From positions 1 to 59,329 of IMG/VR virus record IMGVR_UViG_3300009034_000040: a stretch of 59,329 nucleotides of DNA; one strand, written 5' to 3'. Positions 1 to 59,329 of the stretch are shown piece after piece (within the stretch, counting starts at the first letter, position 1; each line of letters starts with the position of its first letter). Source of the stretch: a virus. The notes under the pieces were generated by a model that ran no database searches, was not told the origin of the DNA, and saw nothing but the letters and a program-made list of their open reading frames with translations. Made by a program: the position numbers and the translations under genes.

Positions 1-555
1 GTTTCTCATCTATGAATTAAGAACTATGAAGTTGTTGATTACTATGCAAGTAAAGTAAATATTAAGCGCAATCATTAACCCTACTAGAATGTAGATTACA
101 GTATAATCCCTTTCTTTCTTAGATTCTCTATACCCTAAATATACTAATAACCCTAGTAGAACAGGTAGAGAAAACTTAAACAATAAATCAGAGAATTGAA
201 TACCGTGAGTATTGAAATGTTGTAAAATAGGATTAGCTTCCACATGACCTATAGAGAGAACTATGTTTGTAGTAATGACATCCATTACAGTTAGAAATAG
301 GAATATACTAAATAATAGTATTGAAGTAATCTCTAGTTTATTCGTCATTTATCTCTTACTCTAATTAAACTAATTTTCTACAACTGTTTCTAATTTCCAA
401 CCGTAAGCTTTAGCATCCCAATGTGTATTTATTATTTCAGTTACATCCCAGTAGCACCGTGATTGAAATTGTCTATCGGGTTGTGTATGTAGAGGAATTA
501 AATAATCTGCTACATAATAATTCTTTTCAATAAATCCTTGTTTTGTTTCGTTAGA
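1..555. repeat. Terminal redundancy, left copy
   Basis: This segment recurs at 58775-59329 with a constant offset of 58774. From about base 145 to base 555 the two copies look identical; between about bases 31 and 145 they differ at many positions. This is what a circular or terminally redundant viral genome gives when assembled past its own start. The divergent patch falls in the 3' half of a small membrane-protein gene, so the two ends may come from two strains. Confidence 0.9.
10..348 (-). CDS. Small membrane protein, DUF5658-like
   Basis: The 112-residue product has three to four hydrophobic segments. Its N-terminal half carries the DVITT and EANPI motifs, typical of the DUF5658 family of small archaeal and bacterial membrane proteins of unknown function. 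It starts at ATG and ends at TAG. It is the last gene of the tail-side transcript before the genome closes on itself. The copy at 58784-59122 has the same N-terminal half but a diverged C-terminal third. A role at the cell envelope is only a guess from the membrane segments. Confidence 0.75.
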   Translation of the reverse strand: MTNKLEITSILLFSIFLFLTVMDVITTNIVLSIGHVEANPILQHFNTHGIQFSDLLFKFSLPVLLGLLVYLGYRESKKERDYTVIYILVGLMIALNIYFTCIVINNFIVLNS

Positions 556-885
556 TAAAACCTTGACTACAACAATTATATTGTGTATAGGTTCCGCTTC
601 TGTATACCACTGGAGCGTATCGGGATTTTGATTAAATATAGAATAGGTTACAGAACCATTCTCCATAGGTTTATTTAATCCTATATGCAATGAAACTTTA
701 ATGTAAACCATAGTATGAGTATCATTCGATACTACCTTTTCGTTGAGATGAAGAATATCAAACCTATCTAACTCTATTAAATCATCTACGCTTGAAGCAC
801 CTGAAAAGATACCACTGATTAATCCTGCACTTAAAGCTAATGCTGCTATACCTACTATGATTATACTCCATTTCTTTTTACTCAT
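370..885 (-). CDS. Signal-anchored secreted or membrane protein, unknown
   Basis: The product is 171 residues from the ATG at 885; an upstream in-frame TTG at 897 would add four. After a lysine-rich start comes one hydrophobic segment (about residues 5-25) ending in small residues, which resembles a signal anchor. The rest is a beta-rich polar domain with several N-x-S/T sequons and a single cysteine, likely outside the membrane. It lies between the tail hub and the DUF5658-like gene. I do not recognise the family. Its 5' end (3' coding part) is repeated at the right end of the window. Confidence 0.6.
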   Translation of the reverse strand: MSKKKWSIIIVGIAALALSAGLISGIFSGASSVDDLIELDRFDILHLNEKVVSNDTHTMVYIKVSLHIGLNKPMENGSVTYSIFNQNPDTLQWYTEAEPIHNIIVVVKVLSNETKQGFIEKNYYVADYLIPLHTQPDRQFQSRCYWDVTEIINTHWDAKAYGWKLETVVEN

Positions 886-957
886 TTTTACACCCAATTA
901 TAATTATCCTTACTAGTTAAAAAACCTTTCTCATTTATTGTTTAACAAAGATACACT

Positions 958-3747
958 TTAACGTTTTTCTTTGTAATTTCTAAGTAACTCTCTTATTCTC
1001 TGATCAAGATTGTAAATTATATCAGCTAGTGATTTCGGTTCTTTCCCTAAACTAAATTCTGCTGAAAGAGAATTATCTGAAGCTCGATAAGTAATATCAA
1101 TCGAATTTATTTTATACGTACTTCCAGTAACCCCAAGTTCATCTAAATCAACTGCTACAGTATTACCAGCCATAGGGTGATAGGTAGTCCAGTCAAGAGT
1201 ATCACTACTAACCTCTAGAGTTATCCGTTCATCTTTAAGAAATGCTAATACAGATTGTGCTCTTGCTTCGCATAAAGCGTCAGCCCATAACAAATCATCA
1301 AATATAACTAATTCTCTTCTTCCATAGGTAGATTGTGAAGTTGTATCTTCAGCAAATCCTCCATCAGTAGCATCTCCTCCCCATCGCTTACCACCAAAAT
1401 ACATCTCGTCAAAATAAGCAGTATAAGTTCCAGCAGCAGCATAAAGCACATAAATTTCTATAAGTGAAATATCGGTCCAATCAAAGTCTGCTCCGATTAA
1501 ATGCCATGAACCTTCATTATCAGCTCCACCTACCAGATGTACTTCTAACCATTCATCAGCATTAGTTACAGGTATAGCTTGAGATTGTGCCCATTTAGTT
1601 CCAGTACCATCATCACTTCTTAAAAATATAGTAAAGTAACTAGGCTTAGTAGCCTCAAAATGTGCTAATAAATAGAAATTTTTATAATCCTCCATAGAGA
1701 AATGTTCCGTAGAAATCAATGGCTTAATAATTCTAAAACCTGTACCTGACGTATTCATAAGTTCCTTGATAGAATAACTACCAACTCTTTTATCTGTACT
1801 CTCAGCCGAGATGGTTGAAGAATCGTTATCATAATAACTCCAGTAACCCCATCCTCCGCTAGGACTTACTTCAAAAACAATAGAATAATTAGCTGTTGTA
1901 AAGGCTCTAACTAAATTAGTAGTAAAGGTTATTTCATCTTCACCACCTGGTCCTGTACCAGCACTAATTGATTCGACTTGTAGAAGTTCCCCTGGCGTTG
2001 CTGAACCATCCTCTAACCATAACCAATCATCAGCAGTAAATTGTGCTCCGTCTCCAGAAGGGATTCTAATTACTGCTTGCGCTGAAGCAGCATTTAAACT
2101 TAATTCACTTTTATTGTAGGGAGTAACCAAATCGGTCCATGTATCTGAATATTCCTGACCATCAGTTTGTAATGGATAAGGTTTGTCTTCTTTACCAAAT
2201 ACCCAGATCTTATTTTTAACTCTAGTAGAATCTTTAAAATATCTATTAAACTGACATTCATCCTGTAAAGTATAGCTCTCAGCCTTAGTTTCCTTAGGAA
2301 AGAATGTAAATTTTCCATCATACTCAATTCTGAAATCATAACCTATAACATCACTAAGATCTGATACTTCTGCTATATATTTTAATATCTCATAAAGTGA
2401 AGTATAAACGTACTCCATCTTAGAAAACGTGGTATCGGTTTCTTTAATTAAATCTAGATAAACATCTCCAGTAGTAGTGTAATCTCTAACCATATTGCTA
2501 ACAAGAGTTAAAGTATTTGTAGATACAGAAGCTACCTGATTGTATTCCCACGTAGCTCCGTCCTCAATCTTTATTAAATCATTAGCAGTAAATTTACTTC
2601 CATCAGTAACCACTAAAGTTTTAGGTGCAGCTCCTATATTCGTATTAGCTCCTATAGGATCGTTTACTCTAGTATGCGTGATTGAACTATAATTATCCAA
2701 CAAATAAGCAACAATAGACTCAGCTTCACCACTCGTCTTCTTATATGAATTATCTGCTGTTCCAACACTAGTAATTAGATCACCATTATATTTTCTAGTC
2801 CAAAACTGATAACCTCTATCTTTCCCTCTAATAATAACAACATTCCTAAAATCCCATTCCTCTAATGAATCCTCATACTGTATCTCCTCGATAATACCTG
2901 TAAATAATCTTGGAGTATTAGCTCCCCTTCCCATATCTAAAGTTATAACTCCTCCATTTGTCAACTGATTCGCTTCAGTAGGATCTAACGCACCATCATA
3001 GCTTGGATTGCCTCTATCTAAAATAATCTCCACATTAGATATCTCTGTTGTAGCACCCAAATGTAAATTCACACCTAAAATTATCTCATCATCAATATCG
3101 GTATCAATCTCTAAGTTTTCTACATAACCATCACACTGATCATTACCATCTCCAGAGTCGTATTGTGTACCAGTAGTTTGTATTACACTATAGCTAGTTA
3201 AAAGATCATCTTCGCCAGTCAAGTCTATCGTAATACTATCCTTTAGTATAGTACGTGCTTTATCCGTATAAATATACACTGTGAAAACATTTGTAACTCT
3301 AGTTATTTTAAGATAATAAATTGTTCCTACATCAAGATCTACTGACGTATCATCCACTACATTATCTGCGTGTGTAAAATATAAATTAAACTCAGTGGTG
3401 GAACTTCCTTTCTCTAATATTACTAAGTAAACTCCTTTACCGGCAGCTACTTTAATTGGAGATCCTGCTGATTCACACACTTGCCATATCATAGTTAAAT
3501 ATTTATTAGCAGCAGTAGCATTAACATCTATCGCATCTAATTCAAAATCCAGTCTATGAATAAAATTCCCACTTACTGTTAAAGTCTTGGATAAATAACA
3601 ATCTTCATTACGTATCATATCAGTCCAAGTAGCTCTAGGAATAGTCTGAGAAAGTTTATTAGTCGTATCCGTCTCTGTCCAAGTAGTGAAATCCATCACT
3701 GAACCTAATGTGAGATCTATCGTAGGTAGAGTTAAAACACCAGTCAT
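958..3747 (-). CDS. Tail hub / baseplate protein with lectin-like domains
   Basis: This very large product (about 929 residues) is the last big tail gene. Residues 20-220 look like a concanavalin/LamG-type beta sandwich. The centre (about 220-520) resembles phage tail hub proteins: a segment defining a measured axis with a FTGIIEEI motif and a GKDRGYQFW stretch. Residues 620-790 look like a carbohydrate-binding jelly roll with an aromatic-rich YFDEMYFGG motif. The C-terminal 130 residues return to hub-like sequence. I chose the ATG at 3747, eight bases after AGAGGT; a GTG precedes it. It probably closes the tail tip and contacts the host surface. The family call rests on layout and pattern, not an alignment. 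Confidence 0.65.
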   Translation of the reverse strand: MTGVLTLPTIDLTLGSVMDFTTWTETDTTNKLSQTIPRATWTDMIRNEDCYLSKTLTVSGNFIHRLDFELDAIDVNATAANKYLTMIWQVCESAGSPIKVAAGKGVYLVILEKGSSTTEFNLYFTHADNVVDDTSVDLDVGTIYYLKITRVTNVFTVYIYTDKARTILKDSITIDLTGEDDLLTSYSVIQTTGTQYDSGDGNDQCDGYVENLEIDTDIDDEIILGVNLHLGATTEISNVEIILDRGNPSYDGALDPTEANQLTNGGVITLDMGRGANTPRLFTGIIEEIQYEDSLEEWDFRNVVIIRGKDRGYQFWTRKYNGDLITSVGTADNSYKKTSGEAESIVAYLLDNYSSITHTRVNDPIGANTNIGAAPKTLVVTDGSKFTANDLIKIEDGATWEYNQVASVSTNTLTLVSNMVRDYTTTGDVYLDLIKETDTTFSKMEYVYTSLYEILKYIAEVSDLSDVIGYDFRIEYDGKFTFFPKETKAESYTLQDECQFNRYFKDSTRVKNKIWVFGKEDKPYPLQTDGQEYSDTWTDLVTPYNKSELSLNAASAQAVIRIPSGDGAQFTADDWLWLEDGSATPGELLQVESISAGTGPGGEDEITFTTNLVRAFTTANYSIVFEVSPSGGWGYWSYYDNDSSTISAESTDKRVGSYSIKELMNTSGTGFRIIKPLISTEHFSMEDYKNFYLLAHFEATKPSYFTIFLRSDDGTGTKWAQSQAIPVTNADEWLEVHLVGGADNEGSWHLIGADFDWTDISLIEIYVLYAAAGTYTAYFDEMYFGGKRWGGDATDGGFAEDTTSQSTYGRRELVIFDDLLWADALCEARAQSVLAFLKDERITLEVSSDTLDWTTYHPMAGNTVAVDLDELGVTGSTYKINSIDITYRASDNSLSAEFSLGKEPKSLADIIYNLDQRIRELLRNYKEKR

Positions 3748-3759
3748 CACATATAACCT

Positions 3760-4287
3760 CTAAATATGGGTTGCTTCTGCAAACCCACCTCTTGTAATCA
3801 TACGTCTATGAGCAGTAACCCGTCTCTGTGTTAAAGTTCCTTTCTCTAATTCTGTATTATATTCTCTCTGTGCTTGCGCAGCGTTCTGAGTTTGCATTGC
3901 CAACACCGCTACCGCTGCTGCTGCTGCTATCGCAACTCCTACCCCCAGAGTCATCAATGAAACGCTCCAAGTCTTAGCTGTTACAAATCCCCATTCAATA
4001 GCAGTTAAAGCCTTAACGGTAGAAGCAACTGCTGACATTACTCCTATAGCTGTACCGAATACCCCAACTGCTGCTGCTTGCTGACTAGACAATAAACCAG
4101 TAACCCTACCTAACGTAGCAAATGAAGTAGCTAATCCACCAACTCTACCCATAGTTGTAAGAACCGTAGACTTGAACCTATTAAAGTTCTTCTCTACACT
4201 ATCAAATGCTTCTTTAGTCTGATCTCTAGCCTTTATAGCCATCCAAAGTGTCGGTCCTGCTCCTGCCACACCTACAGCTGCCATCAT
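3760..4287 (-). CDS. Short tape measure-like protein
   Basis: The product is about 175 residues. It has a helical N-terminal part with the KEAFDSVEKNFN pattern seen in tape measure proteins, then two or three long alanine/valine-rich hydrophobic segments (about residues 70-130), then a short charged tail. It sits between tail-assembly chaperones and the tail hub, where a tape measure is expected. The start is the ATG at 4287, six bases after AAGGAG; the frame is open further upstream. It is far shorter than ordinary tape measures, so it would imply a very short tail if it sets length. It ends with TAG in frame with the hub gene, but that gene has its own ribosome site. Confidence 0.6.
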   Translation of the reverse strand: MMAAVGVAGAGPTLWMAIKARDQTKEAFDSVEKNFNRFKSTVLTTMGRVGGLATSFATLGRVTGLLSSQQAAAVGVFGTAIGVMSAVASTVKALTAIEWGFVTAKTWSVSLMTLGVGVAIAAAAAVAVLAMQTQNAAQAQREYNTELEKGTLTQRRVTAHRRMITRGGFAEATHI

Positions 4288-4721
4288 TCCATCTCCTTTC
4301 TCTTCTTCCACCAAAGTTTAATAGCGTTACTAAGTTTTATATGAGCTTCTTTATCTTTAAATTGTTTTAATTTTCCTTTACTTATATTTAATTTACGTTT
4401 TTCAGAGTATTTCCTACCCGTCATGGTTAAACTAATTTGTTTCTTTTGTTCCTCTGTTATAGGAGATTTCGGATTCTCATTATAATATTTTTTCATTATC
4501 CTGCTTTGTTTCCTTCTTAAACAACTCTCAGAATAAGCCTTTTTATTCGCTAATGATATTCTTTGCTTTCTAGCTTCACTTAATTTACTTCCCGTTAAAC
4601 TTCTAGATATCTTCTTTTTAGTTTCATCTGGTAAATGTCTATGACCCTCAATAAATCTTCCACCCTCATCACGCTTCGCTATAACCCTACCTTTCTTCCA
4701 ATATTCATAATTCCAACTCAA
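4284..4721 (-). CDS. NUMOD3-repeat DNA-binding protein, homing endonuclease-like
   Basis: The 145-residue, lysine-rich product has at least two NUMOD3-type units of the form ETKKKIS...GSKLSE and EEQKKQIS...GRKYSE, preceded by a GGRFIEGH motif. These modules form the DNA-binding part of GIY-YIG and HNH homing endonucleases. No catalytic domain is visible. It starts with TTG at 4721 behind a GGAG site and overlaps the tape measure start by a few bases. Its place between tail genes suggests a mobile intruder that lost its nuclease or works with one encoded elsewhere, such as the HNH gene at 52047. Confidence 0.75.
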   Translation of the reverse strand: MSWNYEYWKKGRVIAKRDEGGRFIEGHRHLPDETKKKISRSLTGSKLSEARKQRISLANKKAYSESCLRRKQSRIMKKYYNENPKSPITEEQKKQISLTMTGRKYSEKRKLNISKGKLKQFKDKEAHIKLSNAIKLWWKKRKEME

Positions 4722-4735
4722 TATTATTATCTCTC

Positions 4736-5131
4736 CTACTCAAACATCTTATTAAGTTTATTAACTATTCTCTTCAATACTCTAAGTACTCCTTCAACTA
4801 CTCTAGGTGTCATTTCTCTTAGATACGTGTTCCAAAAATTTCCCTTCCAAGTCCCGTGTCCTTCAGCTACCCAATAAGCATACTTGGCTAAAGCACCCAT
4901 CTCTAAACCTAAAGGTTTATACGTAGCCAATACATATAGACTTTTCCTTAGATGTCCTGTTCTATCTCTGAATCCTCCAGTAGACTTTAATATTCTTTCT
5001 TCTTTACTTGCTATACGCTGAAATCCTCTATAGAGTCCGTCTTTCATTTCAGGTCCAAACTTCTTTATCGCTGCTCTAAACTCTTCAGCATTCTCAATCT
5101 TAATAGTTAACTCTACATTCATCTCACTCAT
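4736..5131 (-). CDS. HK97 gp10-like head-tail/tail protein
   Basis: The 131-residue product matches the general pattern of the HK97 gp10 family: an amphipathic N-terminus, an RTGHLRKSL motif, then a KYAYWVAEGHG motif and a helical C-terminus. Family members take part in joining head and tail. Its ATG overlaps the TGA of the chaperone extension (ATGA). In most phages this gene lies before the tail tube gene; here it is after the chaperones, an unusual order. Confidence 0.7.
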   Translation of the reverse strand: MSEMNVELTIKIENAEEFRAAIKKFGPEMKDGLYRGFQRIASKEERILKSTGGFRDRTGHLRKSLYVLATYKPLGLEMGALAKYAYWVAEGHGTWKGNFWNTYLREMTPRVVEGVLRVLKRIVNKLNKMFE

Positions 5132-5418
5132 AGGTTACTACCTCTCTTACCTTTCTCTATTTCTCTCTCCACTTCTTTATCAACTGCTAACTGAACATTC
5201 AATAACCGTTCTATCATTAGATTAGAGTAAGGTTTAATCTTAACTGTTATTCGTCTATCCTTAATCAAACTCCATATCAACTCTCTTAAACTAGGTAATT
5301 CTAATTCTCTACCAAATATATCTCCTAAACTTAAGTTAAGACCTGATTCTCCTGACTTAATCATACGGTAAATAGCTAAGTCTGGATGCCCTACCCCACC
5401 CCTAACTGCCCTTTCAAT
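5128..5418 (-). CDS. Tail-assembly chaperone C-terminal extension, made by -1 frameshift
   Basis: This frame stays open from the slippery site at 5418-5424 to a TGA at 5128-5130. Entered by a -1 shift it adds 96 residues to the first 112 of the upstream chaperone, giving a fusion of about 208 residues, the layout of lambda gpG/gpGT. An internal ATG at 5364 could in principle start a separate 78-residue protein, but the 18 codons before it are open and run straight back to the slip site. The segment is helical and unlike anything I can name. Confidence 0.8.
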   Translation of the reverse strand: MERAVRGGVGHPDLAIYRMIKSGESGLNLSLGDIFGRELELPSLRELIWSLIKDRRITVKIKPYSNLMIERLLNVQLAVDKEVEREIEKGKRGSNL

Positions 5419-5753
5419 TTTTTTAATTCTTCTCTATCTTCCACTGAGTAACCATTTACCTTGTCTGCTACAGCCATTAATACTTCACCTAAAGCTGTAG
5501 GTAATCCTTTACTAGTTTCATCCATCAAGTGTTCCAGTGTAATAATCTTAGGTTTCTCTATCAATGTAGCTATTAACATCTTAGCTTGTAGTTCTTTAAG
5601 ATTAACTATGCTCTGTCTAGTAACAGGGTTTACCTTAGTACATTCTGCTGTAAGTCTATTGCTTATTCCCCACGAAATACCTTCAAACAAGTATTTACCC
5701 TTATATTCTTTACCAAATCGTTCATCTAGCTCTATCTCCTTTCTTCTTTCCAC
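5391..5753 (-). CDS. Tail-assembly chaperone (gpG-like)
   Basis: The 120-residue product lies between the tail tube and tape measure genes and is mostly helical, as tail-assembly chaperones are. It starts with GTG at 5753, eight bases after an AGGAG site. The last codons read TTA AAA AAA TTG, followed seven codons later by TAG. The two lysine codons with the preceding A form a perfect A AAA AAA slippery heptamer. In tailed phages such proteins coat the tape measure before the tube polymerises, and a minority of ribosomes make the longer fusion. Confidence 0.8.
   Translation of the reverse strand: MERRKEIELDERFGKEYKGKYLFEGISWGISNRLTAECTKVNPVTRQSIVNLKELQAKMLIATLIEKPKIITLEHLMDETSKGLPTALGEVLMAVADKVNGYSVEDREELKKLKGQLGVG
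5418..5424 (-). promoter_or_regulatory. Programmed -1 ribosomal frameshift site
   Basis: On the minus strand the heptamer is A AAA AAA, positioned so that both AAA triplets are zero-frame codons. Shifting back one base continues with ATT GAA AGG GCA into an open frame that reaches TGA at 5130. The zero frame stops at TAG 21 bases after the slip site. The G-rich stretch directly after it could act as a stimulator, but I see no clear pseudoknot. Confidence 0.8.
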
Positions 5754-5771
5754 AACATCAACTCCTTTTAC

Positions 5772-5852
5772 TTAATTAATCTGTTTATTGTGACATTCAA
5801 TCCACTTATCATGATAGAAATTCATCCACTTTCGTAATTCTTTTTTATTCAT
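5772..5852 (-). CDS. Small protein, 26 residues
   Basis: A short frame with ATG at 5852, preceded by AGGAGTTGATGTC, the same ribosome-site cassette that precedes the chaperone gene below it. The product is charged and aromatic (WMNFYHDKW). It fills the gap between tail tube and chaperone. Its length makes it uncertain; the strong ribosome site is the main support. Confidence 0.4.
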   Translation of the reverse strand: MNKKELRKWMNFYHDKWIECHNKQIN

Positions 5853-5907
5853 TGACATCAACTCCTGTTCGCTTAACTATAAATACAGTCGCTATTAACG
5901 ATCTCTC

Positions 5908-6852
5908 TTAATCTGCTGCATTAGTAATACTTAAAGCTGTAGCCTTAAACGGCAAAGTGACCTCGCATGGAAACTCCGTGATTCTAGTAGATAAAACGCT
6001 ATCATCTAATCTGCAACCTGTAAAGTCAAACCTTGAATGATCAGTCTTATGCAAGTCTATCATGATATCTAAAGCGTTGTTCCCTAAGATGTAGTCGTAA
6101 GCAGTTCTGTTCTCAAAGTAAATAGTTATTTCTCCTCCTAAATCTCTAGCTCCTTTAACTATGTACTTCAATAGTTCTGGATTAGTCGCTTGTATTACTG
6201 GTTTTCTAGATAGTTTATTATCTATATCAATCCTTACTCTTTTAACATTAGTTTGACTAGAATCCCCTCCAGCATCTACATCAAAGAATACTTCAGTGTC
6301 AAATCCTGTTAACGGTAGTGCGTAGGGAACAGTAAGGTTCAAAGGATTACTCTCATAAGTAGGAGTACCACTTCCAGGTTTAGCTACACCAGTAACTACG
6401 TTCTGACCAAAGAACTGACCAGTAGCTACCACCCACCCATCTATTAACCACTCCAAAGAAAGCTTATTGAATTGCATTCCTTTATACCACAACGATACGT
6501 AACTAGGGGTTCCTCCGTAAGTATATAGTACATTAAAGCCTAAACCGTAAGTAGGAAATGTATGAGCGTAAGCTAAGAATGTTATCGGGTCAAATGCTGT
6601 AGCTACTGTTCGTTCTCTTTGAACTATCCATTTAAGCGTTAGTTCTGGTTTCTTCATTCCTGTTCTTATAGCATTTATATCTACACTACCTACTCCTCTA
6701 CTACCCATCTTAGAATAACTACTTAGATTACTTACATCCTGTACTATCCCTATCCACTTAAAAGCTGGATTAACAGCTCCACCACCATCACCGTAAGCAA
6801 CTTCAACTGAGTAATATACTTGACAATGTTGAGGTTCTATCACGGTACTCAT
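5908..6852 (-). CDS. Tail tube (major tail) protein
   Basis: The 314-residue, beta-rich product lies directly before the tail-assembly chaperone pair, the standard place of the tail tube gene. It shows a repeated two-half architecture: KWIGIVQDV near the start and TEFPCEVTLPFKATAL near the end, common in phage tail tube proteins that measure two tube folds. The start ATG at 6852 overlaps the TGA of a small upstream gene. No sheath gene is seen, so the tail is probably non-contractile. Confidence 0.7.
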   Translation of the reverse strand: MSTVIEPQHCQVYYSVEVAYGDGGGAVNPAFKWIGIVQDVSNLSSYSKMGSRGVGSVDINAIRTGMKKPELTLKWIVQRERTVATAFDPITFLAYAHTFPTYGLGFNVLYTYGGTPSYVSLWYKGMQFNKLSLEWLIDGWVVATGQFFGQNVVTGVAKPGSGTPTYESNPLNLTVPYALPLTGFDTEVFFDVDAGGDSSQTNVKRVRIDIDNKLSRKPVIQATNPELLKYIVKGARDLGGEITIYFENRTAYDYILGNNALDIMIDLHKTDHSRFDFTGCRLDDSVLSTRITEFPCEVTLPFKATALSITNAAD

Positions 6853-6980
6853 TTATTCTTTCCCTCCTCTTCCAGCCATTGTTCAATCTTATTTCTTAAA
6901 TCAGGTTTCATTCTTTCTAGAGTAGTCTTCATCTGTGACCAATCTAGTAACTTCCACCATTTATCTTCTTTCTTACTCAA
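6849..6980 (-). CDS. Small tryptophan-rich protein, 43 residues
   Basis: A short frame from TTG at 6980, overlapping the TGA of the tail-terminator gene (TTGA), to TGA at 6849, which overlaps the tail tube ATG. The product is charged and helical with WWKLLDW and QWLEEEG motifs. The tight overlap on both sides supports translation by coupling. Family unknown. Confidence 0.5.
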   Translation of the reverse strand: MSKKEDKWWKLLDWSQMKTTLERMKPDLRNKIEQWLEEEGKNK

Positions 6981-7483
6981 CGATAACACCTTGTTTCAGT
7001 TTCAATAATATGTTTATAAAGGATGGGACGCACAGACGGATCTTCCTCAGAATGATCCCCTGTCGCAATCCAAACATTAATCGAACCAGAAGGAGCACTT
7101 ACCTTAGCTTTTACAAAAGCAAGTACCGCTTCTTTCGCCTTCCACCTAACCAATTCCGGAGTAATAATCTTCTTAGCTGAACCCGTAGTACTATGCTTCT
7201 CCACCACATGAATCGTAATAATTATAGGAGTTCTCTGAACAGTAGTAGCAGTACCTATATATTCCGTAGTTGCTTCTCCACTCTTACAAGTAACAATAAC
7301 ATCATAATCTTGACTACCTCCAAATAAGGCTGTAAGTTTCTCCTTAGCTAAAGTATATGTAACTAGCAAAGTACACGAAGTGCTCCCATCATCTTTGTAA
7401 ATCTCATAGCCAGTAGTTCCAAGTCCTGTACTAGCATTCTTAAGTATACTAACTATAGACTGTAGAGGATCAGTAAGTGACAA
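6977..7483 (-). CDS. Tail terminator-like protein
   Basis: The 168-residue product occupies the slot between the head-closure protein and tail tube where the tail terminator normally lies. It has an N-terminal helix (PLQSIVSILKNA), a beta-rich middle and a C-terminal strand-rich end, consistent with the terminator fold. The tail terminator caps the growing tube and joins it to the head. The call depends mostly on gene order. Confidence 0.5.
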   Translation of the reverse strand: MSLTDPLQSIVSILKNASTGLGTTGYEIYKDDGSTSCTLLVTYTLAKEKLTALFGGSQDYDVIVTCKSGEATTEYIGTATTVQRTPIIITIHVVEKHSTTGSAKKIITPELVRWKAKEAVLAFVKAKVSAPSGSINVWIATGDHSEEDPSVRPILYKHIIETETRCYR

Positions 7484-7522
7484 CTTCTTTTACCTCTGTT
7501 TTTGTTAAAGTCTGCACTCATA

Positions 7523-7894
7523 TCATGCTCCTAAAAATTCAACTCGCTGAAAACATGTAGCTTTATAGTAGTTTCGTTCTCCTCTAAAGAATGCTTCTTC
7601 CACCATTATAACATCGAAGTATTTACTATTCCACAACAGTACATCCTCTTCTGCTACAGCAGACTTCGTTAAAACTACTATAACTTCTAAATCTTTAATA
7701 CCTAACTCAGAATACTCCACTGTTAAAGGCTGACTTCTTACTACAGCAGTAATATCTACTGCTTCTGCCCATTGACTCTCTTTCAAATTAGTTATAGAAT
7801 CTCTACTTGACTCAAAACTATGTACGTAATGCTGAATAGTTTCAGATTGCCCTTTCCGTAGCATTTCATCAAAGTGTGACAACACCAACACCAT
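7523..7894 (-). CDS. Head closure protein-like
   Basis: The 123-residue product has mixed alpha/beta sequence with a run of strands (FDVIMVEEAFF) near its C-terminus, similar to small head-closure or stopper proteins that cover the connector after DNA packaging. It lies between the connector-like gene and the tail terminator-like gene. The assignment is from position and size. Confidence 0.45.
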   Translation of the reverse strand: MVLVLSHFDEMLRKGQSETIQHYVHSFESSRDSITNLKESQWAEAVDITAVVRSQPLTVEYSELGIKDLEVIVVLTKSAVAEEDVLLWNSKYFDVIMVEEAFFRGERNYYKATCFQRVEFLGA

Positions 7895-7924
7895 CCTACG
7901 AATCTATATTAATACCTGTTTATA

Positions 7925-8659
7925 TTAACCATTCTTAACTATCGCTATTCCTAAACTATCTCCTGGGAAATATAACCTTTCTATTTCTTCAATCCTAGCT
8001 AGTAAGTCTACTCGTCTTCTAGCTGGATCAATACCAACCCTTATATCTAACATCCCGTAGTCTCCTGCTCCTATAGGCGTAGTTCCGTGCATTACAGCAT
8101 CTAATACTTTTAATGCTACCTTAAGAGTACACCATTCACCAATTATATCAGTACTGAGATTCCATCCGTAACTATATGTCATCTTAACTTTCTGATAACC
8201 TGTGTAAGGAGTATTCTGGTAGAAATACAAAGCAAATCCTAAATACTGATCAGTCTTAGTATTCCTCTTTAATATTATATAACTATCTCCACTACCTGGT
8301 CCTTCGGTTAAGGCTTCCCAATCCGGTTCTGCTGTATAGTCTGCTGTATTTCTACTTAATGAAGTAATGCTAATTATAGGTAAGTAGGGAGGAATAACAA
8401 CTCTATTAGAAATCTCTGCAAATCGTTTACCAGTAATAGCGTATAACCAAGCAATCGTGTTCTTAGCTGGCCAGTCTAACCTAGCTGGTACATCTACTGT
8501 CTGATCCGTAGCTGTATAACTACCTAAGTTCCTAGCGTCAGCATCAGCTTCTATTTCTGTAATCCAAGTAGCTACTTCTGTTGTGCTAGGACTTGTAGTA
8601 GCATCTATATCGAATTGTATAAGACCCTCAATTTTTGCCTCAGTTACATAAGTTCCCAT
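7925..8659 (-). CDS. Head-tail connector (adaptor)-like protein
   Basis: The 244-residue product begins with a segment like the YVTEAKIEGLI start of phage connector proteins, in which helices ring the portal exit. A beta-rich insert follows, then a WCTLKVALKVLDA helix and a C-terminal LARIEEIERLY helix. It is the first of the connector genes and follows the LamG gene. In related viruses this protein binds the portal and receives the stopper. Confidence 0.55.
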   Translation of the reverse strand: MGTYVTEAKIEGLIQFDIDATTSPSTTEVATWITEIEADADARNLGSYTATDQTVDVPARLDWPAKNTIAWLYAITGKRFAEISNRVVIPPYLPIISITSLSRNTADYTAEPDWEALTEGPGSGDSYIILKRNTKTDQYLGFALYFYQNTPYTGYQKVKMTYSYGWNLSTDIIGEWCTLKVALKVLDAVMHGTTPIGAGDYGMLDIRVGIDPARRRVDLLARIEEIERLYFPGDSLGIAIVKNG

Positions 8660-8663
8660 TTAA

Positions 8664-9305
8664 TTACCTTCCATAGTTATATAAATCTTTAACTTCTTGA
8701 GCAGATAATACTTTAGTAAAAAGCATTACTTCATCAATAACCCCGTCAAACCAGTGTGTACTCTCATTTCTAGCCCCAATATTCATCCAACTAGATGTAT
8801 CATGTCGTCCTATAATTTGTTGTAAAGGTGTAATGTCATTTGCAGGTTTAATCCAAGCAAATACAGATATTCTATTATGAGGTGCATTAGCGTCACTACC
8901 TTGTCCAGTATGAGAACCATCATTTACCCCATTAAGGTAGAAATCCAATGTTCCTCCTCGTTTATTAGTGAACCCTACAAACTGCCATTCATCTAAAGAA
9001 AGATTAGTGTCTGCTGCAACCCAAGAGGTAACTTGAGCACCTAACTTACCAGTACCAACTGCACCTGGATTAATAGCGAAGTAGAATGAGTTAAAGATTG
9101 ATTCTACCCTTATATAAGCACTTGAACCATCAAAATTTAAAGCCTTACCAAATCCAGATTTACCAGAAACCCATGTAGCATTAGTAATACTACCGTTAGA
9201 ATTAACTCCATGCGTAATACTACCACTACCTTCATCAAAAGGTAAATACAATAATAATCCTTTCTTTAAAGATAATGATGCTCTTCTAATGCTACTCCAT
9301 CTCAA
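8664..9305 (-). CDS. LamG/concanavalin-like lectin virion protein
   Basis: The 213-residue product shows the LamG pattern: LLLYLPFDEGSG at the start, FGKALNFDG, then DEWQFVGFTN, TLDFYLNGV, and the closing WFDGVIDEVMLFTKVLS-like end. This fold binds sugars and is common on virus surfaces. The central order is slightly permuted, with FAWIKPAND appearing after the ligand-loop strands. TTG at 9305 overlaps the TGA of the preceding gene. It probably decorates the head or neck. Confidence 0.8.
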   Translation of the reverse strand: MRWSSIRRASLSLKKGLLLYLPFDEGSGSITHGVNSNGSITNATWVSGKSGFGKALNFDGSSAYIRVESIFNSFYFAINPGAVGTGKLGAQVTSWVAADTNLSLDEWQFVGFTNKRGGTLDFYLNGVNDGSHTGQGSDANAPHNRISVFAWIKPANDITPLQQIIGRHDTSSWMNIGARNESTHWFDGVIDEVMLFTKVLSAQEVKDLYNYGR

Positions 9306-9649
9306 GGTTTGAACTGTCCTGTAATGCTCATTGTAAAGCTAGGATTAGTTCCCCCTATTGTACAACTAACTCTTAAGTAATGACCAAAGTTAGTAATCCT
9401 AGCATAGTCTCTTCCTGCTGCTGTTTTCTGAGCAAAACTAGTTAAAGTATGCCAATCATCAGCTGCATCATCCTTAATCTGAACTGAAACATCTAATGTA
9501 GGACTTGTACCAGTTACCGTATCAATCTCCAAGAATATTACTCCCTCAGTAAACACTTCACCACTAAACTCTTCACTGTTAAAGGTAGCTGTTTTAGCTG
9601 CTAAAGCAACAAATGGAATTCTATTACCGTGTGATCCTCTACTACTCAT
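9302..9649 (-). CDS. Beta-sandwich virion decoration protein
   Basis: The 115-residue, strand-rich product has a PTLDVSVQIKDD / WHTLTSF pattern that phage head-fibre or Ig-like discoid proteins share. The ATG is preceded by AAAAGGAGG. It lies between very small head genes and the LamG gene. A decoration role is inferred from context. Confidence 0.5.
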   Translation of the reverse strand: MSSRGSHGNRIPFVALAAKTATFNSEEFSGEVFTEGVIFLEIDTVTGTSPTLDVSVQIKDDAADDWHTLTSFAQKTAAGRDYARITNFGHYLRVSCTIGGTNPSFTMSITGQFKP

Positions 9650-9668
9650 TTTTAAACCTCCTTTTTAA

Positions 9669-9851
9669 CTATGGTTCGTATACACAAATGCAATGCCAGA
9701 ACCCTTGATAATGTTCTATAGAAATCTCGTAAACTGTATGACTAGTACCAATACTAAGAGCATCTAACCAAGTCTCTATAGCTGTTGCTAATGCTGTATC
9801 ACTTAGGTTATCTGCCACAGAAGTCTTTGATACTTTAAAATCTCTAGCCAT
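9669..9851 (-). CDS. Small virion-region protein, 60 residues
   Basis: A compact 60-residue product with a central helix (ALATAIETWLDAL) followed by two strands ending in HCICVYEP. Similar strand-helix-strand mini-proteins occur in archaeal virus structural clusters. ATG start after an AGGAGGT-like site. Function unknown. Confidence 0.55.
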   Translation of the reverse strand: MARDFKVSKTSVADNLSDTALATAIETWLDALSIGTSHTVYEISIEHYQGFWHCICVYEP

Positions 9852-9862
9852 TACTTAACCTC

Positions 9863-10075
9863 CTAAATCTCATCTAATCTTATTTCCTTTACATCATGGC
9901 TCTGTAACCACGAAGCAATCTTACGTATTAATAGTAAGAAATCTGTGTAAGTCTGTACTCCTAAACCTCTAACATAATCAAAATCAGTCTCGTCTTCTAA
10001 AGCACCGCTTTCTCTAATTATTACACTACCTATAGAATTATCGTCATATTTAATTCTAATTCTAGTATCAGTCAA
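9863..10075 (-). CDS. Small protein, 70 residues
   Basis: An acidic 70-residue product, strands first (IRIKYDDNSIGSVII) and a helix (FLLLIRKIASWLQ) near the end. It starts with TTG at 10075 right at the TAA of the gene before. It belongs to the chain of small genes after the capsid cluster. I do not recognise it. Confidence 0.5.
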   Translation of the reverse strand: MTDTRIRIKYDDNSIGSVIIRESGALEDETDFDYVRGLGVQTYTDFLLLIRKIASWLQSHDVKEIRLDEI

Positions 10076-10261
10076 TTAAATCACTTCCAAATACTTTAAA
10101 GCTATACCCAATACAGTAATGAAAGAACCAGCTGCAAAGAGCGTTTGAATCCAATACCCTGTCTTTAACCAACCTACATCTACTTCTAGCTTATCAACCT
10201 TAGTTTGTAACTTATCAACTTTCATGTGAAGAGTTGGATTGTGCTTCTCTCTCTTACCCAC
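10076..10261 (-). CDS. Coiled-coil plus membrane-segment protein (XhlA-like)
   Basis: The 61-residue product has a short coiled coil built from repeated KVDKLQ/KVDKLE heptads (residues 14-32) and one transmembrane helix near the C-terminus. Phage XhlA/hemolysin-type lysis accessory proteins and small holin partners have the same plan. It starts with GTG at 10261. Lysis-related function is a suggestion only. Confidence 0.55.
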   Translation of the reverse strand: MGKREKHNPTLHMKVDKLQTKVDKLEVDVGWLKTGYWIQTLFAAGSFITVLGIALKYLEVI

Positions 10262-10266
10262 CTATA

Positions 10267-10530
10267 TCACGTTCCTGTCACTCTTACTTTTAATATATCC
10301 TCATCTGAACCTTGATCTTCTATAGTTATTACTTCAGAACCATCAGTCCATGTAGCATTAACCTTTACATCAGTTGTTATATCTATAACATCAGCCCAAT
10401 AAATATGATTAAGCCAATTACCGACATCTAGATTACCAGCAGTACTACCACTCTGAACTAGCGTAAAGAATAATTCCTTAATTCCTCCACCTAATCCAAT
10501 AATCTTCTCAAAGGTTATAGTTATAGCCAT
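10267..10530 (-). CDS. Small beta-rich protein, 87 residues
   Basis: The product begins with a strand and a glycine-rich turn (IIGLGGGIKELFF) and continues with alternating strands. It starts at ATG 10530 with an AGGTGG site upstream. It sits in the post-capsid block of small structural-type genes. Family unknown. Confidence 0.5.
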   Translation of the reverse strand: MAITITFEKIIGLGGGIKELFFTLVQSGSTAGNLDVGNWLNHIYWADVIDITTDVKVNATWTDGSEVITIEDQGSDEDILKVRVTGT

Positions 10531-10553
10531 GACTTCACCACCTAACTCTAATA

Positions 10554-10928
10554 TTAAACCTTCTTCTTTTCTTTATCTTCCTTAACCTTTACTTCTTCAG
10601 CATTAGCTATCCTCTTACAAAGCTCTACCTCATTCAATCCGAAACCGCTAAAAGCGTTAAATCCCTTATCTACTATTGCAAACTTAGCATCCTCTAAAAG
10701 AACATAACCTCTCTTAGGATACTCCTTTACTTGAGCCTTGATATCCTCTATAATCCTTGCTGCTTCTAATAGTTGAGGCATACTTAGTCTTTGACTAGTC
10801 ATCTGACCAGTAGCTAATACAACGTTCTCTATAGATGTCACCACATCGTAAGGTACTCTTTGTTTACCTTCTGCTGTAGGTACTTCTATAGTATATGACT
10901 TAATATTTATCTTCTTCAACAACACCAA
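10554..10928 (-). CDS. Uncharacterised 120-residue head-region protein
   Basis: The product has an N-terminal strand region, a helical middle (MPQLLEAARIIEDIKAQ) and a lysine-rich C-terminus. Several candidate TTG/GTG starts cluster at 10919-10928 just after a GGAGG site, so the true start is uncertain by a few codons. Function unknown. Confidence 0.5.
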   Translation of the reverse strand: MVLLKKINIKSYTIEVPTAEGKQRVPYDVVTSIENVVLATGQMTSQRLSMPQLLEAARIIEDIKAQVKEYPKRGYVLLEDAKFAIVDKGFNAFSGFGLNEVELCKRIANAEEVKVKEDKEKKKV

Positions 10929-10961
10929 CCTCCAATTTGTTTATACCGTAAACTAACTTAC

Positions 10962-11108
10962 TTAGATAGTAAACGGCATTCCTTTAACTATGTCCCCTTG
11001 TTTCTTACAGTATGGACACTCTATACCTTTACTCTTAGCCCATACCTTCTCACAGATAGGACATTCATACATCTCTTTTAGTTTCTTCTTTTTAGCCTTC
11101 TTAGGCAA
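10962..11108 (-). CDS. Zinc-ribbon microprotein, 48 residues
   Basis: A short frame starting with TTG at 11108, eight bases after AAGGAG. The lysine-rich N-terminus is followed by CPIC and CPYC pairs nine residues apart, a classical zinc ribbon. It is one of many such microproteins in this genome. Confidence 0.65.
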   Translation of the reverse strand: MPKKAKKKKLKEMYECPICEKVWAKSKGIECPYCKKQGDIVKGMPFTI

Positions 11109-11187
11109 TTATCTCACTCCTTTTTCTCTTACTATTATTTATTACTTCAGACTTTATTAAATATTCCCTTATTAGGGATGGAAACTT

Positions 11188-11207
11188 AAAAAAAGGTTTA
11201 CCAACCT
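11188..11207 (-). terminator. Hairpin plus T-tract after the fibre-like gene
   Basis: On the minus strand AGGTT GGTA AACCT forms a five-pair hairpin followed directly by a run of seven T. It lies 14 bases after the stop at 11221. A second short palindrome TCCCT-TATT-AGGGA lies just downstream at about 11164-11177. In archaea the T-run alone can stop transcription. No gene is seen between 11109 and 11220 apart from this. Confidence 0.55.
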
Positions 11208-11220
11208 ATAAATTTTAAAT

Positions 11221-12747
11221 CTAAGCTCCGTTTTTCTTAGTATCGAATATCGGTATGTAGTATGGAGTACCACCTAAGTCTATAGTAATATATCCATCAC
11301 AATCCACATCTGCACCCGCCGTAGTTGATAGATCACCTGAAGCAAATGGATTGCAGTTACTCGCTATAGTTCTATTGAATGAGAATAGGTTAGTAGCTAT
11401 ACCACCACCAGATTGATCTTGGAATCTAAATATAGCATCTGCATAAGTAGTTGTCAATGAACCTGATTTATATAATCTAAACCAATAGAGATCTCCACCC
11501 ATTGTAGTACCAGCGTTAAATGATTGCCATATATCTACGTTTACTGCTATAGCACCAGCTGCTTGTGTCAAATCATTCTCTAAATCTTCAAGTTTAACTT
11601 CAATTCCCTGAATAGTTCCACCTGTTAGTTGTGCTGAAGCTCCTTTGATACCCATATTCACCTGTATTCCACACATACTATAAACATCATAAGTACTAGC
11701 TCCGTAAGTATGAACTTGCAATGTTATTAGATTCCCTACAGTCATGTCAGCGTCATTATCACCTTCAAGTCTGAATTTAATCATTCCTTTAGAAACATCT
11801 ACCTTAGTTGTCTCAACTAGAATTTCTATGAATTCATCTGCTCCATCCCATTGCACATCATCTCCCCAATCCCCTATCTTAAGGAATTTAGGACACGTGT
11901 AAGTAGTACCGTCAAGTCCAAAGGTTATAGCACAAGTAGAAATATTACCTGTAAAAGCAATTCCTGTAGTTATAGTTCCGATATCTATAGCAGTTGTACA
12001 CATACTGTCTCCTAAGTCTATTCCTGTATCAAAAGCTGTGCCTGTCCAGATAGCACTATTAACAAATGCTATTCCAGCAGTCGTAGTAATAGCACCAGTC
12101 TCTAAAGGTAAATGTATCGCTATACCATGATAAGTACCCGTCCAAGCAACCGTAGCCTTACCAGCTATAAATAACCCACATGCACCATAACTAGTTCCAT
12201 CTCCTAAAGTAACTGCTCCACTACCTCTAGACTCTGTTCTAATCTCTAGACCTATAATACCGTAACTACTAGTATACTCTAAATATTTGCCTAAGTATGT
12301 TTCTCCACCAGTCATGATAGTACACAAATACATTCCATGCATTACACCGTCAAGAGAACCATCAGCTCTACACTGAACCCTAGCTGCTCTAATGTCGGCG
12401 TTTCTTTCTCCACCAACCGCTACTTGATAGTCATGAGTTAACTTAAAGAATACGTCCATAGCGTACATGTGCTTTGCTGTAGTTATATCATCAGCGTAAG
12501 CACCTGTCTCTGCATATACACCAAAGAGTGCTACGTCTTGTGTATCGTTATAAACTCTCTCAGCTAAATCGTAGCAGTAAACAGCTAGTAAATCTTTCTC
12601 TTGATCAATGTTTACTGGATCACATGACAAGTAACTCTTGTGAGGAAGGTTCATAGTAAATCCGTATTTATCAAGTGAATGACCACCACTAAGGTAAGGA
12701 CATCCAACTCGTGAATGTGCTGTTGCGATTTCTGTTATATCAGCCAT
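11221..12747 (-). CDS. Fibre- or spike-like virion protein
   Basis: The 508-residue product is rich in glycine, threonine and short beta strands, with repeated TGIAF/TAIDIG-type strands in the centre that suggest a beta-helical or trimeric fibre fold. It is the gene right after the major capsid protein, separated from it by three hairpins, so high expression and a place on the capsid surface are plausible. The N-terminal 40 residues (VGCPYLSGGH) are less repetitive and may be the anchor. I cannot name the family. Confidence 0.55.
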   Translation of the reverse strand: MADITEIATAHSRVGCPYLSGGHSLDKYGFTMNLPHKSYLSCDPVNIDQEKDLLAVYCYDLAERVYNDTQDVALFGVYAETGAYADDITTAKHMYAMDVFFKLTHDYQVAVGGERNADIRAARVQCRADGSLDGVMHGMYLCTIMTGGETYLGKYLEYTSSYGIIGLEIRTESRGSGAVTLGDGTSYGACGLFIAGKATVAWTGTYHGIAIHLPLETGAITTTAGIAFVNSAIWTGTAFDTGIDLGDSMCTTAIDIGTITTGIAFTGNISTCAITFGLDGTTYTCPKFLKIGDWGDDVQWDGADEFIEILVETTKVDVSKGMIKFRLEGDNDADMTVGNLITLQVHTYGASTYDVYSMCGIQVNMGIKGASAQLTGGTIQGIEVKLEDLENDLTQAAGAIAVNVDIWQSFNAGTTMGGDLYWFRLYKSGSLTTTYADAIFRFQDQSGGGIATNLFSFNRTIASNCNPFASGDLSTTAGADVDCDGYITIDLGGTPYYIPIFDTKKNGA

Positions 12748-12773
12748 TTAATTACACCTCTTTTATAGTTTAT

Positions 12774-12845
12774 ACTCCTATTGTAGGAGTGGTATTCCCT
12801 CCCGAAAAATAACAGAGGGAATATGAAGAGTTCTATTGAACTCTT
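12774..12845 (-). promoter_or_regulatory. Three tandem hairpins between capsid gene and fibre-like gene
   Basis: Three perfect inverted repeats follow each other: 12826-12845 (8 pairs, 4-base loop), 12794-12822 (8 pairs, 13-base loop) and 12774-12790 (7 pairs, 3-base loop). They fill most of the gap between the capsid stop and the next start. They may end or attenuate the capsid transcript, or protect its 3' end after processing. No T-tract follows any of them, which argues against simple termination. Confidence 0.6.
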
Positions 12846-12852
12846 AAAAGAC

Positions 12853-13968
12853 CTACTTAAGGTCTACTAGTTTTCCATGTGCGTCAAACCTATAAGCCCG
12901 AAGCTCTGCCATCGTATCGTACATTCCTTCAATAGCATATAGCGATCTGTAAAGGAACCCTGCTCCTCTACCTGTCTCAGAATACGTAGTTGGTTTAGCT
13001 ATTGCTAGTTTCAAGTAGTCTGTATCTAGGAAGTAAATAGTTCCCAGTGTATCCTGTAGTTCACAGTGTTGACTAGGAATGATAGGTATACCAAAGTAAG
13101 TAGCAACCATGAACCCTGCCTCTACACCACCAGGTGCAAAGCTTCGTACTCCACCAAAGGTAGGTACTACACGTGCAGCATCCATGAATCTACGTTCAGC
13201 CTCTAGCAACTGTTGCCACCTCATCAAAGTATTAGTTCTTGTAACTATTACTTTTGGTTGACCACCGTTATCTAGAACGTTCTGGTACACAGTATCTATC
13301 AATGTCAAGGTTAGATCTCTATCTGTGTTGTCGTTCTCATTAACGTAAGCATCCCATGCAGTTCCAGTAGAACGTGCTGTATTACCGTAGATATTTGCAT
13401 CAGTAGATGCTGTACATCGGTTAGCTCCTTCCTCATTACTAGAAACCACACGGTCAATAGTCTCAAAGTTAGTTCCTGCTGGATCGTCATCTACGTCTTC
13501 ACCTAGAGCTTTGTTAATACAGAAAGCATGCTCTTTAGCTATTTCTTCTCTATAGAATGGAAGCAAATCAATAGCATCGTCTATTCCACCAAGGAACTCT
13601 GCTAATTCACCTATATCGAATGTATGTGCCATCCTCTTAGGCTTAGCACTTACTTGAACAAAGGTTAGTGTTAGAGGATCCGGTACTGCTCCACCAGTTG
13701 TAGATTCACTAACTCCTCCACCAGCTGTATGAGCAGCAGTAGTAAGTACACGCCAACCTGTCTTTACCCAAGGTTCCTTAGGTAATAGAGCAAATATATT
13801 AGCTTCTAGATTAAGCCAACTCCAAGCTTTCTTACCGTATATAGGTTCCCAATGAGTACCTGAACCAGCTGCTTCCGATACCTCAACTGCCTTACGAAGC
13901 ATATTAGTACCTGGATAGTAGTAGGCCATCATTTCTTCCATCGTTTGGAAGGTTCTTAGTTTTTGCAT
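12853..13968 (-). CDS. Major capsid protein, HK97 fold
   Basis: The 371-residue product follows prohead protease and scaffold genes, the standard order. Its sequence fits HK97-type capsid proteins: an N-terminal arm, an E-loop region (KTGWRVLTTAAHTAGGGVSE), a spine helix (ELAEFLGGIDDAIDLLPFYREEIAKE), P-domain strands and an A-domain segment (YFGIPIIPSQH) near the end. An EEGAN-containing insert lies in the middle. It starts at ATG 13968 behind AGGAGAGAG and ends with TAG. Confidence 0.85.
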   Translation of the reverse strand: MQKLRTFQTMEEMMAYYYPGTNMLRKAVEVSEAAGSGTHWEPIYGKKAWSWLNLEANIFALLPKEPWVKTGWRVLTTAAHTAGGGVSESTTGGAVPDPLTLTFVQVSAKPKRMAHTFDIGELAEFLGGIDDAIDLLPFYREEIAKEHAFCINKALGEDVDDDPAGTNFETIDRVVSSNEEGANRCTASTDANIYGNTARSTGTAWDAYVNENDNTDRDLTLTLIDTVYQNVLDNGGQPKVIVTRTNTLMRWQQLLEAERRFMDAARVVPTFGGVRSFAPGGVEAGFMVATYFGIPIIPSQHCELQDTLGTIYFLDTDYLKLAIAKPTTYSETGRGAGFLYRSLYAIEGMYDTMAELRAYRFDAHGKLVDLK

Positions 13969-13980
13969 TTCTCTCTCCTA

Positions 13981-14541
13981 CTATGCTCCACGTGCTTTAG
14001 CCCGTCTATGTATTTCTGCCCAAGGCATATCGTGTATTGCTTCTAAAGATAGTCCTTTATCCGCTTTAACAATCTTACTTCGTTTCTCAGCTGGTATCTC
14101 AACTAGACGTTTACTTATTTCTTTTTGAACTGCGTTCTCTATCATCTTCTCATACGGACGCTTCTCTGGTTCTTTCTCTTGCTTCTCTTTATCTTCTTCA
14201 TCTTCTTCTGGTTTCTCTTGTTTCTTCTTTTCCTCTTCCTCTTCTTTAGGAGGCTTAGGATATTTATCTTGTTTCTTTTCTTCTTCCTTAGGATATTTCT
14301 CAGGTTCTTTAGCTTGTTTCTTAGTTTCGTCTTCTTCCTCTTCAGGTTTCTTTTCTTGTTTCTTCTCTTCTTTAGGTTTCTTGTCTTCCTCTTCTTTCTC
14401 TTGCTTTCTCATCTCAAGATCACGTGTCAAAAGGTCAGCAACTTTATTTAGTATAGCACCAAATTCAACTGCCCATTGCGGACTGTCAGATTTCTTCTTC
14501 TCTTCTTCCTCTTCTGGCTTCTTAGGTTTTTCTTCTGGCAT
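13981..14541 (-). CDS. Scaffold protein, lysine/glutamate-rich
   Basis: The 186-residue product is dominated by a low-complexity tract of lysine, glutamate and proline (about residues 45-130) between a short helical N-terminus (WAVEFGAILNKVADLLTRDL) and a basic, helical C-terminus (IHDMPWAEIHRRAKARG). Scaffold proteins of HK97-like viruses are charged, helical and encoded between protease and capsid, as here. The C-terminal helix is the likely capsid-binding end. Two consecutive TAG stops end the gene. Confidence 0.7.
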   Translation of the reverse strand: MPEEKPKKPEEEEEKKKSDSPQWAVEFGAILNKVADLLTRDLEMRKQEKEEEDKKPKEEKKQEKKPEEEEDETKKQAKEPEKYPKEEEKKQDKYPKPPKEEEEEKKKQEKPEEDEEDKEKQEKEPEKRPYEKMIENAVQKEISKRLVEIPAEKRSKIVKADKGLSLEAIHDMPWAEIHRRAKARGA

Positions 14542-14578
14542 TCAATCTCTCTCCTATATTTATTTCTATATTACTCAT

Positions 14579-15736
14579 TTAGAGTAAGTGTGACAGAGCA
14601 ATATCTAACTCCTTTAATTTACTCTTAATAATAACCTTATTAACTGGACAACTAGATATCGAAACATTTATTGATTCCAATATTGCCTTTATCTTTTCTA
14701 AAGAGACTAATGATATATCAAAGTCTGCTTTCTTTCTTTCTTCTTCCTCTTCGTAAGGGCAAGGTTTCATAACCATTTCTTTCTTCTTTAAAGGTGATCT
14801 CAAAATTACTAAATCATGGAGATCGTAATAATCTGTAAATGGTCCTAAACCTGAAGGTTCGTGTATAATATGAATATCATTCCAAAGATCTAATCTGCCT
14901 TGTTTTCTAAGTTCATTATAGATTCTAGTCTGAATAGCTCTATCTATAAATGAACCTTTCTTAGCTGTAATTAAAAGATCGAAGTCATGTCCTTTACCTA
15001 ATTCAGCTGTGCTTCCTGCTAGTTTAGTGACCCCTGGACTAATAATCATGTTAGGAAGTGTATCTGATAGTTCAGCTAGTTTTCTTAATCTCTCTCCCTT
15101 AAGAATCTTAAACACTGAAGGTTGATTAGCTGGTCTATCAACAATAGCTACTTCATGAAGCTCCATCTTTTCAATACGTGTAAAACACTTACCTTCGCAG
15201 ACCGTACTAGAAGCTAGTGCTTCACCACCAATACTAAAGCCAGTGTATCTCCCGTCTTCTATTCCTTGCCAGGTTTGTTTTCCTTTTTCAATGTCTTGTC
15301 GTATTTCCCCAACAATGAAAAGACCGTTATCATCTACACCACTTTTCCAAATCTGTTTATCACTGTCTTCGTACTTATCTAGAATCTTAAATACAGGAAT
15401 GTTAGTATGCATTAAAGAACCAAAGTAGAAATCTTTATTTTTCTTAAAGTCTACCCAAGCTTCTTTAAGTACTGGTATAGGAATTAACTCGTTCTGTGAA
15501 TCTATTACCTCTACAGAAGCATAACCAGCTATGATGTTTCTCCCTTGATCCTTAAACTTCTTAGCTATAGGAAAGGAGAACACCCAAGGTGTCTGTATTT
15601 CTGGTTTAGGTAACTGATCTAACAACGTCTGTACTATATCACTTTTAAATATCTCTTTTCCCTCATTGAGAGGGTTAGACCCAGTAGCAAGGGTGTCTGG
15701 TTCATTACTACTGAGTCCACAAGAACAAGACGACAT
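14579..15736 (-). CDS. Prohead protease (XkdF-like) fused to a nucleotidyltransferase-like domain
   Basis: Residues 50-210 match XkdF-type prohead serine proteases: GYASVEVIDSQ, a SLMHTN segment with a candidate catalytic histidine (about 110), TGFSIGGEAL with a candidate serine (about 168) and the diagnostic LHEVAIVDRPAN. Residues 235-315 are unexpected: AGSTAELGKGHDFDLLI has the GS and DxD spacing of pol-beta-type nucleotidyltransferases, with a further NDIHII strand that could give the third acid. The last 60 residues are helical. The gene starts at ATG 15736, diverges from the plus-strand regulator cassette, and has an inverted repeat over its ribosome site. The protease processes the prohead; the extra domain has no known role there. 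Confidence 0.75.
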   Translation of the reverse strand: MSSCSCGLSSNEPDTLATGSNPLNEGKEIFKSDIVQTLLDQLPKPEIQTPWVFSFPIAKKFKDQGRNIIAGYASVEVIDSQNELIPIPVLKEAWVDFKKNKDFYFGSLMHTNIPVFKILDKYEDSDKQIWKSGVDDNGLFIVGEIRQDIEKGKQTWQGIEDGRYTGFSIGGEALASSTVCEGKCFTRIEKMELHEVAIVDRPANQPSVFKILKGERLRKLAELSDTLPNMIISPGVTKLAGSTAELGKGHDFDLLITAKKGSFIDRAIQTRIYNELRKQGRLDLWNDIHIIHEPSGLGPFTDYYDLHDLVILRSPLKKKEMVMKPCPYEEEEERKKADFDISLVSLEKIKAILESINVSISSCPVNKVIIKSKLKELDIALSHLL

Positions 15737-15743
15737 GCATACC

Positions 15744-15768
15744 CTCTATTGACTAATACTTAATAGAG
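15744..15768. promoter_or_regulatory. Inverted repeat, candidate operator
   Basis: CTCTATT and AATAGAG, seven perfect pairs, are separated by 11 bases. The repeat covers the leader and ribosome site of the prohead protease gene. An AT-rich TATA-like element (minus strand AAATATAAATAA) lies just upstream at about 15779-15790. Its CTATT/AATAG core is shared with the repeat at 15844-15858. Confidence 0.5.
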
Positions 15769-15843
15769 TAATTCCTAGTTATTTATATTTGATAGTTTAT
15801 TCTTTAAAATTTAAAATTAGTAAAACTTATTAAGGAGTATTAA

Positions 15844-15858
15844 CTATTTAAATAATAG
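15844..15858. promoter_or_regulatory. Inverted repeat before the plus-strand cassette, candidate operator
   Basis: CTATT TAAAT AATAG is a five-pair inverted repeat just upstream of the ribosome site (GAAGGA) of the first plus-strand gene. TATA-like AT-rich sequence lies upstream at about 15803-15820. With the repeat at 15744 it brackets the divergent promoter region, as expected for autoregulation by ribbon-helix-helix proteins. Confidence 0.45.
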
Positions 15859-15869
15859 AAGGAATTTAA

Positions 15870-16025
15870 TTGGAAAAGAAAATTAAAGGCTTCAAGATAG
15901 ATGAAAAACTATGGAATACATTTAAAGCTCATTGTCTACTAAAAGGTATCAGTGTTGAAGAAGAATTAACTTCCTTAATCAAAGAGGTAATTAAAAATGA
16001 TCCGAACATTATTAAGAAAACTTAG
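15870..16025 (+). CDS. Ribbon-helix-helix-like DNA-binding protein 1
   Basis: The 51-residue product starts with TTG at 15870. It has the ribbon-helix-helix layout: a short strand (KGFKIDEKLW), a helix (FKAHCLLKG), a turn and a second helix (VEEELTSLIKEVI). It opens the only plus-strand operon of the window and overlaps the next gene. Such proteins bind DNA as dimers and often repress nearby promoters. Confidence 0.6.
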   Translation: MEKKIKGFKIDEKLWNTFKAHCLLKGISVEEELTSLIKEVIKNDPNIIKKT

Positions 16026-16197
16026 AATCTTAAAATCTAAAGTACCAAAACACACTAAGAAATTTGTAGGGTTTGATTGTAATTATAAACTCTATAAGCA
16101 ATGGAGAATACGATGTATAAATAAAAACTTAAGAACAGGACATGAACTAGAACGCTTAATCAAGGAGGAACTTAAACGTGAAAGATACGAAGAGTAA
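15997..16197 (+). CDS. Ribbon-helix-helix-like DNA-binding protein 2
   Basis: The 66-residue product has a basic N-terminal extension, then the strand-helix-helix plan VGFDCNYKLYKQWRIRCI ... TGHELERLIKEEL. The pattern parallels the genes on both sides, suggesting tandem duplication and divergence. ATG start, overlapping gene 1 by 29 bases in another frame. Confidence 0.6.
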   Translation: MIRTLLRKLRILKSKVPKHTKKFVGFDCNYKLYKQWRIRCINKNLRTGHELERLIKEELKRERYEE

Positions 16198-16336
16198 AAC
16201 ACCTAAATACCTTAACTTCCGTGTAACACCTAAAGAGTATTCTGATTTCTGGTATGTAGCTTCTTTGCTAGGAGAATCCAAGAAGAAGCCAGCCTTCCTC
16301 AAGATGCTCGCTAAGATAACGGAGTTACTTGAATGA
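16178..16336 (+). CDS. Ribbon-helix-helix-like DNA-binding protein 3
   Basis: A 52-residue frame starting with GTG at 16178, nine bases after AAGGAGG. It shows the same strand-helix-helix plan: YLNFRVTPKEYSDFWYVASLL followed by a FLKMLAKITELL helix. Its TGA overlaps the ATG of the next gene. It is the third such protein in a row. Confidence 0.6.
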   Translation: MKDTKSKTPKYLNFRVTPKEYSDFWYVASLLGESKKKPAFLKMLAKITELLE

Positions 16337-16518
16337 CACCATACACAACAGTAGAAGTCATTAGAATCTGTATGTTCTGTAAGAAACCAGTATCTAAACT
16401 TGTTAAGGTTAATACTAGAATGTCTCCTGAAATCCTAGCAGACTTTAAGAAATTTCACTCAAAAGGTACAAGTCGCTATACTATCTGTGCTGACTGTAAA
16501 TTAAGGAGTAAAAGATAA
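16333..16518 (+). CDS. Zinc-finger microprotein, 61 residues
   Basis: The product has two cysteine pairs, CMFC and CADC, about 40 residues apart with a charged helix between. ATG overlaps the TGA of regulator 3, so translation is likely coupled. It may act in transcription with its neighbours. Confidence 0.6.
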   Translation: MTPYTTVEVIRICMFCKKPVSKLVKVNTRMSPEILADFKKFHSKGTSRYTICADCKLRSKR

Positions 16519-16521
16519 CTA

Positions 16522-16899
16522 TTGAAAATTCACTATAGATGTTTCTCTAAACTAGAATCTAAAATAGTACGATCACTACTTGACTTAATATTACTTAAAA
16601 AGATTAAGGATGAGACTGCTACTTATCTCTATAAGATTAGAACGTCCATCCTCAATTCCTACAATGTTAATTTCGGTTTCAGTACCCTTCAAGAAACATT
16701 AAAGTTTTTAGAGTCAAAAGAATTCATCTCTAGTAAAATTACAAGAACAAACGTTTATCATCGCTTAATTGTAAATTATACTATTACTGAGAAAGGGTTA
16801 GAATATCTAAAAGATTCCGTACCTAAGCTAAAAATAACGTTTGACCTCTTACAGAAACAATTCAACTCTAATAATCAAGATTCTCTTAAAACTAAATAA
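16522..16899 (+). CDS. Winged-helix DNA-binding protein
   Basis: The 125-residue product reads as a winged helix: helices SKLESKIVRSLLDLILL and FGFSTLQETLKFLESKEF, then the wing ISSKITRTNVYHRLIVNYTITEKGLEYL, where TITEKGLEYL is the usual last strand-helix of such regulators. It starts with TTG at 16522 and ends one base before the convergent glycosyltransferase gene. It probably regulates viral transcription. Confidence 0.65.
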   Translation: MKIHYRCFSKLESKIVRSLLDLILLKKIKDETATYLYKIRTSILNSYNVNFGFSTLQETLKFLESKEFISSKITRTNVYHRLIVNYTITEKGLEYLKDSVPKLKITFDLLQKQFNSNNQDSLKTK

Positions 16900-17628
16900 T
16901 TAAATTCTCCCGTCTTTCTTAGCCCAGTCAGTACTCCAGCTTTTCCATTTACCTCTAATTCTATGAGTAAGCTGTATTGTACCATCTAAGTAAACTCTAT
17001 ACCCTGAATCTCTTGCTTGCTTGCAGTATCCAAAGTCTTCTGCCCAACCCTCTATTAATGGGTAAAAGTTTATTCGTCTATCCTGTAATATCTTTCTAGG
17101 AATACTTAAGCAACCAGCACTAGTAGCTAACACTTCTTCTAATGGGTAGTACAATCGGTTTCTAAGTCTGTTCTTAGCTTTACTTATAGGACTCTTAAAT
17201 AACGTAGCTATCATTCTTCCTTCTGGGAATTCCCTTAAGTAAGCTCCACCTACTAAACAGTTAGGAGCAGTGGTTAATCCCTCTATTAAGTCTGTAGAAT
17301 CTATCAATATATCGCTATCTATAAAAATAGCAAAGTCTGGATCTAACCTTCTAGCTCTTGTCAGTAACAACTGTCTAGCATGAGCAATAATATCATAGCA
17401 TCGTTCCCAAGGTAAGCTCTTAGGTTCTACTGTCCAAAACCTTATTATATCTGTCGATATACCTGATTTATTGCCAAAAGTATATATTAAGTCTAAAGTC
17501 TTGTCTTCTGAATTATTTTCACAAAATATAACTTTATCTGGTGTAGGCTGTAACGCATATACTCGCTTCATCCACTCTTGGAAAATATCTTCTATCATAA
17601 ACACAGGTACTAGTAGTAAGGTTTTCAT
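16900..17628 (-). CDS. Glycosyltransferase, GT-A type
   Basis: The 242-residue product starts with LLLVPVFMIED and a VIFCENNSEDKTLDLI segment, the nucleotide-sugar end of GT2-like enzymes, followed by DFAIFIDSDILI, whose DSD is the metal-binding DxD motif, and GWAEDFGYCKQARDSG, an ED acceptor motif. It may glycosylate virion or host surface components. It ends convergently with the plus-strand winged-helix gene with no spacer. Confidence 0.8.
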   Translation of the reverse strand: MKTLLLVPVFMIEDIFQEWMKRVYALQPTPDKVIFCENNSEDKTLDLIYTFGNKSGISTDIIRFWTVEPKSLPWERCYDIIAHARQLLLTRARRLDPDFAIFIDSDILIDSTDLIEGLTTAPNCLVGGAYLREFPEGRMIATLFKSPISKAKNRLRNRLYYPLEEVLATSAGCLSIPRKILQDRRINFYPLIEGWAEDFGYCKQARDSGYRVYLDGTIQLTHRIRGKWKSWSTDWAKKDGRI

Positions 17629-17646
17629 ATCTAAGTCCTCTCATAA

Positions 17647-17817
17647 CTAAAACCGCTTATACCATTCCGTAGGTTCTATACCCTTAGCTTTATTTTCTTT
17701 CTCTCGTTTCCTATAAGCTAAATAACAATCAGTTAATAGACTGCATTCGTTACAGTTCTCTCCTTTGGCTTGGTTAAAGAAGTGTGTAAAGCATTTCTTG
17801 CTGCATTGAACAGTCAT
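17647..17817 (-). CDS. Cysteine-rich microprotein, 56 residues
   Basis: ATG at 17817 lies just behind the TAG of the gene before. Cysteines fall in a C-x3-C ... C-x2-C-x5-C pattern, followed by a basic helix. A metal-binding role is likely; partner unknown. Confidence 0.55.
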   Translation of the reverse strand: MTVQCSKKCFTHFFNQAKGENCNECSLLTDCYLAYRKREKENKAKGIEPTEWYKRF

Positions 17818-17819
17818 TT

Positions 17820-18017
17820 CTAATCCTCTTCTTCTTCCTCAGTATATCTAGGACTCCAAGTTCCTTCTTGTTGTTTCTTTTCTTTTTTCTTTAAAAGTAC
17901 CCAAGCTTCTTTCTGAAGTTTACCTTTCTCATCATATTCATGTACTACTTTCCACTTAGCAATATCTTTCGTAGTCTTGTTATGTTTATTATCTAGATAT
18001 AATACTTTTATAGACAT
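17820..18017 (-). CDS. Small charged protein, 65 residues
   Basis: The product has a strand-rich start (SIKVLYLDN), a WKVVHEYDEKGKLQKEAWVLL middle that resembles the first strands of the phosphoesterase protein encoded upstream, and a poly-glutamate tail. ATG overlaps the TAA of that gene (TAATG-type). Function unknown; it may be a companion of its neighbour. Confidence 0.5.
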   Translation of the reverse strand: MSIKVLYLDNKHNKTTKDIAKWKVVHEYDEKGKLQKEAWVLLKKKEKKQQEGTWSPRYTEEEEED

Positions 18018-19570
18018 TACTTCTCACCTGTCATACGCTTTAAATATTTAAGAAAAATCCCGTCAACTTGTTTACTTCTACCTGATTTATGAAATCCATA
18101 ACATTCTGCAAAAGCTTCTTCAGCACCTTTCATATAAGCATAATCAGAAGGAAACTTATAACCCATCTTAATTCCTCTATGATAAACATTTTCCCATTCA
18201 CGCCTATCACTAGAACTAAGTCGTTCCCATTTGCTATGGGCTACTTCATGAAATACTACTCTATTTAATTCAGGATCTGTCAAGTACTTACGTTCTAATC
18301 TCATCTCACCAGTTGATTTGCTAAAAGTTGCATCAGCACTAATTCTCTCACCACCTATTGAAAAGACATCTGCCTCATCTACTACGCTAATCTTTTTTAC
18401 ACCTTCTAAATCTTCTTTAGGCAATCTATTTAACACTGATTCTACTATATGTGTTTCTACTTCATCCTTTTGACCCTCTATCCTATACCCTTTAGGCTTA
18501 GGTTTTTTAGCATATTGTTCCGCTAATTCTCTAGTACGACTCCTAATTTTCTCAGGTACTTTCTCCCAATCTGTAATTTCCACACAGATATGTTGACCAT
18601 CATCAGTTATCCATTTACCTCCCGCTTGACTACACCAATCCTCAGCCTTACGTTCTGCTCTAGCTCTAGCTACCTCTTGCTCTATATCCTCTCTAGCTTG
18701 TGGTGAAGGTTGCTTAATCCAATCTATCTTCCAATAACCTTCATCCTCATGCTCTACTGGATCTAAAGGTTTCTGGTCTTCAGGTTTCATAAACAACCAT
18801 GCCCAATGCTTATACTCCTTACCTATCTTTAACTTGCGAAGTACAAACCTACCTTTCAGTTCTTTGCCATAGAAGAAGTACTCATGTAAATCCTTACGTT
18901 GTACTCCGTACTTAACTTCTCCTTTATCAAGTATCTCCATCCTAGCTATCTCTATGTAACGAGCTACTTCTTTCTCTTCTGGTGGTTCAGTATGTCTAGT
19001 TGGAAACCGTAACTCTCCTTCTCTAGTTAACCATTCCTTAGGATGTACATGTTTAGGTGTTGCTTGAGTTCTCTGAGCTGGCTTAAGCCTTTCTTTAAAA
19101 GCTCCCCAACTACTTATTCCTTCTGGCACTGGAGGATGTAGAGTCACACCTATTAACTTACCGTTTATTTCCATTCGTAAATCTATGTGATCTCTAATCT
19201 TCATTATCCTAAATAGTTCTTTCTTTAACGAACTGTTCTCTAACCACTGAACTATCTCATTAGAACATTCCTCTAGTAAACCTAAACCTTTATGCATCTC
19301 CTCAGGTTTTTCTCCTGGCTTAATCCTTTCTTTCCTTCCTGTAGGCCAATGTCTCTGTAGTACAAATGTAGTCTTCTGTTTAGACTTCCACTTATAGTAC
19401 TTCTCTGGTAAAGGTTCTCCTTCTTTAGCTAACTCTTCGTAATCTGGTAACTTCTTAGCTTTCTTAACTTCCTTCTTAACTATGAAGAATTCTCTAATTG
19501 TTCTTCCTTCTTTATCTTCTTCTCTTAACCAAGTACCTTTATTAGTTTTAAATTCCTTAATCTTTACCAC
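18017..19570 (-). CDS. LigD-type 3'-phosphoesterase domain fused to a zincin protease
   Basis: The 517-residue product has three parts. Residues 65-290 resemble the LigD phosphoesterase: FVLQRH with candidate catalytic His74, then after an insert of about 50 residues DHIDLRMEINGKL with His128, Asp130 and Arg132, and the later KGRFVLRKL and WAWLFMKPE strands. The known enzyme trims 3' ends before non-homologous end joining. Residues 311-330 carry a WC..GGKWIT..G.HICV module shared with the next gene. Residues 330-517 hold VVFHEVAH (441-445) and EEAFAECY (484-491), an HExxH-plus-E zinc peptidase pattern. GTG start overlaps the ligase gene by 14 bases. Placed in the head gene cluster, it may be packaged. 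Confidence 0.7.
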   Translation of the reverse strand: MVKIKEFKTNKGTWLREEDKEGRTIREFFIVKKEVKKAKKLPDYEELAKEGEPLPEKYYKWKSKQKTTFVLQRHWPTGRKERIKPGEKPEEMHKGLGLLEECSNEIVQWLENSSLKKELFRIMKIRDHIDLRMEINGKLIGVTLHPPVPEGISSWGAFKERLKPAQRTQATPKHVHPKEWLTREGELRFPTRHTEPPEEKEVARYIEIARMEILDKGEVKYGVQRKDLHEYFFYGKELKGRFVLRKLKIGKEYKHWAWLFMKPEDQKPLDPVEHEDEGYWKIDWIKQPSPQAREDIEQEVARARAERKAEDWCSQAGGKWITDDGQHICVEITDWEKVPEKIRSRTRELAEQYAKKPKPKGYRIEGQKDEVETHIVESVLNRLPKEDLEGVKKISVVDEADVFSIGGERISADATFSKSTGEMRLERKYLTDPELNRVVFHEVAHSKWERLSSSDRREWENVYHRGIKMGYKFPSDYAYMKGAEEAFAECYGFHKSGRSKQVDGIFLKYLKRMTGEK

Positions 19571-21506
19571 TTAAATATTCCTCCATAAACTTATAAGTCT
19601 TAGGATTTCTTAATTTAACCCCAGCTGGATCTTTTTTATACCAAACAAAGGCTTCAGCAAACCCTTCATCCCAATTAACATTAGCATACTTACTAACCTT
19701 TTCTTCTTTCCAAACAGTTTCAGTCCAACGATTCGCCGTTTCATAATCTTGTGGTGCAACTACATGACCAAATTCATGATAGATAGTTTCTTTAGTTGAA
19801 CCCTTAAAAAATCCCATTTCTTTAGTTCTTTTATCATAATAACCACCTACAAAAGGCATTCCATATTTTTTATATTCTGAAGGAACTTCTTTACCTTTAG
19901 ATCGATAAAACTCATCTAAAGTATAAGGCTCTCGACTAATTCTAATATAGTCTACTCGCTTCTTTTTTTTCTCTGGTAAATGATTATATAAAGAACTTAC
20001 TTCATCTACTGTTTCCCTTCTTCCAACATCAAATATCAATTTAGTCTTATGATCTCTAGAAATTAAAGTTCTCTCAGTTAATCCTTCCCCTAAATCTCTA
20101 TCCTCTCCTATACATATATGCTTCCCCTCAACAGTTATCCACTTCCCACCCTGCTCACTACACCAATCAGCCTTCTCTACCTCTCTAGGCAAAGTTAATC
20201 CGCTAAGTCTCATAAGAACGTTCATCGAATCAGGTCTATTACGTTCTCTCACATGCTCTAAAACCTTAGGCTCAAAAACACCAAATGTGTAACAATCAGT
20301 TCCCTCTATCTTATATCTATTAACCTCAGGAGTGAAAACTCTAATTATATCTCCAACCTTAACTTTAATAGAAGTATTAAATGTCTTACCGAAATATGCC
20401 CAAGTCTTCCCTTTCAACTCTATTACTTTCTTAGGTTTCTTCTCTTTAACTACAGAAGCACATTCCTTAGAATACGGTCCAGCAGCTATATGGTAATTAT
20501 ACACACCAACTATAGGCTTCCCTTCTAAAGGTCCCTTCTTGTGCTTAGGTTGCTCTATATCCACAACTATACAATCTATCTCTTTAAGGTTCTTCAGTTT
20601 AAACCAAGTCTTGTTATGAGCTATGTCCTTAGCAGCCTTAATGTACTTACCCTCTAAAGTTTTAATCATAGCTCCCTCAGAACCCTTCATAGCTCTAACC
20701 TTCTTGATGGCTGCTAGTAATTCTTTCTCAGTCTTACATATAAACCCTCTCTTACCTATTACGGTAGGCTTCAAATGTTTAGTAGTCTTAATCTTCTTTA
20801 AGTAATCAAGTCGTTCTTTATACGGTAAATCTCTTAAGTCTTTTCCTTCCCAGTAAAGTACGTCAAATACCCAGAACTGAGATTGTTCGTCTTTTTCCTC
20901 TAAGTATTCCTTTCCGTTAGCGTAACCTATAAAACTAGTTCTATGTAAGACTTGATCGTTTACAACTAATACTCCTTCTGAATCTACTACTGTTCCTTTA
21001 GGTAATGCCTCATTAATATCAGTTACAGCTTTCTTAAACTTATTAGACTTCTTAAATCCTTCATCCTCTGAGAATAGTTCTACTGTATTACTCTTATGTA
21101 TCTGAATCCTCATGCCGTCTATCTTTATATCTACATAAGCTGGTAGGCTAAAGTCTTTATCATCAAATAGTTCTTTAGCTTCAAATATCCTTGTTGCTGG
21201 TTTATTAGGTTTAACAAAACTACCTACTCCTTTCTTTAAGCATTTATCCAGTGGGTGATTAGTCCAAAACCACTTATCATATCTACTTAATGTTTCTGTC
21301 GCTACTTCTTTATAACGCTTCTCTATTTTGCTTCTTATCTCTGGATGTCTATCCCATGCAGTTCTAAGTCTAGCTATTTCAAATGTTAAGTACTTCCAAC
21401 TCTTTCTCTTTAAACTGTTATTCAAGACTGTAATAGTCTCCGCTTCATTAACTTCTTTATCTGTGCATCCGTGTAGTATTTCCTTAAGTTCTCTAGCTTC
21501 TGCCAT
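19557..21506 (-). CDS. ATP-dependent DNA ligase fused to a zincin protease
   Basis: The 649-residue product carries a full ligase core: motif I KIDGMR with Lys128 as the AMP site, DSEGVL (motif III), FDVLYWEG (IIIa), EGAMIK (IV) and WFKLK (V), then an OB fold to about 425. A linker with WC..GGKWIT..G.HICI (448-467) leads to a C-terminal domain with IYHEFGHVV (HExxH at 577-581) and DEGFAEAF (614-621), a gluzincin-like peptidase. The fusion is unusual. It overlaps the gene before by 85 bases, so the exact start is uncertain, but the catalytic core is unaffected. It is paired with the phosphoesterase gene and lies between MuF and capsid genes. Confidence 0.85.
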   Translation of the reverse strand: MAEARELKEILHGCTDKEVNEAETITVLNNSLKRKSWKYLTFEIARLRTAWDRHPEIRSKIEKRYKEVATETLSRYDKWFWTNHPLDKCLKKGVGSFVKPNKPATRIFEAKELFDDKDFSLPAYVDIKIDGMRIQIHKSNTVELFSEDEGFKKSNKFKKAVTDINEALPKGTVVDSEGVLVVNDQVLHRTSFIGYANGKEYLEEKDEQSQFWVFDVLYWEGKDLRDLPYKERLDYLKKIKTTKHLKPTVIGKRGFICKTEKELLAAIKKVRAMKGSEGAMIKTLEGKYIKAAKDIAHNKTWFKLKNLKEIDCIVVDIEQPKHKKGPLEGKPIVGVYNYHIAAGPYSKECASVVKEKKPKKVIELKGKTWAYFGKTFNTSIKVKVGDIIRVFTPEVNRYKIEGTDCYTFGVFEPKVLEHVRERNRPDSMNVLMRLSGLTLPREVEKADWCSEQGGKWITVEGKHICIGEDRDLGEGLTERTLISRDHKTKLIFDVGRRETVDEVSSLYNHLPEKKKKRVDYIRISREPYTLDEFYRSKGKEVPSEYKKYGMPFVGGYYDKRTKEMGFFKGSTKETIYHEFGHVVAPQDYETANRWTETVWKEEKVSKYANVNWDEGFAEAFVWYKKDPAGVKLRNPKTYKFMEEYLSGKD

Positions 21507-21778
21507 GACTCTAACATTATCTGTTTATTAGTCTTAGGTTGAGTACGTCTTTTATCGGTGTTCATCAGTTCTTGTTTAGTCAAGGTCTTCTCATAGATTC
21601 CTTTACCTATCTGTGCTCCACACTTCCTACACCATAGAATAGGTACACCATTCATAACTCTAGTTTCTAGGTAACTTCCTCCTTTCCCTCGATGTAAACC
21701 TGATTTGCAAGCAAGAGGTTTATCGAAAGCTCTAGGATGAGTAATCATCTTATATCCAGGTCTTACGAATATTGGCAA
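21422..21778 (-). CDS. Zinc-binding protein, 118 residues
   Basis: The product has a C...C..H region (ACKSGLHRGKGG) and WCRKCG, which together could bind zinc, followed by a basic helical tail. It starts with TTG at 21778. Its last 85 bases overlap the 5' end of the ligase gene in another frame. Function unknown. Confidence 0.5.
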   Translation of the reverse strand: MPIFVRPGYKMITHPRAFDKPLACKSGLHRGKGGSYLETRVMNGVPILWCRKCGAQIGKGIYEKTLTKQELMNTDKRRTQPKTNKQIMLESWQKLENLRKYYTDAQIKKLMKRRLLQS

Positions 21779-21779
21779 A

Positions 21780-22025
21780 CTATTTCTCTTCCTTCTTAAT
21801 TCTCTTCCAGATAATGAACTTCTTGTCTAACATCAGATACCAATCCCATTCATTATTCCATGCTCTACTCCTATTACAATCTACACAAGGAGTACCACAA
21901 GATTCACCCACATTAAAACACCCTTTACAAGTAGGAATAGGTTTAGTTTCTTCTTGTAAATAGTATTCTCCTCGAATCTTGGTGAGAATCTTCTTCACAT
22001 CTGGAAGTAAAAAAGGTTCACTCAT
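21780..22025 (-). CDS. Cysteine-rich protein, 81 residues
   Basis: Four cysteine pairs (CKGC, CGTPC, CVDC) lie in a 20-residue core, followed by an aromatic, basic end (WDWYLMLDKKFIIWKR). It looks like a zinc-binding, possibly nucleic-acid-binding protein. ATG start overlaps the TGA of the gene before. Confidence 0.55.
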   Translation of the reverse strand: MSEPFLLPDVKKILTKIRGEYYLQEETKPIPTCKGCFNVGESCGTPCVDCNRSRAWNNEWDWYLMLDKKFIIWKRIKKEEK

Positions 22026-22420
22026 TTCTTCTTCTCCTTAACTTTCTTTCTAGGTTTCCAAGTTCCTTTACCGTATTCCTGAGGTATCATTCCCATAGCT
22101 CTAGATTCCTCTGGAGTACGAGATGTCGGTCTTAAATCTCTAACAGGTGTAACTACAGGAGGAGTTCTTTTTTCTGGTATATCTATTACTGGAGCATCTA
22201 AGAACTCTCCTACTGGAATTGTACCTATCTTAATTTTCTCTAAGTCTGGATCGTTCTGTCGTTTAGCTCGTTGTGCTGTAGGTCCAGTAGGATTCCTTAT
22301 TATAGTAAATTCCCATTTCTTGTAAGGTACTATCTGAATATCTCCTCTAGCAGTAACTATTTCTTTATCTCCTTTGTACTGACCTCTTCCCCTTAAAGTT
22401 AAGTCTTTAGTTTTTCCCAT
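22022..22420 (-). CDS. Basic proline-rich protein, 132 residues
   Basis: I chose the ATG at 22420, five bases after GGAGGTG. The product begins with strands (DLTLRGRGQYKGDKEIV), has a proline-rich disordered middle and ends in a run of lysines. A structural or DNA-binding role inside the head is possible, but the family is unknown. Confidence 0.5.
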   Translation of the reverse strand: MGKTKDLTLRGRGQYKGDKEIVTARGDIQIVPYKKWEFTIIRNPTGPTAQRAKRQNDPDLEKIKIGTIPVGEFLDAPVIDIPEKRTPPVVTPVRDLRPTSRTPEESRAMGMIPQEYGKGTWKPRKKVKEKKK

Positions 22421-22523
22421 TACAGCACCTCCTTTCATAACATTCTATCAGTATAACATCTTCTGAAGATAAATATTTAAACACTAAAGGAGCACCACAT
22501 TTTTCACATTTCATTAAATACAT
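22407..22523 (-). CDS. Zinc-finger microprotein, 38 residues
   Basis: ATG at 22523 follows AGAGGT at the end of the MuF gene. The product has MKCEKCG and ECYERRCC pairs framing a short hairpin, a small treble-clef-like zinc site. The frame is open further upstream but that part overlaps MuF and is likely not translated. Confidence 0.5.
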   Translation of the reverse strand: MYLMKCEKCGAPLVFKYLSSEDVILIECYERRCCNGKN

Positions 22524-22530
22524 ATTATTC

Positions 22531-22806
22531 TTAACCTCTAAAGAATATATCCCACATACAGCGACATGAAGGATGTGAAGGCATCCTAGGTAAGAACATT
22601 CCTGTATGGTATCTCCTACCATTCTGACTGTCACAGTAGTTACACGTACGTGCATCAATCACAGATACCCACATTAACTCCTTAAACCCTGCTTCTCTAA
22701 ATGCTCCTTTCAAAGCTCCATTGTAAGTTCTAAGACTGAAGTCGTGTGCTAAGTCCTCCATGCGAATTAGAATTCCCTTGTCTGAAGTCCAAAATTCTTC
22801 TGACAT
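22531..22806 (-). CDS. MuF / SPP1 gp7-type minor head domain, stand-alone
   Basis: The 91-residue product holds the diagnostic C-terminal signature of the phage Mu F / SPP1 gp7 family: WVSVIDARTCNYCDSQNG ... MPSHPSCRC. Full members have 250 or more residues with a long helical N-terminus, absent here. That helical part may be the C-terminal end of the unusually long portal protein. The domain usually works at the portal during head assembly and DNA ejection. Confidence 0.8.
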   Translation of the reverse strand: MSEEFWTSDKGILIRMEDLAHDFSLRTYNGALKGAFREAGFKELMWVSVIDARTCNYCDSQNGRRYHTGMFLPRMPSHPSCRCMWDIFFRG

Positions 22807-22816
22807 CTCTTAACTC

Positions 22817-23032
22817 CTAAAGTAATTCTCCAAACAGTGCCTCTAATTCTTGTTTTAAAGTCTGGTATTTCCCTATTAAAGCATCGATATCTGAAGCAGG
22901 GATATATTTGACCTCTCCGTTAATCTTATATGTAAATAATGCTGTATCATGAAGTATAGCTAACTCAGTAATCTTGTCATGTATCTCTTGTAGTTTTCTT
23001 CTATTAGTTTCAACCTGAGTTCTAGTTACCAT
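22817..23032 (-). CDS. Small helical protein, 71 residues
   Basis: Two helices (RRKLQEIHDKITELAILHD and KYQTLKQELEALFGELL) flank a short strand pair with YKINGEVKYIPA. It lies between the fibre and MuF genes. It may be a fibre or head accessory. No family recognised. Confidence 0.5.
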   Translation of the reverse strand: MVTRTQVETNRRKLQEIHDKITELAILHDTALFTYKINGEVKYIPASDIDALIGKYQTLKQELEALFGELL

Positions 23033-23043
23033 ATCATCACCCC

Positions 23044-25650
23044 TTAAGTAGCAGTTCCTAATTTATCACTTGTAAATGGTTTACAAATACCAGTCAAATG
23101 TGCAACATCTCCAAGTGTATCAGAAGCATCAGCACCTAAACGTTTAATTCTTAAATGGATACACTCATCAGTTGCAGATGGAGCAGTTAAAGTTACACTA
23201 GAAATAACTAATCCATCAGTACTCGTTGAAGCAGAAGTAGTTACAGTTAAAGTTCCTTCTGCAGCAGCAGTAACATCTTCTCCAGATGCTCTCCATAAAT
23301 ATTCTACTTGCCATACACATTGTACTGAATCGTCTCCTGGATCAGCAGTTGGACAGCTCCATGCTAACCTAAGTGTTGGAGCAACAGTTCTATCCATTTT
23401 ATTAGGAATTCTAAAATTAGCAACTATAGTGTCATCAGTTGCATCACTGAATTCCCAAGCGATGCTTATTCCTAAATCTACTTGTGTAGCTGGTTTAACT
23501 CCTGGAGCTTTTAACCCTTCAGCACCTATCCAATTAGCACCAAGTACTCTAGCTGTTCCATATAAAGTTAATTCTCCATCTGTAGCGAAAGCAGCATAGT
23601 TAGTGGTTCCACCATCTCCAAAGTTAGATGCTCTAGCACTTAGTGTTTTACCTGACTGTAGTGTGATGTCTCCTCCTAATGGAATGTCAAGCATGCTTAC
23701 TCCTCCTGATTGTCTGCCTTGGGCTACTGTTCTATATCCTCCTGCTCCATCAGGAACATTAAGGTTTAAAGTAGCTGTGCCAATAACCATTGTGTTAATA
23801 TTAAGGTTTGTAGCTAAACTATTCAAAAAACTAAAGTAAAGAGCAGAAACCCTAAGATCTCTTTTAGTTGTTCCACCAGCATTAACAATAGCAAGAGTCT
23901 GATCCCCAGTCCAGTAGATATCTACATTATTAATAGCGTAAGCTGAAGTGCCGAATCGTAACCGTTGACCTTTCATGTCTAGTATACCAGCCATTTCTAC
24001 TGCGTCAAGATAAGCTACACCGTCTAAGTACAAGTCTTTCCATTTCAGACTAGTAGTTCCTAAATCGTAAGAGTCATCTGTTTTAGGTATGATGTGTCCT
24101 TGACTTCGAATAGCAGCAGTAGTGAATTCATGTCCTGATTGAAGGTTCATATCTATACCGTAATCAGCTACATTAATTGAGCCTCCTAAGTTAGTTCCTT
24201 TAAGTAGAACCATAGCGTCTAATGCTTGACCATTTCCTCCTACAGCCTCATTCTCAATATAAAGTAAATAACCTGTACCAAAACTTCCTTCTCCCGTAGC
24301 ATTTAAAGTATGAGTTCTAACATGAAGAGTTGTAAGTGTTGTTATGGTGTCTTTAACTCCCCATTCCGAATTGAATAAACCAGCTCTCATAGTTGTAATA
24401 GTAGCAGAAGTAGTATCTGACTTACCAATAGACTCAGCAAGTAATGTAGTTATGTTACTTATATCTACCCCATCAACGTTTGCTCCTTGTAATACAACAG
24501 TATATAAAGTTCCGCTAGCACTATCAATTCCAACTGAACTTCTAAATCGTGTTCCTCTATGAGTCCCTGTTAGAGCGTTAGTAGTATGTCGAGTATGAAT
24601 GTGAATTACCGTATCTCCTCCTGCAGTAGTGTAACCTTGTGGAGAAGCGAATGAACCTAACGCTATCGTATTATCTATGAATTGAATTCCTTCAATGGTT
24701 ACTCCCTGATCAGAAGTGATTTCTAATATGTCATCAGTGTAGATGATTCCCTGAGCATATACATCACTCCAAGGATCACCGGATGTTCCTAAATCTTGAA
24801 GTGCATCAGGATAGAACGCTAATCCACCTCTCTTTTCATCACAGTATAAACCTAAAGCGTAGAGTCGTGAGCATCTAACGTCATACCATTTTTTAGTGCT
24901 AGAACCTAAATCGTATGTAATATCCGTTAAAGGTAAGATATCACATTGGACTGTTACCTCAGACTTAACATGTAAATTATCGATGTAAGCATCATCCCAA
25001 AGAAAGGAGGTAGAACCTAAATCTCTAGTAGCATCTCCATCTGGAATTAAATTACTACCTATATCACCCGTCAAAGCTAAATCTACAGCTGCTATGTTTT
25101 CAACATCTAAATCACATTCTAAACTGAAAGTATCACCGTCAAAGTATATTGGATTAGCTAATATATTATCATCTGCATCTAGAATGTACGTGTCTAAAGG
25201 GTATCCTTCACCGTACATTATAGCAAACTTCTGATCATCAACTGGATTGTATAGTACTATAGCTGGTCCTACTTCATAACCTTCAATAGTGTTTAAAACT
25301 ATATCTCCGTCAGTTAAGTCAACAGTTAAAGCTCCGGTCATTGAACGAGTACCTGTTAACGGGAGTAAATCAGTATGTAAATCCCCTGTCGCAAATATCG
25401 GATGGACATGTACGTGATCATCTCTAGAAGCTAACGATCCAGTTCCAGCAGAAGCAGTTGTACCTATATCTTCTGGATCTGTATCTGATAGAACACTAGT
25501 AATACTTATAACGGGCTTTACGGACTAGCCAAGAGTTATGACTAGTTTTCCGTCCTCGTCCACCTGGATTACTGGATAAGTATCACCAGTGGGGTAATAA
25601 CCTACGGCTAAAACTATTCGTTGTGGCCTCTTAACTGTTGGTTGTGGCAT
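23044..25650 (-). CDS. Tail fibre-like protein with in-frame amber codon (readthrough product)
   Basis: One frame of 869 codons starts at ATG 25650 behind AGGTGA and is broken only by TAG at codon 42. Codons 1-41 encode a typical fibre start (GYYPTGDTYPVIQVDEDGKL). Codons 59-84 encode DPEDIGTTASAGTGSLASRD and DHVHVHP, the anchor motif common in phage fibres, and TGTRSMTG follows. Between the TAG and codon 104 there is no ATG, GTG or TTG, so this conserved part is reachable only by reading through. The rest contains at least four DLGSxxxxWxDxYxxxI repeats and a beta-rich C-terminus. Without readthrough the cell makes a 41-residue peptide, plus perhaps a 765-residue protein from ATG 25341. It follows the portal gene. 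Confidence 0.75.
25525..25527 (-). other. In-frame TAG codon, candidate readthrough/recoding site
   Basis: The context is CTT GGC TAG TCC GTA. The frame is the same before and after. A short inverted repeat, ACTAG ... CTAGT with a 13-base loop, has the amber codon in its 3' arm. TAG is an ordinary stop elsewhere in this genome (for example the capsid gene), so general recoding is unlikely. A pyrrolysine-using or suppressor host, leaky termination, or a recent nonsense mutation would all explain it. Confidence 0.65.
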
Positions 25651-25654
25651 TACT

Positions 25655-28153
25655 TCACCTCTTCTTAACTCCTCTCAAACTATCATAAAGTATTTTATGA
25701 AAATCATCTAAACTATTCTGTTTATAAATCTCTATTCTTTTTATCTCTTCTGGACTCAGCCCAACCTTCTTTCTAGTTCTTCGCTCTGCATGTTTTAAAG
25801 CTCTCTTAGTTAATTCACTGTAAGACTTCTCCATCGTTTGTTTAGCTTTAACCATTGCTTCGTTAACTACTATTCCTTTCTGTTTACCGTCCTTTACTTG
25901 TTTAATTGCCCAATCTTTAATTTTTATTAGTTTCTTGTAGAGTGTGCTTTCATCATGAACTACACCGAAAGGTGCTCTGGCTTGAATAATGCTCTTTCTC
26001 TCTATAGGCTCTGGCATCTCTGTAGGTTCTGATCCAGCTGGACTCTCTAAAGGTGAAAACTTAATTCTGCTAAGTCTATATCTAAGGTTATCTATCTTCT
26101 GACCTAACCACTCAAGCTTAATACTGTCAAAGTAGTTAGCTAGTTCTATTAGTAGTTTAGGATTGAATTCTCTACGTGTATTAGTTAGTAACCGTTTAAC
26201 TCCTGCATCATAGTCATCCTCATTGAATCCCACACCTTCCAGTTTAGTTTTTACGAATCCTAACAGTTGTTCTAGAAGGTTAGATATCGCTAGGTTTAAT
26301 TTAGTAGCTGATGTTCTAGTTCCTTCTATTTCATGTTCATTAATCGTTATGTATACCTCATTTTGATCGCTGTTAATAGCAAATACCTTATCCCATACCC
26401 GTATCTGTGTTGCTGAATACCAACTAATCGGTAGAGGACTCGCTAAGTCTGTTCTCTCTGCTAACTCTAATCTTTCACCACTAGTTCTAGTAGGTTCTCC
26501 TTCTTCAAACTCTTCTGGTTTACCACCCATATCTCTAGGCTTCTCTCCAAATCTAGAACCGAACGGTTCTCCTTCTTGTAGTTTAGCTTTACCAGTAATC
26601 TTCAATTCTTCATTCTCATCTATTACCACATCAAATCCTGCTCTAGCTCCCTGTAAAGCAGTAGCCATCTTTGTATGTAATGTCTGAGCATCTCTTAGTT
26701 TGTCTCTTCCTCTAATAGGTGGAAAATCTAATAACCAATCTGTAATACCGAACTTAGGTAATATTCCGTAATTCCATAACTCTTTAAAGTTAGTCTGGTG
26801 TTCCTGAGTTGTTCTATCTTGAACCTCTATCTTAAGTTTATGTTGACCTCCCGGCTCTGAAACACTTACAAACTCAGCCGTAACCCCGTATACTTCTCCT
26901 ATAGCATTAATGTACTTCGCATAGAACTCTAAAGATTGCATAGCCTTAAGATCTTCCATGATAGGAAGTCGTATTGGATGCTGATCCTTCTTCAAACCTA
27001 TAAATAAAGTTCTAATAGCTGGACTAGTTCTATACCTCCCTGTAGTAATGTCTTCTTGATCTAAAGATTGTAATTCTTCTTCAATAGCAGTTTTCTTAGC
27101 AGCTATTTCTACATCATCATCTCCAGGGAATCCTATTATAGAACCTACCTTTCCTTTACTGTAAACTTCCCAATTATAATTATCCATTGCTGCAACTGTC
27201 TGTATAGGCTTCCAAATGCTTACTATTTTAGGATTACCGAATAGTCTAGGTTTAACTCCTGAACTAGAACCATGAACTATTTCCCCTGGTCCAAACCTAG
27301 CTAATACTACACCTGACACTTCCTGTACGTAGTAAGTCTGAATCATAGGCCCATTACAGTACTCACAAATCTTAAGTCTCTCTTGTTGTTCAGAAGGCAT
27401 CTCCGGCATTATCTGCACTACTGGCATATCCTGTTTCTTAAACTGTTCAGAATCATAACAATTAGGACAGAACCATTCATAACCTCCTAAATGACCTAAC
27501 TCATCTGCTATAGGAAAGAAGTATCTAGCATCCTCAATATAAACCTCAAAAGGTTTCTTATCATATACTACTCTTCCTTCTGATATAACAGTTCTCATCA
27601 ATCCTGTCTTAAGATCTCTCTCGCTCTTAGGTAGGTACTTATAAGCTACTCCTAAATACTGTTCATCTAATGCTAAATCATAAAACAAAGCAGAACGATA
27701 TAAATCTCTAAATGAATAATCCCTGTTAGGTCTACTTATTAGTCTATCAAATTCCTTAGCTTGTTCTTCTGAAGGAACCCTTAACTTACTACCACAACTA
27801 TCACACTTATTATCTTTAGGTGTCTCTTTAAATTCCTTACCACAGTCTTCCTTCTTACACTTCCACTTAAACTTAGGTACTCGTAAAGGCTTCTCTCTTG
27901 AACACTCCTGAATGATAGCTCTAAATGCTCTCCTTAAAGGCCATGAAGTAGTAGCTACCTCAAATAGGTTTACATAATCGTAGAAAGGTCTTCTTATTTG
28001 TGGTTGAGGCTCAAACACGAATGTAGGTTGTACAGGTGTAGTCTTCTGTATCTTTATTCCTATTCGATTACCTAACCATGTAAGGAGTCTTTCTCTTCTA
28101 GTTAATTTAGTTTCTTTCTTCTCTATTTTTAAACTCTTACTGCGTTTACTCAA
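25655..28153 (-). CDS. Portal protein with two zinc-ribbon inserts
   Basis: The 832-residue product follows the terminase region and precedes MuF, the usual portal slot. It shows portal-like helical stretches (SWPLRRAFRAIIQECSRE, GNPKIVSIWKPIQTVAAMDN, the tunnel-loop-like GEVYGVTAEFVSVSEPGG). Two inserts carry four-cysteine zinc ribbons: CKKEDC ... CDSC near residues 74-100 and CPNC ... CEYC near 230-290. The last 200 residues are helical and lysine-rich, like the N-terminal part of MuF proteins, and may complement the truncated MuF gene. TTG start overlapping TGA of the gene before. It forms the DNA entry ring. Confidence 0.75.
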   Translation of the reverse strand: MSKRSKSLKIEKKETKLTRRERLLTWLGNRIGIKIQKTTPVQPTFVFEPQPQIRRPFYDYVNLFEVATTSWPLRRAFRAIIQECSREKPLRVPKFKWKCKKEDCGKEFKETPKDNKCDSCGSKLRVPSEEQAKEFDRLISRPNRDYSFRDLYRSALFYDLALDEQYLGVAYKYLPKSERDLKTGLMRTVISEGRVVYDKKPFEVYIEDARYFFPIADELGHLGGYEWFCPNCYDSEQFKKQDMPVVQIMPEMPSEQQERLKICEYCNGPMIQTYYVQEVSGVVLARFGPGEIVHGSSSGVKPRLFGNPKIVSIWKPIQTVAAMDNYNWEVYSKGKVGSIIGFPGDDDVEIAAKKTAIEEELQSLDQEDITTGRYRTSPAIRTLFIGLKKDQHPIRLPIMEDLKAMQSLEFYAKYINAIGEVYGVTAEFVSVSEPGGQHKLKIEVQDRTTQEHQTNFKELWNYGILPKFGITDWLLDFPPIRGRDKLRDAQTLHTKMATALQGARAGFDVVIDENEELKITGKAKLQEGEPFGSRFGEKPRDMGGKPEEFEEGEPTRTSGERLELAERTDLASPLPISWYSATQIRVWDKVFAINSDQNEVYITINEHEIEGTRTSATKLNLAISNLLEQLLGFVKTKLEGVGFNEDDYDAGVKRLLTNTRREFNPKLLIELANYFDSIKLEWLGQKIDNLRYRLSRIKFSPLESPAGSEPTEMPEPIERKSIIQARAPFGVVHDESTLYKKLIKIKDWAIKQVKDGKQKGIVVNEAMVKAKQTMEKSYSELTKRALKHAERRTRKKVGLSPEEIKRIEIYKQNSLDDFHKILYDSLRGVKKR

Positions 28154-28368
28154 TTAATATCATCTCTAAAAACTATTACGAAGTCATGTCCAACAGCTAA
28201 AGGAGAGTATATCACGTGTTTATCTAAGTCATGTATAACATTACAACCAGCAAATACCCTATCGAATTGTTCACCTGAACAGTAAGCTTCTGTACGAGTA
28301 CTGTTCCAGTTATAGAGTCTAACTAACGTAGGTTTCTTAAATCGTCTAATTAACTTGTCTAGAAACAA
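28150..28368 (-). CDS. Small protein, 72 residues
   Basis: TTG start at 28368. The product begins basic (LDKLIRRFKKPTLVRLYNW) and continues with strands (VIYSPLAVGHDFVIVF). Its stop overlaps the portal start (TTGA). It lies between a structured non-coding segment and the portal gene. Unknown family. Confidence 0.5.
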   Translation of the reverse strand: MFLDKLIRRFKKPTLVRLYNWNSTRTEAYCSGEQFDRVFAGCNVIHDLDKHVIYSPLAVGHDFVIVFRDDIN

Positions 28369-28445
28369 GTAGAGTCTCCTTTCTCTCTCTTTATATATCT
28401 ATGTAAAAACTAGTATATAATTATTAACACTCTTTTCTTCTTATG

Positions 28446-28609
28446 GGAGTAGAAGGCAGGTCTCATTCCCAACTAAACAAAGACTCACTCTCCTTCTACT
28501 CCGAATCCTTAAGGAGCTTAATAGGTGTTTAAGAGAGCCTCCGTTTCTCCGCTACACCCAAATATTAACCGGTGTTTTGCCAATCCTACCGGAGACACTT
28601 GGATCAAGT
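28446..28609. ncRNA. Structured non-coding segment beside the packaging genes
   Basis: The stretch 28369-28694 holds no convincing gene. It contains four hairpins in a row: arms 28446-28456 and 28492-28502 (11 perfect pairs, G/A-rich), 28524-28528 with 28554-28558 and an inner GAGA/TCTC pair, 28569-28573 with 28588-28592, and 28597-28601 with 28605-28609 (3-base loop). An AT-rich TATA-like stretch lies at about 28383-28420. Strand is unknown. Position between terminase and portal makes a packaging site or packaging RNA worth considering. Confidence 0.5.
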
Positions 28610-28694
28610 CTTCTTTAAAGTTTGCACCATTCCTTATCTCTAAAACACGATGCTAAGACAAGTAACTATTACTCTTTCTAATTAATAAAGCTTT

Positions 28695-28886
28695 CTATCG
28701 GAAATGTTCTTCAGATATAAAACCTCGATGTTCTTGTTGCCACTTAAATGTACGAAGTAATCTGTGGAATTCTCCTCTAAAAGATATCATCTCGGTGCAT
28801 ATTTCCTTATACTTAATACAATAAAAGCCTTCATCAGGATGAAAACAATTCCGTCTTCTATCTAGATAACATTTTAATTTTTTCAG
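28695..28886 (-). CDS. Cysteine-containing small protein, possible CTG start
   Basis: A 63-codon frame from a CTG at 28886, overlapping the TGA of the gene before, to TAG. The product has cysteines at about 6, 14, 23 and 30 in a basic region (KCYLDRRRNCFHP, YCIKYKEIC) and a helical end. No ATG/GTG/TTG lies near the 5' end; an internal ATG would give only 31 residues and lose the cysteines. The coding look is good, the start is uncertain. Confidence 0.4.
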   Translation of the reverse strand: MKKLKCYLDRRRNCFHPDEGFYCIKYKEICTEMISFRGEFHRLLRTFKWQQEHRGFISEEHFR

Positions 28887-29311
28887 GTTCCTACCAACCC
28901 TTCCTTTAACTGTCGAAATCTCTCTTTAAGTATTCGCTGATTACCAAGTATCTCAATCATAGGAGCAGAATCCTTGAATAAGTCTATTGCTTTCTTTAGT
29001 CCCTTCATAGTGTAGTTAACGTTCTGTATTATCTTATCATGCTTCTTAAGTAATCGCTCTAGCTTATCCAATTCTTCAGTAGTTTTCTTTTCTTGTGTAT
29101 CTCTAATTAAGTCTACTAATTCCTCTAATACCCTTCCTTCATCTCTAAGACAAAAATCTTCAACTCTACAAGTATCGGTTGTTCTGTTATTATCATGCAT
29201 CGTATCTTTATCAACAATCTTAAGTATGCTTAAGTCTTTAGTAAGCTTAAACTCCCAACTAGCCTTATTGTATAGAAGGTTTAGTATCTGACTCTCTAAT
29301 TCTTTTTTCAT
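28883..29311 (-). CDS. Helical protein, 142 residues, near terminase
   Basis: The product is helical, with a coiled-coil-like stretch (TTEELDKLERLLKKHDKIIQ) in the second half. Size and position just downstream of the large terminase would suit a packaging partner such as a small terminase, but there is no helix-turn-helix I can point to. ATG start. Confidence 0.45.
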   Translation of the reverse strand: MKKELESQILNLLYNKASWEFKLTKDLSILKIVDKDTMHDNNRTTDTCRVEDFCLRDEGRVLEELVDLIRDTQEKKTTEELDKLERLLKKHDKIIQNVNYTMKGLKKAIDLFKDSAPMIEILGNQRILKERFRQLKEGLVGT

Positions 29312-29315
29312 TTAA

Positions 29316-29483
29316 TCACCCCTCATCAATTTCAATCTTACCAAAGTAATCTTTAATTTCCTTCCAAGTTTTAAAGTAATAAATATTATACCAATCCTTA
29401 GCAAATAAATGAATAATAAAACCATTACCAATTTTTACAACCTTGATCTCATAAATTTCTTTAACATCAAATCGTAACTCCAC
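29316..29483 (-). CDS. Small protein, 55 residues
   Basis: GTG start at 29483 behind AGGTGGTGA. The product is strand-rich with aromatic residues (FIIHLFAKDWYNIYYFKTW). The HLFAKDWYNIY core resembles the LFAKEGYHIFVY segment of the protein at 55390. Its TGA lies four bases before the next ATG. Confidence 0.5.
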   Translation of the reverse strand: MELRFDVKEIYEIKVVKIGNGFIIHLFAKDWYNIYYFKTWKEIKDYFGKIEIDEG

Positions 29484-29508
29484 CAAATCACCACCTATAT
29501 ATTAACTC

Positions 29509-29691
29509 TTACCGCTCCTCCCTTAAAACTCTTTTCATTAAACAACATTTCTCACAAAGACTGTAACTTCCAACTAAACCACTAGGATTCTTTAATTCCT
29601 CATAAAGTTCTTGTGATACATCACCTATATCAATTTCAACTATTTCTAACTTACCACATTCTGAACAGGTAACATATCGTTTGATTTTCAT
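29509..29691 (-). CDS. Zinc-ribbon microprotein, 60 residues
   Basis: Cysteines form CSEC near the start and CEKC near the end, around an acidic middle, a classical zinc ribbon. ATG start. Unknown role. Confidence 0.6.
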   Translation of the reverse strand: MKIKRYVTCSECGKLEIVEIDIGDVSQELYEELKNPSGLVGSYSLCEKCCLMKRVLREER

Positions 29692-29713
29692 TATATTCTA
29701 ACCACTCTCTCAT

Positions 29714-31231
29714 TTATATATTTACTCTCACTGCGCCACCCCTAAAGCTTTTTTCCTTGAACGCATATATACCAAGCATAAGCGAAATGGGGTAATCGTC
29801 ATGGCGTCCTTTAATTTTAGGATGTTCAAGCTTAAGCGTGTGACCAGTGTATTTCCTCTCTAAGTCTAATATCTGATCTATAAACTTGCTTTTCTCTCTC
29901 TTATATCTAGTGTGTTTAGGGTACTTAACTCTGTCGTGTTGGAACTCCCTATCCATTGCTTTAGCTGCTTCATCATTCTCTCTAGCTGAAGCATAGAAAT
30001 CTCCAACTCTAGCCCATGCAACCTTCTTAACTCTTCCTGATCTACTATCTACTAATTCTTCTTCCCATAACCGTTTTCTGAGCATATCGTAAAGAGGTCT
30101 ACCTAACCCAACTATATCTATTAATCCGTAACGTAAAGGCTTGTATCTATATAAAAACTTTATTATCTTAGGGAACTGTTCTTCAAAATCTAATCCTTGT
30201 AACTCTAACCAAGCAATTATATGTATTTCAGTTCCATCTATCTCTATTATCGTTACTACCGTACTATCTCCAGCTCTAGCTACATCTATACCAAAGAATC
30301 GTAGTCTAGCTTTATCCCATATGTAATCTTCCTCTAATATCACTAAGTCTTCCCAAGCAATAAACTTAAGTGAAGCACCTACCCATTCAAGTTTGTACTG
30401 TGTACGGAACTCTATAGAATCTTCTCCAAGTCTCTCTCTTTCTTTCTTAACGTAACGTCTATAAGCAGTAGATCGTTTAGCTGCTTCACTCCAAGGAACC
30501 ATCTCTACGAAATCTGCTGTACTCTTATTCCTAGCTGGATCATCACTGTACATCTCTATTGCCTGTCTAAAATACTCGTTTTTAAAGTAGGGTGAAGTAG
30601 TTCCTGTAAGAACCCGTACTCCTCCTTTCTCTGCTCCCATAGGGAACACATCGTTCTTAAGCTTCATAGCGTTAACTAACTCTGACTGTTCAATAACCAT
30701 TAAGCTAAAGCTAGGTCCTATAATCTCTGCTTGCTCTCCTACTGATAAAGATTGTATATACATTTCTTTTTCATTAATAATATTCTTAAGTACAAATAGA
30801 CTAGAAGTAAGCCCTTCTCCAGCTATCATTTGAACTCCTAAATCTCTAAGAAAAGATCTAATAGAACTAAAATGTTTTCTAAGTCTGTTTCTAGTAACAT
30901 GTGTAATCATACTCTTTACCGGAGCAAATAAACCAGCGTTAAAATCTTGATTTAAGAATATTATGTAGAAAGTACCTAAAACAAGTACTGTTAAAGATAC
31001 CGTAGTCGTCTTGCCCGATTGACGACACCACAAAGTAATTATCTCATTTCCTAAAGCTGCCTCTGTAACTCTGTACTCTATCAACTTATCGCTAAGTGGT
31101 ATCTGATAGCTCCTTAACTTAAACTTAGCTTTCTTTAATAGAATAGTTCTCCAATCCTTAGCACAGTCAATTATATCAAATATATTCTTTGCTCTAGAAA
31201 GTTTAATCCTGATTGCTTGTACTTCATTCAT
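29714..31231 (-). CDS. terL: Terminase large subunit
   Basis: The 505-residue product has both terminase parts. The ATPase shows CRQSGKTT (Walker A, about residues 68-75) and SLMVIEQSE (Walker B with the catalytic glutamate), then VLTGTTSPY as the coupling motif. The nuclease shows FFGIDVARAGDST, GLIDIVGLGRPL and HDDYPISL with the expected acidic residues. It pumps DNA into the prohead through the portal and cuts it. ATG start directly after the C5 methyltransferase gene. Confidence 0.92.
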   Translation of the reverse strand: MNEVQAIRIKLSRAKNIFDIIDCAKDWRTILLKKAKFKLRSYQIPLSDKLIEYRVTEAALGNEIITLWCRQSGKTTTVSLTVLVLGTFYIIFLNQDFNAGLFAPVKSMITHVTRNRLRKHFSSIRSFLRDLGVQMIAGEGLTSSLFVLKNIINEKEMYIQSLSVGEQAEIIGPSFSLMVIEQSELVNAMKLKNDVFPMGAEKGGVRVLTGTTSPYFKNEYFRQAIEMYSDDPARNKSTADFVEMVPWSEAAKRSTAYRRYVKKERERLGEDSIEFRTQYKLEWVGASLKFIAWEDLVILEEDYIWDKARLRFFGIDVARAGDSTVVTIIEIDGTEIHIIAWLELQGLDFEEQFPKIIKFLYRYKPLRYGLIDIVGLGRPLYDMLRKRLWEEELVDSRSGRVKKVAWARVGDFYASARENDEAAKAMDREFQHDRVKYPKHTRYKREKSKFIDQILDLERKYTGHTLKLEHPKIKGRHDDYPISLMLGIYAFKEKSFRGGAVRVNI

Positions 31232-32089
31232 TTAATTTACCAAACAATTCTTTAATTTTTCACCTAAGTATTCTATAACATTAACTGTAACTGCATTTCC
31301 TAAACACTTATACCGTTGCGTATCACTTAACCATCTAGTCCAATTATCAGGGAATCCTTGTAATCTTTCCCATTCTACAGGAATTGAATACCTAACCTTT
31401 TCAACTAACTTACCATCACTCTGAACTATTTTTATACCTATTAAATTTCTTTCTTTAAAACTTCCTCCAACACCCAATGAATATGCAACCCGTATCCGTG
31501 ACCTTTCTCTTTGTGTCGATTTCTCCGCTTCACCAAAGTTTTGATTAATTTTTGAGATAGGAAATATTTCTTTGGTACGTCTGTCTCTAAGATGTCCTCC
31601 AATAAACACTCTTTCCCTATGTTGGGGAACCCCAAAATATTCGCTGTTAAGTACTTGCCATTCACACCAATACCCCAATTCATCCAACGATTCAAGAATG
31701 ACTTGGAATGTAAATCCTTCATCGTGACTGAGAAGCCCTTTAACGTTTTCAAGCAATAAAAATGAAGGTTTTTTAACTTTCGCAATTCTACATATCTCAT
31801 AGAATAATGTTCCACGAGTATCTTGGAAACCTTTACGCTTTTCTTGTGCAATTGAAAAAGGTTGACAAGGAAATCCAGCAGTGAGCAATGTGTGTTCTGG
31901 TATTCTGTCTGTGTTTTTCTTTCTGATGTCTCCTTCATCTAATTCATTCCACCCAAAGTGTATCTTATATATTTTATTAGCGTACTTATTATTGTCATTT
32001 GCCCACACACACTTCCAACCACTTCTTTCTAGCCCTAACCTAAAACCACCTATACCACTAAACATCTCTATAAAAGTTAATTCATCCAA
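31232..32089 (-). CDS. C5 cytosine DNA methyltransferase
   Basis: The 285-residue product has all main motifs: FIEMFSGIGGFRLGLE (I), AGFPCQPFS with the catalytic cysteine (IV), LLENVKGLL (VI), VPQHRERVFIGG (VIII) and YKCLGNAVTVNV (X). The target recognition region is short. It starts with TTG at 32089 next to the MazG-like gene. No restriction enzyme is adjacent, so it most likely protects viral DNA from host restriction. Confidence 0.93.
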   Translation of the reverse strand: MDELTFIEMFSGIGGFRLGLERSGWKCVWANDNNKYANKIYKIHFGWNELDEGDIRKKNTDRIPEHTLLTAGFPCQPFSIAQEKRKGFQDTRGTLFYEICRIAKVKKPSFLLLENVKGLLSHDEGFTFQVILESLDELGYWCEWQVLNSEYFGVPQHRERVFIGGHLRDRRTKEIFPISKINQNFGEAEKSTQRERSRIRVAYSLGVGGSFKERNLIGIKIVQSDGKLVEKVRYSIPVEWERLQGFPDNWTRWLSDTQRYKCLGNAVTVNVIEYLGEKLKNCLVN

Positions 32090-32419
32090 TTAAAGAATCT
32101 TCCTGCCATGTCTATAAGGACGTGTATCATTCCTATTCATTTCAGAACGCAAATATTTCTCAATGTCAATATCTAGTTCCCCAATTAAATGAAATATCCG
32201 TATTAAGCAACCAGCAATTTCTTTTCCAAAATTCTCCTTATTATCATCTCGATATTCTTCAAGTGCTTCACTTAATTCTGAATGTATTAAAGCAAGAGCT
32301 TCTAAAACTGTAATAGCTTCTAAATTTTTCTTCCAAGTCACAAACCAACCATGTTCATTAGCCGTTCTCTTACACCTTTTAACTAAATATTGAATCGTTA
32401 ACTCTTTATTCAATCTCAA
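32090..32419 (-). CDS. MazG-like nucleotide pyrophosphohydrolase
   Basis: The 109-residue product fits small MazG-type enzymes: IHSELSEALEEYRDD gives the ExxE helix, EIAGCLIRIFHLIGELDIDIE the second metal-binding helix, and NDTRPYRHGRK the typical end. These enzymes remove pyrophosphate from nucleoside triphosphates, cleaning the nucleotide pool or countering alarmones. Start is one of two TTG codons near 32419. Confidence 0.8.
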   Translation of the reverse strand: MRLNKELTIQYLVKRCKRTANEHGWFVTWKKNLEAITVLEALALIHSELSEALEEYRDDNKENFGKEIAGCLIRIFHLIGELDIDIEKYLRSEMNRNDTRPYRHGRKIL

Positions 32420-32612
32420 ACCTCATATTATATATTTCCTGGAACTCCTCTAATCTAAGACTTAACTGTTTAATCAGTCTAGCCTTAGCTATCAGTTCAT
32501 CATGTGTCTCTCTAGTGTAAGCTGATATGTCATAGTATGAAAGTAATCCTATCCTAACTATATTCTCGTAGTATTCCTGACTAGGCCAACTAACTAAAAC
32601 TCGTCTACTCAT
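32406..32612 (-). CDS. Small helical protein, 68 residues
   Basis: I place the start at ATG 32612, which overlaps the TAA of the preceding zinc-ribbon gene (TAATG) behind GAGGAAG; the frame is open for 12 more codons upstream. The product is helical (DELIAKARLIKQLSLRLEEF). Unknown role. Confidence 0.5.
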   Translation of the reverse strand: MSRRVLVSWPSQEYYENIVRIGLLSYYDISAYTRETHDELIAKARLIKQLSLRLEEFQEIYNMRFEIE

Positions 32613-32773
32613 TACTTCTTCCTCAATAACTCTGCTCCTTGCTTCCATCTTCGCTTACACTGATAACATACCCAAAACTTAGCTCTGTGACCTCTCTTCA
32701 TCTCATCTGTCCATGCTCTAAACCTTAATTTCAGTAAAGGATGACTACCACAGTTAGGGCAAAACGGATTAAT
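32612..32773 (-). CDS. Zinc-ribbon microprotein with apparent ATT start
   Basis: The 53-residue product has FCPNCGS and VCYQCKRRW pairs with a basic helix between, a strong zinc ribbon. No ATG/GTG/TTG lies upstream in frame before a stop; an ATT at 32773 is placed eight bases after GGAGGG. Either ATT is the start or the sequence has a small error. Confidence 0.5.
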   Translation of the reverse strand: MNPFCPNCGSHPLLKLRFRAWTDEMKRGHRAKFWVCYQCKRRWKQGAELLRKK

Positions 32774-32774
32774 G

Positions 32775-32930
32775 TTATTTTCCCTCCACAGCCTTCAACA
32801 TCTCAATAATCTCATGATCTTTAATTAAACCCTTCACTAATATTTCTTTAGTCTTAGATATGAAAGTTAACCACCTTATCAATTGTTCATCAGTTAACTT
32901 ATAATTCTCAATATTAAATTCTTTACTCAA
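32775..32930 (-). CDS. Small helical protein, 51 residues
   Basis: TTG start at 32930. The product is helical with KLTDEQLIRWLTFISKTKEIL and ends EIIEMLKAVEG. It overlaps neighbours tightly in a chain of small genes. Unknown. Confidence 0.45.
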   Translation of the reverse strand: MSKEFNIENYKLTDEQLIRWLTFISKTKEILVKGLIKDHEIIEMLKAVEGK

Positions 32931-32936
32931 TCTTAT

Positions 32937-33110
32937 CTACCTTTCAACAATAATATCAACTATCCTGTACGTTATAACCTTATACCCTTGAGCTTTGAAT
33001 AGTTTTATTAATGATGAACCTTTATGTAAATAAACAGTTCTAAATATGAAACCACTCAAATCATATTCAACATCTAAATCTGGTAAGAGATTACTCCTTA
33101 TTTTATTCAA
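32937..33110 (-). CDS. Small protein, 57 residues, paralogue of the gene at 55390
   Basis: TTG start at 33110 overlapping TGA of the gene before, behind AAGGAG. The product contains NLLPD, VYLHKGS and LIKLF, which align in order with NLLPD, IYLHKGS and LIQLF of the protein at 55390-55581. The pair shows that this virus duplicated small genes between its two early blocks. Function unknown. Confidence 0.55.
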   Translation of the reverse strand: MNKIRSNLLPDLDVEYDLSGFIFRTVYLHKGSSLIKLFKAQGYKVITYRIVDIIVER

Positions 33111-33265
33111 GGCTTAACTTCTCCTTTCCTTTTTAATAATGAACAAAAACCTATGTAATTGCAACAACTACAAGATGAAAGTTTTTGTTTAAATTTAAAA
33201 AGACAAATTGCGATTTCTTCAGCCTCTTCAATCGCTATATCTTTTAACTCTTCAAGTCTATCCAT
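33107..33265 (-). CDS. Cysteine-rich small protein, 52 residues
   Basis: ATG at 33265. An acidic helix (LEELKDIAIEEAEEIAICLF) leads to a SCSCCNYIGFC cluster of five cysteines. It may bind iron-sulfur or zinc. Overlaps the next gene at TTGA. Confidence 0.5.
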   Translation of the reverse strand: MDRLEELKDIAIEEAEEIAICLFKFKQKLSSCSCCNYIGFCSLLKRKGEVKP

Positions 33266-33274
33266 TTCAGCCAC

Positions 33275-33376
33275 CTAAAAATTAGCTTGTAAAATATCTA
33301 GATAAATCTTAAGTTCTTCAATAGAAAGTTTTCTTGTTTTCTGAAATTCTTTTTCAATAATATCTTCATTTTTCAA
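33275..33376 (-). CDS. Microprotein, 33 residues
   Basis: TTG at 33376 overlapping the TGA of the zinc-ribbon gene, in the same AAGCCTTGAA context as the gene starting at 33110. Charged, helical product. Low certainty due to length. Confidence 0.35.
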   Translation of the reverse strand: MKNEDIIEKEFQKTRKLSIEELKIYLDILQANF

Positions 33377-33522
33377 GGCTTAACTTCCCCTTCAAACCCA
33401 CACCGTTTACACTTCTTAACTGTAAAATCTGTTCTTGGTTTAGGTTTCTCATGAACACCTGTTAATCTCTTCCTCTGAACCTTATATTGTAGTTTATTAT
33501 CTCCACACTTAGGACACTTCAT
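33373..33522 (-). CDS. Zinc-ribbon microprotein, 49 residues
   Basis: Start at ATG 33522 behind GAGGC; the frame is open upstream but overlaps another small gene. MKCPKCGD and KKCKRCGFEG pairs lie about 35 residues apart around a basic strand pair, like archaeal TFS/TFIIS-type ribbons. Unknown role. Confidence 0.6.
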   Translation of the reverse strand: MKCPKCGDNKLQYKVQRKRLTGVHEKPKPRTDFTVKKCKRCGFEGEVKP

Positions 33523-33532
33523 CTTTGATGCC

Positions 33533-33667
33533 TCAAATACCTCTAAACCTTTGACAATCACAAAAACGACAGTCAACATAAATTCTTGGATGCACCGAAC
33601 TAACAGTAGGAATATACGATCTATGACTCTTTTTTGAATGACCACACTCACATTTAGAATACTTCAT
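33533..33667 (-). CDS. Cysteine-rich microprotein, 44 residues
   Basis: ATG at 33667 overlapping TGA of the gene before. KCECGH near the start and CRFCDC near the end make a compact metal site. Unknown role. Confidence 0.5.
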   Translation of the reverse strand: MKYSKCECGHSKKSHRSYIPTVSSVHPRIYVDCRFCDCQRFRGI

Positions 33668-33768
33668 ACCTTAAGCAACTCTACTAGGTTATAGATATAT
33701 CTTCCTTCAGTATCAGAGTAGATTTCTATTTCTCTAATAAAGTCTATTGTTATAGATTCTATATTCAT
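33664..33768 (-). CDS. Microprotein, 34 residues
   Basis: ATG at 33768, overlapping the TGA of the gene before, to TGA at 33664 overlapping the next ATG. Acidic, strand-rich product. Supported only by the tight coupling of stops and starts. Confidence 0.4.
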   Translation of the reverse strand: MNIESITIDFIREIEIYSDTEGRYIYNLVELLKV

Positions 33769-34103
33769 TTGATTGATAACTCCTTCTCTCCGAAAAGCAA
33801 CTTCTTCAAAAATTCTCGTTTATAGTAAGCCTCATCTTTCTCTAGGCTATACGGCATAGATTCTTCGTATTGACGGTTGTATTTTTCTAAGAGTTGTCGC
33901 AGTTTCTCAATCAAAGGCTTAGCTTGCTCACCAAGCATAGCCAAAACATCGGGAAGCTTTACTAACGAAACAAATACTGATTCATCAGAACGCAGACTTG
34001 CAAGTTTCTTGCAGTCTTTTTCTTCTACAAAATATGTACTATGAGAATCTCTATGAACGACTATCTTTATTGCTTTTTGTTTGATTTTCTCCTCGAAGCT
34101 CAA
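33765..34103 (-). CDS. Uncharacterised 112-residue protein
   Basis: TTG start at 34103. The product mixes strands (KIVVHRDSHSTYFVEE) and helices with a charged end (LKKLLFGEKELSIK). It belongs to the chain of small early genes. Not recognised. Confidence 0.55.
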   Translation of the reverse strand: MSFEEKIKQKAIKIVVHRDSHSTYFVEEKDCKKLASLRSDESVFVSLVKLPDVLAMLGEQAKPLIEKLRQLLEKYNRQYEESMPYSLEKDEAYYKREFLKKLLFGEKELSIK

Positions 34104-34112
34104 TTAAATACC

Positions 34113-34328
34113 TCACTTACCTAAAATTTCTTTAATAATATCTAACTGTCCTTGTCTATAAGCTCTACCTATTTTACTTAATGCAAGATTTTTTCCATTT
34201 CGTTTTTGAAGTTCAGCCTCAAATTCGTCTTTCCATTTCAGAATTAATTCAATATAACGAAATCTGTATTCTGCTTTATCCCTTGAGTATGGTGCACCTG
34301 TTGGAAAGGTTCTCAGATTAGGCTCCAT
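34113..34328 (-). CDS. Small protein, 71 residues, paralogue of the gene at 56148
   Basis: The product contains NLRTFP, WKDEFEAEL and IIKEILG, aligning in order with NLKNFP, WLEGFEAEL and LIKEILG of the protein at 56148-56297; this copy is longer by an insert before and after the FEAEL helix. ATG start. Unknown function. Confidence 0.55.
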   Translation of the reverse strand: MEPNLRTFPTGAPYSRDKAEYRFRYIELILKWKDEFEAELQKRNGKNLALSKIGRAYRQGQLDIIKEILGK

Positions 34329-34369
34329 CTAATACCTCACTTATCTATACCTCAAACACTTATTTAAGT

Positions 34370-34630
34370 TTATTCTTTCTTAATTCCATGTAGAATTATT
34401 TGAACTTCCTTAATATAACTAAGATATAATTTAGCTATACCAATACAATATTCACAACCCTTAAGAAATTCTTCTTCAGACATTGGACCAGCTGTAGCAC
34501 AACTAAAGTTAGAATCCTTATCAACTGTAATACAACAAGGAGGATATTTCATTCCTTCAAATTTCAATGCTTCTCTAATTATCTCTATTTCTGCTAAAGC
34601 GTTCTCTAATCGTTGTTTAATGTTGCTCAA
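34370..34630 (-). CDS. Cysteine-containing protein, 86 residues
   Basis: TTG start at 34630, adjoining the stop of the gene before. Two helices frame a central region with PPCC, FSCAT and CEYC, possibly a metal site. Unknown. Confidence 0.5.
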   Translation of the reverse strand: MSNIKQRLENALAEIEIIREALKFEGMKYPPCCITVDKDSNFSCATAGPMSEEEFLKGCEYCIGIAKLYLSYIKEVQIILHGIKKE

Positions 34631-34786
34631 TTATTCTACCTCTGTAGGATTATCTATTCCCCACTGAATATCAGTAAAGAGATCTTTAAACTCATCAAAG
34701 GTTAAGCCAGCATGAAGTTCTTTTCCGCCATCATCCTCAATATAGAAGTCAACTATCCTACGCTTCCAGTCTATTTCATATCTCAC
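34631..34786 (-). CDS. Small acidic protein, 51 residues
   Basis: GTG start at 34786 in a GTCTAAGTGAG context. The product is strand-helix (IVDFYIEDDGGKEL, FDEFKDLFTDI). Its TAA abuts the next start. Confidence 0.45.
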   Translation of the reverse strand: MRYEIDWKRRIVDFYIEDDGGKELHAGLTFDEFKDLFTDIQWGIDNPTEVE

Positions 34787-34831
34787 TTAGACACCCAATA
34801 AGAATACCACAGACTAATATTTAAAGATTGC

Positions 34832-35032
34832 TTAAGTTCTCTCAAACTCTAATCCTTCAATATCGTTCTTAGCCATCCAAGGAATCAGCTTCTCAATGAT
34901 AGCTATAAGCTTTGGCCCTTCAGTAGCATCGAATAGTTCTAAGTCATCAGCTGTAATCTTACCGTGATCGTCTATTGTAATACTACCGTCAGGGGAAGAA
35001 CCAGCGTACGAAACCGTTACATCCATGCCCAT
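34832..35032 (-). CDS. Small acidic protein, 66 residues
   Basis: Start at ATG 35032 behind AGAGGTG. The product has a strand start (DVTVSYAGSSPDGSITI) and an IIEKLIPWMAKNDI helix. It is the first gene after the long gene-free stretch 35033-35589 and so may be the first gene of a transcript from the promoter-like copy at 35321. Unknown. Confidence 0.5.
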   Translation of the reverse strand: MGMDVTVSYAGSSPDGSITIDDHGKITADDLELFDATEGPKLIAIIEKLIPWMAKNDIEGLEFERT

Positions 35033-35320
35033 GTAAATCACCTCTACTAATCATATTACTCAATAACCTATTAAAACCTTCACAACAAGAAATAACTCAT
35101 ATCAGTAAAAATAACCAAGTCTGCTTCTTAATTAGAATTAGTTCTACTAGATTTAATGGTTTACTGAAATAACTAAATCATCAATACCTAAAATCTCTTA
35201 TGTAAGAAATCTATCAGTTTATGAATCAAAAACTACAGAATGTAAGTATGTACTCCACTAAATTTAATGTCTATTCCATCTATCCTTATCAAATACTTCA
35301 AGAAGACCTATTAACATCTA

Positions 35321-35335
35321 AATATAAATCTTTCT
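35321..35335 (-). promoter_or_regulatory. Promoter-like repeat, downstream copy
   Basis: The minus strand reads AGAAAGATTTATATT, an archaeal BRE-plus-TATA-like element, identical over 15 bases to the copy at 35510-35524. This copy follows the structured RNA candidate and could drive the gene block starting at 35032, although nearly 300 bases separate them. Confidence 0.5.
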
Positions 35336-35344
35336 TATAGGAAA

Positions 35345-35473
35345 AATAGAATAGGTAGGCGTGTACTGACACCTCGTTACTCCCAGTCTTACCATACTCA
35401 TCTGGATCTGGTTGCCCGCACCGTATCGCAATAGGTGCTCTTGCAATAACACCGAGCAACATCCTATTCTATT
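35345..35473 (-). ncRNA. Structured RNA candidate closed by an 11-pair stem
   Basis: Arms 35345-35355 (AATAGAATAGG) and 35463-35473 pair perfectly. Inside are smaller hairpins: GCACC...GGTGC and TGCTC...GAGCA in the 5' part (minus strand), a CCAG...CTGG arm and GTGT...ACAC near the 3' part, giving a multi-branched fold. A promoter-like element ends about 37 bases before the 5' arm on the minus strand. The gap 35033-35589 has no convincing gene. It could be a stand-alone viral RNA or a leader. Not a tRNA as far as I can fold it. Confidence 0.55.
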
Positions 35474-35509
35474 CTTCATCTATAAGTAAATAATACTTAC
35501 TTTTCATTT

Positions 35510-35524
35510 AATATAAATCTTTCT
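35510..35524 (-). promoter_or_regulatory. Promoter-like repeat, upstream copy
   Basis: AGAAAGATTTATATT on the minus strand, with the TATA part about 27 bases before 35487, just ahead of the structured RNA candidate. The spacing matches archaeal promoters. A CTTG...CAAG hairpin and an A/T run lie at 35535-35570. Confidence 0.5.
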
Positions 35525-35589
35525 AAAAATAAGGCTTGTGAAAACAAGAAATAAAAAAAGGAAAATTAATTGTTCAAAGATTATCTAAT

Positions 35590-35775
35590 TCATTGCGGTC
35601 TATCAAGATATTCTTTCCGTGTTATAAATTGCCAATATTTAAAAAAGGAAACAACACCAAGAGTTTCATCGCCATCTCTAACAATAATTTTATAACGAGA
35701 TGTATCAATAATCTGGAGATGTTTACCTTTAAAATAGATTGGCTCGTTTTGTACTACCACAACTACATATTTCAT
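35590..35775 (-). CDS. Small strand-rich protein, 61 residues
   Basis: ATG at 35775 preceded by AGGTGGTAG. The product is a run of strands (KYVVVVVQNEPIYF, KHLQIIDTSRYKIIV). It lies alone between two gene-poor stretches. A TATA element of the inverted repeat at 35821 is about 50 bases upstream. Unknown function. Confidence 0.55.
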   Translation of the reverse strand: MKYVVVVVQNEPIYFKGKHLQIIDTSRYKIIVRDGDETLGVVSFFKYWQFITRKEYLDRPQ

Positions 35776-35820
35776 ACAACTACCACCTCCACTACTTGAT
35801 TAAATAATAATATATCACAC

Positions 35821-35859
35821 CTCTATATAAACTTTCAAAAATAAGACCGTTATATAGAG
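35821..35859. promoter_or_regulatory. Ten-pair inverted repeat made of two TATA boxes
   Basis: CTCTATATAA at 35821-35830 and TTATATAGAG at 35850-35859 pair perfectly with a 19-base spacer. Each arm contains a TATA-box-like core facing outward or inward, so it can be a divergent promoter or a regulator site over the promoter of the 35590-35775 gene. Confidence 0.55.
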
Positions 35860-36177
35860 AACGTTAAATAATGTTTCAACCTAATATTCCAAATCCGTTT
35901 CGTGCAGCACTCCATCAAAAGACCATTCAATCCCTACCCGGTGTAGTTATGTTCAACAAGTAACTGTATCTCTGTAATGACAGGTTCCTATAACAAAAAG
36001 CTTCAGTGCCCTTTAAGCTATACGCAACTCCACTAACCTATGGTGGCTGAACATGGTGAGCACCTTACTCTAGGTCTTACAACGCTTCTAAATCCGTGAA
36101 GATCTAGCTCGTATTACTGCCCTTTTCCGATGCTCACTTACTACTACTCATTCCTAACTAATAAACCTATTCCCTTC
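35860..36177. other. Gene-free stretch
   Basis: No convincing reading frame is seen on either strand. The base composition is less AT-biased than the flanks and several short inverted repeats occur (for example AGTTA...TAACT at 35945-35965), but I cannot propose one overall fold. AAATCCGT occurs twice (about 35891 and 36110). It may be another untranslated RNA, a decayed gene or a replication region. Confidence 0.4.
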
Positions 36178-36472
36178 GTTGTTAGACAGAAATACTAATT
36201 AGATAAAAACTGTTTAGCCTTTTCAAATGTAAGGGCAATTATACCATGACAAAATGGACATAGATATTTCTCTAATCTTGAATTATCACAAACCTGATAT
36301 CTATAACCTTCAATCACAAAAACCCCTACTGATAAATCAGTTGCTACTATATGAAAATGTAAATGACTGAGATTTCTATTACAATGAGGGCATTTAGCCA
36401 TTAGATCACTTCACTTATTCTTACACAACACTACTTATTAAAGTTTTCTCAGTTGTTGTTAGACACAAATAC
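36178..36472. repeat. Pair of 18-base direct repeats around a zinc-ribbon gene
   Basis: GTTGTTAGACAGAAATAC at 36178-36195 and GTTGTTAGACACAAATAC at 36455-36472 match at 17 of 18 bases. They flank the gene at 36195-36401. The rest of the gap 36402-36616 shows no gene. The repeats could mark insertion of this small gene or be regulator sites. Confidence 0.55.
36195..36401 (-). CDS. Zinc-ribbon protein, 68 residues
   Basis: CPHC near the start and CPFCHG near the end frame a 40-residue beta-rich insert. ATG start. It lies between the two 18-base repeats and gene-poor DNA. Unknown. Confidence 0.6.
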   Translation of the reverse strand: MAKCPHCNRNLSHLHFHIVATDLSVGVFVIEGYRYQVCDNSRLEKYLCPFCHGIIALTFEKAKQFLSN

Positions 36473-36616
36473 AGATCGTTAGTTTTCTGTTACTTTTACT
36501 ATCTTATAGAGTTCTTCTTTTACTAATTAAAGGTTAGATTGAGCTTCTTTTCTATAGGTTAATTGCGGACTTTAAGAAATCTACGAGAAATGTTAATAAC
36601 TGACGAAAACTGCAGA

Positions 36617-36832
36617 TTACTTCTTTAAGCCATGAGCCTTCTTAAATAGCTCTTGTCGTTTATGATCTATCCATAACACGTAACTAAAGTTTAAACCAGC
36701 AAATAAGAATAGGTAACAAGGATTAATAACGAGTAGAGATATCAGGATGAAAGGGAGTAGAGTAATATAGATAAGGGTACATAAGCTCTTTAGCAAATGT
36801 AAGTAAGCATTAACTCTTACCACAAGGCCCAC
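36617..36832 (-). CDS. Membrane protein, 71 residues
   Basis: GTG start at 36832 overlapping the gene before. Two hydrophobic helices (LCTLIYITLLPFILISLLVI and CYLFLFAGLNFSYVLWI) joined by a short turn, then a basic end. It follows another small membrane protein; a holin-like or envelope role is possible. Confidence 0.55.
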   Translation of the reverse strand: MGLVVRVNAYLHLLKSLCTLIYITLLPFILISLLVINPCYLFLFAGLNFSYVLWIDHKRQELFKKAHGLKK

Positions 36833-36921
36833 CTGTTTAAGTATGCTATGATAGATATGTAGAAAGGTGAGGTGATTGCTATAGCAAGAACTCCAATCAA
36901 GAGTCCACGTAGGTTCTTCAT
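36817..36921 (-). CDS. Small membrane protein, 34 residues
   Basis: ATG at 36921 behind GGAGGTGATAG, a near-perfect ribosome site. The product is basic at the N-terminus followed by one long hydrophobic helix. It overlaps the next membrane-protein gene by 16 bases, suggesting a pair. Confidence 0.55.
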   Translation of the reverse strand: MKNLRGLLIGVLAIAITSPFYISIIAYLNRWALW

Positions 36922-36994
36922 AAACCTATCACCTCCGTTTACACAAAGTTATTACATATGCGTTAGGTACTTCTCTAATATATTCTTTGTTAAA

Positions 36995-37411
36995 TCAGGT
37001 ATTTAAACTTTCTTTAGTAGACTCTTCCTTTAACTTCTTATATTGTTCATATATACAATCTTCACCTTTCTTATGGAGTTCACCGCAACCATTAATACAT
37101 CTATAATAACCTGTAGTTTCGATCACGATTTCTAAATCTCCCACTTCTTTAAACTTCCATAACCGTTCTACGTAGGTTTTAAGAGTTCCTTCAGGTAATA
37201 CAGTATCCTCCTTAAGACTCTCAGCTACCCTACTCTCCAAGGCCTCTATAAGCTCAGGTATATTCCGTAAGAACCTTAAGTCTTCATCTCTAAGGGTTTC
37301 TCCTCTATCAGCCTTATCTATTACTGACTTCCAAGCTTTACGTAAACCAGCAAGTGTTTCTTTAGTGTATTTACGTAATTCAGATTCTTTACGGGCACTA
37401 ATCTTAGACAT
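36995..37411 (-). CDS. Helical protein with C-terminal zinc site, 138 residues
   Basis: The first 90 residues are charged helices (ESELRKYTKETLAGLRKAWK, EDLRFLRNIPELIEALESR). The end has YYRCINGCGELHKKGEDC, a likely zinc knuckle. ATG overlaps the TAA of the gene before. Unknown. Confidence 0.55.
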   Translation of the reverse strand: MSKISARKESELRKYTKETLAGLRKAWKSVIDKADRGETLRDEDLRFLRNIPELIEALESRVAESLKEDTVLPEGTLKTYVERLWKFKEVGDLEIVIETTGYYRCINGCGELHKKGEDCIYEQYKKLKEESTKESLNT

Positions 37412-37653
37412 TATTTAACACCTTTATTTAATTTCCATGCTTTCTCAAAGTCCGCTTCAAAATAATTAAATCGAATGAGAATATTGTTAAAGAAGAATCC
37501 TTCACATTCTGTACCTGTTTCTTTATCAATCTTCTGACAGAAGCAAGAGAAAAATTTTACAAACTTTTTTACACAATCTTTCTTATTACATATTGGAAAT
37601 TTATTATTAGAATTCTTCTTTTCTAATTGTTTTTTACAAAAACAACATTCCAT
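37411..37653 (-). CDS. Cysteine-rich protein, 80 residues
   Basis: MECCFCKK, ICNKKDC and SCFC give a zinc-finger-like N-terminal half; the second half is aromatic (FFFNNILIRFNYFEADFEKAW). ATG at 37653. Unknown. Confidence 0.55.
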   Translation of the reverse strand: MECCFCKKQLEKKNSNNKFPICNKKDCVKKFVKFFSCFCQKIDKETGTECEGFFFNNILIRFNYFEADFEKAWKLNKGVK

Positions 37654-37655
37654 AT

Positions 37656-37775
37656 CTACTTCTCCTCAGGACATTTCCTAGTCTTAACTTTATGTACAGT
37701 ACAGAACCCTACAAACCTACCGTTCTTATCATATAGGTAACATTCTACTTTATTAAAGTTACACTGCTTAACCAT
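37656..37775 (-). CDS. Cysteine microprotein, paralogue of the gene upstream
   Basis: The 39-residue product starts MVKQCNFNKVEC, nearly identical to the start of the protein at 37781-37957; the DNA over the start region is also closely similar, so this is a recent local duplication with divergent 3' parts. Four cysteines. Ends with TAG just before the next ATG. Confidence 0.55.
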   Translation of the reverse strand: MVKQCNFNKVECYLYDKNGRFVGFCTVHKVKTRKCPEEK

Positions 37776-37780
37776 TACTA

Positions 37781-37957
37781 TTACCTTGTACTTTTAATAT
37801 TCAACGGTTTATACAAGAAATACCCCCATAAGTCACAATAATACTTACAACGAGGAAAAGTAAAGTCGCCTACAAATAAATGGATATCTCGTTGAATACC
37901 ACAATCTCCGTTATGTGAACATTCTACTTCTTTATTAAAGTTACATTGTTTAACCAT
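37781..37957 (-). CDS. Cysteine-rich small protein, 58 residues
   Basis: I place the start at ATG 37957 (MVKQCNFNKEVEC), six bases after AAGAAGGA, rather than the upstream in-frame ATG. Six cysteines are arranged C..C, C, C..C in an aromatic protein. Paralogue of the next gene. Unknown. Confidence 0.55.
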   Translation of the reverse strand: MVKQCNFNKEVECSHNGDCGIQRDIHLFVGDFTFPRCKYYCDLWGYFLYKPLNIKSTR

Positions 37958-38032
37958 TAAGAATCCTTCTTTTGAGATCAAGTGATCTAGTTGTGTAAGA
38001 CTTTAATTTATTACGTGTTTCTTTTTTAATCA

Positions 38033-38269
38033 TTACAGAATTTCCTCTTTAATTTGCTTCACAATTTTCCTAAGTTCTTGTTTAGTATTCTCATCCACAG
38101 TATTGTTTAGAATAGCTTTCATAGTCAAAACTGACAGTTCTTTTACCTTTTCAACAGCTTTATCGTCAATAACTCCTTGACTATAAGCGAGTTTTGCCAA
38201 TAGAATATTCCTTGAAACAATGTTAAGTGCAATTATTGCTTGTAATGAATTATAACTAATTTCTAACAT
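38033..38269 (-). CDS. Small helical protein, 78 residues
   Basis: Start at ATG 38269 behind AAGGAGGGGGG, a strong ribosome site. The product is helical (LQAIIALNIVSRNILLAKLAYSQG, then a lysine-rich end). The frame is open upstream into methyltransferase-like sequence, described separately. Unknown. Confidence 0.55.
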   Translation of the reverse strand: MLEISYNSLQAIIALNIVSRNILLAKLAYSQGVIDDKAVEKVKELSVLTMKAILNNTVDENTKQELRKIVKQIKEEIL

Positions 38270-38413
38270 TTCTCTTTCCCCCCCTCCTTTATTTTTTAAT
38301 GTTGGTAATATTTCTAGACAATCTCCTTGAATTAAACGATAGAAGTTCTTTATGGGTAACTCGTTACTTGATTGCTTATAAGTAAGGGAACACTCTTTAT
38401 CCAAGTCTACCAC
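38270..38413 (-). pseudogene. Remnant of a DNA methyltransferase N-terminus
   Basis: In frame with the gene after it, this part reads FYRLIQGDCLEILPTLKNKG. This is the typical start of beta-class DNA methyltransferases (compare KIHNGDCVEVLKSIP at 39113-40642) but it stops before DPPY. It looks like a decayed or recombined fragment that now serves as leader to a helical gene. It could also be translated as an N-terminal extension of that gene. Confidence 0.45.
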
Positions 38414-38846
38414 CGTATTGAATTACAGCACAGTTCTTACAGAGTTCACGTAACCGATTAACTATGTACGGTATATCTTCAAAGTACACATCTAAACTTA
38501 AGTAGTTAATAACCTTAGACTTCTCTACAGCTATGGTTTCTAACCAATCTAATACAGATTCTCCATCCTTATAAAACGGTACATCTAGCTGGTAAAGTTG
38601 TAAATTAGGAAAGTACTTATTACACCATCTCTTAGTTATTAGTTTAAGTTCAGGATCTCTAGCTGTGATGATATAGCCTTCATCGAATTCATTCATGAAT
38701 AAGTAAGGGTTCATATATGGTTCACAGGATTGATAGTATAACTTCTTAGCAAACCCGTCATTTCTAGTTAATGCTATATTAATAATATTTTGTTTAGCTA
38801 AGAAACCATCAATATCAAACCCTAGAATCAGTCTGAATTCCTCCAT
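38397..38846 (-). CDS. HAD-superfamily phosphatase, nucleotidase-like
   Basis: The 149-residue product has the HAD motifs: GFDIDGFLA (DxDG, motif I), GYIITAR (motif II) and YFEDIPY (motif IV region). Small viral members of this type act as 5'(3')-deoxyribonucleotidases or polynucleotide phosphatases. It lies among DNA-metabolism genes. ATG start overlaps the gene before by 19 bases. Confidence 0.75.
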   Translation of the reverse strand: MEEFRLILGFDIDGFLAKQNIINIALTRNDGFAKKLYYQSCEPYMNPYLFMNEFDEGYIITARDPELKLITKRWCNKYFPNLQLYQLDVPFYKDGESVLDWLETIAVEKSKVINYLSLDVYFEDIPYIVNRLRELCKNCAVIQYGGRLG

Positions 38847-39076
38847 ATCTCATTAATTAATATACCTAATAGGATGGAACCTATTACAAGACGAAGTACA
38901 GTAAATATGTAGGCTGTATACCAATTAACCTTGAAGTAAGGGGCAAATTCCCATAACTCATTAATTCTATGCCACTCGCTATATCTATAAGAAATAACCA
39001 TCCAGTCTATATCAGTAATTCCAGTAGCAATCATGTATACAGAAGCAAGCAGTATAAGAATCCATTGCTTATTCAT
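38828..39076 (-). CDS. Membrane protein, 82 residues, two helices
   Basis: Start at ATG 39076 behind AAAGGTG. Hydrophobic helices lie at the N-terminus (WILILLASVYMIATGI) and C-terminus (LRLVIGSILLGILI), with an acidic, aromatic loop between. Not recognised; broadly similar in plan to the DUF5658-like genes. Confidence 0.55.
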   Translation of the reverse strand: MNKQWILILLASVYMIATGITDIDWMVISYRYSEWHRINELWEFAPYFKVNWYTAYIFTVLRLVIGSILLGILINEIWRNSD

Positions 39077-39112
39077 CAGTAACACCTTTATAGACGTATA
39101 CCGTCTTAAGCA

Positions 39113-40642
39113 TCATATCACCTTACTATTACAGAAACGCTTATTTAAGCATTCCCCTTGTTCAGTCTTGAAAGAACAGTTACCTTCATAACTGCATTTA
39201 GCTCCAGTAGACTTTACAATTTTCTTTACAGAAGTAATAACTTTCTTACTGCTCTCATGCTTAACTATAGGAACGTTACCTAGCCTTGCACTAGCAATCT
39301 TACAGTACTCTTCATTAAGCTCTATTCCTATCCACTTACGGTTAAGTCTCTGAGCAGCTATACAGGTTGTACCACTACCTACAAATGGATCTAAAACTAT
39401 TCCGTCTTTGTGGCATCCTAATTCTATAAGATACGCCATAAGTTTAATAGGCTTAACTGTAGGATGAACATTTTGTTGTTTGCTTACTCCTGTTCCTTTT
39501 GTTCTATGAGCACCATTTGAGCATTTATGTAAAGATTGGTCGCCAAAATTACCCATTGTCCGTTTCTCTTTAATTGTTAAATCTTCAAGTCCATCATTGC
39601 GTTCTTGTTTGCTCGCCTTCGGCACATCCAAAAACCCATGATGCTCAGCCCAAGCATCTAAGTCAAAGTAACGACTCTGATCGCCCGTATCATTATAACC
39701 CCTTTCTGTAGGTAAAACATCATATAAGTTATATATTCCTTTACTTCCAGTCGGAGGTAAACTGCTTCCCTTCACTTTCTTACTCTTTGTTATTTTCCCC
39801 GTGTCTAAAGCTTTATCACTCACTAAAAGATTACTTGGGAACCGTCCTTGAATATTAGGTTTACTAAGTAATGCTTTATCTCCAGTTACACCAAAGTTTT
39901 CAGTAGCTCCCACAGTTTTTGAATGTCTTCCTTGCCATCCTCGTTTAGTAGGATCAGTTTTCCAATTACACGGTATCCTACAAGCATCCACATTAATAGC
40001 TCCCGTTCCATGCTTCAACACGTTATCAACTATAGTCTTCTCGCTTAACGGTTTGTTCACCATAAGTATACATTCTAATGCTGGTTTTAATCCTGTAATG
40101 GATTTCCAACCTTGCCATTTCTTAGAACCTTCACATACTGGTTCAGTAATTGCTCCTACTTTTTGACCATCAGTTTCTTTATATTTTCCATATTTATGTC
40201 CAGCTTCTTCTCCTTTTGTAGAATGTTCATATCCATATCGGTAACGAGGATCAGATTTAACACCGATAGTTTTACGTTTAAGTTTAAACTTTCGATCTAT
40301 CCCCTTACTAACACAGTAAGCTTTCGGAAATCCTGTCTTATAGATCCAACTAACAAAACTCTGTCTAAGTTGAAACCCACACTCTTCTAACATCCTAAGC
40401 ATCCTCCATAACACATCCTGCCTAGGACTACTCATAACAAACGCTAATGCTCCTGGCTTAAGAACTCTATACATTTGTTTAAATGCTTCTATATCTGGTA
40501 AGGCTTTATCCCATAACTTACCCATGAAAGCTATTCCATAGGGAGGATCTGTTACAACATAGTCTATACTATCATTAGGAATAGACTTTAAAACTTCTAC
40601 ACAATCACCGTTATGAATCTTACTTATCCATTCATCTAACAC
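39113..40642 (-). CDS. Beta-class DNA methyltransferase (N6-adenine or N4-cytosine)
   Basis: The 509-residue product has DYVVTDPPYGI (motif IV) near the N-terminus and VLDPFVGSGTTCIAA plus WIGIELNEEYC (motif I and following) near the C-terminus, the beta-class order. The large middle region (about 200 residues) with GAINVDACRIP and WGRFPSNLLVS-like segments is the target-recognition part. A cysteine-rich tail ends the protein. GTG start. No partner nuclease is seen; it probably protects viral DNA together with the C5 enzyme. Confidence 0.9.
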   Translation of the reverse strand: MLDEWISKIHNGDCVEVLKSIPNDSIDYVVTDPPYGIAFMGKLWDKALPDIEAFKQMYRVLKPGALAFVMSSPRQDVLWRMLRMLEECGFQLRQSFVSWIYKTGFPKAYCVSKGIDRKFKLKRKTIGVKSDPRYRYGYEHSTKGEEAGHKYGKYKETDGQKVGAITEPVCEGSKKWQGWKSITGLKPALECILMVNKPLSEKTIVDNVLKHGTGAINVDACRIPCNWKTDPTKRGWQGRHSKTVGATENFGVTGDKALLSKPNIQGRFPSNLLVSDKALDTGKITKSKKVKGSSLPPTGSKGIYNLYDVLPTERGYNDTGDQSRYFDLDAWAEHHGFLDVPKASKQERNDGLEDLTIKEKRTMGNFGDQSLHKCSNGAHRTKGTGVSKQQNVHPTVKPIKLMAYLIELGCHKDGIVLDPFVGSGTTCIAAQRLNRKWIGIELNEEYCKIASARLGNVPIVKHESSKKVITSVKKIVKSTGAKCSYEGNCSFKTEQGECLNKRFCNSKVI

Positions 40643-40973
40643 TTCTATATTTCTCCCTTAATCTTCCTGTTCGAGGTAACACCCGTAGTTTTCTATTACA
40701 ATACCTATAAGGACAGTAAGCAGTATTTAAGTTCTTACCTAACCATCTGATTTGATCTATATGAATTCTACCATGTCTAGAACAAGTAGCATATAGATAG
40801 AATACTCCTTTCCTAATAGAGAAGTGATTCCTAACTAACCCTAGCTTAACTGCTTTCTGTTCTATAGCTTTCTTAGTTCTATCAGGGAACAACTGCATGA
40901 GTTCAGTCCAGCTAACACTGTTATATCTAAGTCTTAACAAAGCTATATCTTGCTTGCTCCATCGTTTACCCAA
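40632..40973 (-). CDS. SANT/Myb-like DNA-binding protein, 113 residues
   Basis: The N-terminus reads WSKQDIALLRLRYNSVSWTE-type helices followed by RTKKAIEQKAVKLGL, the pattern of Myb/GcrA-like helix-turn-helix proteins. The second half is basic with CPYRYCNRK and a TCSRHG motif that may bind zinc. TTG start overlaps the stop of the ligase gene. A transcription or DNA-structure role is likely. Confidence 0.65.
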   Translation of the reverse strand: MGKRWSKQDIALLRLRYNSVSWTELMQLFPDRTKKAIEQKAVKLGLVRNHFSIRKGVFYLYATCSRHGRIHIDQIRWLGKNLNTAYCPYRYCNRKLRVLPRTGRLREKYRSVR

Positions 40974-41826
40974 CTAGATTGCTTCCTATTAACTTCTCCT
41001 CTAAATATTTCTGGTAGTATTTAAACATCTTAATTGGAGGAGTACATATATGCTTCTTAGCTTCTTTACTTATTGATTGAGCAACTAAAGGCATAGCTAT
41101 TTTAACATCTTTAAACTTTTCTAATCCTAAGTCTACAAATACTTTATCTATAGCTCCATATGTCTCTGACTCTGGTAATACAGGAAGTAAAGGCTTATCA
41201 TTTTCGATACGAATCTTTTTAGGTCTAGGTGGGTCATCAAGTTTGGCTTTAGCATAAATATATTCTTTACCGTACCAAGTCTTTAATACAACTCCTTCTC
41301 TACCTTTCTCCTTTGCTAACTTCAACATTTCATCTCTGAACTTTAATAAACTCTTTATACTTCTATGTTTAGATTCTCCCCATTGCTCAACTATTGGAAT
41401 TCTCCACTGATAACAATACTGATAAATTCTGTTATAAGGTAAGAAGTGTTCTTCATTCAAATACCACATGTCAAATATTATATATTCTTCTTTATCATGT
41501 AATTCAAATCTAGCTGGACTCTTACCTTTAGATAGTAATTCACCGAATATTATTAGTTCTGTGTTCCAATCTTTACGTTGATTAAGAAGTAAATCTTTAA
41601 TTTTAGAATATTCTTCAGTTCGTTTTAATATTGCTTGTAAATCCTTAGAGGCTTCTTTCATTCTACGACTAGAAATAATTAGTTTATTCTTTTCATCTAA
41701 CCATGTAGCAATGCATGAACCATCACGCTTCTCAAACCAGTAGATTAATTTACCTAATAAAATTCTAGGATTAGGTCTAATATGATTAATACTGGGTATT
41801 TCTAGATAACTCCATTCTTTACCCAT
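40966..41826 (-). CDS. Polynucleotide (RNA) ligase, nucleotidyltransferase fold
   Basis: The 286-residue product has WFEKRDGS (motif I, KxDG with the adenylated lysine at about 34), IIFGELL (III), YIIFDMWY (IIIa), EGVVLKTW (IV) and YAKAKLD (V). No OB domain follows; instead a helical end, as in Rnl2-type RNA ligases. It may repair tRNA or RNA breaks or join DNA. It lies between polymerase B and a DNA-binding protein, apart from the DNA ligase in the head cluster. Confidence 0.8.
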   Translation of the reverse strand: MGKEWSYLEIPSINHIRPNPRILLGKLIYWFEKRDGSCIATWLDEKNKLIISSRRMKEASKDLQAILKRTEEYSKIKDLLLNQRKDWNTELIIFGELLSKGKSPARFELHDKEEYIIFDMWYLNEEHFLPYNRIYQYCYQWRIPIVEQWGESKHRSIKSLLKFRDEMLKLAKEKGREGVVLKTWYGKEYIYAKAKLDDPPRPKKIRIENDKPLLPVLPESETYGAIDKVFVDLGLEKFKDVKIAMPLVAQSISKEAKKHICTPPIKMFKYYQKYLEEKLIGSNLVG

Positions 41827-44408
41827 GTTACATCACTAACTAAGTTTAATATCTTATCAACCTTATTCTTAAGTCTAGTAAATATACGTATGTAATCTAT
41901 CTGTTTAATAAACCATTGAGGAATTACCATATCTTCAGCGATTGATATATTTCTTAACTTCCATTGTAAAGTTAAATCTACATTAGATTCATATTCCCAT
42001 ATCGTAGGATAAAGTAGATCACTATTGAAAAGAGTAGTTTGTTTTTTATCTTCAGTTAACATCTTAACATATATTGGTAATCGTCTAGGCTTATCGCCTT
42101 GTTCAAAATCAGTATTTAGATATTTATTAGAGTATAGAGCAGAACGTATATGCGCTGGAACAACATATTTTTCTTTTCGTTTCTTTTTAAATATATAATT
42201 CCGAAATGACTCCTTAATCTGTAAGGGATAAGCCAACTCTAGTGGAGTATATTTTTTAGCTTTAAAATCTAGTACTACTCTATCCCAAAATTCTTTAATC
42301 TTTAATTTACCTTCTCCATCAAGAACTATTTTAATTATATGCTCCAATACATACTTTTCTAAATCACTACTATCACTACGAATTATCTCTAAACCTTTAA
42401 AATCAAAGTCTTCCTTCCAACTTTTAATCTCGTCATACACATATTTACCAGCATAGTACTTCTTAGCAATAAGTAAGAACCTACAGTAAATTCTTCTAAG
42501 TCCTATCTCTGAGGGTATTCTGATAATTCTATGTTTTTCTTTGAAATATTTGCTAAGTCCGCTATTAAGTTTACTCTGTAATTCTTGTGCTTCCTTAAGT
42601 AGTGATTCTTGTTCAAACCCGTATATTCCTTTGAGGAGTACAAATATAGAATCGGTGTCTCCATATATCAACTCGTAACCTAATTCTTTAGCAACGTCAT
42701 TTAGACATCTAATACTTTCTCTACCTATAAGAGCTACAGCAGCAGAACATTCTTGTTTAGATAACCGGAAACCATCAAAGTCCATCACTCCATATATAGC
42801 GTTAGTTATCTGCTTAAGATTAAAGATTCTTCTCCACCAAGACTTAACAGCTACTTCATCACCTTTCTTAATTGCCTTAGCGTACTCTGCTTCATACTTA
42901 TCTCTCTGCTTAAAGAAGCTATCTATTAACTGTGGCAGTAATCCTCTAGGATTACGTACAAAGCTATGTATTGTACCATCTTCAGCTTCAATCTTATAAT
43001 ATCCACTACCATCAGCTCTATAGGTTTCTGGACTAATATTAAAGCTTCTCATTATCTGTGGGTACTCTCTCGAAAAGTCTAACTGCACTGCCCACTGGTA
43101 TAGACTAGGTTTAGGCTTAATAACTACAGCACCTAGAAAACTCTTACGTCTAGAACGCTTCTTATGAACACTTCTTAAAGCTACCTTTCTATTTACGAAT
43201 CTCAGTAAAGCTGAATCTAACACTCTGTAATTGCGGAGTACTTCAAAGAACAAAGCTCCAAAGATTCTACGTAAGTCATCAAAGGTTTCTATTAGATCAT
43301 ACTTCTCATCTAGTTCTTTAAGTACCAATACATCGTTAATATTTCTCTTAAAGATTATCTCTGGGTATTTATCCCATGTCTCAGCTGGCGTACCTTTAAA
43401 CAATACTTTCTCCATAGAGAGGTTTTCTGACTCTATTACATGAGCTAAACTATAGGATCGTAATTCAGCACTAGTAAACTTCTTAAAAGCTCTCATTAAA
43501 TCAAACAGTATTCTTCCCTTAATATTGTAGTATCCTCTAGCCCACGTATAACTGTTTAGTGGACTTAGACTTCTAGGATTTAACTTACATGCTTGCATAC
43601 GAGTAACCCACTTAGGAAAGTCGTACCGTTCTAAGTTCCATGCTGTAATTAAATCTGGATCTTTCTCCTTAACTGTTTTAGTTAATCCTTCTAACATAAA
43701 TGCTTCATTAGTAAATCCTTGTACTATATGATTCTTAGATGTAGGTTGGAATATTTCATCAGGTGTTTTATCCTTTAATTGTTTAGGCCAGTTAGTATTG
43801 AGTACCCAATACGTATATAGATGTTCTTCATAAGAATCCCAGAAGGAACACATAGTTACAGGTACTTCTTTACGTAATCCGGTAGAACACATCTTACTAG
43901 AATAATCCTCAAAGTCTATGTACCACTTACGTAAGTTAGCTTTTAGCTCTATAGGTTCTAATTTAAGAGTCTTCCCTTTACCTGTAATACGTACTCCTGA
44001 ATGTATACCTTGATCTATCAAATAACGTAAAGCTAACATTGCTCCTTTAGAAGCATCTGCTTCATAAGTATAGTAAGGCTTCTGTAATCTTTTATATAAC
44101 TTATGATATTTCACATCAAACTCAGATAACCATTTACTAGTAGGGAACTCTAGCTTAGTAAGAGCTTTCTTATTAAGTCCTCTAACAAATGTAGGTACAG
44201 GTTTACAGTACTTATTAAAGTTAAAGTTACTAGAGTTCTTTAGTTCCGTGTAGTCTACCTCATCTATGTAACAGTAAGGTTTGAACTCTACTCTAAAACT
44301 ACGCTTCTTATTGTTCTCATCTCTGCCTATCAAAACTACACATGGTACTTCAGTGTTGCCTTTCTTAACTGTAATTGTTTCTGCTGTAATAAGAGCCAAG
44401 TTTGTCAT
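41802..44408 (-). CDS. polB: Family B DNA polymerase
   Basis: The 868-residue product has the exonuclease motifs WYIDFEDY (Exo I), TAWNLERYDFP (Exo II) and NINDVLVLKEL (Exo III region), and the polymerase motifs QLDFSREYP (A), KQITNAIYGVMDF (B) and YGDTDSIF (C). It should be the replicative enzyme. The C-terminus is helical with no obvious PIP box. ATG start overlaps a cysteine-rich gene. Confidence 0.95.
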   Translation of the reverse strand: MTNLALITAETITVKKGNTEVPCVVLIGRDENNKKRSFRVEFKPYCYIDEVDYTELKNSSNFNFNKYCKPVPTFVRGLNKKALTKLEFPTSKWLSEFDVKYHKLYKRLQKPYYTYEADASKGAMLALRYLIDQGIHSGVRITGKGKTLKLEPIELKANLRKWYIDFEDYSSKMCSTGLRKEVPVTMCSFWDSYEEHLYTYWVLNTNWPKQLKDKTPDEIFQPTSKNHIVQGFTNEAFMLEGLTKTVKEKDPDLITAWNLERYDFPKWVTRMQACKLNPRSLSPLNSYTWARGYYNIKGRILFDLMRAFKKFTSAELRSYSLAHVIESENLSMEKVLFKGTPAETWDKYPEIIFKRNINDVLVLKELDEKYDLIETFDDLRRIFGALFFEVLRNYRVLDSALLRFVNRKVALRSVHKKRSRRKSFLGAVVIKPKPSLYQWAVQLDFSREYPQIMRSFNISPETYRADGSGYYKIEAEDGTIHSFVRNPRGLLPQLIDSFFKQRDKYEAEYAKAIKKGDEVAVKSWWRRIFNLKQITNAIYGVMDFDGFRLSKQECSAAVALIGRESIRCLNDVAKELGYELIYGDTDSIFVLLKGIYGFEQESLLKEAQELQSKLNSGLSKYFKEKHRIIRIPSEIGLRRIYCRFLLIAKKYYAGKYVYDEIKSWKEDFDFKGLEIIRSDSSDLEKYVLEHIIKIVLDGEGKLKIKEFWDRVVLDFKAKKYTPLELAYPLQIKESFRNYIFKKKRKEKYVVPAHIRSALYSNKYLNTDFEQGDKPRRLPIYVKMLTEDKKQTTLFNSDLLYPTIWEYESNVDLTLQWKLRNISIAEDMVIPQWFIKQIDYIRIFTRLKNKVDKILNLVSDVTWVKNGVI

Positions 44409-44632
44409 GCTGGTTGTAAACCATCCTCAAATAATCCACTAATACATTCTTTAATACCATTAAATATTCTTTTAATTAATGGTTTCTTAAACTCTTTAAG
44501 CCAATATCTCCATTCTTGACACTGCTTCCAATTACGTCTAACTTTACCTAAACATGTAACACATTCTACACAATCAACCTTTCGGTAATAACAACTACAA
44601 AGTTTACGTGCTTCTAATTCTTTATCATCCAT
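44405..44632 (-). CDS. Cysteine-rich protein, 75 residues
   Basis: CSCYY, CVECVTCLG and CQEW give six cysteines in the first 40 residues; the rest is a basic helix. Located directly before polymerase B and overlapping the next cysteine-rich gene. Possibly a polymerase accessory. Confidence 0.55.
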   Translation of the reverse strand: MDDKELEARKLCSCYYRKVDCVECVTCLGKVRRNWKQCQEWRYWLKEFKKPLIKRIFNGIKECISGLFEDGLQPA

Positions 44633-44964
44633 GCTTCTCTACTCCAAGGAATCTTAGGTATTGATCCAAATATATCTGTGTCATGTATTAACCATCTATG
44701 AACTACTATACCATGCTCAGGAATACTTCCGTCCTCATATCTATATTTATGCTCTGAACATCTACGGCACTCATGAAATAAAATATCTGGTTTATCTTCA
44801 TCTTTTAGTAATTCTCTGAAATTCCATCTATGATCAACTATGCTACAGATATATCTGTTAAATCTATGATTCCATTTCCTAACTCTATCATTTAACTGAC
44901 AATGTGGGCATAGAGTACAGTAACCATGTTCACAGTAAGCTACACCATCATATACTTCATACAT
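44614..44964 (-). CDS. Cysteine/histidine-rich protein, 116 residues
   Basis: CEHGYCTLCPHC in the first 25 residues and CRRCSEH in the middle indicate two metal sites; the C-terminal third is aromatic with HRWLIHDTDIF. ATG start. Unknown; near replication genes. Confidence 0.55.
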   Translation of the reverse strand: MYEVYDGVAYCEHGYCTLCPHCQLNDRVRKWNHRFNRYICSIVDHRWNFRELLKDEDKPDILFHECRRCSEHKYRYEDGSIPEHGIVVHRWLIHDTDIFGSIPKIPWSREAWMIKN

Positions 44965-45014
44965 TAATACATTACTCCTTATAACTAATAAATAAAGATT
45001 GTGGAGAAAGCTGA

Positions 45015-46148
45015 CTACTCCAGCCAGCCTTCAATCTGATCCTCATCTTCAAGTGTTTCTAGTTGACTTGTTTCTTTAGGTGTCGTTAGTCCTGGAATAG
45101 GCCATATACCGTTAGCAGTTATTACTACATCTCCTTCAGGAACCCAGTTGTCTTCTTCATCCCTAATGTTACTTCGTTTAGTTCTACCAAAGACTATTAC
45201 TTCACTCTGTTCTCCAAAGTCTACCTTTATATGTGGTGGTATTTGCACTCGTACTTGATAGTCTGCTTCTATTCCTGCTTCTGCATCCATCAATCCCATC
45301 CATATAGCTCCCCATGAAGTAGGTCTCTCTAACCCTAGCCAACTAACTACTCCCTTAACAAATATCTTACGATCCCATGCATCCTTGAAAGCTTCATAAT
45401 GTTCCTCTACTTTATCTATGGAAGTCAGTTGTTTACCTATGGTATCTATTATAATCTTATGTATTGCTTCTGGTGTTTGACCCCATTCTTCATTAAGCTT
45501 CTTGAATACACTAGTTGTTTCTTTCGCTTGACTAGAGTTAAGTCTAATATTATCATCTGTATTTTCTTTAACTAATCCGTAAGTCTGGAATGGTGTAAAG
45601 AACGGTATTTGATCCCATGCTCTAGCTAGTCTGTTGTCTTCTGTGTGTATACTACCATATTTAAACTTACTTTCTCCGTTAAGCTTCATGCACCCAAATA
45701 GAGTTCTACTTCTAAGCTTTAGTTTAGGATTTAACGGTTCCATATGTTTAGGATTTTCCTTACCGTAGATATGAGTTCTTTGATCTAGAATTTCATTATC
45801 ACCGTTAATCAGCTGTGCATCTTTAGCAAACTGTAAACCTTCTCGTTCTATAGTATTTCTAGCTTTTTTTCTCATATCTTGTGCTTTATCTCTCATACCA
45901 GCATCACCAGTGATGAATCCGTATACGACTACTGGAGGATTCCTAGGAGTCCATAACTGTCTTTGTTTTTCTCTACGATGTCTATTCATTACTCCGTTTA
46001 CTGCTAAGTGTTCTATATTACCTTTAAACTTACTTGTTTCTAGCTTAGTATATTCTTCATTGAATTCCTTAAGTAATTCCTCTACGTCTATTCCTAAACT
46101 CTTACTTAGTTTTTCTAAACGTTTATGTTCTTTAGTACTAATATTCAT
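45015..46148 (-). CDS. Candidate single-stranded DNA-binding protein
   Basis: The 377-residue product has a helical start (residues 1-40), an NGVMN/PPVVVYGFITGDAG region and a C-terminal half rich in strands (VSWLGLERP, VIVFGRTKRS, VVITANGIWPIPG) that look like OB folds, then an acidic tail (ETLEDEDQIEGWLE) typical of SSB-like proteins. Position between polymerase B and RadA fits. I cannot align it to a named family, so this is an inference. Confidence 0.45.
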   Translation of the reverse strand: MNISTKEHKRLEKLSKSLGIDVEELLKEFNEEYTKLETSKFKGNIEHLAVNGVMNRHRREKQRQLWTPRNPPVVVYGFITGDAGMRDKAQDMRKKARNTIEREGLQFAKDAQLINGDNEILDQRTHIYGKENPKHMEPLNPKLKLRSRTLFGCMKLNGESKFKYGSIHTEDNRLARAWDQIPFFTPFQTYGLVKENTDDNIRLNSSQAKETTSVFKKLNEEWGQTPEAIHKIIIDTIGKQLTSIDKVEEHYEAFKDAWDRKIFVKGVVSWLGLERPTSWGAIWMGLMDAEAGIEADYQVRVQIPPHIKVDFGEQSEVIVFGRTKRSNIRDEEDNWVPEGDVVITANGIWPIPGLTTPKETSQLETLEDEDQIEGWLE

Positions 46149-46420
46149 TACAACACCTCCTGCTCTAACTCTATATTTCTAACACATAACTTTTGTTCGT
46201 TTAAATGAAGATACAAAACCAACTTGTCTTTTAGATAGGGAGCAGATTTCAACCATTTAACTAATGTTTTAATCTGTTCTTTATCTAATTGCATAGTGTT
46301 AGATTGTATTTTTACTGTTTTAAATCCTAGTATTTTACCTAACAATTTCAAACACTCATCACAAACTTTCATATCCCATTCTGTCTTATTTGAACATAAC
46401 AAACATTCTACTTTATCCAT
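46148..46420 (-). CDS. Zinc-finger protein, 90 residues
   Basis: I place the start at ATG 46420 because the upstream ATG at 46426 touches the GGAGGG site. CLLC and CDEC give a zinc ribbon in the first 25 residues; helical remainder (EQIKTLVKWLKSAP). Unknown. Confidence 0.5.
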   Translation of the reverse strand: MDKVECLLCSNKTEWDMKVCDECLKLLGKILGFKTVKIQSNTMQLDKEQIKTLVKWLKSAPYLKDKLVLYLHLNEQKLCVRNIELEQEVL

Positions 46421-46431
46421 TAACATCCCTC

Positions 46432-46590
46432 CTAAGCTAAACTTTCTAATACTTCAAGCAGTTGTTTTAGATACCAATTTTTAAGATCTAGATCATTCTT
46501 TAAATTAAGTAATTGTATTTCTTTCATTAATCCTTGTCGTTCATTACAATCAAGTTCTAGAATGTATGTGATGTTAATATCACCTTTCAT
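46432..46590 (-). CDS. Small helical protein, 52 residues
   Basis: ATG at 46590 seven bases after GGAGGT. The product has a strand start (DINITYILELD) and long helices to the end (LDLKNWYLKQLLEVLES). Its frame continues that of the gene before across TAG, but the strong ribosome site shows independent initiation. Confidence 0.5.
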   Translation of the reverse strand: MKGDINITYILELDCNERQGLMKEIQLLNLKNDLDLKNWYLKQLLEVLESLA

Positions 46591-46602
46591 ACTATCAACC
46601 TC

Positions 46603-46782
46603 CTAAATATTAATAGAAAACAAATCCCATTCATTCTCAGGATGATATTTCCATTTCTTCTTTCCGTCTTTGATTTCAACGAGTCCAGCACCTTGTAAAC
46701 CACTTAGATACTCCTTAGTCTTCTTCATAGTTCTACCCTCTTGAATACAAAACCTAGCAAGAATTACATTAAGTTCTTTCAT
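46603..46782 (-). CDS. Winged-helix-like protein, 59 residues
   Basis: I place the start at ATG 46782, eight bases after AAGGAG; the frame is open to 46878 upstream. The product MKELNVILARFCIQEGRT, then TKEYLSGLQGAGLVEIKDGK, then KWKYHP, is a compact helix-helix-wing plan. Probably a small transcription regulator. Confidence 0.55.
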   Translation of the reverse strand: MKELNVILARFCIQEGRTMKKTKEYLSGLQGAGLVEIKDGKKKWKYHPENEWDLFSINI

Positions 46783-46922
46783 AGTTCCCTCTCCTTTCTC
46801 TTTTAACATCCCTGCTAATTCCATAGTACATCTTCTTCTCATATTACACAACACTTCATCCATACTACCTCTATTCATATATATACCTCACACAATCAAT
46901 CATTCAATCAAATAAAGAGACA

Positions 46923-47078
46923 TCATTGATAAATCTTATAAACATCATAACGATCAGTCCAGATATAAGCTAATACAAAATCTCTATGAAAATCTGATAT
47001 CTCGTAATCCTTTAAAATCATTAATCCTAATACAAAATAATCTGGAAAGGTATCAAGTATTTCTTCAGGGCACTTCAT
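46923..47078 (-). CDS. Small protein, 51 residues
   Basis: ATG at 47078. The product is aromatic and acidic (DTFPDYFVLGLMIL, HRDFVLAYIWTDRYDVY). The frame is open 12 codons further upstream with a GTG. No clear ribosome site, so the start is uncertain. Confidence 0.4.
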   Translation of the reverse strand: MKCPEEILDTFPDYFVLGLMILKDYEISDFHRDFVLAYIWTDRYDVYKIYQ

Positions 47079-47124
47079 TAAATCCACTTCATAATATTTA
47101 TTTTCATGATACTTTTAACGTATC

Positions 47125-47346
47125 TCATTCAGTCACTCTCTCAGTAATAGTAACATCGTTTGGAATTATCTCTATACACCTTCCACAACTACAACATACT
47201 ACAAAACAAGCTACATCTATGTCAAATACTTTATCCTCTGGTCTAATCAAATAGGCTCCTGCTCCACCCTTATTAATGTGTTTCTTAGCTTTCTTACTTA
47301 CTCGTTCCCATAATTCCTCATCAGTTATATTCACATTCATATTCAT
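47125..47346 (-). CDS. Cysteine-containing protein, 73 residues
   Basis: ATG start. A helical first half (EELWERVSKKAKKHI) and a strand-rich second half with CFVVCCSCGRC, a dense cysteine cluster. Possibly metal-binding. Confidence 0.5.
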   Translation of the reverse strand: MNMNVNITDEELWERVSKKAKKHINKGGAGAYLIRPEDKVFDIDVACFVVCCSCGRCIEIIPNDVTITERVTE

Positions 47347-47363
47347 TCACTCTAATAGTAATA

Positions 47364-47570
47364 TCATTTATTTCTATGGTAATTGGTATACTTGATATGA
47401 AAATCAATCATTCTACCTCTAATCATTATTCCTATACCGTATACACGAGATTTAATAAAGTCATTTAGATTAATTTCAAAACTATTTTTCTTTCCGTATA
47501 ATATCTCTATCATTTCACTAGATGATAAATAAATACAACAATAATTATTAGAAGACTTGTGAAATCTCAT
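47364..47570 (-). CDS. Small protein, 68 residues
   Basis: ATG at 47570 overlaps the TGA of the gene before. Strand-rich basic product (NYCCIYLSSSEMIEILYG, GIGIMIRGRMIDFHI). Unknown. Confidence 0.5.
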   Translation of the reverse strand: MRFHKSSNNYCCIYLSSSEMIEILYGKKNSFEINLNDFIKSRVYGIGIMIRGRMIDFHIKYTNYHRNK

Positions 47571-47716
47571 TGAAACACCTCATCCCAGTTAGAATTACTT
47601 AACGCTAAACTTTTAACGCTATTAAATAAAGCTTTTACGTAAAGTTCTTTTGTGCCTTCTATCGTTATTTCTAAGGTATCTCCCTCATATTTATGTTTTA
47701 ATTTAAGTTTTTTCAT
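47567..47716 (-). CDS. Small protein, 49 residues
   Basis: ATG at 47716 overlaps the TGA of the XPF-like gene and its own TGA overlaps the next ATG. The product is a strand pair (KLKLKHKYEGDTLEITIEG) plus a helix (LYVKALFNSVKSLAL). Coupled translation supports it. Confidence 0.5.
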   Translation of the reverse strand: MKKLKLKHKYEGDTLEITIEGTKELYVKALFNSVKSLALSNSNWDEVFQ

Positions 47717-48330
47717 TGAAATACTCCTATCAGTTTTTTACTAGTTTTTAATCTTAAACTTTTAACCTGTTTAGCTAGCCAAACAGGATTAGTAGAACCT
47801 AACTGATATATAGGAACCACTTCTAGTATTCTCTTAGCTGTTTTAGGACCAATAGTTCTTACGCATTGAAGCATTGCCCATCTAATCCGTTCAGGTGTGT
47901 CTTCTTTGATTACTGCTTTAGGAGGGTACATCTTAGTCTTAGAAGCTCCGTACTTAGTGAATAAAGCAGTTATTACTTCAGCAGTTTCATAGATATTATG
48001 AGTACTTATATATGGTAACTTCCACCCTAAAACTATGCTACTTAATATACCAGACACCAATCGGTCTTTATAGTTAATATTACCCTCCACTATTAATAAA
48101 GGTATCTCATAGGTATCCTTTAAGACTTTAATCTGATCCCAGAAGTGACGTTTACCACTTACTACGCTATTAATTAAGTCGTTAACTGTTTTCCTTTCTA
48201 TGCCGACTTTACCAAATATTACATCTCCACTCTCTATAAACTGTTTTTCTACTGCTAAGTGTTTCTGTTCTAATAAAGAGTAGAGTTCTGCTTCTCCTGA
48301 ACCTCGATTATCAATAAAGATTCCGATTAC
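47713..48330 (-). CDS. XPF/ERCC4-like endonuclease with helix-hairpin-helix
   Basis: The open frame is 206 codons. Its N-terminal half reads IFIDNRGSGEAEL, SGDVIF and IERKTVNDLINSV in order: the acid, GD and ERK motifs of ERCC4 nucleases (DxRE is altered to DNRGSGE). The C-terminal half ends with CVRTIGPKTAKRILE, a helix-hairpin-helix. Archaeal XPF cuts branched DNA during repair or replication restart. The first ATG/GTG/TTG in frame is the GTG at 48090, which would remove the whole nuclease domain. At the 5' end there are only GTA and ATC codons, after TGA; ATC at 48327 is nine bases after AAGGGG. Confidence 0.7.
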   Translation of the reverse strand, partial: VIGIFIDNRGSGEAELYSLLEQKHLAVEKQFIESGDVIFGKVGIERKTVNDLINSVVSGKRHFWDQIKVLKDTYEIPLLIVEGNINYKDRLVSGILSSIVLGWKLPYISTHNIYETAEVITALFTKYGASKTKMYPPKAVIKEDTPERIRWAMLQCVRTIGPKTAKRILEVVPIYQLGSTNPVWLAKQVKSLRLKTSKKLIGVFQ

Positions 48331-48641
48331 TCATTTCCCCTTTTCATTCTATTATTAGTAAATTCTATAGGGATAATTAATTCAGAACGATTTAATAGAA
48401 GAATTGAACCATAGCTTTCTTTACCATGACCACAACAAGAAGCTAACATTCTTATATTATTATCCTCTAAAACTTGAACTATTGATGCTATACATTTATC
48501 AATCTTACATTTCTTCTTCCATTCACCTTGGCATTTAGGATCGTTAGGATGGTTATTACAGTATGAATTTGGTTGATATGCAGAGTCACAAATAGGTTGC
48601 ATAGTAACCTCAACTACTTTGTCTGTTCCCCATTTACACAT
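48327..48641 (-). CDS. Cysteine-rich protein, 104 residues
   Basis: The product has C at CDSAY, CNNHPNDPKC, CKIDKC and ASCCGHGKE, then a strand-rich end. CCGHG is similar to motifs in phage proteins that bind zinc. ATG start; its TAA overlaps the start region of the XPF-like gene, so translational coupling could feed that gene. Confidence 0.55.
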   Translation of the reverse strand: MCKWGTDKVVEVTMQPICDSAYQPNSYCNNHPNDPKCQGEWKKKCKIDKCIASIVQVLEDNNIRMLASCCGHGKESYGSILLLNRSELIIPIEFTNNRMKRGNE

Positions 48642-48660
48642 TTCTAATCCAGCTCTTAAA

Positions 48661-48774
48661 TTAATGACATGTTAAACAGGTTCCACAGTAAGGACAGAAA
48701 CGCCATGCTTCTTTAGGCAGTACTCTATTGCAGTTAGGACATCGTTCTGAAGGTTTATATAGTTTACAACTCAT
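48661..48774 (-). CDS. Zinc-ribbon microprotein, 37 residues
   Basis: ATG at 48774 overlaps TGA of the gene before. Contains CPNCNR and FCPYCG plus a terminal CLTCH, a textbook zinc ribbon. Confidence 0.6.
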   Translation of the reverse strand: MSCKLYKPSERCPNCNRVLPKEAWRFCPYCGTCLTCH

Positions 48775-48944
48775 ATGTAGATTCCCTCTGGTTTAGGCTT
48801 CTGTCGTAAAGTCTTCAAGTGTAAACTAGTTAATAAGTTGTCTATGTTACCAGCTAAGAATATTTCTATAGTATTACCTTTGTTAATATTCTCTTCTCTA
48901 AATAGAAGTGGGATATCTCTGATAAATAACCATTTATACTTCAT
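48771..48944 (-). CDS. Small protein, 57 residues
   Basis: ATG at 48944. Strand-rich start (KYKWLFIRDIPLLF), a short helix (NIDNLLTSLHLKTL) and a basic proline-rich end. TGA overlaps the next ATG. Unknown. Confidence 0.5.
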   Translation of the reverse strand: MKYKWLFIRDIPLLFREENINKGNTIEIFLAGNIDNLLTSLHLKTLRQKPKPEGIYI

Positions 48945-48950
48945 TATCTA

Positions 48951-49067
48951 TTACCAACCAGCTTCAAGATAACTACATCGTTTAGAACAAAATACTGCTA
49001 TATAATCTTCTAAGTTATCTGGTACTTCCACACCTTTTCCACAATGATCACATTCTCTTGTTTTCAT
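48951..49067 (-). CDS. Zinc-finger microprotein, 38 residues
   Basis: ATG at 49067 overlaps the RadA stop (TAATG). CDHCG near the start and FCSKRCSYLE near the end look like a MYM/FLZ-type or DUF329-like zinc finger. Confidence 0.6.
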   Translation of the reverse strand: MKTRECDHCGKGVEVPDNLEDYIAVFCSKRCSYLEAGW

Positions 49068-50212
49068 TATTTTACACCATCAGCTAAACCTTTCTTAGTA
49101 AGCATAAATTCACAAGTATCTCTAGGTAAATAACTACTATCAAATAGAATTGCTTTCCATGTCTGAGTTTTTACTTGTTGCATTCCTACCCATGTAGTAA
49201 CTGAATGTAGAAACAGTTCTCCGCCTACAGGATAAAACTTTCCACCAGTTTTCATTTGTGAAACCATATCATGTTCTTTCCTGACCCCACCGATCACTTG
49301 ACAACTAAGCACCCATGCCATATTATATTTAGCTATTAAATAATCCATTAATAAAAAATGTTCAGCGAATTCTCTAGTTCTGACAGGAAGCATCTCTGAT
49401 CTACTATATCCAGGTCTAAATTTAGCGGTGAAGCTATCTATACAAACTAAGCCTATATTCTCTTGTTTTTGTTGTATTAATTTCTGTATTATCTTATACT
49501 GTAAATATTGAGCTTTAGCAGTAGGAATATTTTTAGCTTCTAGCACCCACAAGTTATCTAAATCTATTTCTTTGCCTTGGATTTTAGCTATTTGTTCTAA
49601 TCGTTGATCACTGTATGTATCAGTTTCAGTTTCTATATATGCTGCTTGCCTAAACATCTCTTTACCACAACTAGAGCAAGTATTAACTAATTTATCATGT
49701 AAGAAATCACACATAGGACAGTAATGATATTTATCTCTACTTAAACAATCAACTATAGTATCAAACTCTGCTTGTGTTTTACCACTACTGAAACGTCCAC
49801 TCAATCCTGTAGTTCTTAAAGAAGCGAATCCTCCACCTAATAATTTATTAAAGTCTGCTGAACCTGTTTTATAAAATACTCGTTTGAGTCTTCGTTCTCT
49901 AGCTATCTCTTTACCAGTCTTAGGCTTCATTACTGATAATATTGCTGTTTGAGCTGCTTTAATCCAAGCTGTAGCTTTTACATAACTTACGCTCTGTCCC
50001 ATCTCAGCACTTACAGCATCAGCCCTAGCAGTTGCTAAACCAACAAAACTATAACCTAACTCTCGTAGTTTCTCTGCTGTTTTAGGACCTAATCCTGGTA
50101 AATCCTCTAAACGTTTCATTCTGTTATTTCTCGTTTCTCTATCCTGATCTGCTGGTGTCTTCTTATCTGTTGCTATATCCTTTACTTCATTACTACTTAA
50201 TTTTTTAGTCAT
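49067..50212 (-). CDS. radA: RadA-like recombinase with zinc-finger insert
   Basis: The 381-residue product has a helix-hairpin-helix N-terminus (DLPGLGPKTAEKL) as in archaeal RadA, then GRFSSGKT (Walker A, 139-146), GLVCIDS (Walker B) and the FRPGYSRSEMLPVRTREFAEH region of the core. Between Walker A and the YIETETDTYSDQRL strand there is an insert with CPMC and CSSC (Cys165, 168, 179, 182), a zinc ribbon absent from cellular RadA. It should form filaments on single-stranded DNA for recombination-linked replication or repair. Confidence 0.88.
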   Translation of the reverse strand: MTKKLSSNEVKDIATDKKTPADQDRETRNNRMKRLEDLPGLGPKTAEKLRELGYSFVGLATARADAVSAEMGQSVSYVKATAWIKAAQTAILSVMKPKTGKEIARERRLKRVFYKTGSADFNKLLGGGFASLRTTGLSGRFSSGKTQAEFDTIVDCLSRDKYHYCPMCDFLHDKLVNTCSSCGKEMFRQAAYIETETDTYSDQRLEQIAKIQGKEIDLDNLWVLEAKNIPTAKAQYLQYKIIQKLIQQKQENIGLVCIDSFTAKFRPGYSRSEMLPVRTREFAEHFLLMDYLIAKYNMAWVLSCQVIGGVRKEHDMVSQMKTGGKFYPVGGELFLHSVTTWVGMQQVKTQTWKAILFDSSYLPRDTCEFMLTKKGLADGVK

Positions 50213-50214
50213 CT

Positions 50215-50493
50215 TTATTCTTTCCCTTTAGATAAATCAGTAACTACAAATAAATACCATTCAGGTGTTTCACATTCTCCGATTTCAGGAAATTCTTTGC
50301 TTTCTATAAATGCTAATAAAGAATTAGTGTAGACATCGTAACCTATCTGAACTATCTTACTGTCTTTAGGTAAAGGATTATTTATTTTCCAATGTAATTC
50401 TTCACCTAAAAAGAATAATTTCAAAAGTTCTTTAGTTATACCAACAATCTTAATTCTACGCTTTAAGTTTACTTCTTTTAATTTCTTAGGCAT
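50215..50493 (-). CDS. Uncharacterised protein, 92 residues
   Basis: ATG at 50493 overlaps TAA of the gene before. Basic start (PKKLKEVNLKRRIKIVGI), strand-rich remainder with WYLFVVTDL near the end. It lies right before RadA. Unknown. Confidence 0.5.
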   Translation of the reverse strand: MPKKLKEVNLKRRIKIVGITKELLKLFFLGEELHWKINNPLPKDSKIVQIGYDVYTNSLLAFIESKEFPEIGECETPEWYLFVVTDLSKGKE

Positions 50494-50606
50494 TACTTCT
50501 CTCTCTCCCTAATTATCTTTTCATATATGCCCATTGACTTACAGTGTTTACATTCCACTTCGTTCTCTAGTGCTTCTCGTTTATTACAAGTTATACACTT
50601 AGTCAT
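50493..50606 (-). CDS. Zinc-ribbon microprotein, 37 residues
   Basis: ATG at 50606 overlaps the TAA of the membrane microprotein. CITC and CKHC pairs 12 residues apart and a basic helix. Confidence 0.55.
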   Translation of the reverse strand: MTKCITCNKREALENEVECKHCKSMGIYEKIIREREK

Positions 50607-50758
50607 TAACTATCTAGCTCCATAACTATACATCCTAATATAACCATTACTAAAGCAATCCATAAACCTTCTTCATAATGATGGGATGTTGAAATAATAC
50701 TAGTTAAAATACCTAAAAAACAGCAAAGTCTTCCCCAACCTCTCCAGTACTTTCCCAT
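50606..50758 (-). CDS. Small membrane protein, 50 residues
   Basis: ATG at 50758 overlaps the stop of the gene before. A basic start (GKYWRGWGRL), then two hydrophobic stretches (CCFLGILTSII and LWIALVMVILGCIVM). Unknown. Confidence 0.5.
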   Translation of the reverse strand: MGKYWRGWGRLCCFLGILTSIISTSHHYEEGLWIALVMVILGCIVMELDS

Positions 50759-51033
50759 TACCAACCACCTAAACTACTTCTATCGTGATACCTACCTTTA
50801 ACGGGATAATTCATGGTTTCTAGCTTACTCTCTTTAACACATAGTTCTCCACAGTTATCACATATAACCTTCCAATACATATGGTAATAAAACTTCTTAC
50901 CTTCCTGAAATAGTTCTCCTATGAAGGTTTCTAACTTAGTTAATTCAGAACCACAAGTATCACAAGTATTACTGTTAGAGTTTTCTTTAAGTAAGTCATG
51001 TCGTTTAATAGGTTCTTTCTTACCTTCCCTCAT
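50758..51033 (-). CDS. Zinc-ribbon protein, 91 residues
   Basis: CDTCGSEL and CDNCGELC pairs flank a strand-rich segment (FYYHMYWKVI). The plan is like single-domain zinc ribbons of archaeal viruses. ATG start overlapping the gene before. Confidence 0.6.
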   Translation of the reverse strand: MREGKKEPIKRHDLLKENSNSNTCDTCGSELTKLETFIGELFQEGKKFYYHMYWKVICDNCGELCVKESKLETMNYPVKGRYHDRSSLGGW

Positions 51034-51263
51034 TTCTTTACCTTCTTAAAAGTATATGTTTGATTAACAAACTTAATTATTAATTCTTCTATATCATCTA
51101 ATGAACATTTAAGCGGAAAACTAATCTTAATACCTCCCATAGCTAGAACTATTTCATCAGCGTATACAATAATCTTACGTGGAATATCTGACTTTATTAA
51201 GAAACTCTTATTTTCATTATTCAAGTTGTATTCTCCTATACCGTCTGAGTCTCTATACTCCAT
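51030..51263 (-). CDS. Small protein, 77 residues
   Basis: ATG start. Strand-rich (SDIPRKIIVYADEIVLAM) with a short helix (LDDIEELIIKFVN). Overlaps the next gene by four bases. Unknown. Confidence 0.5.
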   Translation of the reverse strand: MEYRDSDGIGEYNLNNENKSFLIKSDIPRKIIVYADEIVLAMGGIKISFPLKCSLDDIEELIIKFVNQTYTFKKVKK

Positions 51264-51275
51264 CCTTAATATCTC

Positions 51276-51575
51276 TCAATGAAACACCTTCATTATTCGT
51301 TCTGCTCGATAACGCATATCATTCTTATCTAAGAAATCTAAAAAGTTAATCCAATTATCCTTTGTTATTTCTGATTCTTCAATAACTATTCTCCAACTAG
51401 AATTTTCATATATGGAAAACACTAATTCAAGTGGAGCCTCTTTAAGAAATTCTTTTCTAATTCTTAAACCTATATCTTCACCATGCTCTTTACAAAACCA
51501 AAGAGATTTTATAAATATAAATCCTTTTTCTTTACATCCTTTAATATAACATCTTTTCTCTAGTTCTTTAATCAA
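51276..51575 (-). CDS. Cysteine-containing protein, 99 residues
   Basis: TTG start. The first third has CYIKGC and FCKEHG, a possible C2HC zinc site; the rest is strand-helix (VFSIYENSSWRIVIEE, NFLDFLDKNDMRY). Unknown. Confidence 0.5.
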   Translation of the reverse strand: MIKELEKRCYIKGCKEKGFIFIKSLWFCKEHGEDIGLRIRKEFLKEAPLELVFSIYENSSWRIVIEESEITKDNWINFLDFLDKNDMRYRAERIMKVFH

Positions 51576-51816
51576 GTTGAATTCTCCTATAACGTCTAGA
51601 TCTGCTGTAATCAGACTTCTTATTTTTTCTTTTACCCATTAACTCTTGTGCTTCTCTAAAAAAAGGGCAGTTGTAGCGATTGCATCTAATATTTTTATCT
51701 TCTCTTATAGGATGTCTACAGAAGAACCTACCACACCTAGCTTTCTGGTGGAAGGGACATCTCCTCTCGTATTTAGTAAAGGTTTCTTGTGGTCTAGGTT
51801 TGATTAGACTTGTCAT
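51568..51816 (-). CDS. Cysteine/histidine-rich basic protein, 82 residues
   Basis: CPFH, CGRFFCRH, CNRYNCPFF are spaced like a small iron-sulfur or zinc domain, followed by a lysine/arginine-rich tail that could bind nucleic acid. ATG start. Confidence 0.55.
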   Translation of the reverse strand: MTSLIKPRPQETFTKYERRCPFHQKARCGRFFCRHPIREDKNIRCNRYNCPFFREAQELMGKRKNKKSDYSRSRRYRRIQLD

Positions 51817-52046
51817 TTAACTGTCTTCCTATGAACTATAGTCTTACCTATAACATATTTTATAAAATCTGGATTATCCCACTTCCAATCACAATCTTGA
51901 CATTCAAAACTCTCTGCTGGTCTAATATCAGGGTATAAATCAAATAAAGCAAATGAATCTTTTATTCCTTTATCCGTTAATGAACCCGTTATTATAATTT
52001 CTAAAATATTATGAGAATGACAGTTAGGACATTCATGTTTAGTCAT
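51813..52046 (-). CDS. Zinc-ribbon protein, 77 residues
   Basis: CPNCHSHN near the start and CQDCDWKW near residue 53 form a zinc ribbon around a variable loop. ATG overlaps the gene before. Confidence 0.6.
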   Translation of the reverse strand: MTKHECPNCHSHNILEIIITGSLTDKGIKDSFALFDLYPDIRPAESFECQDCDWKWDNPDFIKYVIGKTIVHRKTVK

Positions 52047-52544
52047 TTAACTATACCTTCGTTTCTTTCTGATTTCTGTTACTAAGTCAGCTCCTAACTC
52101 TATTCCTTTATGTAAACCTTTCTCATACTCCTTCTGTAGTAACCCCGAAGCTAGTAGTTGATTCTCCAGTCGTATAGATACAGGAGGCCTTTCTATTTCT
52201 ATACCATATACCTGATTGTTCAATGAGAGTCCTAGTTTTATCAAATCAGTTAGCTTATCAATCAATGTACCACTCGTTTTCTCTGTTAGTGCGGACTTTA
52301 ACAAATTATCTATGTCTTGTAGAAACTTCTTCTTCTTTTTTATTAAAGTCTGATAGGCTTCTGAACCGTGACAACTAGGACAATCTAGCCGTAAGTTCTC
52401 TATGCTATTATTACTAGGATCTCCATCTAAATGATGTCTGTGAAACCCATTTGCTAAGGATTTCCCACATTTAAAACAAACTCCGTCTTGAAGCCTAAAA
52501 ACTACTTCTACCTTCCAAGGTTCAAAGTCTTTACGTTCATTCAT
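52047..52544 (-). CDS. HNH endonuclease
   Basis: The first 70 residues show the HNH/zinc pattern: VCFKCGK, FHRHHLDGDPSNNSIENLRL and CPSCHG. The remainder (about 95 residues) is helical with an LADKL-like and LENQLLASGLLQKEY segment. Such enzymes nick or cut DNA and can be homing or packaging-related. It lies among small early genes, far from the terminase. Confidence 0.85.
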   Translation of the reverse strand: MNERKDFEPWKVEVVFRLQDGVCFKCGKSLANGFHRHHLDGDPSNNSIENLRLDCPSCHGSEAYQTLIKKKKKFLQDIDNLLKSALTEKTSGTLIDKLTDLIKLGLSLNNQVYGIEIERPPVSIRLENQLLASGLLQKEYEKGLHKGIELGADLVTEIRKKRRYS

Positions 52545-52546
52545 TC

Positions 52547-52681
52547 TTAAACATCTCCGAATAATTTTTCATATCTCTTTCTAGCAATAATATATTCTTT
52601 CTGAGTTAAAGCAATACGGTATAAATAATTTCCACAGACTTCAAGTCTACATATTAATAGTTCTTCTTTACGTTTACTCAT
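52547..52681 (-). CDS. Small basic protein, 44 residues
   Basis: ATG at 52681 overlapping the TAA of the gene before. Contains ICRLEVCGNYLYR and a basic helix. Two cysteines. Unknown. Confidence 0.45.
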   Translation of the reverse strand: MSKRKEELLICRLEVCGNYLYRIALTQKEYIIARKRYEKLFGDV

Positions 52682-52883
52682 CTTTACATAACTCCTTAAT
52701 TATAGGTTCTAACTTAACTAACATCTTATATTCTTTAGCTAATGCTTGAGACATCAATTTAAATAGTTCCAGATTGTAATGATGACTACATAATGGTTTG
52801 CCCACCTTATCAGTGACAAATCCTTCATTACCACAGAAGATCTCAACATTATCTTTACTATTACAAACTATACATTTACTCAT
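52674..52883 (-). CDS. Zinc-finger protein, 69 residues
   Basis: CIVC at the start and CSHH in the middle suggest a C2HC-type site; helical end (LMSQALAKEYKMLVKL). ATG start overlapping the gene before. Confidence 0.55.
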   Translation of the reverse strand: MSKCIVCNSKDNVEIFCGNEGFVTDKVGKPLCSHHYNLELFKLMSQALAKEYKMLVKLEPIIKELCKDE

Positions 52884-53118
52884 CTAAAAATCCCAACCAT
52901 TCTAGATATTTCTTAAAATTATCCTTAATAAATTCGTTTGGTTTTCTAGAATAAATTGATATATTTTTATTTGTTATAATTATACCTACTTCGAGTTTTA
53001 ATTTTAACTCTTGTTCCAATTCTAACATAAGTGCAAATAATTTATCTTGAGATAAACCTTTAATGTTAAGCATTACAAACCTATCTTTAGAACATAATAA
53101 TTCTTCTAGATCATTCAT
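52876..53118 (-). CDS. Small acidic protein, 80 residues
   Basis: ATG start. Alternating helix and strand (LEELLCSKDRFVMLNI, LFALMLELEQEL, VGIIITNKNISIYS). Overlaps both neighbours. Unknown. Confidence 0.5.
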   Translation of the reverse strand: MNDLEELLCSKDRFVMLNIKGLSQDKLFALMLELEQELKLKLEVGIIITNKNISIYSRKPNEFIKDNFKKYLEWLGFLDE

Positions 53119-53338
53119 CTTCTAAATCACCAAACCATCTAAAAAGTTTCAATAATAGATATTTATAATCCTTAGTTATTTGATCATCACCTTCACAATC
53201 TATTTTAGCCCATTTTAGCCAAAAACTATTTGGAAGTAATTCTTTCTTAGCTTCTTTAATAATCTCTAATAAGTAAAATTCAGTAAATAAACCATCTATA
53301 CTTTTATCTTTTATCCGTTTTTCTAATTCTCCTTCCAT
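53111..53338 (-). CDS. Small helical acidic protein, 75 residues
   Basis: ATG start overlapping the stop of the gene before by one base. Helical (TEFYLLEIIKEAKKELL, YLLLKLFRWFGDL). Unknown. Confidence 0.5.
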   Translation of the reverse strand: MEGELEKRIKDKSIDGLFTEFYLLEIIKEAKKELLPNSFWLKWAKIDCEGDDQITKDYKYLLLKLFRWFGDLEDE

Positions 53339-53592
53339 TACTCTTTAACCTCATCTAAAGAATAAGTCTCTACTTTATCTTTTATTGTATTAGGGAATTC
53401 ATCTGGTCTGAATAATTCTATAGTTCTTATATGTTTTAATTTTTCATTAACAGTAACAAAGGCACTCATTAAAAACTGTTTAGTAATTTCTCTCCAATAA
53501 AGTTTTATTTTAAATTCATTGTAGTCTATTCTTATTAATACCCAAACTAATCCATCATTTCCTATTTTCTTATCTCCTAATTCAAACATCAT
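53338..53592 (-). CDS. Strand-rich protein, 84 residues
   Basis: ATG start. Mostly strands (LVWVLIRIDYNEFKIKLYW, FVTVNEKL), acidic end. A small beta-barrel is possible. Unknown. Confidence 0.5.
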   Translation of the reverse strand: MMFELGDKKIGNDGLVWVLIRIDYNEFKIKLYWREITKQFLMSAFVTVNEKLKHIRTIELFRPDEFPNTIKDKVETYSLDEVKE

Positions 53593-53602
53593 TCGTTAAC
53601 TC

Positions 53603-53797
53603 CTATAACTGGAATACTTCACACCAGCGACATCTACTATTTTTGCATCCAGCTATATAAGTATTGTTTATCTTAAGAGCATCAGTTCTCCATAACTCAC
53701 CTTTACACTTAGGACATCTATCTGGTACATTAGTAGGTTTAGTTTTATCATCCTCAATCCAACCATGAACTATTAACTTAACTGGTTTATCATTCAT
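53603..53797 (-). CDS. Zinc-ribbon protein, 64 residues
   Basis: I place the start at ATG 53797, overlapping TGA of the gene before (AATGA); the upstream 18 codons overlap that gene. CPKCKGEL and CKNSRCRWC give the zinc site. Confidence 0.6.
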   Translation of the reverse strand: MNDKPVKLIVHGWIEDDKTKPTNVPDRCPKCKGELWRTDALKINNTYIAGCKNSRCRWCEVFQL

Positions 53798-53999
53798 CTC
53801 GAAATATTTCCTTATTAAGTTTAGCAGTAATAATAATTGATTCATCTTCAAACGTAGCAGATAAAACCTTTCCTACATACATTCCTTTATATTTTACTGG
53901 TTTTCCAATTATCTGTTTAGATAACTGTGCTAAAGCTTCTTTCGAGAATTCTATATATTTCGGTTCATATTTATTATTCATTACAATCGTAATTATCAT
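53790..53999 (-). CDS. Small protein, 63-69 residues
   Basis: ATG at 53999 or 53981. The product has KEALAQLSKQIIGKPVKYKG and VLSATFEDESIIITAKLN, a helix then beta strands as in small barrel folds. Overlaps the phosphoesterase stop. Unknown. Confidence 0.5.
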   Translation of the reverse strand: MIITIVMNNKYEPKYIEFSKEALAQLSKQIIGKPVKYKGMYVGKVLSATFEDESIIITAKLNKEIFRDE

Positions 54000-55033
54000 A
54001 TTCTAAAAGTCCTCCCACAACTATTACACATTTTACGATTAGCACTCCAATTAATAATATTCCCACTGTTACAATTTTTACATCGTAACCCATAACTTTT
54101 ACTTAACTTAACTTTAGCATGGGAATAACTTATGCCTCCTCTAGCTAAATAATTCTTGTAACAACCTGTTAAGTCGTACTCCTGTATATTATGTTCATCT
54201 GAATGAAATCTAAGTATGGGAGCACCTACATCAGTATAAGGATAATCTCCAGCTTCAGCATATCCCGGTTGCTTAATGAAACAACCTGTAGCTACTAAAT
54301 ACTGCCGTCTAACAACATTCGCAATAGAACCATCTATAACTTCTAGTAATCTAAAAGTTCTTGGTTGAAAACTCAATCTATGCGTATGCCCATGTATTAT
54401 TAATGAAGCTACATTCTGACTACCAGCTCGTCTAAGCTGTAAATCCTGATTAACCCTAGCTTGCGTCTTACTATGTCTTATTTGAGCACCGTATCGTTTA
54501 TCTCCTGCTTTAAATATAACAAATACTCCTCTCTGAGGTTTACCTATATAGATATCTTCATTCGGTGTGAGTCCTAGTTCCCTAGCTATATCTTCCGTTA
54601 ACCGTTTACTTGTGCTCTTTCTGATAAATCGTTCTTCATGATTACCCCATAAAATAAACTTAATTCTACTAGCAAAAGGTTTAAAGTCTGCTATGAACTG
54701 TTCTATCTGATCATCTATAGGTATCCTGTCATCCTCTCTAATAAACTGTGATCCTTGCCCGTACTCTAGTATATCTCCCATTAAACCTATCTGAATGTTA
54801 GGGTGATCTTTTAAGTAATTAAGATATCCATGTAGTACTGAAGCACTAAAACTTTCATTACCGTAGTGAAAATCACCCATGAATATAAACTCTCCGTAAT
54901 AAAGTTTAATAGAAGATAGTTTCTTACCCTCATAAAATATCGTTTCCCTATGCTCAACAATAGGTAAATCTATCTCTATTAATCTCTCTAAGTCTGCATC
55001 AAGAAAGACACCGGTAATCGAGTTAGGTTTCAA
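53996..55033 (-). CDS. Metallophosphoesterase with C-terminal zinc ribbon
   Basis: The 345-residue product shows the calcineurin-like motifs: FIFMGDFHYG (DxH), LMGDILEYG (GD), FILWGNHEERF (GNHE), and LIIHGHTHR (GHxH). The last 30 residues hold CKNCNSG and CNSCGR, a zinc ribbon. Archaeal relatives include DNA-repair nucleases such as Mre11 and stand-alone phosphatases; the surroundings do not decide which. TTG start. Confidence 0.88.
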   Translation of the reverse strand: MKPNSITGVFLDADLERLIEIDLPIVEHRETIFYEGKKLSSIKLYYGEFIFMGDFHYGNESFSASVLHGYLNYLKDHPNIQIGLMGDILEYGQGSQFIREDDRIPIDDQIEQFIADFKPFASRIKFILWGNHEERFIRKSTSKRLTEDIARELGLTPNEDIYIGKPQRGVFVIFKAGDKRYGAQIRHSKTQARVNQDLQLRRAGSQNVASLIIHGHTHRLSFQPRTFRLLEVIDGSIANVVRRQYLVATGCFIKQPGYAEAGDYPYTDVGAPILRFHSDEHNIQEYDLTGCYKNYLARGGISYSHAKVKLSKSYGLRCKNCNSGNIINWSANRKMCNSCGRTFRI

Positions 55034-55047
55034 TCAACTCTACTCCA

Positions 55048-55263
55048 TTAACTAATTAAGCTTACCATCTTAAGAAGAAAGAATACACCAAATAACACTA
55101 CTAATATGCTAAAGTGTGGACGTAAAACCTTTCCAATTAAGTTTAATCTTTTATTACTTGAAAAATCTAGTATCTCATTTAATATACCTACAAGTAATAA
55201 AGATCCTGAAGCTATAAGCCCGCAATCAGCACAGAAGAACAATACATTTAATGCAGTTAACAT
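55048..55263 (-). CDS. Small membrane protein, 71 residues
   Basis: ATG start. Two hydrophobic helices (LNVLFFCADCGLIASGSLLLVGIL and HFSILVVLFGVFFLLKMV) with a basic loop between. Unknown; lies next to the phosphoesterase. Confidence 0.55.
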   Translation of the reverse strand: MLTALNVLFFCADCGLIASGSLLLVGILNEILDFSSNKRLNLIGKVLRPHFSILVVLFGVFFLLKMVSLIS

Positions 55264-55377
55264 TTAACTAGTCTTCTCCCATCTTTCTTTGCATTTCCTA
55301 CATAAAGGGATTCTTAACCTGTCAGGTGTTTTCTTTCTCGTTACAGCTTTATTAATCCCACAGTTTGAACAAATCAT
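55264..55377 (-). CDS. Zinc-ribbon microprotein, 37 residues
   Basis: ATG at 55377. CSNCG and CRKCKE pairs about 20 residues apart in a basic peptide. Its stop adjoins the next start. Confidence 0.6.
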   Translation of the reverse strand: MICSNCGINKAVTRKKTPDRLRIPLCRKCKERWEKTS

Positions 55378-55389
55378 TAATCAGTCACC

Positions 55390-55581
55390 TTAAACATCAC
55401 TATTATGTATTTCATCTATTATATGTATCTCGTATACAAATATATGATAACCTTCCTTAGCAAATAATTGAATTAATTCTGAACCTTTATGCAAATATAT
55501 AGTATGGTAAATGGTTCCTCCAAGATTATATATTTTATCTTCGTCTGGTAATAAATTATCACATTCAGTTTCCAAGATCAT
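55390..55581 (-). CDS. Small protein, 63 residues, paralogue of the gene at 32937
   Basis: Contains NLLPD, TIYLHKGS and LIQLFAKEGYHIFVY in the same order as the 57-residue protein at 32937-33110. ATG overlaps TGA of the gene before, inside a 19-base repeat. Unknown. Confidence 0.55.
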   Translation of the reverse strand: MILETECDNLLPDEDKIYNLGGTIYHTIYLHKGSELIQLFAKEGYHIFVYEIHIIDEIHNSDV

Positions 55582-55765
55582 ATCTCTCCTTTACTCTTTA
55601 AATAAGCTTCTGCTCCACCCCAAGGATAAATAAGGTTAGAATTACAGTTAGGACAAGGCATTTCATCTCCTAGCCATTGAGTTCCACAACAAGGGCATAA
55701 GAAATCAAACTTGTTTATCCCTACGACTTCTTTAAACTCTTTATTCTCCAAGATCATATCTCTCC
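55571..55765. repeat. Two perfect 19-base direct repeats at gene starts
   Basis: TCCAAGATCATATCTCTCC occurs at 55571-55589 and 55747-55765. Each copy covers the ribosome site (GAGAGAT) and first five codons (ATG ATC TTG GA) of a gene. The unit between them is one zinc-ribbon gene, so unequal crossing over or gene insertion by recombination at the repeats is likely. Confidence 0.75.
55578..55757 (-). CDS. Zinc-ribbon protein, 59 residues
   Basis: ATG at 55757 inside a 19-base repeat. CPCCGT and CPNCNS form the zinc ribbon; helical end. TGA overlaps the next ATG, inside the second repeat. Confidence 0.6.
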   Translation of the reverse strand: MILENKEFKEVVGINKFDFLCPCCGTQWLGDEMPCPNCNSNLIYPWGGAEAYLKSKGEI

Positions 55766-56151
55766 ATCAATTCTTTTAATATTCGCCTATGGCAATAATC
55801 ATCAGTAGGTTCATGACAGATCAAGTAAACAACTCTCTTACCTTTAAGTTCTTTACCTATGTTCTTTATTCTCCTCATCTCTCCTAGTGCTTCACTGCTA
55901 TGTAATATCTGCATCCGGTAACGCTTATCAAACTTGCTTATAGCCCATGCCTTCCTAGGGTCTTGTGTACGTAATAATTCTTTTCTGCAATCATTAAGTA
56001 GTTGTTCACTTGGTCCTAAGATTTTTAACCACTCATTAATCTTAGTCTTTAAGTTCTTAATCCAGAAAGGCCAATACCTCATAACTAATACTTTGTAAGT
56101 AGTTTTAGGTAGTTTATTTATTTCTCTAAGAGACACTGTTTTAATCGTCAT
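55741..56151 (-). CDS. DUF488-family protein
   Basis: The 136-residue product matches DUF488: an N-terminal strand with KVLVMRYWPFW, a helical middle, then VVYLICHEPTDDYCHRRILKEL, where the C...CHR motif is diagnostic. Function of the family is unclear; a nucleotide- or DNA-related role has been suggested from context in other genomes. ATG start overlapping TGA of the gene before. Confidence 0.8.
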   Translation of the reverse strand: MTIKTVSLREINKLPKTTYKVLVMRYWPFWIKNLKTKINEWLKILGPSEQLLNDCRKELLRTQDPRKAWAISKFDKRYRMQILHSSEALGEMRRIKNIGKELKGKRVVYLICHEPTDDYCHRRILKELMERYDLGE

Positions 56152-56297
56152 TCACCCAAAATCTCCTTTATCAAGCCTTCTGTTGAGAAAATACATTCTG
56201 ATTGCATTTCTCGGAGTTCAGCCTCAAAACCCTCAAGCCATTTAATGATTTTATGATGACTAAATGTTTGAGGAAAATTCTTTAGATTACATTTCAC
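56148..56297 (-). CDS. Small protein, 49 residues, paralogue of the gene at 34113
   Basis: GTG start at 56297. NLKNFP, WLEGFEAEL and LIKEILG align in order with the 71-residue protein at 34113-34328. Stop overlaps the DUF488 start. Unknown. Confidence 0.5.
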   Translation of the reverse strand: MKCNLKNFPQTFSHHKIIKWLEGFEAELREMQSECIFSTEGLIKEILGE

Positions 56298-56316
56298 AAC
56301 CAGACACCTATAACTA

Positions 56317-56580
56317 TTAAGTAGATTTACTATTATTTAAAGTTTTACTTCTTAAACGCTCAACTAAAACAGGATTGAAGTGTTCCATTCGCCTAAGGGT
56401 TTCTACCTCATCTCTTAAATCAGACTTAGTAGAAATAATCTTAATACTGATTTCTTCCTTCCTAATCTTATCCTTAATAACATTCCTTAAAAGTCTACAT
56501 TGTAAACAGTAGTCTTCCTTCTTCTTAGTGAAGAACGGTTTATTACAACGAAGACAATTCTTCTTAACTATCTTTCCCAC
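56317..56580 (-). CDS. Zinc-finger basic protein, 87 residues
   Basis: CLRCNKPFF and CLQCRLL in the first 30 residues; basic helical remainder with FNPVLVERLRSK. ATG start overlapping the gene before. Possibly DNA-binding. Confidence 0.55.
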   Translation of the reverse strand: MGKIVKKNCLRCNKPFFTKKKEDYCLQCRLLRNVIKDKIRKEEISIKIISTKSDLRDEVETLRRMEHFNPVLVERLRSKTLNNSKST

Positions 56581-56737
56581 CAGGTTTCACTTCTTTAATT
56601 AAGAAATCTCTAATATCAAGTACAACTTCTAATATTGCTTCAACTCGTGCACTAGTCACTATCGGATATTCACCTGATAAACAACATAGTTTAGCTAATT
56701 CTTCAATTTCATCCTCTATTTCTTTTCTATTTCTCAT
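56564..56737 (-). CDS. Small helical protein, 57 residues
   Basis: Start at ATG 56737 or an in-frame TTG at 56749. Helices EIEDEIEELAKLCCL and EAILEVVLDIRDFL. Overlaps both neighbours. Unknown. Confidence 0.5.
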   Translation of the reverse strand: MRNRKEIEDEIEELAKLCCLSGEYPIVTSARVEAILEVVLDIRDFLIKEVKPGGKDS

Positions 56738-56921
56738 TATTTTCCTCAACTACATCAGACATCCATTTACCACAAATTAAACATACTATATCTATAGGTT
56801 TATCAGTAGGATAACCTTTAATCGGGAATCCTATAAATTGTTGTATAAAATATTCGTCTTGAGTATAATGATTATTCAATAGGTGTAAAGTAATAACATA
56901 AGAATCGATTTGTTTTCTCAA
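56727..56921 (-). CDS. Small protein, 64 residues
   Basis: A strand start (YVITLHLLNNHY), aromatic middle and CLICGKW near the end, one cysteine pair. ATG start just after the gene before. Unknown. Confidence 0.5.
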   Translation of the reverse strand: MRKQIDSYVITLHLLNNHYTQDEYFIQQFIGFPIKGYPTDKPIDIVCLICGKWMSDVVEENNEK

Positions 56922-57119
56922 TTACTTCATCTCTTTGATATAAGCATATTTCCTCTTAGGTATCACCCTATAAACAGTTCCACACTTCTCACATTGAGCA
57001 TTAACATTAACTACAAGTCCCCATAAGAAAGCACTTAGAAAACTTCCACATTTACAGTTAAAGTATACAACACTAATTAACATCTTACGAAAGGTAGTTT
57101 CTATCCTAACTTTCTGCAT
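56922..57119 (-). CDS. Zinc-ribbon protein, 65 residues
   Basis: FNCKCGSF and AQCEKCGTVYRV form a zinc ribbon between basic ends. ATG start. Unknown. Confidence 0.55.
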   Translation of the reverse strand: MQKVRIETTFRKMLISVVYFNCKCGSFLSAFLWGLVVNVNAQCEKCGTVYRVIPKRKYAYIKEMK

Positions 57120-57132
57120 TACCCCATCTCTC

Positions 57133-57294
57133 TTATAATATTTGAAACCCGGAGTTTGTTAGACTAAACATTTTATCAAAGGAACCTACATGAATGTGTA
57201 GTTGCAAATGTAAAATTTTTAGATATATAATGATATAAAACTCTCCTGTTTGTAAATAAATATTCCAACTATTTACAAAACTTTCTTTTAACAT
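57133..57294 (-). CDS. Small hydrophobic protein, 53 residues
   Basis: ATG at 57294 overlaps the TAA of the gene before. Strand-rich aromatic product (SWNIYLQTGEFYIIIYLKI). An alternative view is untranslated spacer. Weak evidence. Confidence 0.35.
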   Translation of the reverse strand: MLKESFVNSWNIYLQTGEFYIIIYLKILHLQLHIHVGSFDKMFSLTNSGFQIL

Positions 57295-57566
57295 TACTTC
57301 AACTCTTTATCAATTCTGTTGAGAATATCACAAAGTCTTCTATCAGGTTCTAAACGATCACCGTATTCCTTAGCTTGACTAACTAGATTACTTATCTCTA
57401 ACAACTGTTTAGCTATTTCGTAACATCTCACTTGATAAGCAAACCCGTAAGCTTTGCCTATAAGAGTATTAACATCTCTAAAAGACTTAACACTAGAACC
57501 AGCACATGCCTCTCTAGCTTTACTTATTAACCGTCTTAATTCACACTGTTGTTTTATATTCTCCAT
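57294..57566 (-). CDS. Helical protein, 90 residues
   Basis: All-helical with LRRLISKAREACAG, CYEIAKQLLEISNLVSQ and DILNRIDKEL. ATG start overlapping the gene before by 26 bases. Unknown. Confidence 0.5.
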   Translation of the reverse strand: MENIKQQCELRRLISKAREACAGSSVKSFRDVNTLIGKAYGFAYQVRCYEIAKQLLEISNLVSQAKEYGDRLEPDRRLCDILNRIDKELK

Positions 57567-57789
57567 TACTAATTCCCCTATCTAAATCATATAACTGTAC
57601 AGTAGCTTCCCAAGAACCACATCGTTCTTTAAGATGTAGTATATGGGCATGATAAAAAATTAACTTAGTAAAATTACAACGTCTACAATAATATTCTGTT
57701 ATAGCTGGTCCATTACTAGGTATTATAGACCTCATCATTAAAGGCCAACCACATCTACATTTAATCTGGTAGTGAATTTTAACCCTCAT
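57541..57789 (-). CDS. Zinc-ribbon protein, 82 residues
   Basis: KCRCGW and YCRRCNF form a zinc ribbon; a strand-rich end follows. ATG start. Unknown. Confidence 0.55.
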   Translation of the reverse strand: MRVKIHYQIKCRCGWPLMMRSIIPSNGPAITEYYCRRCNFTKLIFYHAHILHLKERCGSWEATVQLYDLDRGISNGEYKTTV

Positions 57790-57799
57790 TCAAACCACC

Positions 57800-57931
57800 T
57801 TAGTCTTCTTCAGGGATCTTAACAAATCTTCCTGTTTTGTTATCTCTCCATTTACGAAATGATTTTCTCTTTTTGTCTTCATACGTTTCAACAGTGTGGT
57901 ATCCAATATCAAATATTTTTACTCTTTTCAT
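57800..57931 (-). CDS. Small basic protein, 43 residues
   Basis: ATG at 57931. Begins with strands (KRVKIFDIGYHTVETYED) and has a SFRKWRDNKTGRFV basic segment. Unknown. Confidence 0.5.
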   Translation of the reverse strand: MKRVKIFDIGYHTVETYEDKKRKSFRKWRDNKTGRFVKIPEED

Positions 57932-57932
57932 T

Positions 57933-58142
57933 TCAAATCACCTTCTTATATTTATAAGTAAAACAGTCTTCTCTATCACTACACTCATTACAGATAGAAC
58001 CATTAAAGTTAAAGTCTTCTCCGTAACAATCTAATTTATAACTTTGTTCAATCTTATTAATGTGACATCTACAATTTAAATGTAAAGCTTGATGTATTTG
58101 TTTTTTAAGTAACTCCCACTCTTCAGTCCAATCCTTAATCAT
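57933..58142 (-). CDS. Cysteine-rich protein, 69 residues
   Basis: A helical start (EEWELLKKQIHQAL) and six cysteines (NCRCH, DCYG, CNECSDREDC). Likely metal-binding. ATG start. Confidence 0.55.
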   Translation of the reverse strand: MIKDWTEEWELLKKQIHQALHLNCRCHINKIEQSYKLDCYGEDFNFNGSICNECSDREDCFTYKYKKVI

Positions 58143-58157
58143 TTAAATTCTTCTCCA

Positions 58158-58283
58158 CTAATCATAGTTCTGTTTTCTAAGTATAGATCTAATAACTAAC
58201 CCTACAATAGCTATAACCGAAGCAGATATCAATACTACCATTACCATCGTTTGCATCTCCGTAAGGATTATTGGAGGCTGCAT
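58158..58283 (-). CDS. Small membrane protein, 41 residues
   Basis: ATG at 58283. One hydrophobic helix (TMVMVVLISASVIAIVGLVI) with a short basic end. It follows the holin-like gene; a lysis role is possible. The 115 bases upstream show no gene. Confidence 0.5.
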   Translation of the reverse strand: MQPPIILTEMQTMVMVVLISASVIAIVGLVIRSILRKQNYD

Positions 58284-58376
58284 TTAATTCTTCTTTTACT
58301 CCACTTAATAATACTTCAAGGTAGATAATAAACCTTTCTTAGTCTTTGTTAAACACATAAACAAAGAGATGGAGCA

Positions 58377-58402
58377 GATAGACTTAATAAAACTAGTCTA
58401 TC
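58377..58402. terminator. Hairpin after the holin-like gene
   Basis: GATAGACT and AGTCTATC pair perfectly (8 bases, 10-base loop) at the end of the gene at 58401. On the minus strand there is no strong T-run, so this may slow or process the transcript rather than end it. Confidence 0.4.
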
Positions 58403-58730
58403 ATGCTTCTTCAACTGTTTTCCACCAGTCAACTATTCGTTTCAAACCTCTACGCCATACAAGCTTTGTTACCTGATCAATCCAGTAGACTACTAAAGCA
58501 AAGTTCAAATATTCTAATGCTTCTGTCGGTGTATAACCTAAACCTTCAGTCAAACCTCCAAATGCTCCACCTATAATCATGGTTTTAGTAAATTTCTCAC
58601 CGTCAAATTTCTCTCCGCTCTTTAGCCAACCAAAGAATGCTGCTCCCGATCCTGCTGCTACACCTTTAAAGATTGTCTCTATGTAAGGAGTAAAGGTTCC
58701 TATTAGACTATCAAACATGAATTCATACAC
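58401..58730 (-). CDS. Membrane protein, holin-like
   Basis: The 109-residue product has two or three hydrophobic stretches (FKGVAAGSGAAFFGWL, KTMIIGGAFGGLTEGLG, LNFALVVYWIDQVTKLVW) and a charged C-terminus (RRGLKRIVDWWKT), similar in plan to phage holins. It lies just upstream of the DUF5658-like gene on the circular map. No lysin is recognised nearby. Confidence 0.5.
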   Translation of the reverse strand: MYEFMFDSLIGTFTPYIETIFKGVAAGSGAAFFGWLKSGEKFDGEKFTKTMIIGGAFGGLTEGLGYTPTEALEYLNFALVVYWIDQVTKLVWRRGLKRIVDWWKTVEEA

Positions 58731-58783
58731 CTCCTGTTTATATTACTTACTTAACTAGATACTCATTAATATAGGTTTCTCAT

Positions 58784-59122
58784 CTATGAATTAAGAACTA
58801 TGAAATTGTTGATTACTACGTAAGTAAAGTACACATTAAGTGCAATCAATAATCCTAAAAGAGTGTAAATAAGAATGTAAGTCTTTTCTCTCTTAGATAT
58901 CTTGTACCCTATATACACTAATAACCCTAGTAGAACAGGTAGAGAAAACTTAAACAATAAATCAGAGAATTGAATACCGTGAGTATTGAAATGTTGTAAA
59001 ATAGGATTAGCTTCCACATGACCTATAGAGAGAACTATGTTTGTAGTAATGACATCCATTACAGTTAGAAATAGGAATATACTAAATAATAGTATTGAAG
59101 TAATCTCTAGTTTATTCGTCAT
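58784..59122 (-). CDS. DUF5658-like membrane protein, right-end copy
   Basis: Same gene as at 10-348 in the terminal redundancy. The N-terminal 70 residues are identical; the C-terminal third differs at several positions (for example YIGYKISKREKTY against YLGYRESKKERDY). The substitutions keep the hydrophobic pattern, pointing to real strain variants rather than sequencing error. Confidence 0.75.
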   Translation of the reverse strand: MTNKLEITSILLFSIFLFLTVMDVITTNIVLSIGHVEANPILQHFNTHGIQFSDLLFKFSLPVLLGLLVYIGYKISKREKTYILIYTLLGLLIALNVYFTYVVINNFIVLNS

Positions 59123-59143
59123 TTATCTCTTACTCTAATTAAA

Positions 59144-59329
59144 CTAATTTTCTACAACTGTTTCTAATTTCCAACCGTAAGCTTTAGCATCCCAATGTGT
59201 ATTTATTATTTCAGTTACATCCCAGTAGCACCGTGATTGAAATTGTCTATCGGGTTGTGTATGTAGAGGAATTAAATAATCTGCTACATAATAATTCTTT
59301 TCAATAAATCCTTGTTTTGTTTCGTTAGA
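59144..59329 (-). CDS. Signal-anchored protein, partial right-end copy
   Basis: The C-terminal 61 codons of the gene at 370-885, identical in this copy and cut off by the window end. Confidence 0.7.
   Translation of the reverse strand, partial: SNETKQGFIEKNYYVADYLIPLHTQPDRQFQSRCYWDVTEIINTHWDAKAYGWKLETVVEN

What the first reader, a model, noticed from the sequence alone, without database searches (positions are those of the whole stretch)
18017..21506. DNA ligase-protease and LigD-type phosphoesterase-protease encoded side by side inside the head gene cluster
Two adjacent, overlapping genes carry the two end-processing activities of LigD-style end joining (ATP ligase core with KIDGMR; phosphoesterase with QRH and HxDxR), each fused to a C-terminal HExxH...EAFAE peptidase domain. 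They sit between MuF and the prohead protease, where virion proteins are encoded, not with the replication genes. I know of no described system that couples ligase and phosphoesterase to zincins in a virus head. They may be packaged, released by protease processing and repair or circularise injected genome ends.
Basis: partly seen in the sequence, partly recalled or inferred. Interest (0 to 1): 0.9.

Follow-up and report, generated by a model that had tools for sequence, protein, structure and literature searches.

The report
LigD-like repair kit in head genes
An uncultured, probably archaeal tailed virus and at least nine related arrangements in other viruses encode a DNA ligase, a 3'-end-cleaning enzyme and a predicted nucleotidyltransferase inside their head-building genes, often fused to the capsid protease, which suggests a repair kit that travels with the virus DNA; this has not been shown by experiment.

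Summary
Window 19557-21506(-) is an ATP-dependent DNA ligase with a C-terminal zincin. Window 18017-19570(-) is a LigD-type 3'-phosphoesterase (PE) with a C-terminal HExxH domain. All seven significant PDB fold matches of the PE model are LigD phosphoesterases. The genes lie between MuF and the prohead protease, about 20 kb from PolB. HMMs built without the window find ligase (2.6e-44), PE (8.5e-15) and NTase (2.2e-8) in it. The triad recurs in ten architectures, as separate genes or single polypeptides next to portal, MuF or protease; ANMV-1 virus carries it as one protein. Two relatives lost intact ligase, PE and protease-NTase together. The zincins are optional cassettes. dN/dS is about 0.04-0.05 between close relatives. 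No Ku was found. Best explanation: a head-associated, Ku-independent DNA end/nick repair kit, probably packaged and acting on the viral genome around ejection. Identity and location are well supported; packaging, substrate and timing are inferred. I found no description of it in the held literature. It is a new variant of phage 'polyvalent' head cargo.

The parts
19557..21506 (-). Ligase-zincin gene (649 aa; true start possibly about 28 codons downstream)
20205..21221 (-). ATP-dependent DNA ligase adenylation and OB region (aa 96-434)
   Evidence: PF01068 1.8e-21; HMM made without the window 2.6e-44; 45% identity to L011
19560..20168 (-). C-terminal tag plus lethal-factor-like (ATLF) zincin, HEFGH...EGFAE (aa 447-649)
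   Evidence: ATLF 28.0 bits against cut-off 27.4; motifs
20139..20165 (-). Tag motif WCSEQGGKW(IT) before the zincin
   Evidence: the wider motif recurs before effector-like domains
18017..19570 (-). PE-zincin gene (517 aa, GTG start, overlaps the ligase gene by 14 nt)
18785..19378 (-). LigD 3'-phosphoesterase domain (aa 65-262): Q72, H74, H128, D130, R132, H176, with W180 at the Y88 position
   Evidence: Foldseek 3p43 1.3e-8, TM 0.79 by target; HMM 8.5e-15; alignment against the active-site map in PMC8656161
18020..18640 (-). C-terminal tag plus zincin-like domain, HEVAH...EAFAE (aa 311-517)
   Evidence: motifs; matches the L047 ligase-zincin at 7.6e-12; AlphaFold confidence low here
14579..15736 (-). 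Prohead protease fused to a C-terminal NTase (385 aa)
   Evidence: PF04586 2.9e-8; TIGR01543 5e-7; 45-47% identity to L011
14774..15070 (-). Predicted Pol-beta-superfamily nucleotidyltransferase domain, AGST...GHDFDLLI...YDLHDLV (aa 223-321)
   Evidence: HMM of relatives 2.2e-8; invariant G/G/D/D; profile-profile match to MNT NTases E=3.6e-4; Foldseek inconclusive
17820..18017 (-). 65-aa ORF abutting the PE gene, with acidic tail EGTWSPRYTEEEEED
   Evidence: a similar tail ends the NTase gene of L052
21422..21778 (-). 118-aa cysteine-rich protein, conserved immediately upstream of the ligase in the window's relatives
22531..22806 (-). MuF C-terminal-type minor head protein
   Evidence: PF04233 3.7e-4; phrog_241 9.8e-10
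25655..28153 (-). Portal protein
   Evidence: phrog_18178 2.6e-12; 39% identity to L011 portal
12853..13968 (-). Major capsid protein (HK97 fold, SU10-like)
   Evidence: PF17236 5.2e-9; phrog_24667 1.3e-29

Best explanation
The two genes, together with the NTase domain on the prohead protease, form a three-enzyme DNA end and nick repair kit expressed with the head proteins. Proposed sequence: (1) the proteins are made late and brought into the prohead, through fusion to the protease or through tags and association with portal/MuF; (2) the prohead protease, and in the window the zincin domains, cut the enzymes free; (3) they stay with the packaged DNA and enter the cell with it; (4) PE restores a 3'-OH by removing 3'-phosphates or terminal ribonucleotides, the NTase adds or fills a nucleotide, and the ligase seals nicks or joins ends of the incoming linear genome, without Ku. 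Shown: the sequence and fold identity of ligase and PE, catalytic residues, head-cluster location, recurrence and joint loss of the triad, and purifying selection. Inferred: NTase activity, packaging, proteolytic release, timing, and the DNA substrate.
For: PE fold: seven of seven significant PDB matches are LigD phosphoesterases. The metal-binding set H74/H128/D130 and Q72/R132/H176 are kept, with W for Y88. Ligase motifs are kept. HMMs built without the window find all three domains in it. One continuous tblastn alignment across NTase-ligase-PE between L009 and ANMV-1, E=2e-72. Ten architectures, all next to portal, MuF, prohead protease or capsid gene; a confirmed prohead protease (PF14550 5.5e-18) ends the 2226-aa polyprotein that contains the triad in L035. 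Joint loss: L052 has no ligase and no PE, L070 has a truncated ligase and no PE, and both have a protease without the NTase domain. dN/dS 0.04-0.05 between close relatives. An in-frame LAGLIDADG-type insertion (intein-like) sits at ligase motif V in L060. Triad polypeptides also carry TGT/DpdA-like and Dam domains that would act on DNA. Precedent: some mycobacteriophages need NHEJ for genome circularisation (PMC3898472), and head-packaged multi-enzyme proteins with zincins and C-terminal assemblin-like proteases are described (PMC5512222).
Against: No proteomics or biochemistry. No Ku in the window or in seven relative records, so end bridging is unexplained. The NTase fold is not confirmed. 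Motif IV lysine is missing in the ligases of L009 and L011, and the H84-equivalent of PE is missing in L007/L009/ANMV-1, so not every member may be fully active. Genome ends of the window are unknown (linear record, no end repeats).
Confidence: 0.5

Rival explanations
1. Late intracellular repair: the enzymes are made with head proteins but act in the infected cell or at the portal, mending nicks and dirty 3' ends in replicated DNA just before or during packaging, and do not travel in the virion.
For: The same gene location and protease fusion would be expected if the enzymes work at the prohead. Ligase and PE activities suit nick repair. The record's only other ligase-family gene is an RNA-ligase-like one in the replication block.
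Against: Fusion into the same polypeptide as the prohead protease, and the zincin/tag cassettes shared with effector-like head proteins, fit internal cargo better. Not excluded.
Confidence: 0.22
2. Anti-defence kit: the triad is injected mainly to undo cuts made by host restriction or other nucleases, as part of a wider protective set with DNA modification enzymes.
For: L009 fuses the triad to a Dam-type methyltransferase, L035 to Dam and a TGT-like domain, and L034 to a DpdA/TGT-like domain. The window has two DNA methyltransferases, one beside the terminase. Polyvalent proteins are proposed to counter restriction (PMC5512222).
Against: The window's own triad is not fused to a modification enzyme. 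No defence system has been matched. It overlaps with the main hypothesis and differs only in the source of damage.
Confidence: 0.15
3. RNA repair: the PE, NTase and ligase mend host or viral tRNAs cut by host anticodon nucleases, in the manner of the T4 Pnkp/Rnl1 pathway.
For: PE enzymes also remove 3' ribonucleotides (PMC8656161). The TGT-like domains are related to queuine tRNA-ribosyltransferases. A Pol-beta-type NTase could add nucleotides to RNA.
Against: The ligase belongs to the DNA-ligase family (PF01068, NHEJ_ligase_lig), with its best PDB matches archaeal and eukaryotic DNA ligases. The window has a separate RNA-ligase-family gene elsewhere. No tRNA genes.
Confidence: 0.08
4. Chance residence: a LigD-like cassette was acquired and happens to sit among head genes with no tie to the virion.
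For: Gene order in tailed viruses can be mosaic.
Against: Location next to portal, MuF, protease or capsid is kept in ten architectures with different portals and fusion orders, together with protease fusion and joint loss.
Confidence: 0.04

Closest known systems
Bacterial and archaeal LigD / archaeo-prokaryotic NHEJ (ligase, PE and polymerase with Ku)
   Same: PE fold and active site; ATP-dependent DNA ligase core; a third nucleotide-adding activity; domains fused or encoded together
   Different: No Ku found; the third domain is predicted Pol-beta/MNT-like rather than the archaeo-eukaryotic-primase-type POL; encoded in viral head clusters; fused to prohead protease, zincin, metallo-beta-lactamase, Dam or TGT-like domains
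Phage polyvalent proteins and MuF-linked cargo (Iyer et al. 2017, PMC5512222)
   Same: Multi-enzyme polypeptides beside MuF/portal, zincin domains, capsid (assemblin-like) protease at the C terminus, DNA methyltransferase domains, Pol-beta-superfamily NTases
   Different: The paper's main text names no DNA ligase or LigD phosphoesterase (only RNA ligases) and reports few archaeal cases; here the core is DNA end repair and it recurs in archaeal-type viruses
ANMV-1 virus protein AJP62006 ('ATP-dependent DNA ligase', KP703175)
   Same: Homologous NTase-ligase-PE in one 866-aa protein, between the portal and a protein ending in a MuF-type motif
   Different: No zincin; annotated only as a ligase; the paper's main text does not discuss it (PMC4372165)
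Mycobacteriophages that use NHEJ to circularise (Pitcher et al. 2006, cited in PMC3898472)
   Same: End joining used for a phage genome after entry
   Different: As recalled from the literature, those phages supply Ku and use the host LigD; here the virus supplies ligase, PE and NTase and no Ku is found

Membership tests
LigD 3'-phosphoesterase (PE) | PE fold | tested here: met
   Foldseek: 3p43, 3p4h, 3n9d, 3n9b, 5dmp, 2lj6 are the only matches at E<=1e-3; TM by target 0.79
LigD 3'-phosphoesterase (PE) | Metal-binding His/His/Asp (Pae H42, H48, D50) and Arg52/His84/Tyr88 | tested here: met
   H74, H128, D130, R132, H176; Tyr88 position is W180, a substitution
LigD 3'-phosphoesterase (PE) | Curated family score (PF13298, TIGR02777) | tested here: inconclusive
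   Window protein alone does not score; homologue L007 reaches PF13298 1.4e-5 (31.2 against 31.1 bits with neighbouring stretch) and TIGR02777 7.3e-7, below its cut-off
LigD / prokaryotic NHEJ system | Ku partner | tested here: not met
   No PF02735 match at E<=1 in the window or seven relative records, some of them fragments
LigD / prokaryotic NHEJ system | AEP-type POL domain | tested here: not met
   Ligase and PE proteins carry no POL domain in Pfam or NCBIfam; the conserved partner is Pol-beta/MNT-like
ATP-dependent DNA ligase | Adenylation domain with motifs I, III-V | tested here: met
   PF01068 above cut-off; KIDGMR, EGAMIK, WFKLK
Zincin metallopeptidase (ATLF-like) | HExxH plus distal Glu and family score | tested here: met
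   Ligase-side domain 28.0 bits against 27.4; PE-side domain only by motif and homology through L047
Pol-beta-superfamily NTase | G[GS] and DxD motifs, fold | tested here: inconclusive
   Motifs invariant in 11 sequences; PF01909 0.025 in two members; hhalign E=3.6e-4, score 27.7 against a best shuffled score of 15.0; Foldseek not significant
Phage polyvalent / head-packaged proteins | Encoded with head genes and fused to virion-associated domains | tested here: met
   Portal/MuF/protease neighbours and protease fusion
Phage polyvalent / head-packaged proteins | Physical presence in virions and delivery | not testable with these tools
   Needs proteomics of particles

The most novel reading that the evidence does not exclude
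A virion-borne, Ku-independent end-joining machine: viruses package NTase, PE and ligase with the genome, release them by capsid protease and zincin cleavage, and use them to clean, extend and seal or circularise the genome on entry. This would be a wholly viral counterpart of LigD that evolved within the head-assembly programme.
Probability: 0.3. Interest if true: 0.92.

Novelty: new variant of a known kind. Interest (0 to 1): 0.8.

Why it matters
How linear tailed-virus genomes are mended and closed in archaea is largely unknown, and prokaryotic NHEJ is rare in archaea (PMC7719229). A conserved ligase + PE + NTase set tied to the capsid protease makes a direct prediction: DNA repair enzymes travel in the capsid. 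It would add DNA end repair to the list of head-delivered activities and give a Ku-independent LigD-like system for biochemistry. It also links a protein annotated only as 'ATP-dependent DNA ligase' in ANMV-1 to a wider module.

Tried and rejected
Direct relatives by short exact peptides of the window proteins: none found in viral contigs. ANMV-1 protein as the query: none. A conserved PE motif as a DNA pattern worked; the same pattern in genome contigs gave one true relative, L025, a Thermoplasmata MAG contig; the other genome hits, and L010, L012 and L015, were unrelated proteins by reading their translations. One pattern scan was frame-shifted by my error and is discarded. Isolated phages: only ANMV-1 matches ligase plus PE beyond the ordinary ligase core. 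Plasmids: only ordinary LigD ligase in two Rhizobium plasmids. Ku: absent. NTase structure: low-confidence model with no significant fold match, so its identity rests on motifs and profile comparison. PE-side zincin: AlphaFold confidence below 50, so no structural claim. NTase profile against the PDB by sequence: no meaningful match. A prohead protease at the C termini of the L007 and L033 polyproteins fits by position but had no family match, so only L035 is counted as a confirmed fusion on the far side of the triad; the window and L011 groups are confirmed protease-NTase fusions. Unrelated-cassette explanation rejected because location is kept in all groups.
Full report
WHAT IS THERE. The two genes are real and in the stated place. 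They are 649 aa at 19557-21506(-) and 517 aa at 18017-19570(-), overlap by 14 nt, and belong to a tightly packed minus-strand run. The first is an ATP-dependent DNA ligase (PF01068 1.8e-21; NHEJ_ligase_lig 7e-20) followed by a lethal-factor-like zincin (ATLF 28.0 bits against a 27.4 cut-off for the isolated C terminus). The second has no family match by itself.

THE PHOSPHOESTERASE. An AlphaFold model from a six-sequence alignment is poor overall (pLDDT 53), but the aa 65-262 core is mostly above 70. Its only significant PDB matches are seven LigD phosphoesterase entries, led by the archaeal 3p43 (E=1.3e-8, TM 0.79 normalised by target). Active-site residues of the Pseudomonas enzyme (H42, H48, D50, R52, H84, Y88; PMC8656161) correspond to H74, H128, D130, R132, H176 and W180. 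The Tyr-to-Trp change is a real departure. A homologue, L007, reaches the LigD_N family directly (1.4e-5; at the cut-off with its neighbouring stretch) and TIGR02777 at 7e-7.

RELATIVES AND THE THIRD PARTNER. A DNA pattern for the PE motif HEYFxxGxxxxGRF, then profile-guided scans, brought in related loci. ANMV-1, a methane-seep virus inferred to infect archaea (PMC4372165), has an 866-aa protein that is NTase-ligase-PE. L009 aligns to it in one piece, E=2e-72. HMMs for the three domains were built only from L009, L007, L034, L035 and ANMV-1. Among 4716 ORFs they find the window's ligase (2.6e-44), PE (8.5e-15), and an NTase at the C terminus of the window's prohead protease (2.2e-8). So the window holds the triad split over three genes of one cluster.

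The NTase assignment is moderate. The G-G-D-D signature is invariant in 11 sequences, and profile comparison with MNT-type NTases gives E=3.6e-4, score 27.7 against a best of 15.0 in 30 column shuffles. The fold search was not significant.

ARCHITECTURES. (1) Window: protease-NTase, ligase-zincin, PE-zincin. (2) L047: protease-NTase, ligase-zincin, free zincin, PE behind a short stretch matching the L011 N-terminal part. (3) L049: protease-NTase, ligase-PE. (4) L006/L008/L011/L013: protease-NTase, metallo-beta-lactamase-ligase-PE. (5) L059-L061: the same kind, more distant. (6) ANMV-1: NTase-ligase-PE between portal and a MuF-ended protein. (7) L009: portal, MuF, then NTase-ligase-PE-Dam. (8) L007/L014: NTase with a TGT-like domain, then ligase-PE-PE, then scaffold-like and capsid genes. 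(9) L033/L034: terminase, portal, then one 1652-aa protein with TGT-like, NTase, ligase, PE and a second PE-like domain. (10) L035 (and identical L036, L041): one 2226-aa protein with TGT-like, Dam, NTase, PE, second PE-like, ligase and a confirmed prohead protease (PF14550 5.5e-18). The second PE-like domains and the C-terminal protease of groups 8 and 9 are my reading of the sequence; no library confirmed the latter.

ZINCINS ARE OPTIONAL. They are absent in L049 and L011, moved in L047, and preceded by a tag, GGxW[IV]TxxGxH[IV], that also precedes other effector-like domains in unrelated viral contigs (22 of 29 pattern loci in frame).

NATURAL LOSS. L052 (63 kb record) keeps only the ligase N terminus, then a tag and an NTase-like stretch; no ligase or PE is found in the record. 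L070 (59 kb) has a ligase truncated before its OB part and joined to a zincin, no PE, and a separate Pol-beta-type NTase gene. In both, the prohead protease has lost the triad NTase. Both come from one sampling project, so these are two cases at most.

SELECTION. dN/dS is 0.038-0.052 between close relatives of groups 2 and 4. In L060 a 311-aa LAGLIDADG-type in-frame insertion, intein-like, sits at ligase motif V. Inteins favour conserved active sites (general knowledge).

HOST. The window's PolB is closest to haloarchaeal tailed viruses at 24% identity; its terminase is closest to Streptomyces phages at 25-26%. An archaeal host is likely but not proven.

MECHANISM. The shared location, the protease fusion and the joint loss tie the enzymes to the head. 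The activities suit cleaning a 3' end, adding a nucleotide and sealing. Packaging with the genome and action on entry is the reading I judge most likely (0.5), ahead of action before packaging (0.22), specific counter-defence (0.15), RNA repair (0.08) and chance residence (0.04). No Ku is encoded, so calling it NHEJ would be wrong: it may work like LigD on ends or nicks, but it fails two defining features of the LigD system.

LITERATURE. Polyvalent head proteins with zincins and terminal assemblin-like proteases are described (PMC5512222); DNA ligase and LigD PE are not named in its main text. Full-text searches for the combination, in a library that lacks most subscription papers, found nothing.

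Noticed in passing
window 18611-18637 and 20139-20165 (-); L062-L090: The motif GGxW[IV]TxxGxH[IV][YFCW] precedes zincins and other effector-like domains in many unrelated viral contigs, some beside MuF; it may be a general cargo or processing tag.
   Followed up: partly
L060:2037-6086, insertion after ligase motif EGAMII...NPQW: In-frame 311-aa LAGLIDADG-type insertion (CLSGNS...VFHN|C), intein-like, at ligase motif V.
   Followed up: partly
L007:3-1877, L014:3106-6359: LAGLIDADG-type sequence beside the NTase gene; in L014 the NTase is split over two frames and the terminase region also carries an insertion.
   Followed up: no
L009, L007, L033 N-terminal parts: Weak match to pyrimidine dimer DNA glycosylase (PF03013, 1.9e-5 in L009), suggesting a further DNA repair-like domain in the same polypeptides.
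   Followed up: partly
window 17820-18017 (-) and L052:5560-6303: The 65-aa ORF and an NTase-like gene of L052 share an acidic tail, EGxWSPxYxxxEEEED.
   Followed up: no
window 31232-32089 and 39113-40642 (-): C5-cytosine methyltransferase directly beside the terminase gene, and an N6/N4 methyltransferase in the replication block.
   Followed up: no
window 40966-41826 (-): RNA-ligase-family gene (PF09414 1.8e-10) next to PolB, separate from the head-cluster ligase.
   Followed up: no
L006-L013 family, aa 285-450 of the 1144-aa protein: Metallo-beta-lactamase domain (PF12706 1e-10) fused before the ligase; whether it is a nuclease of the SNM1/Artemis kind was not tested.
   Followed up: no
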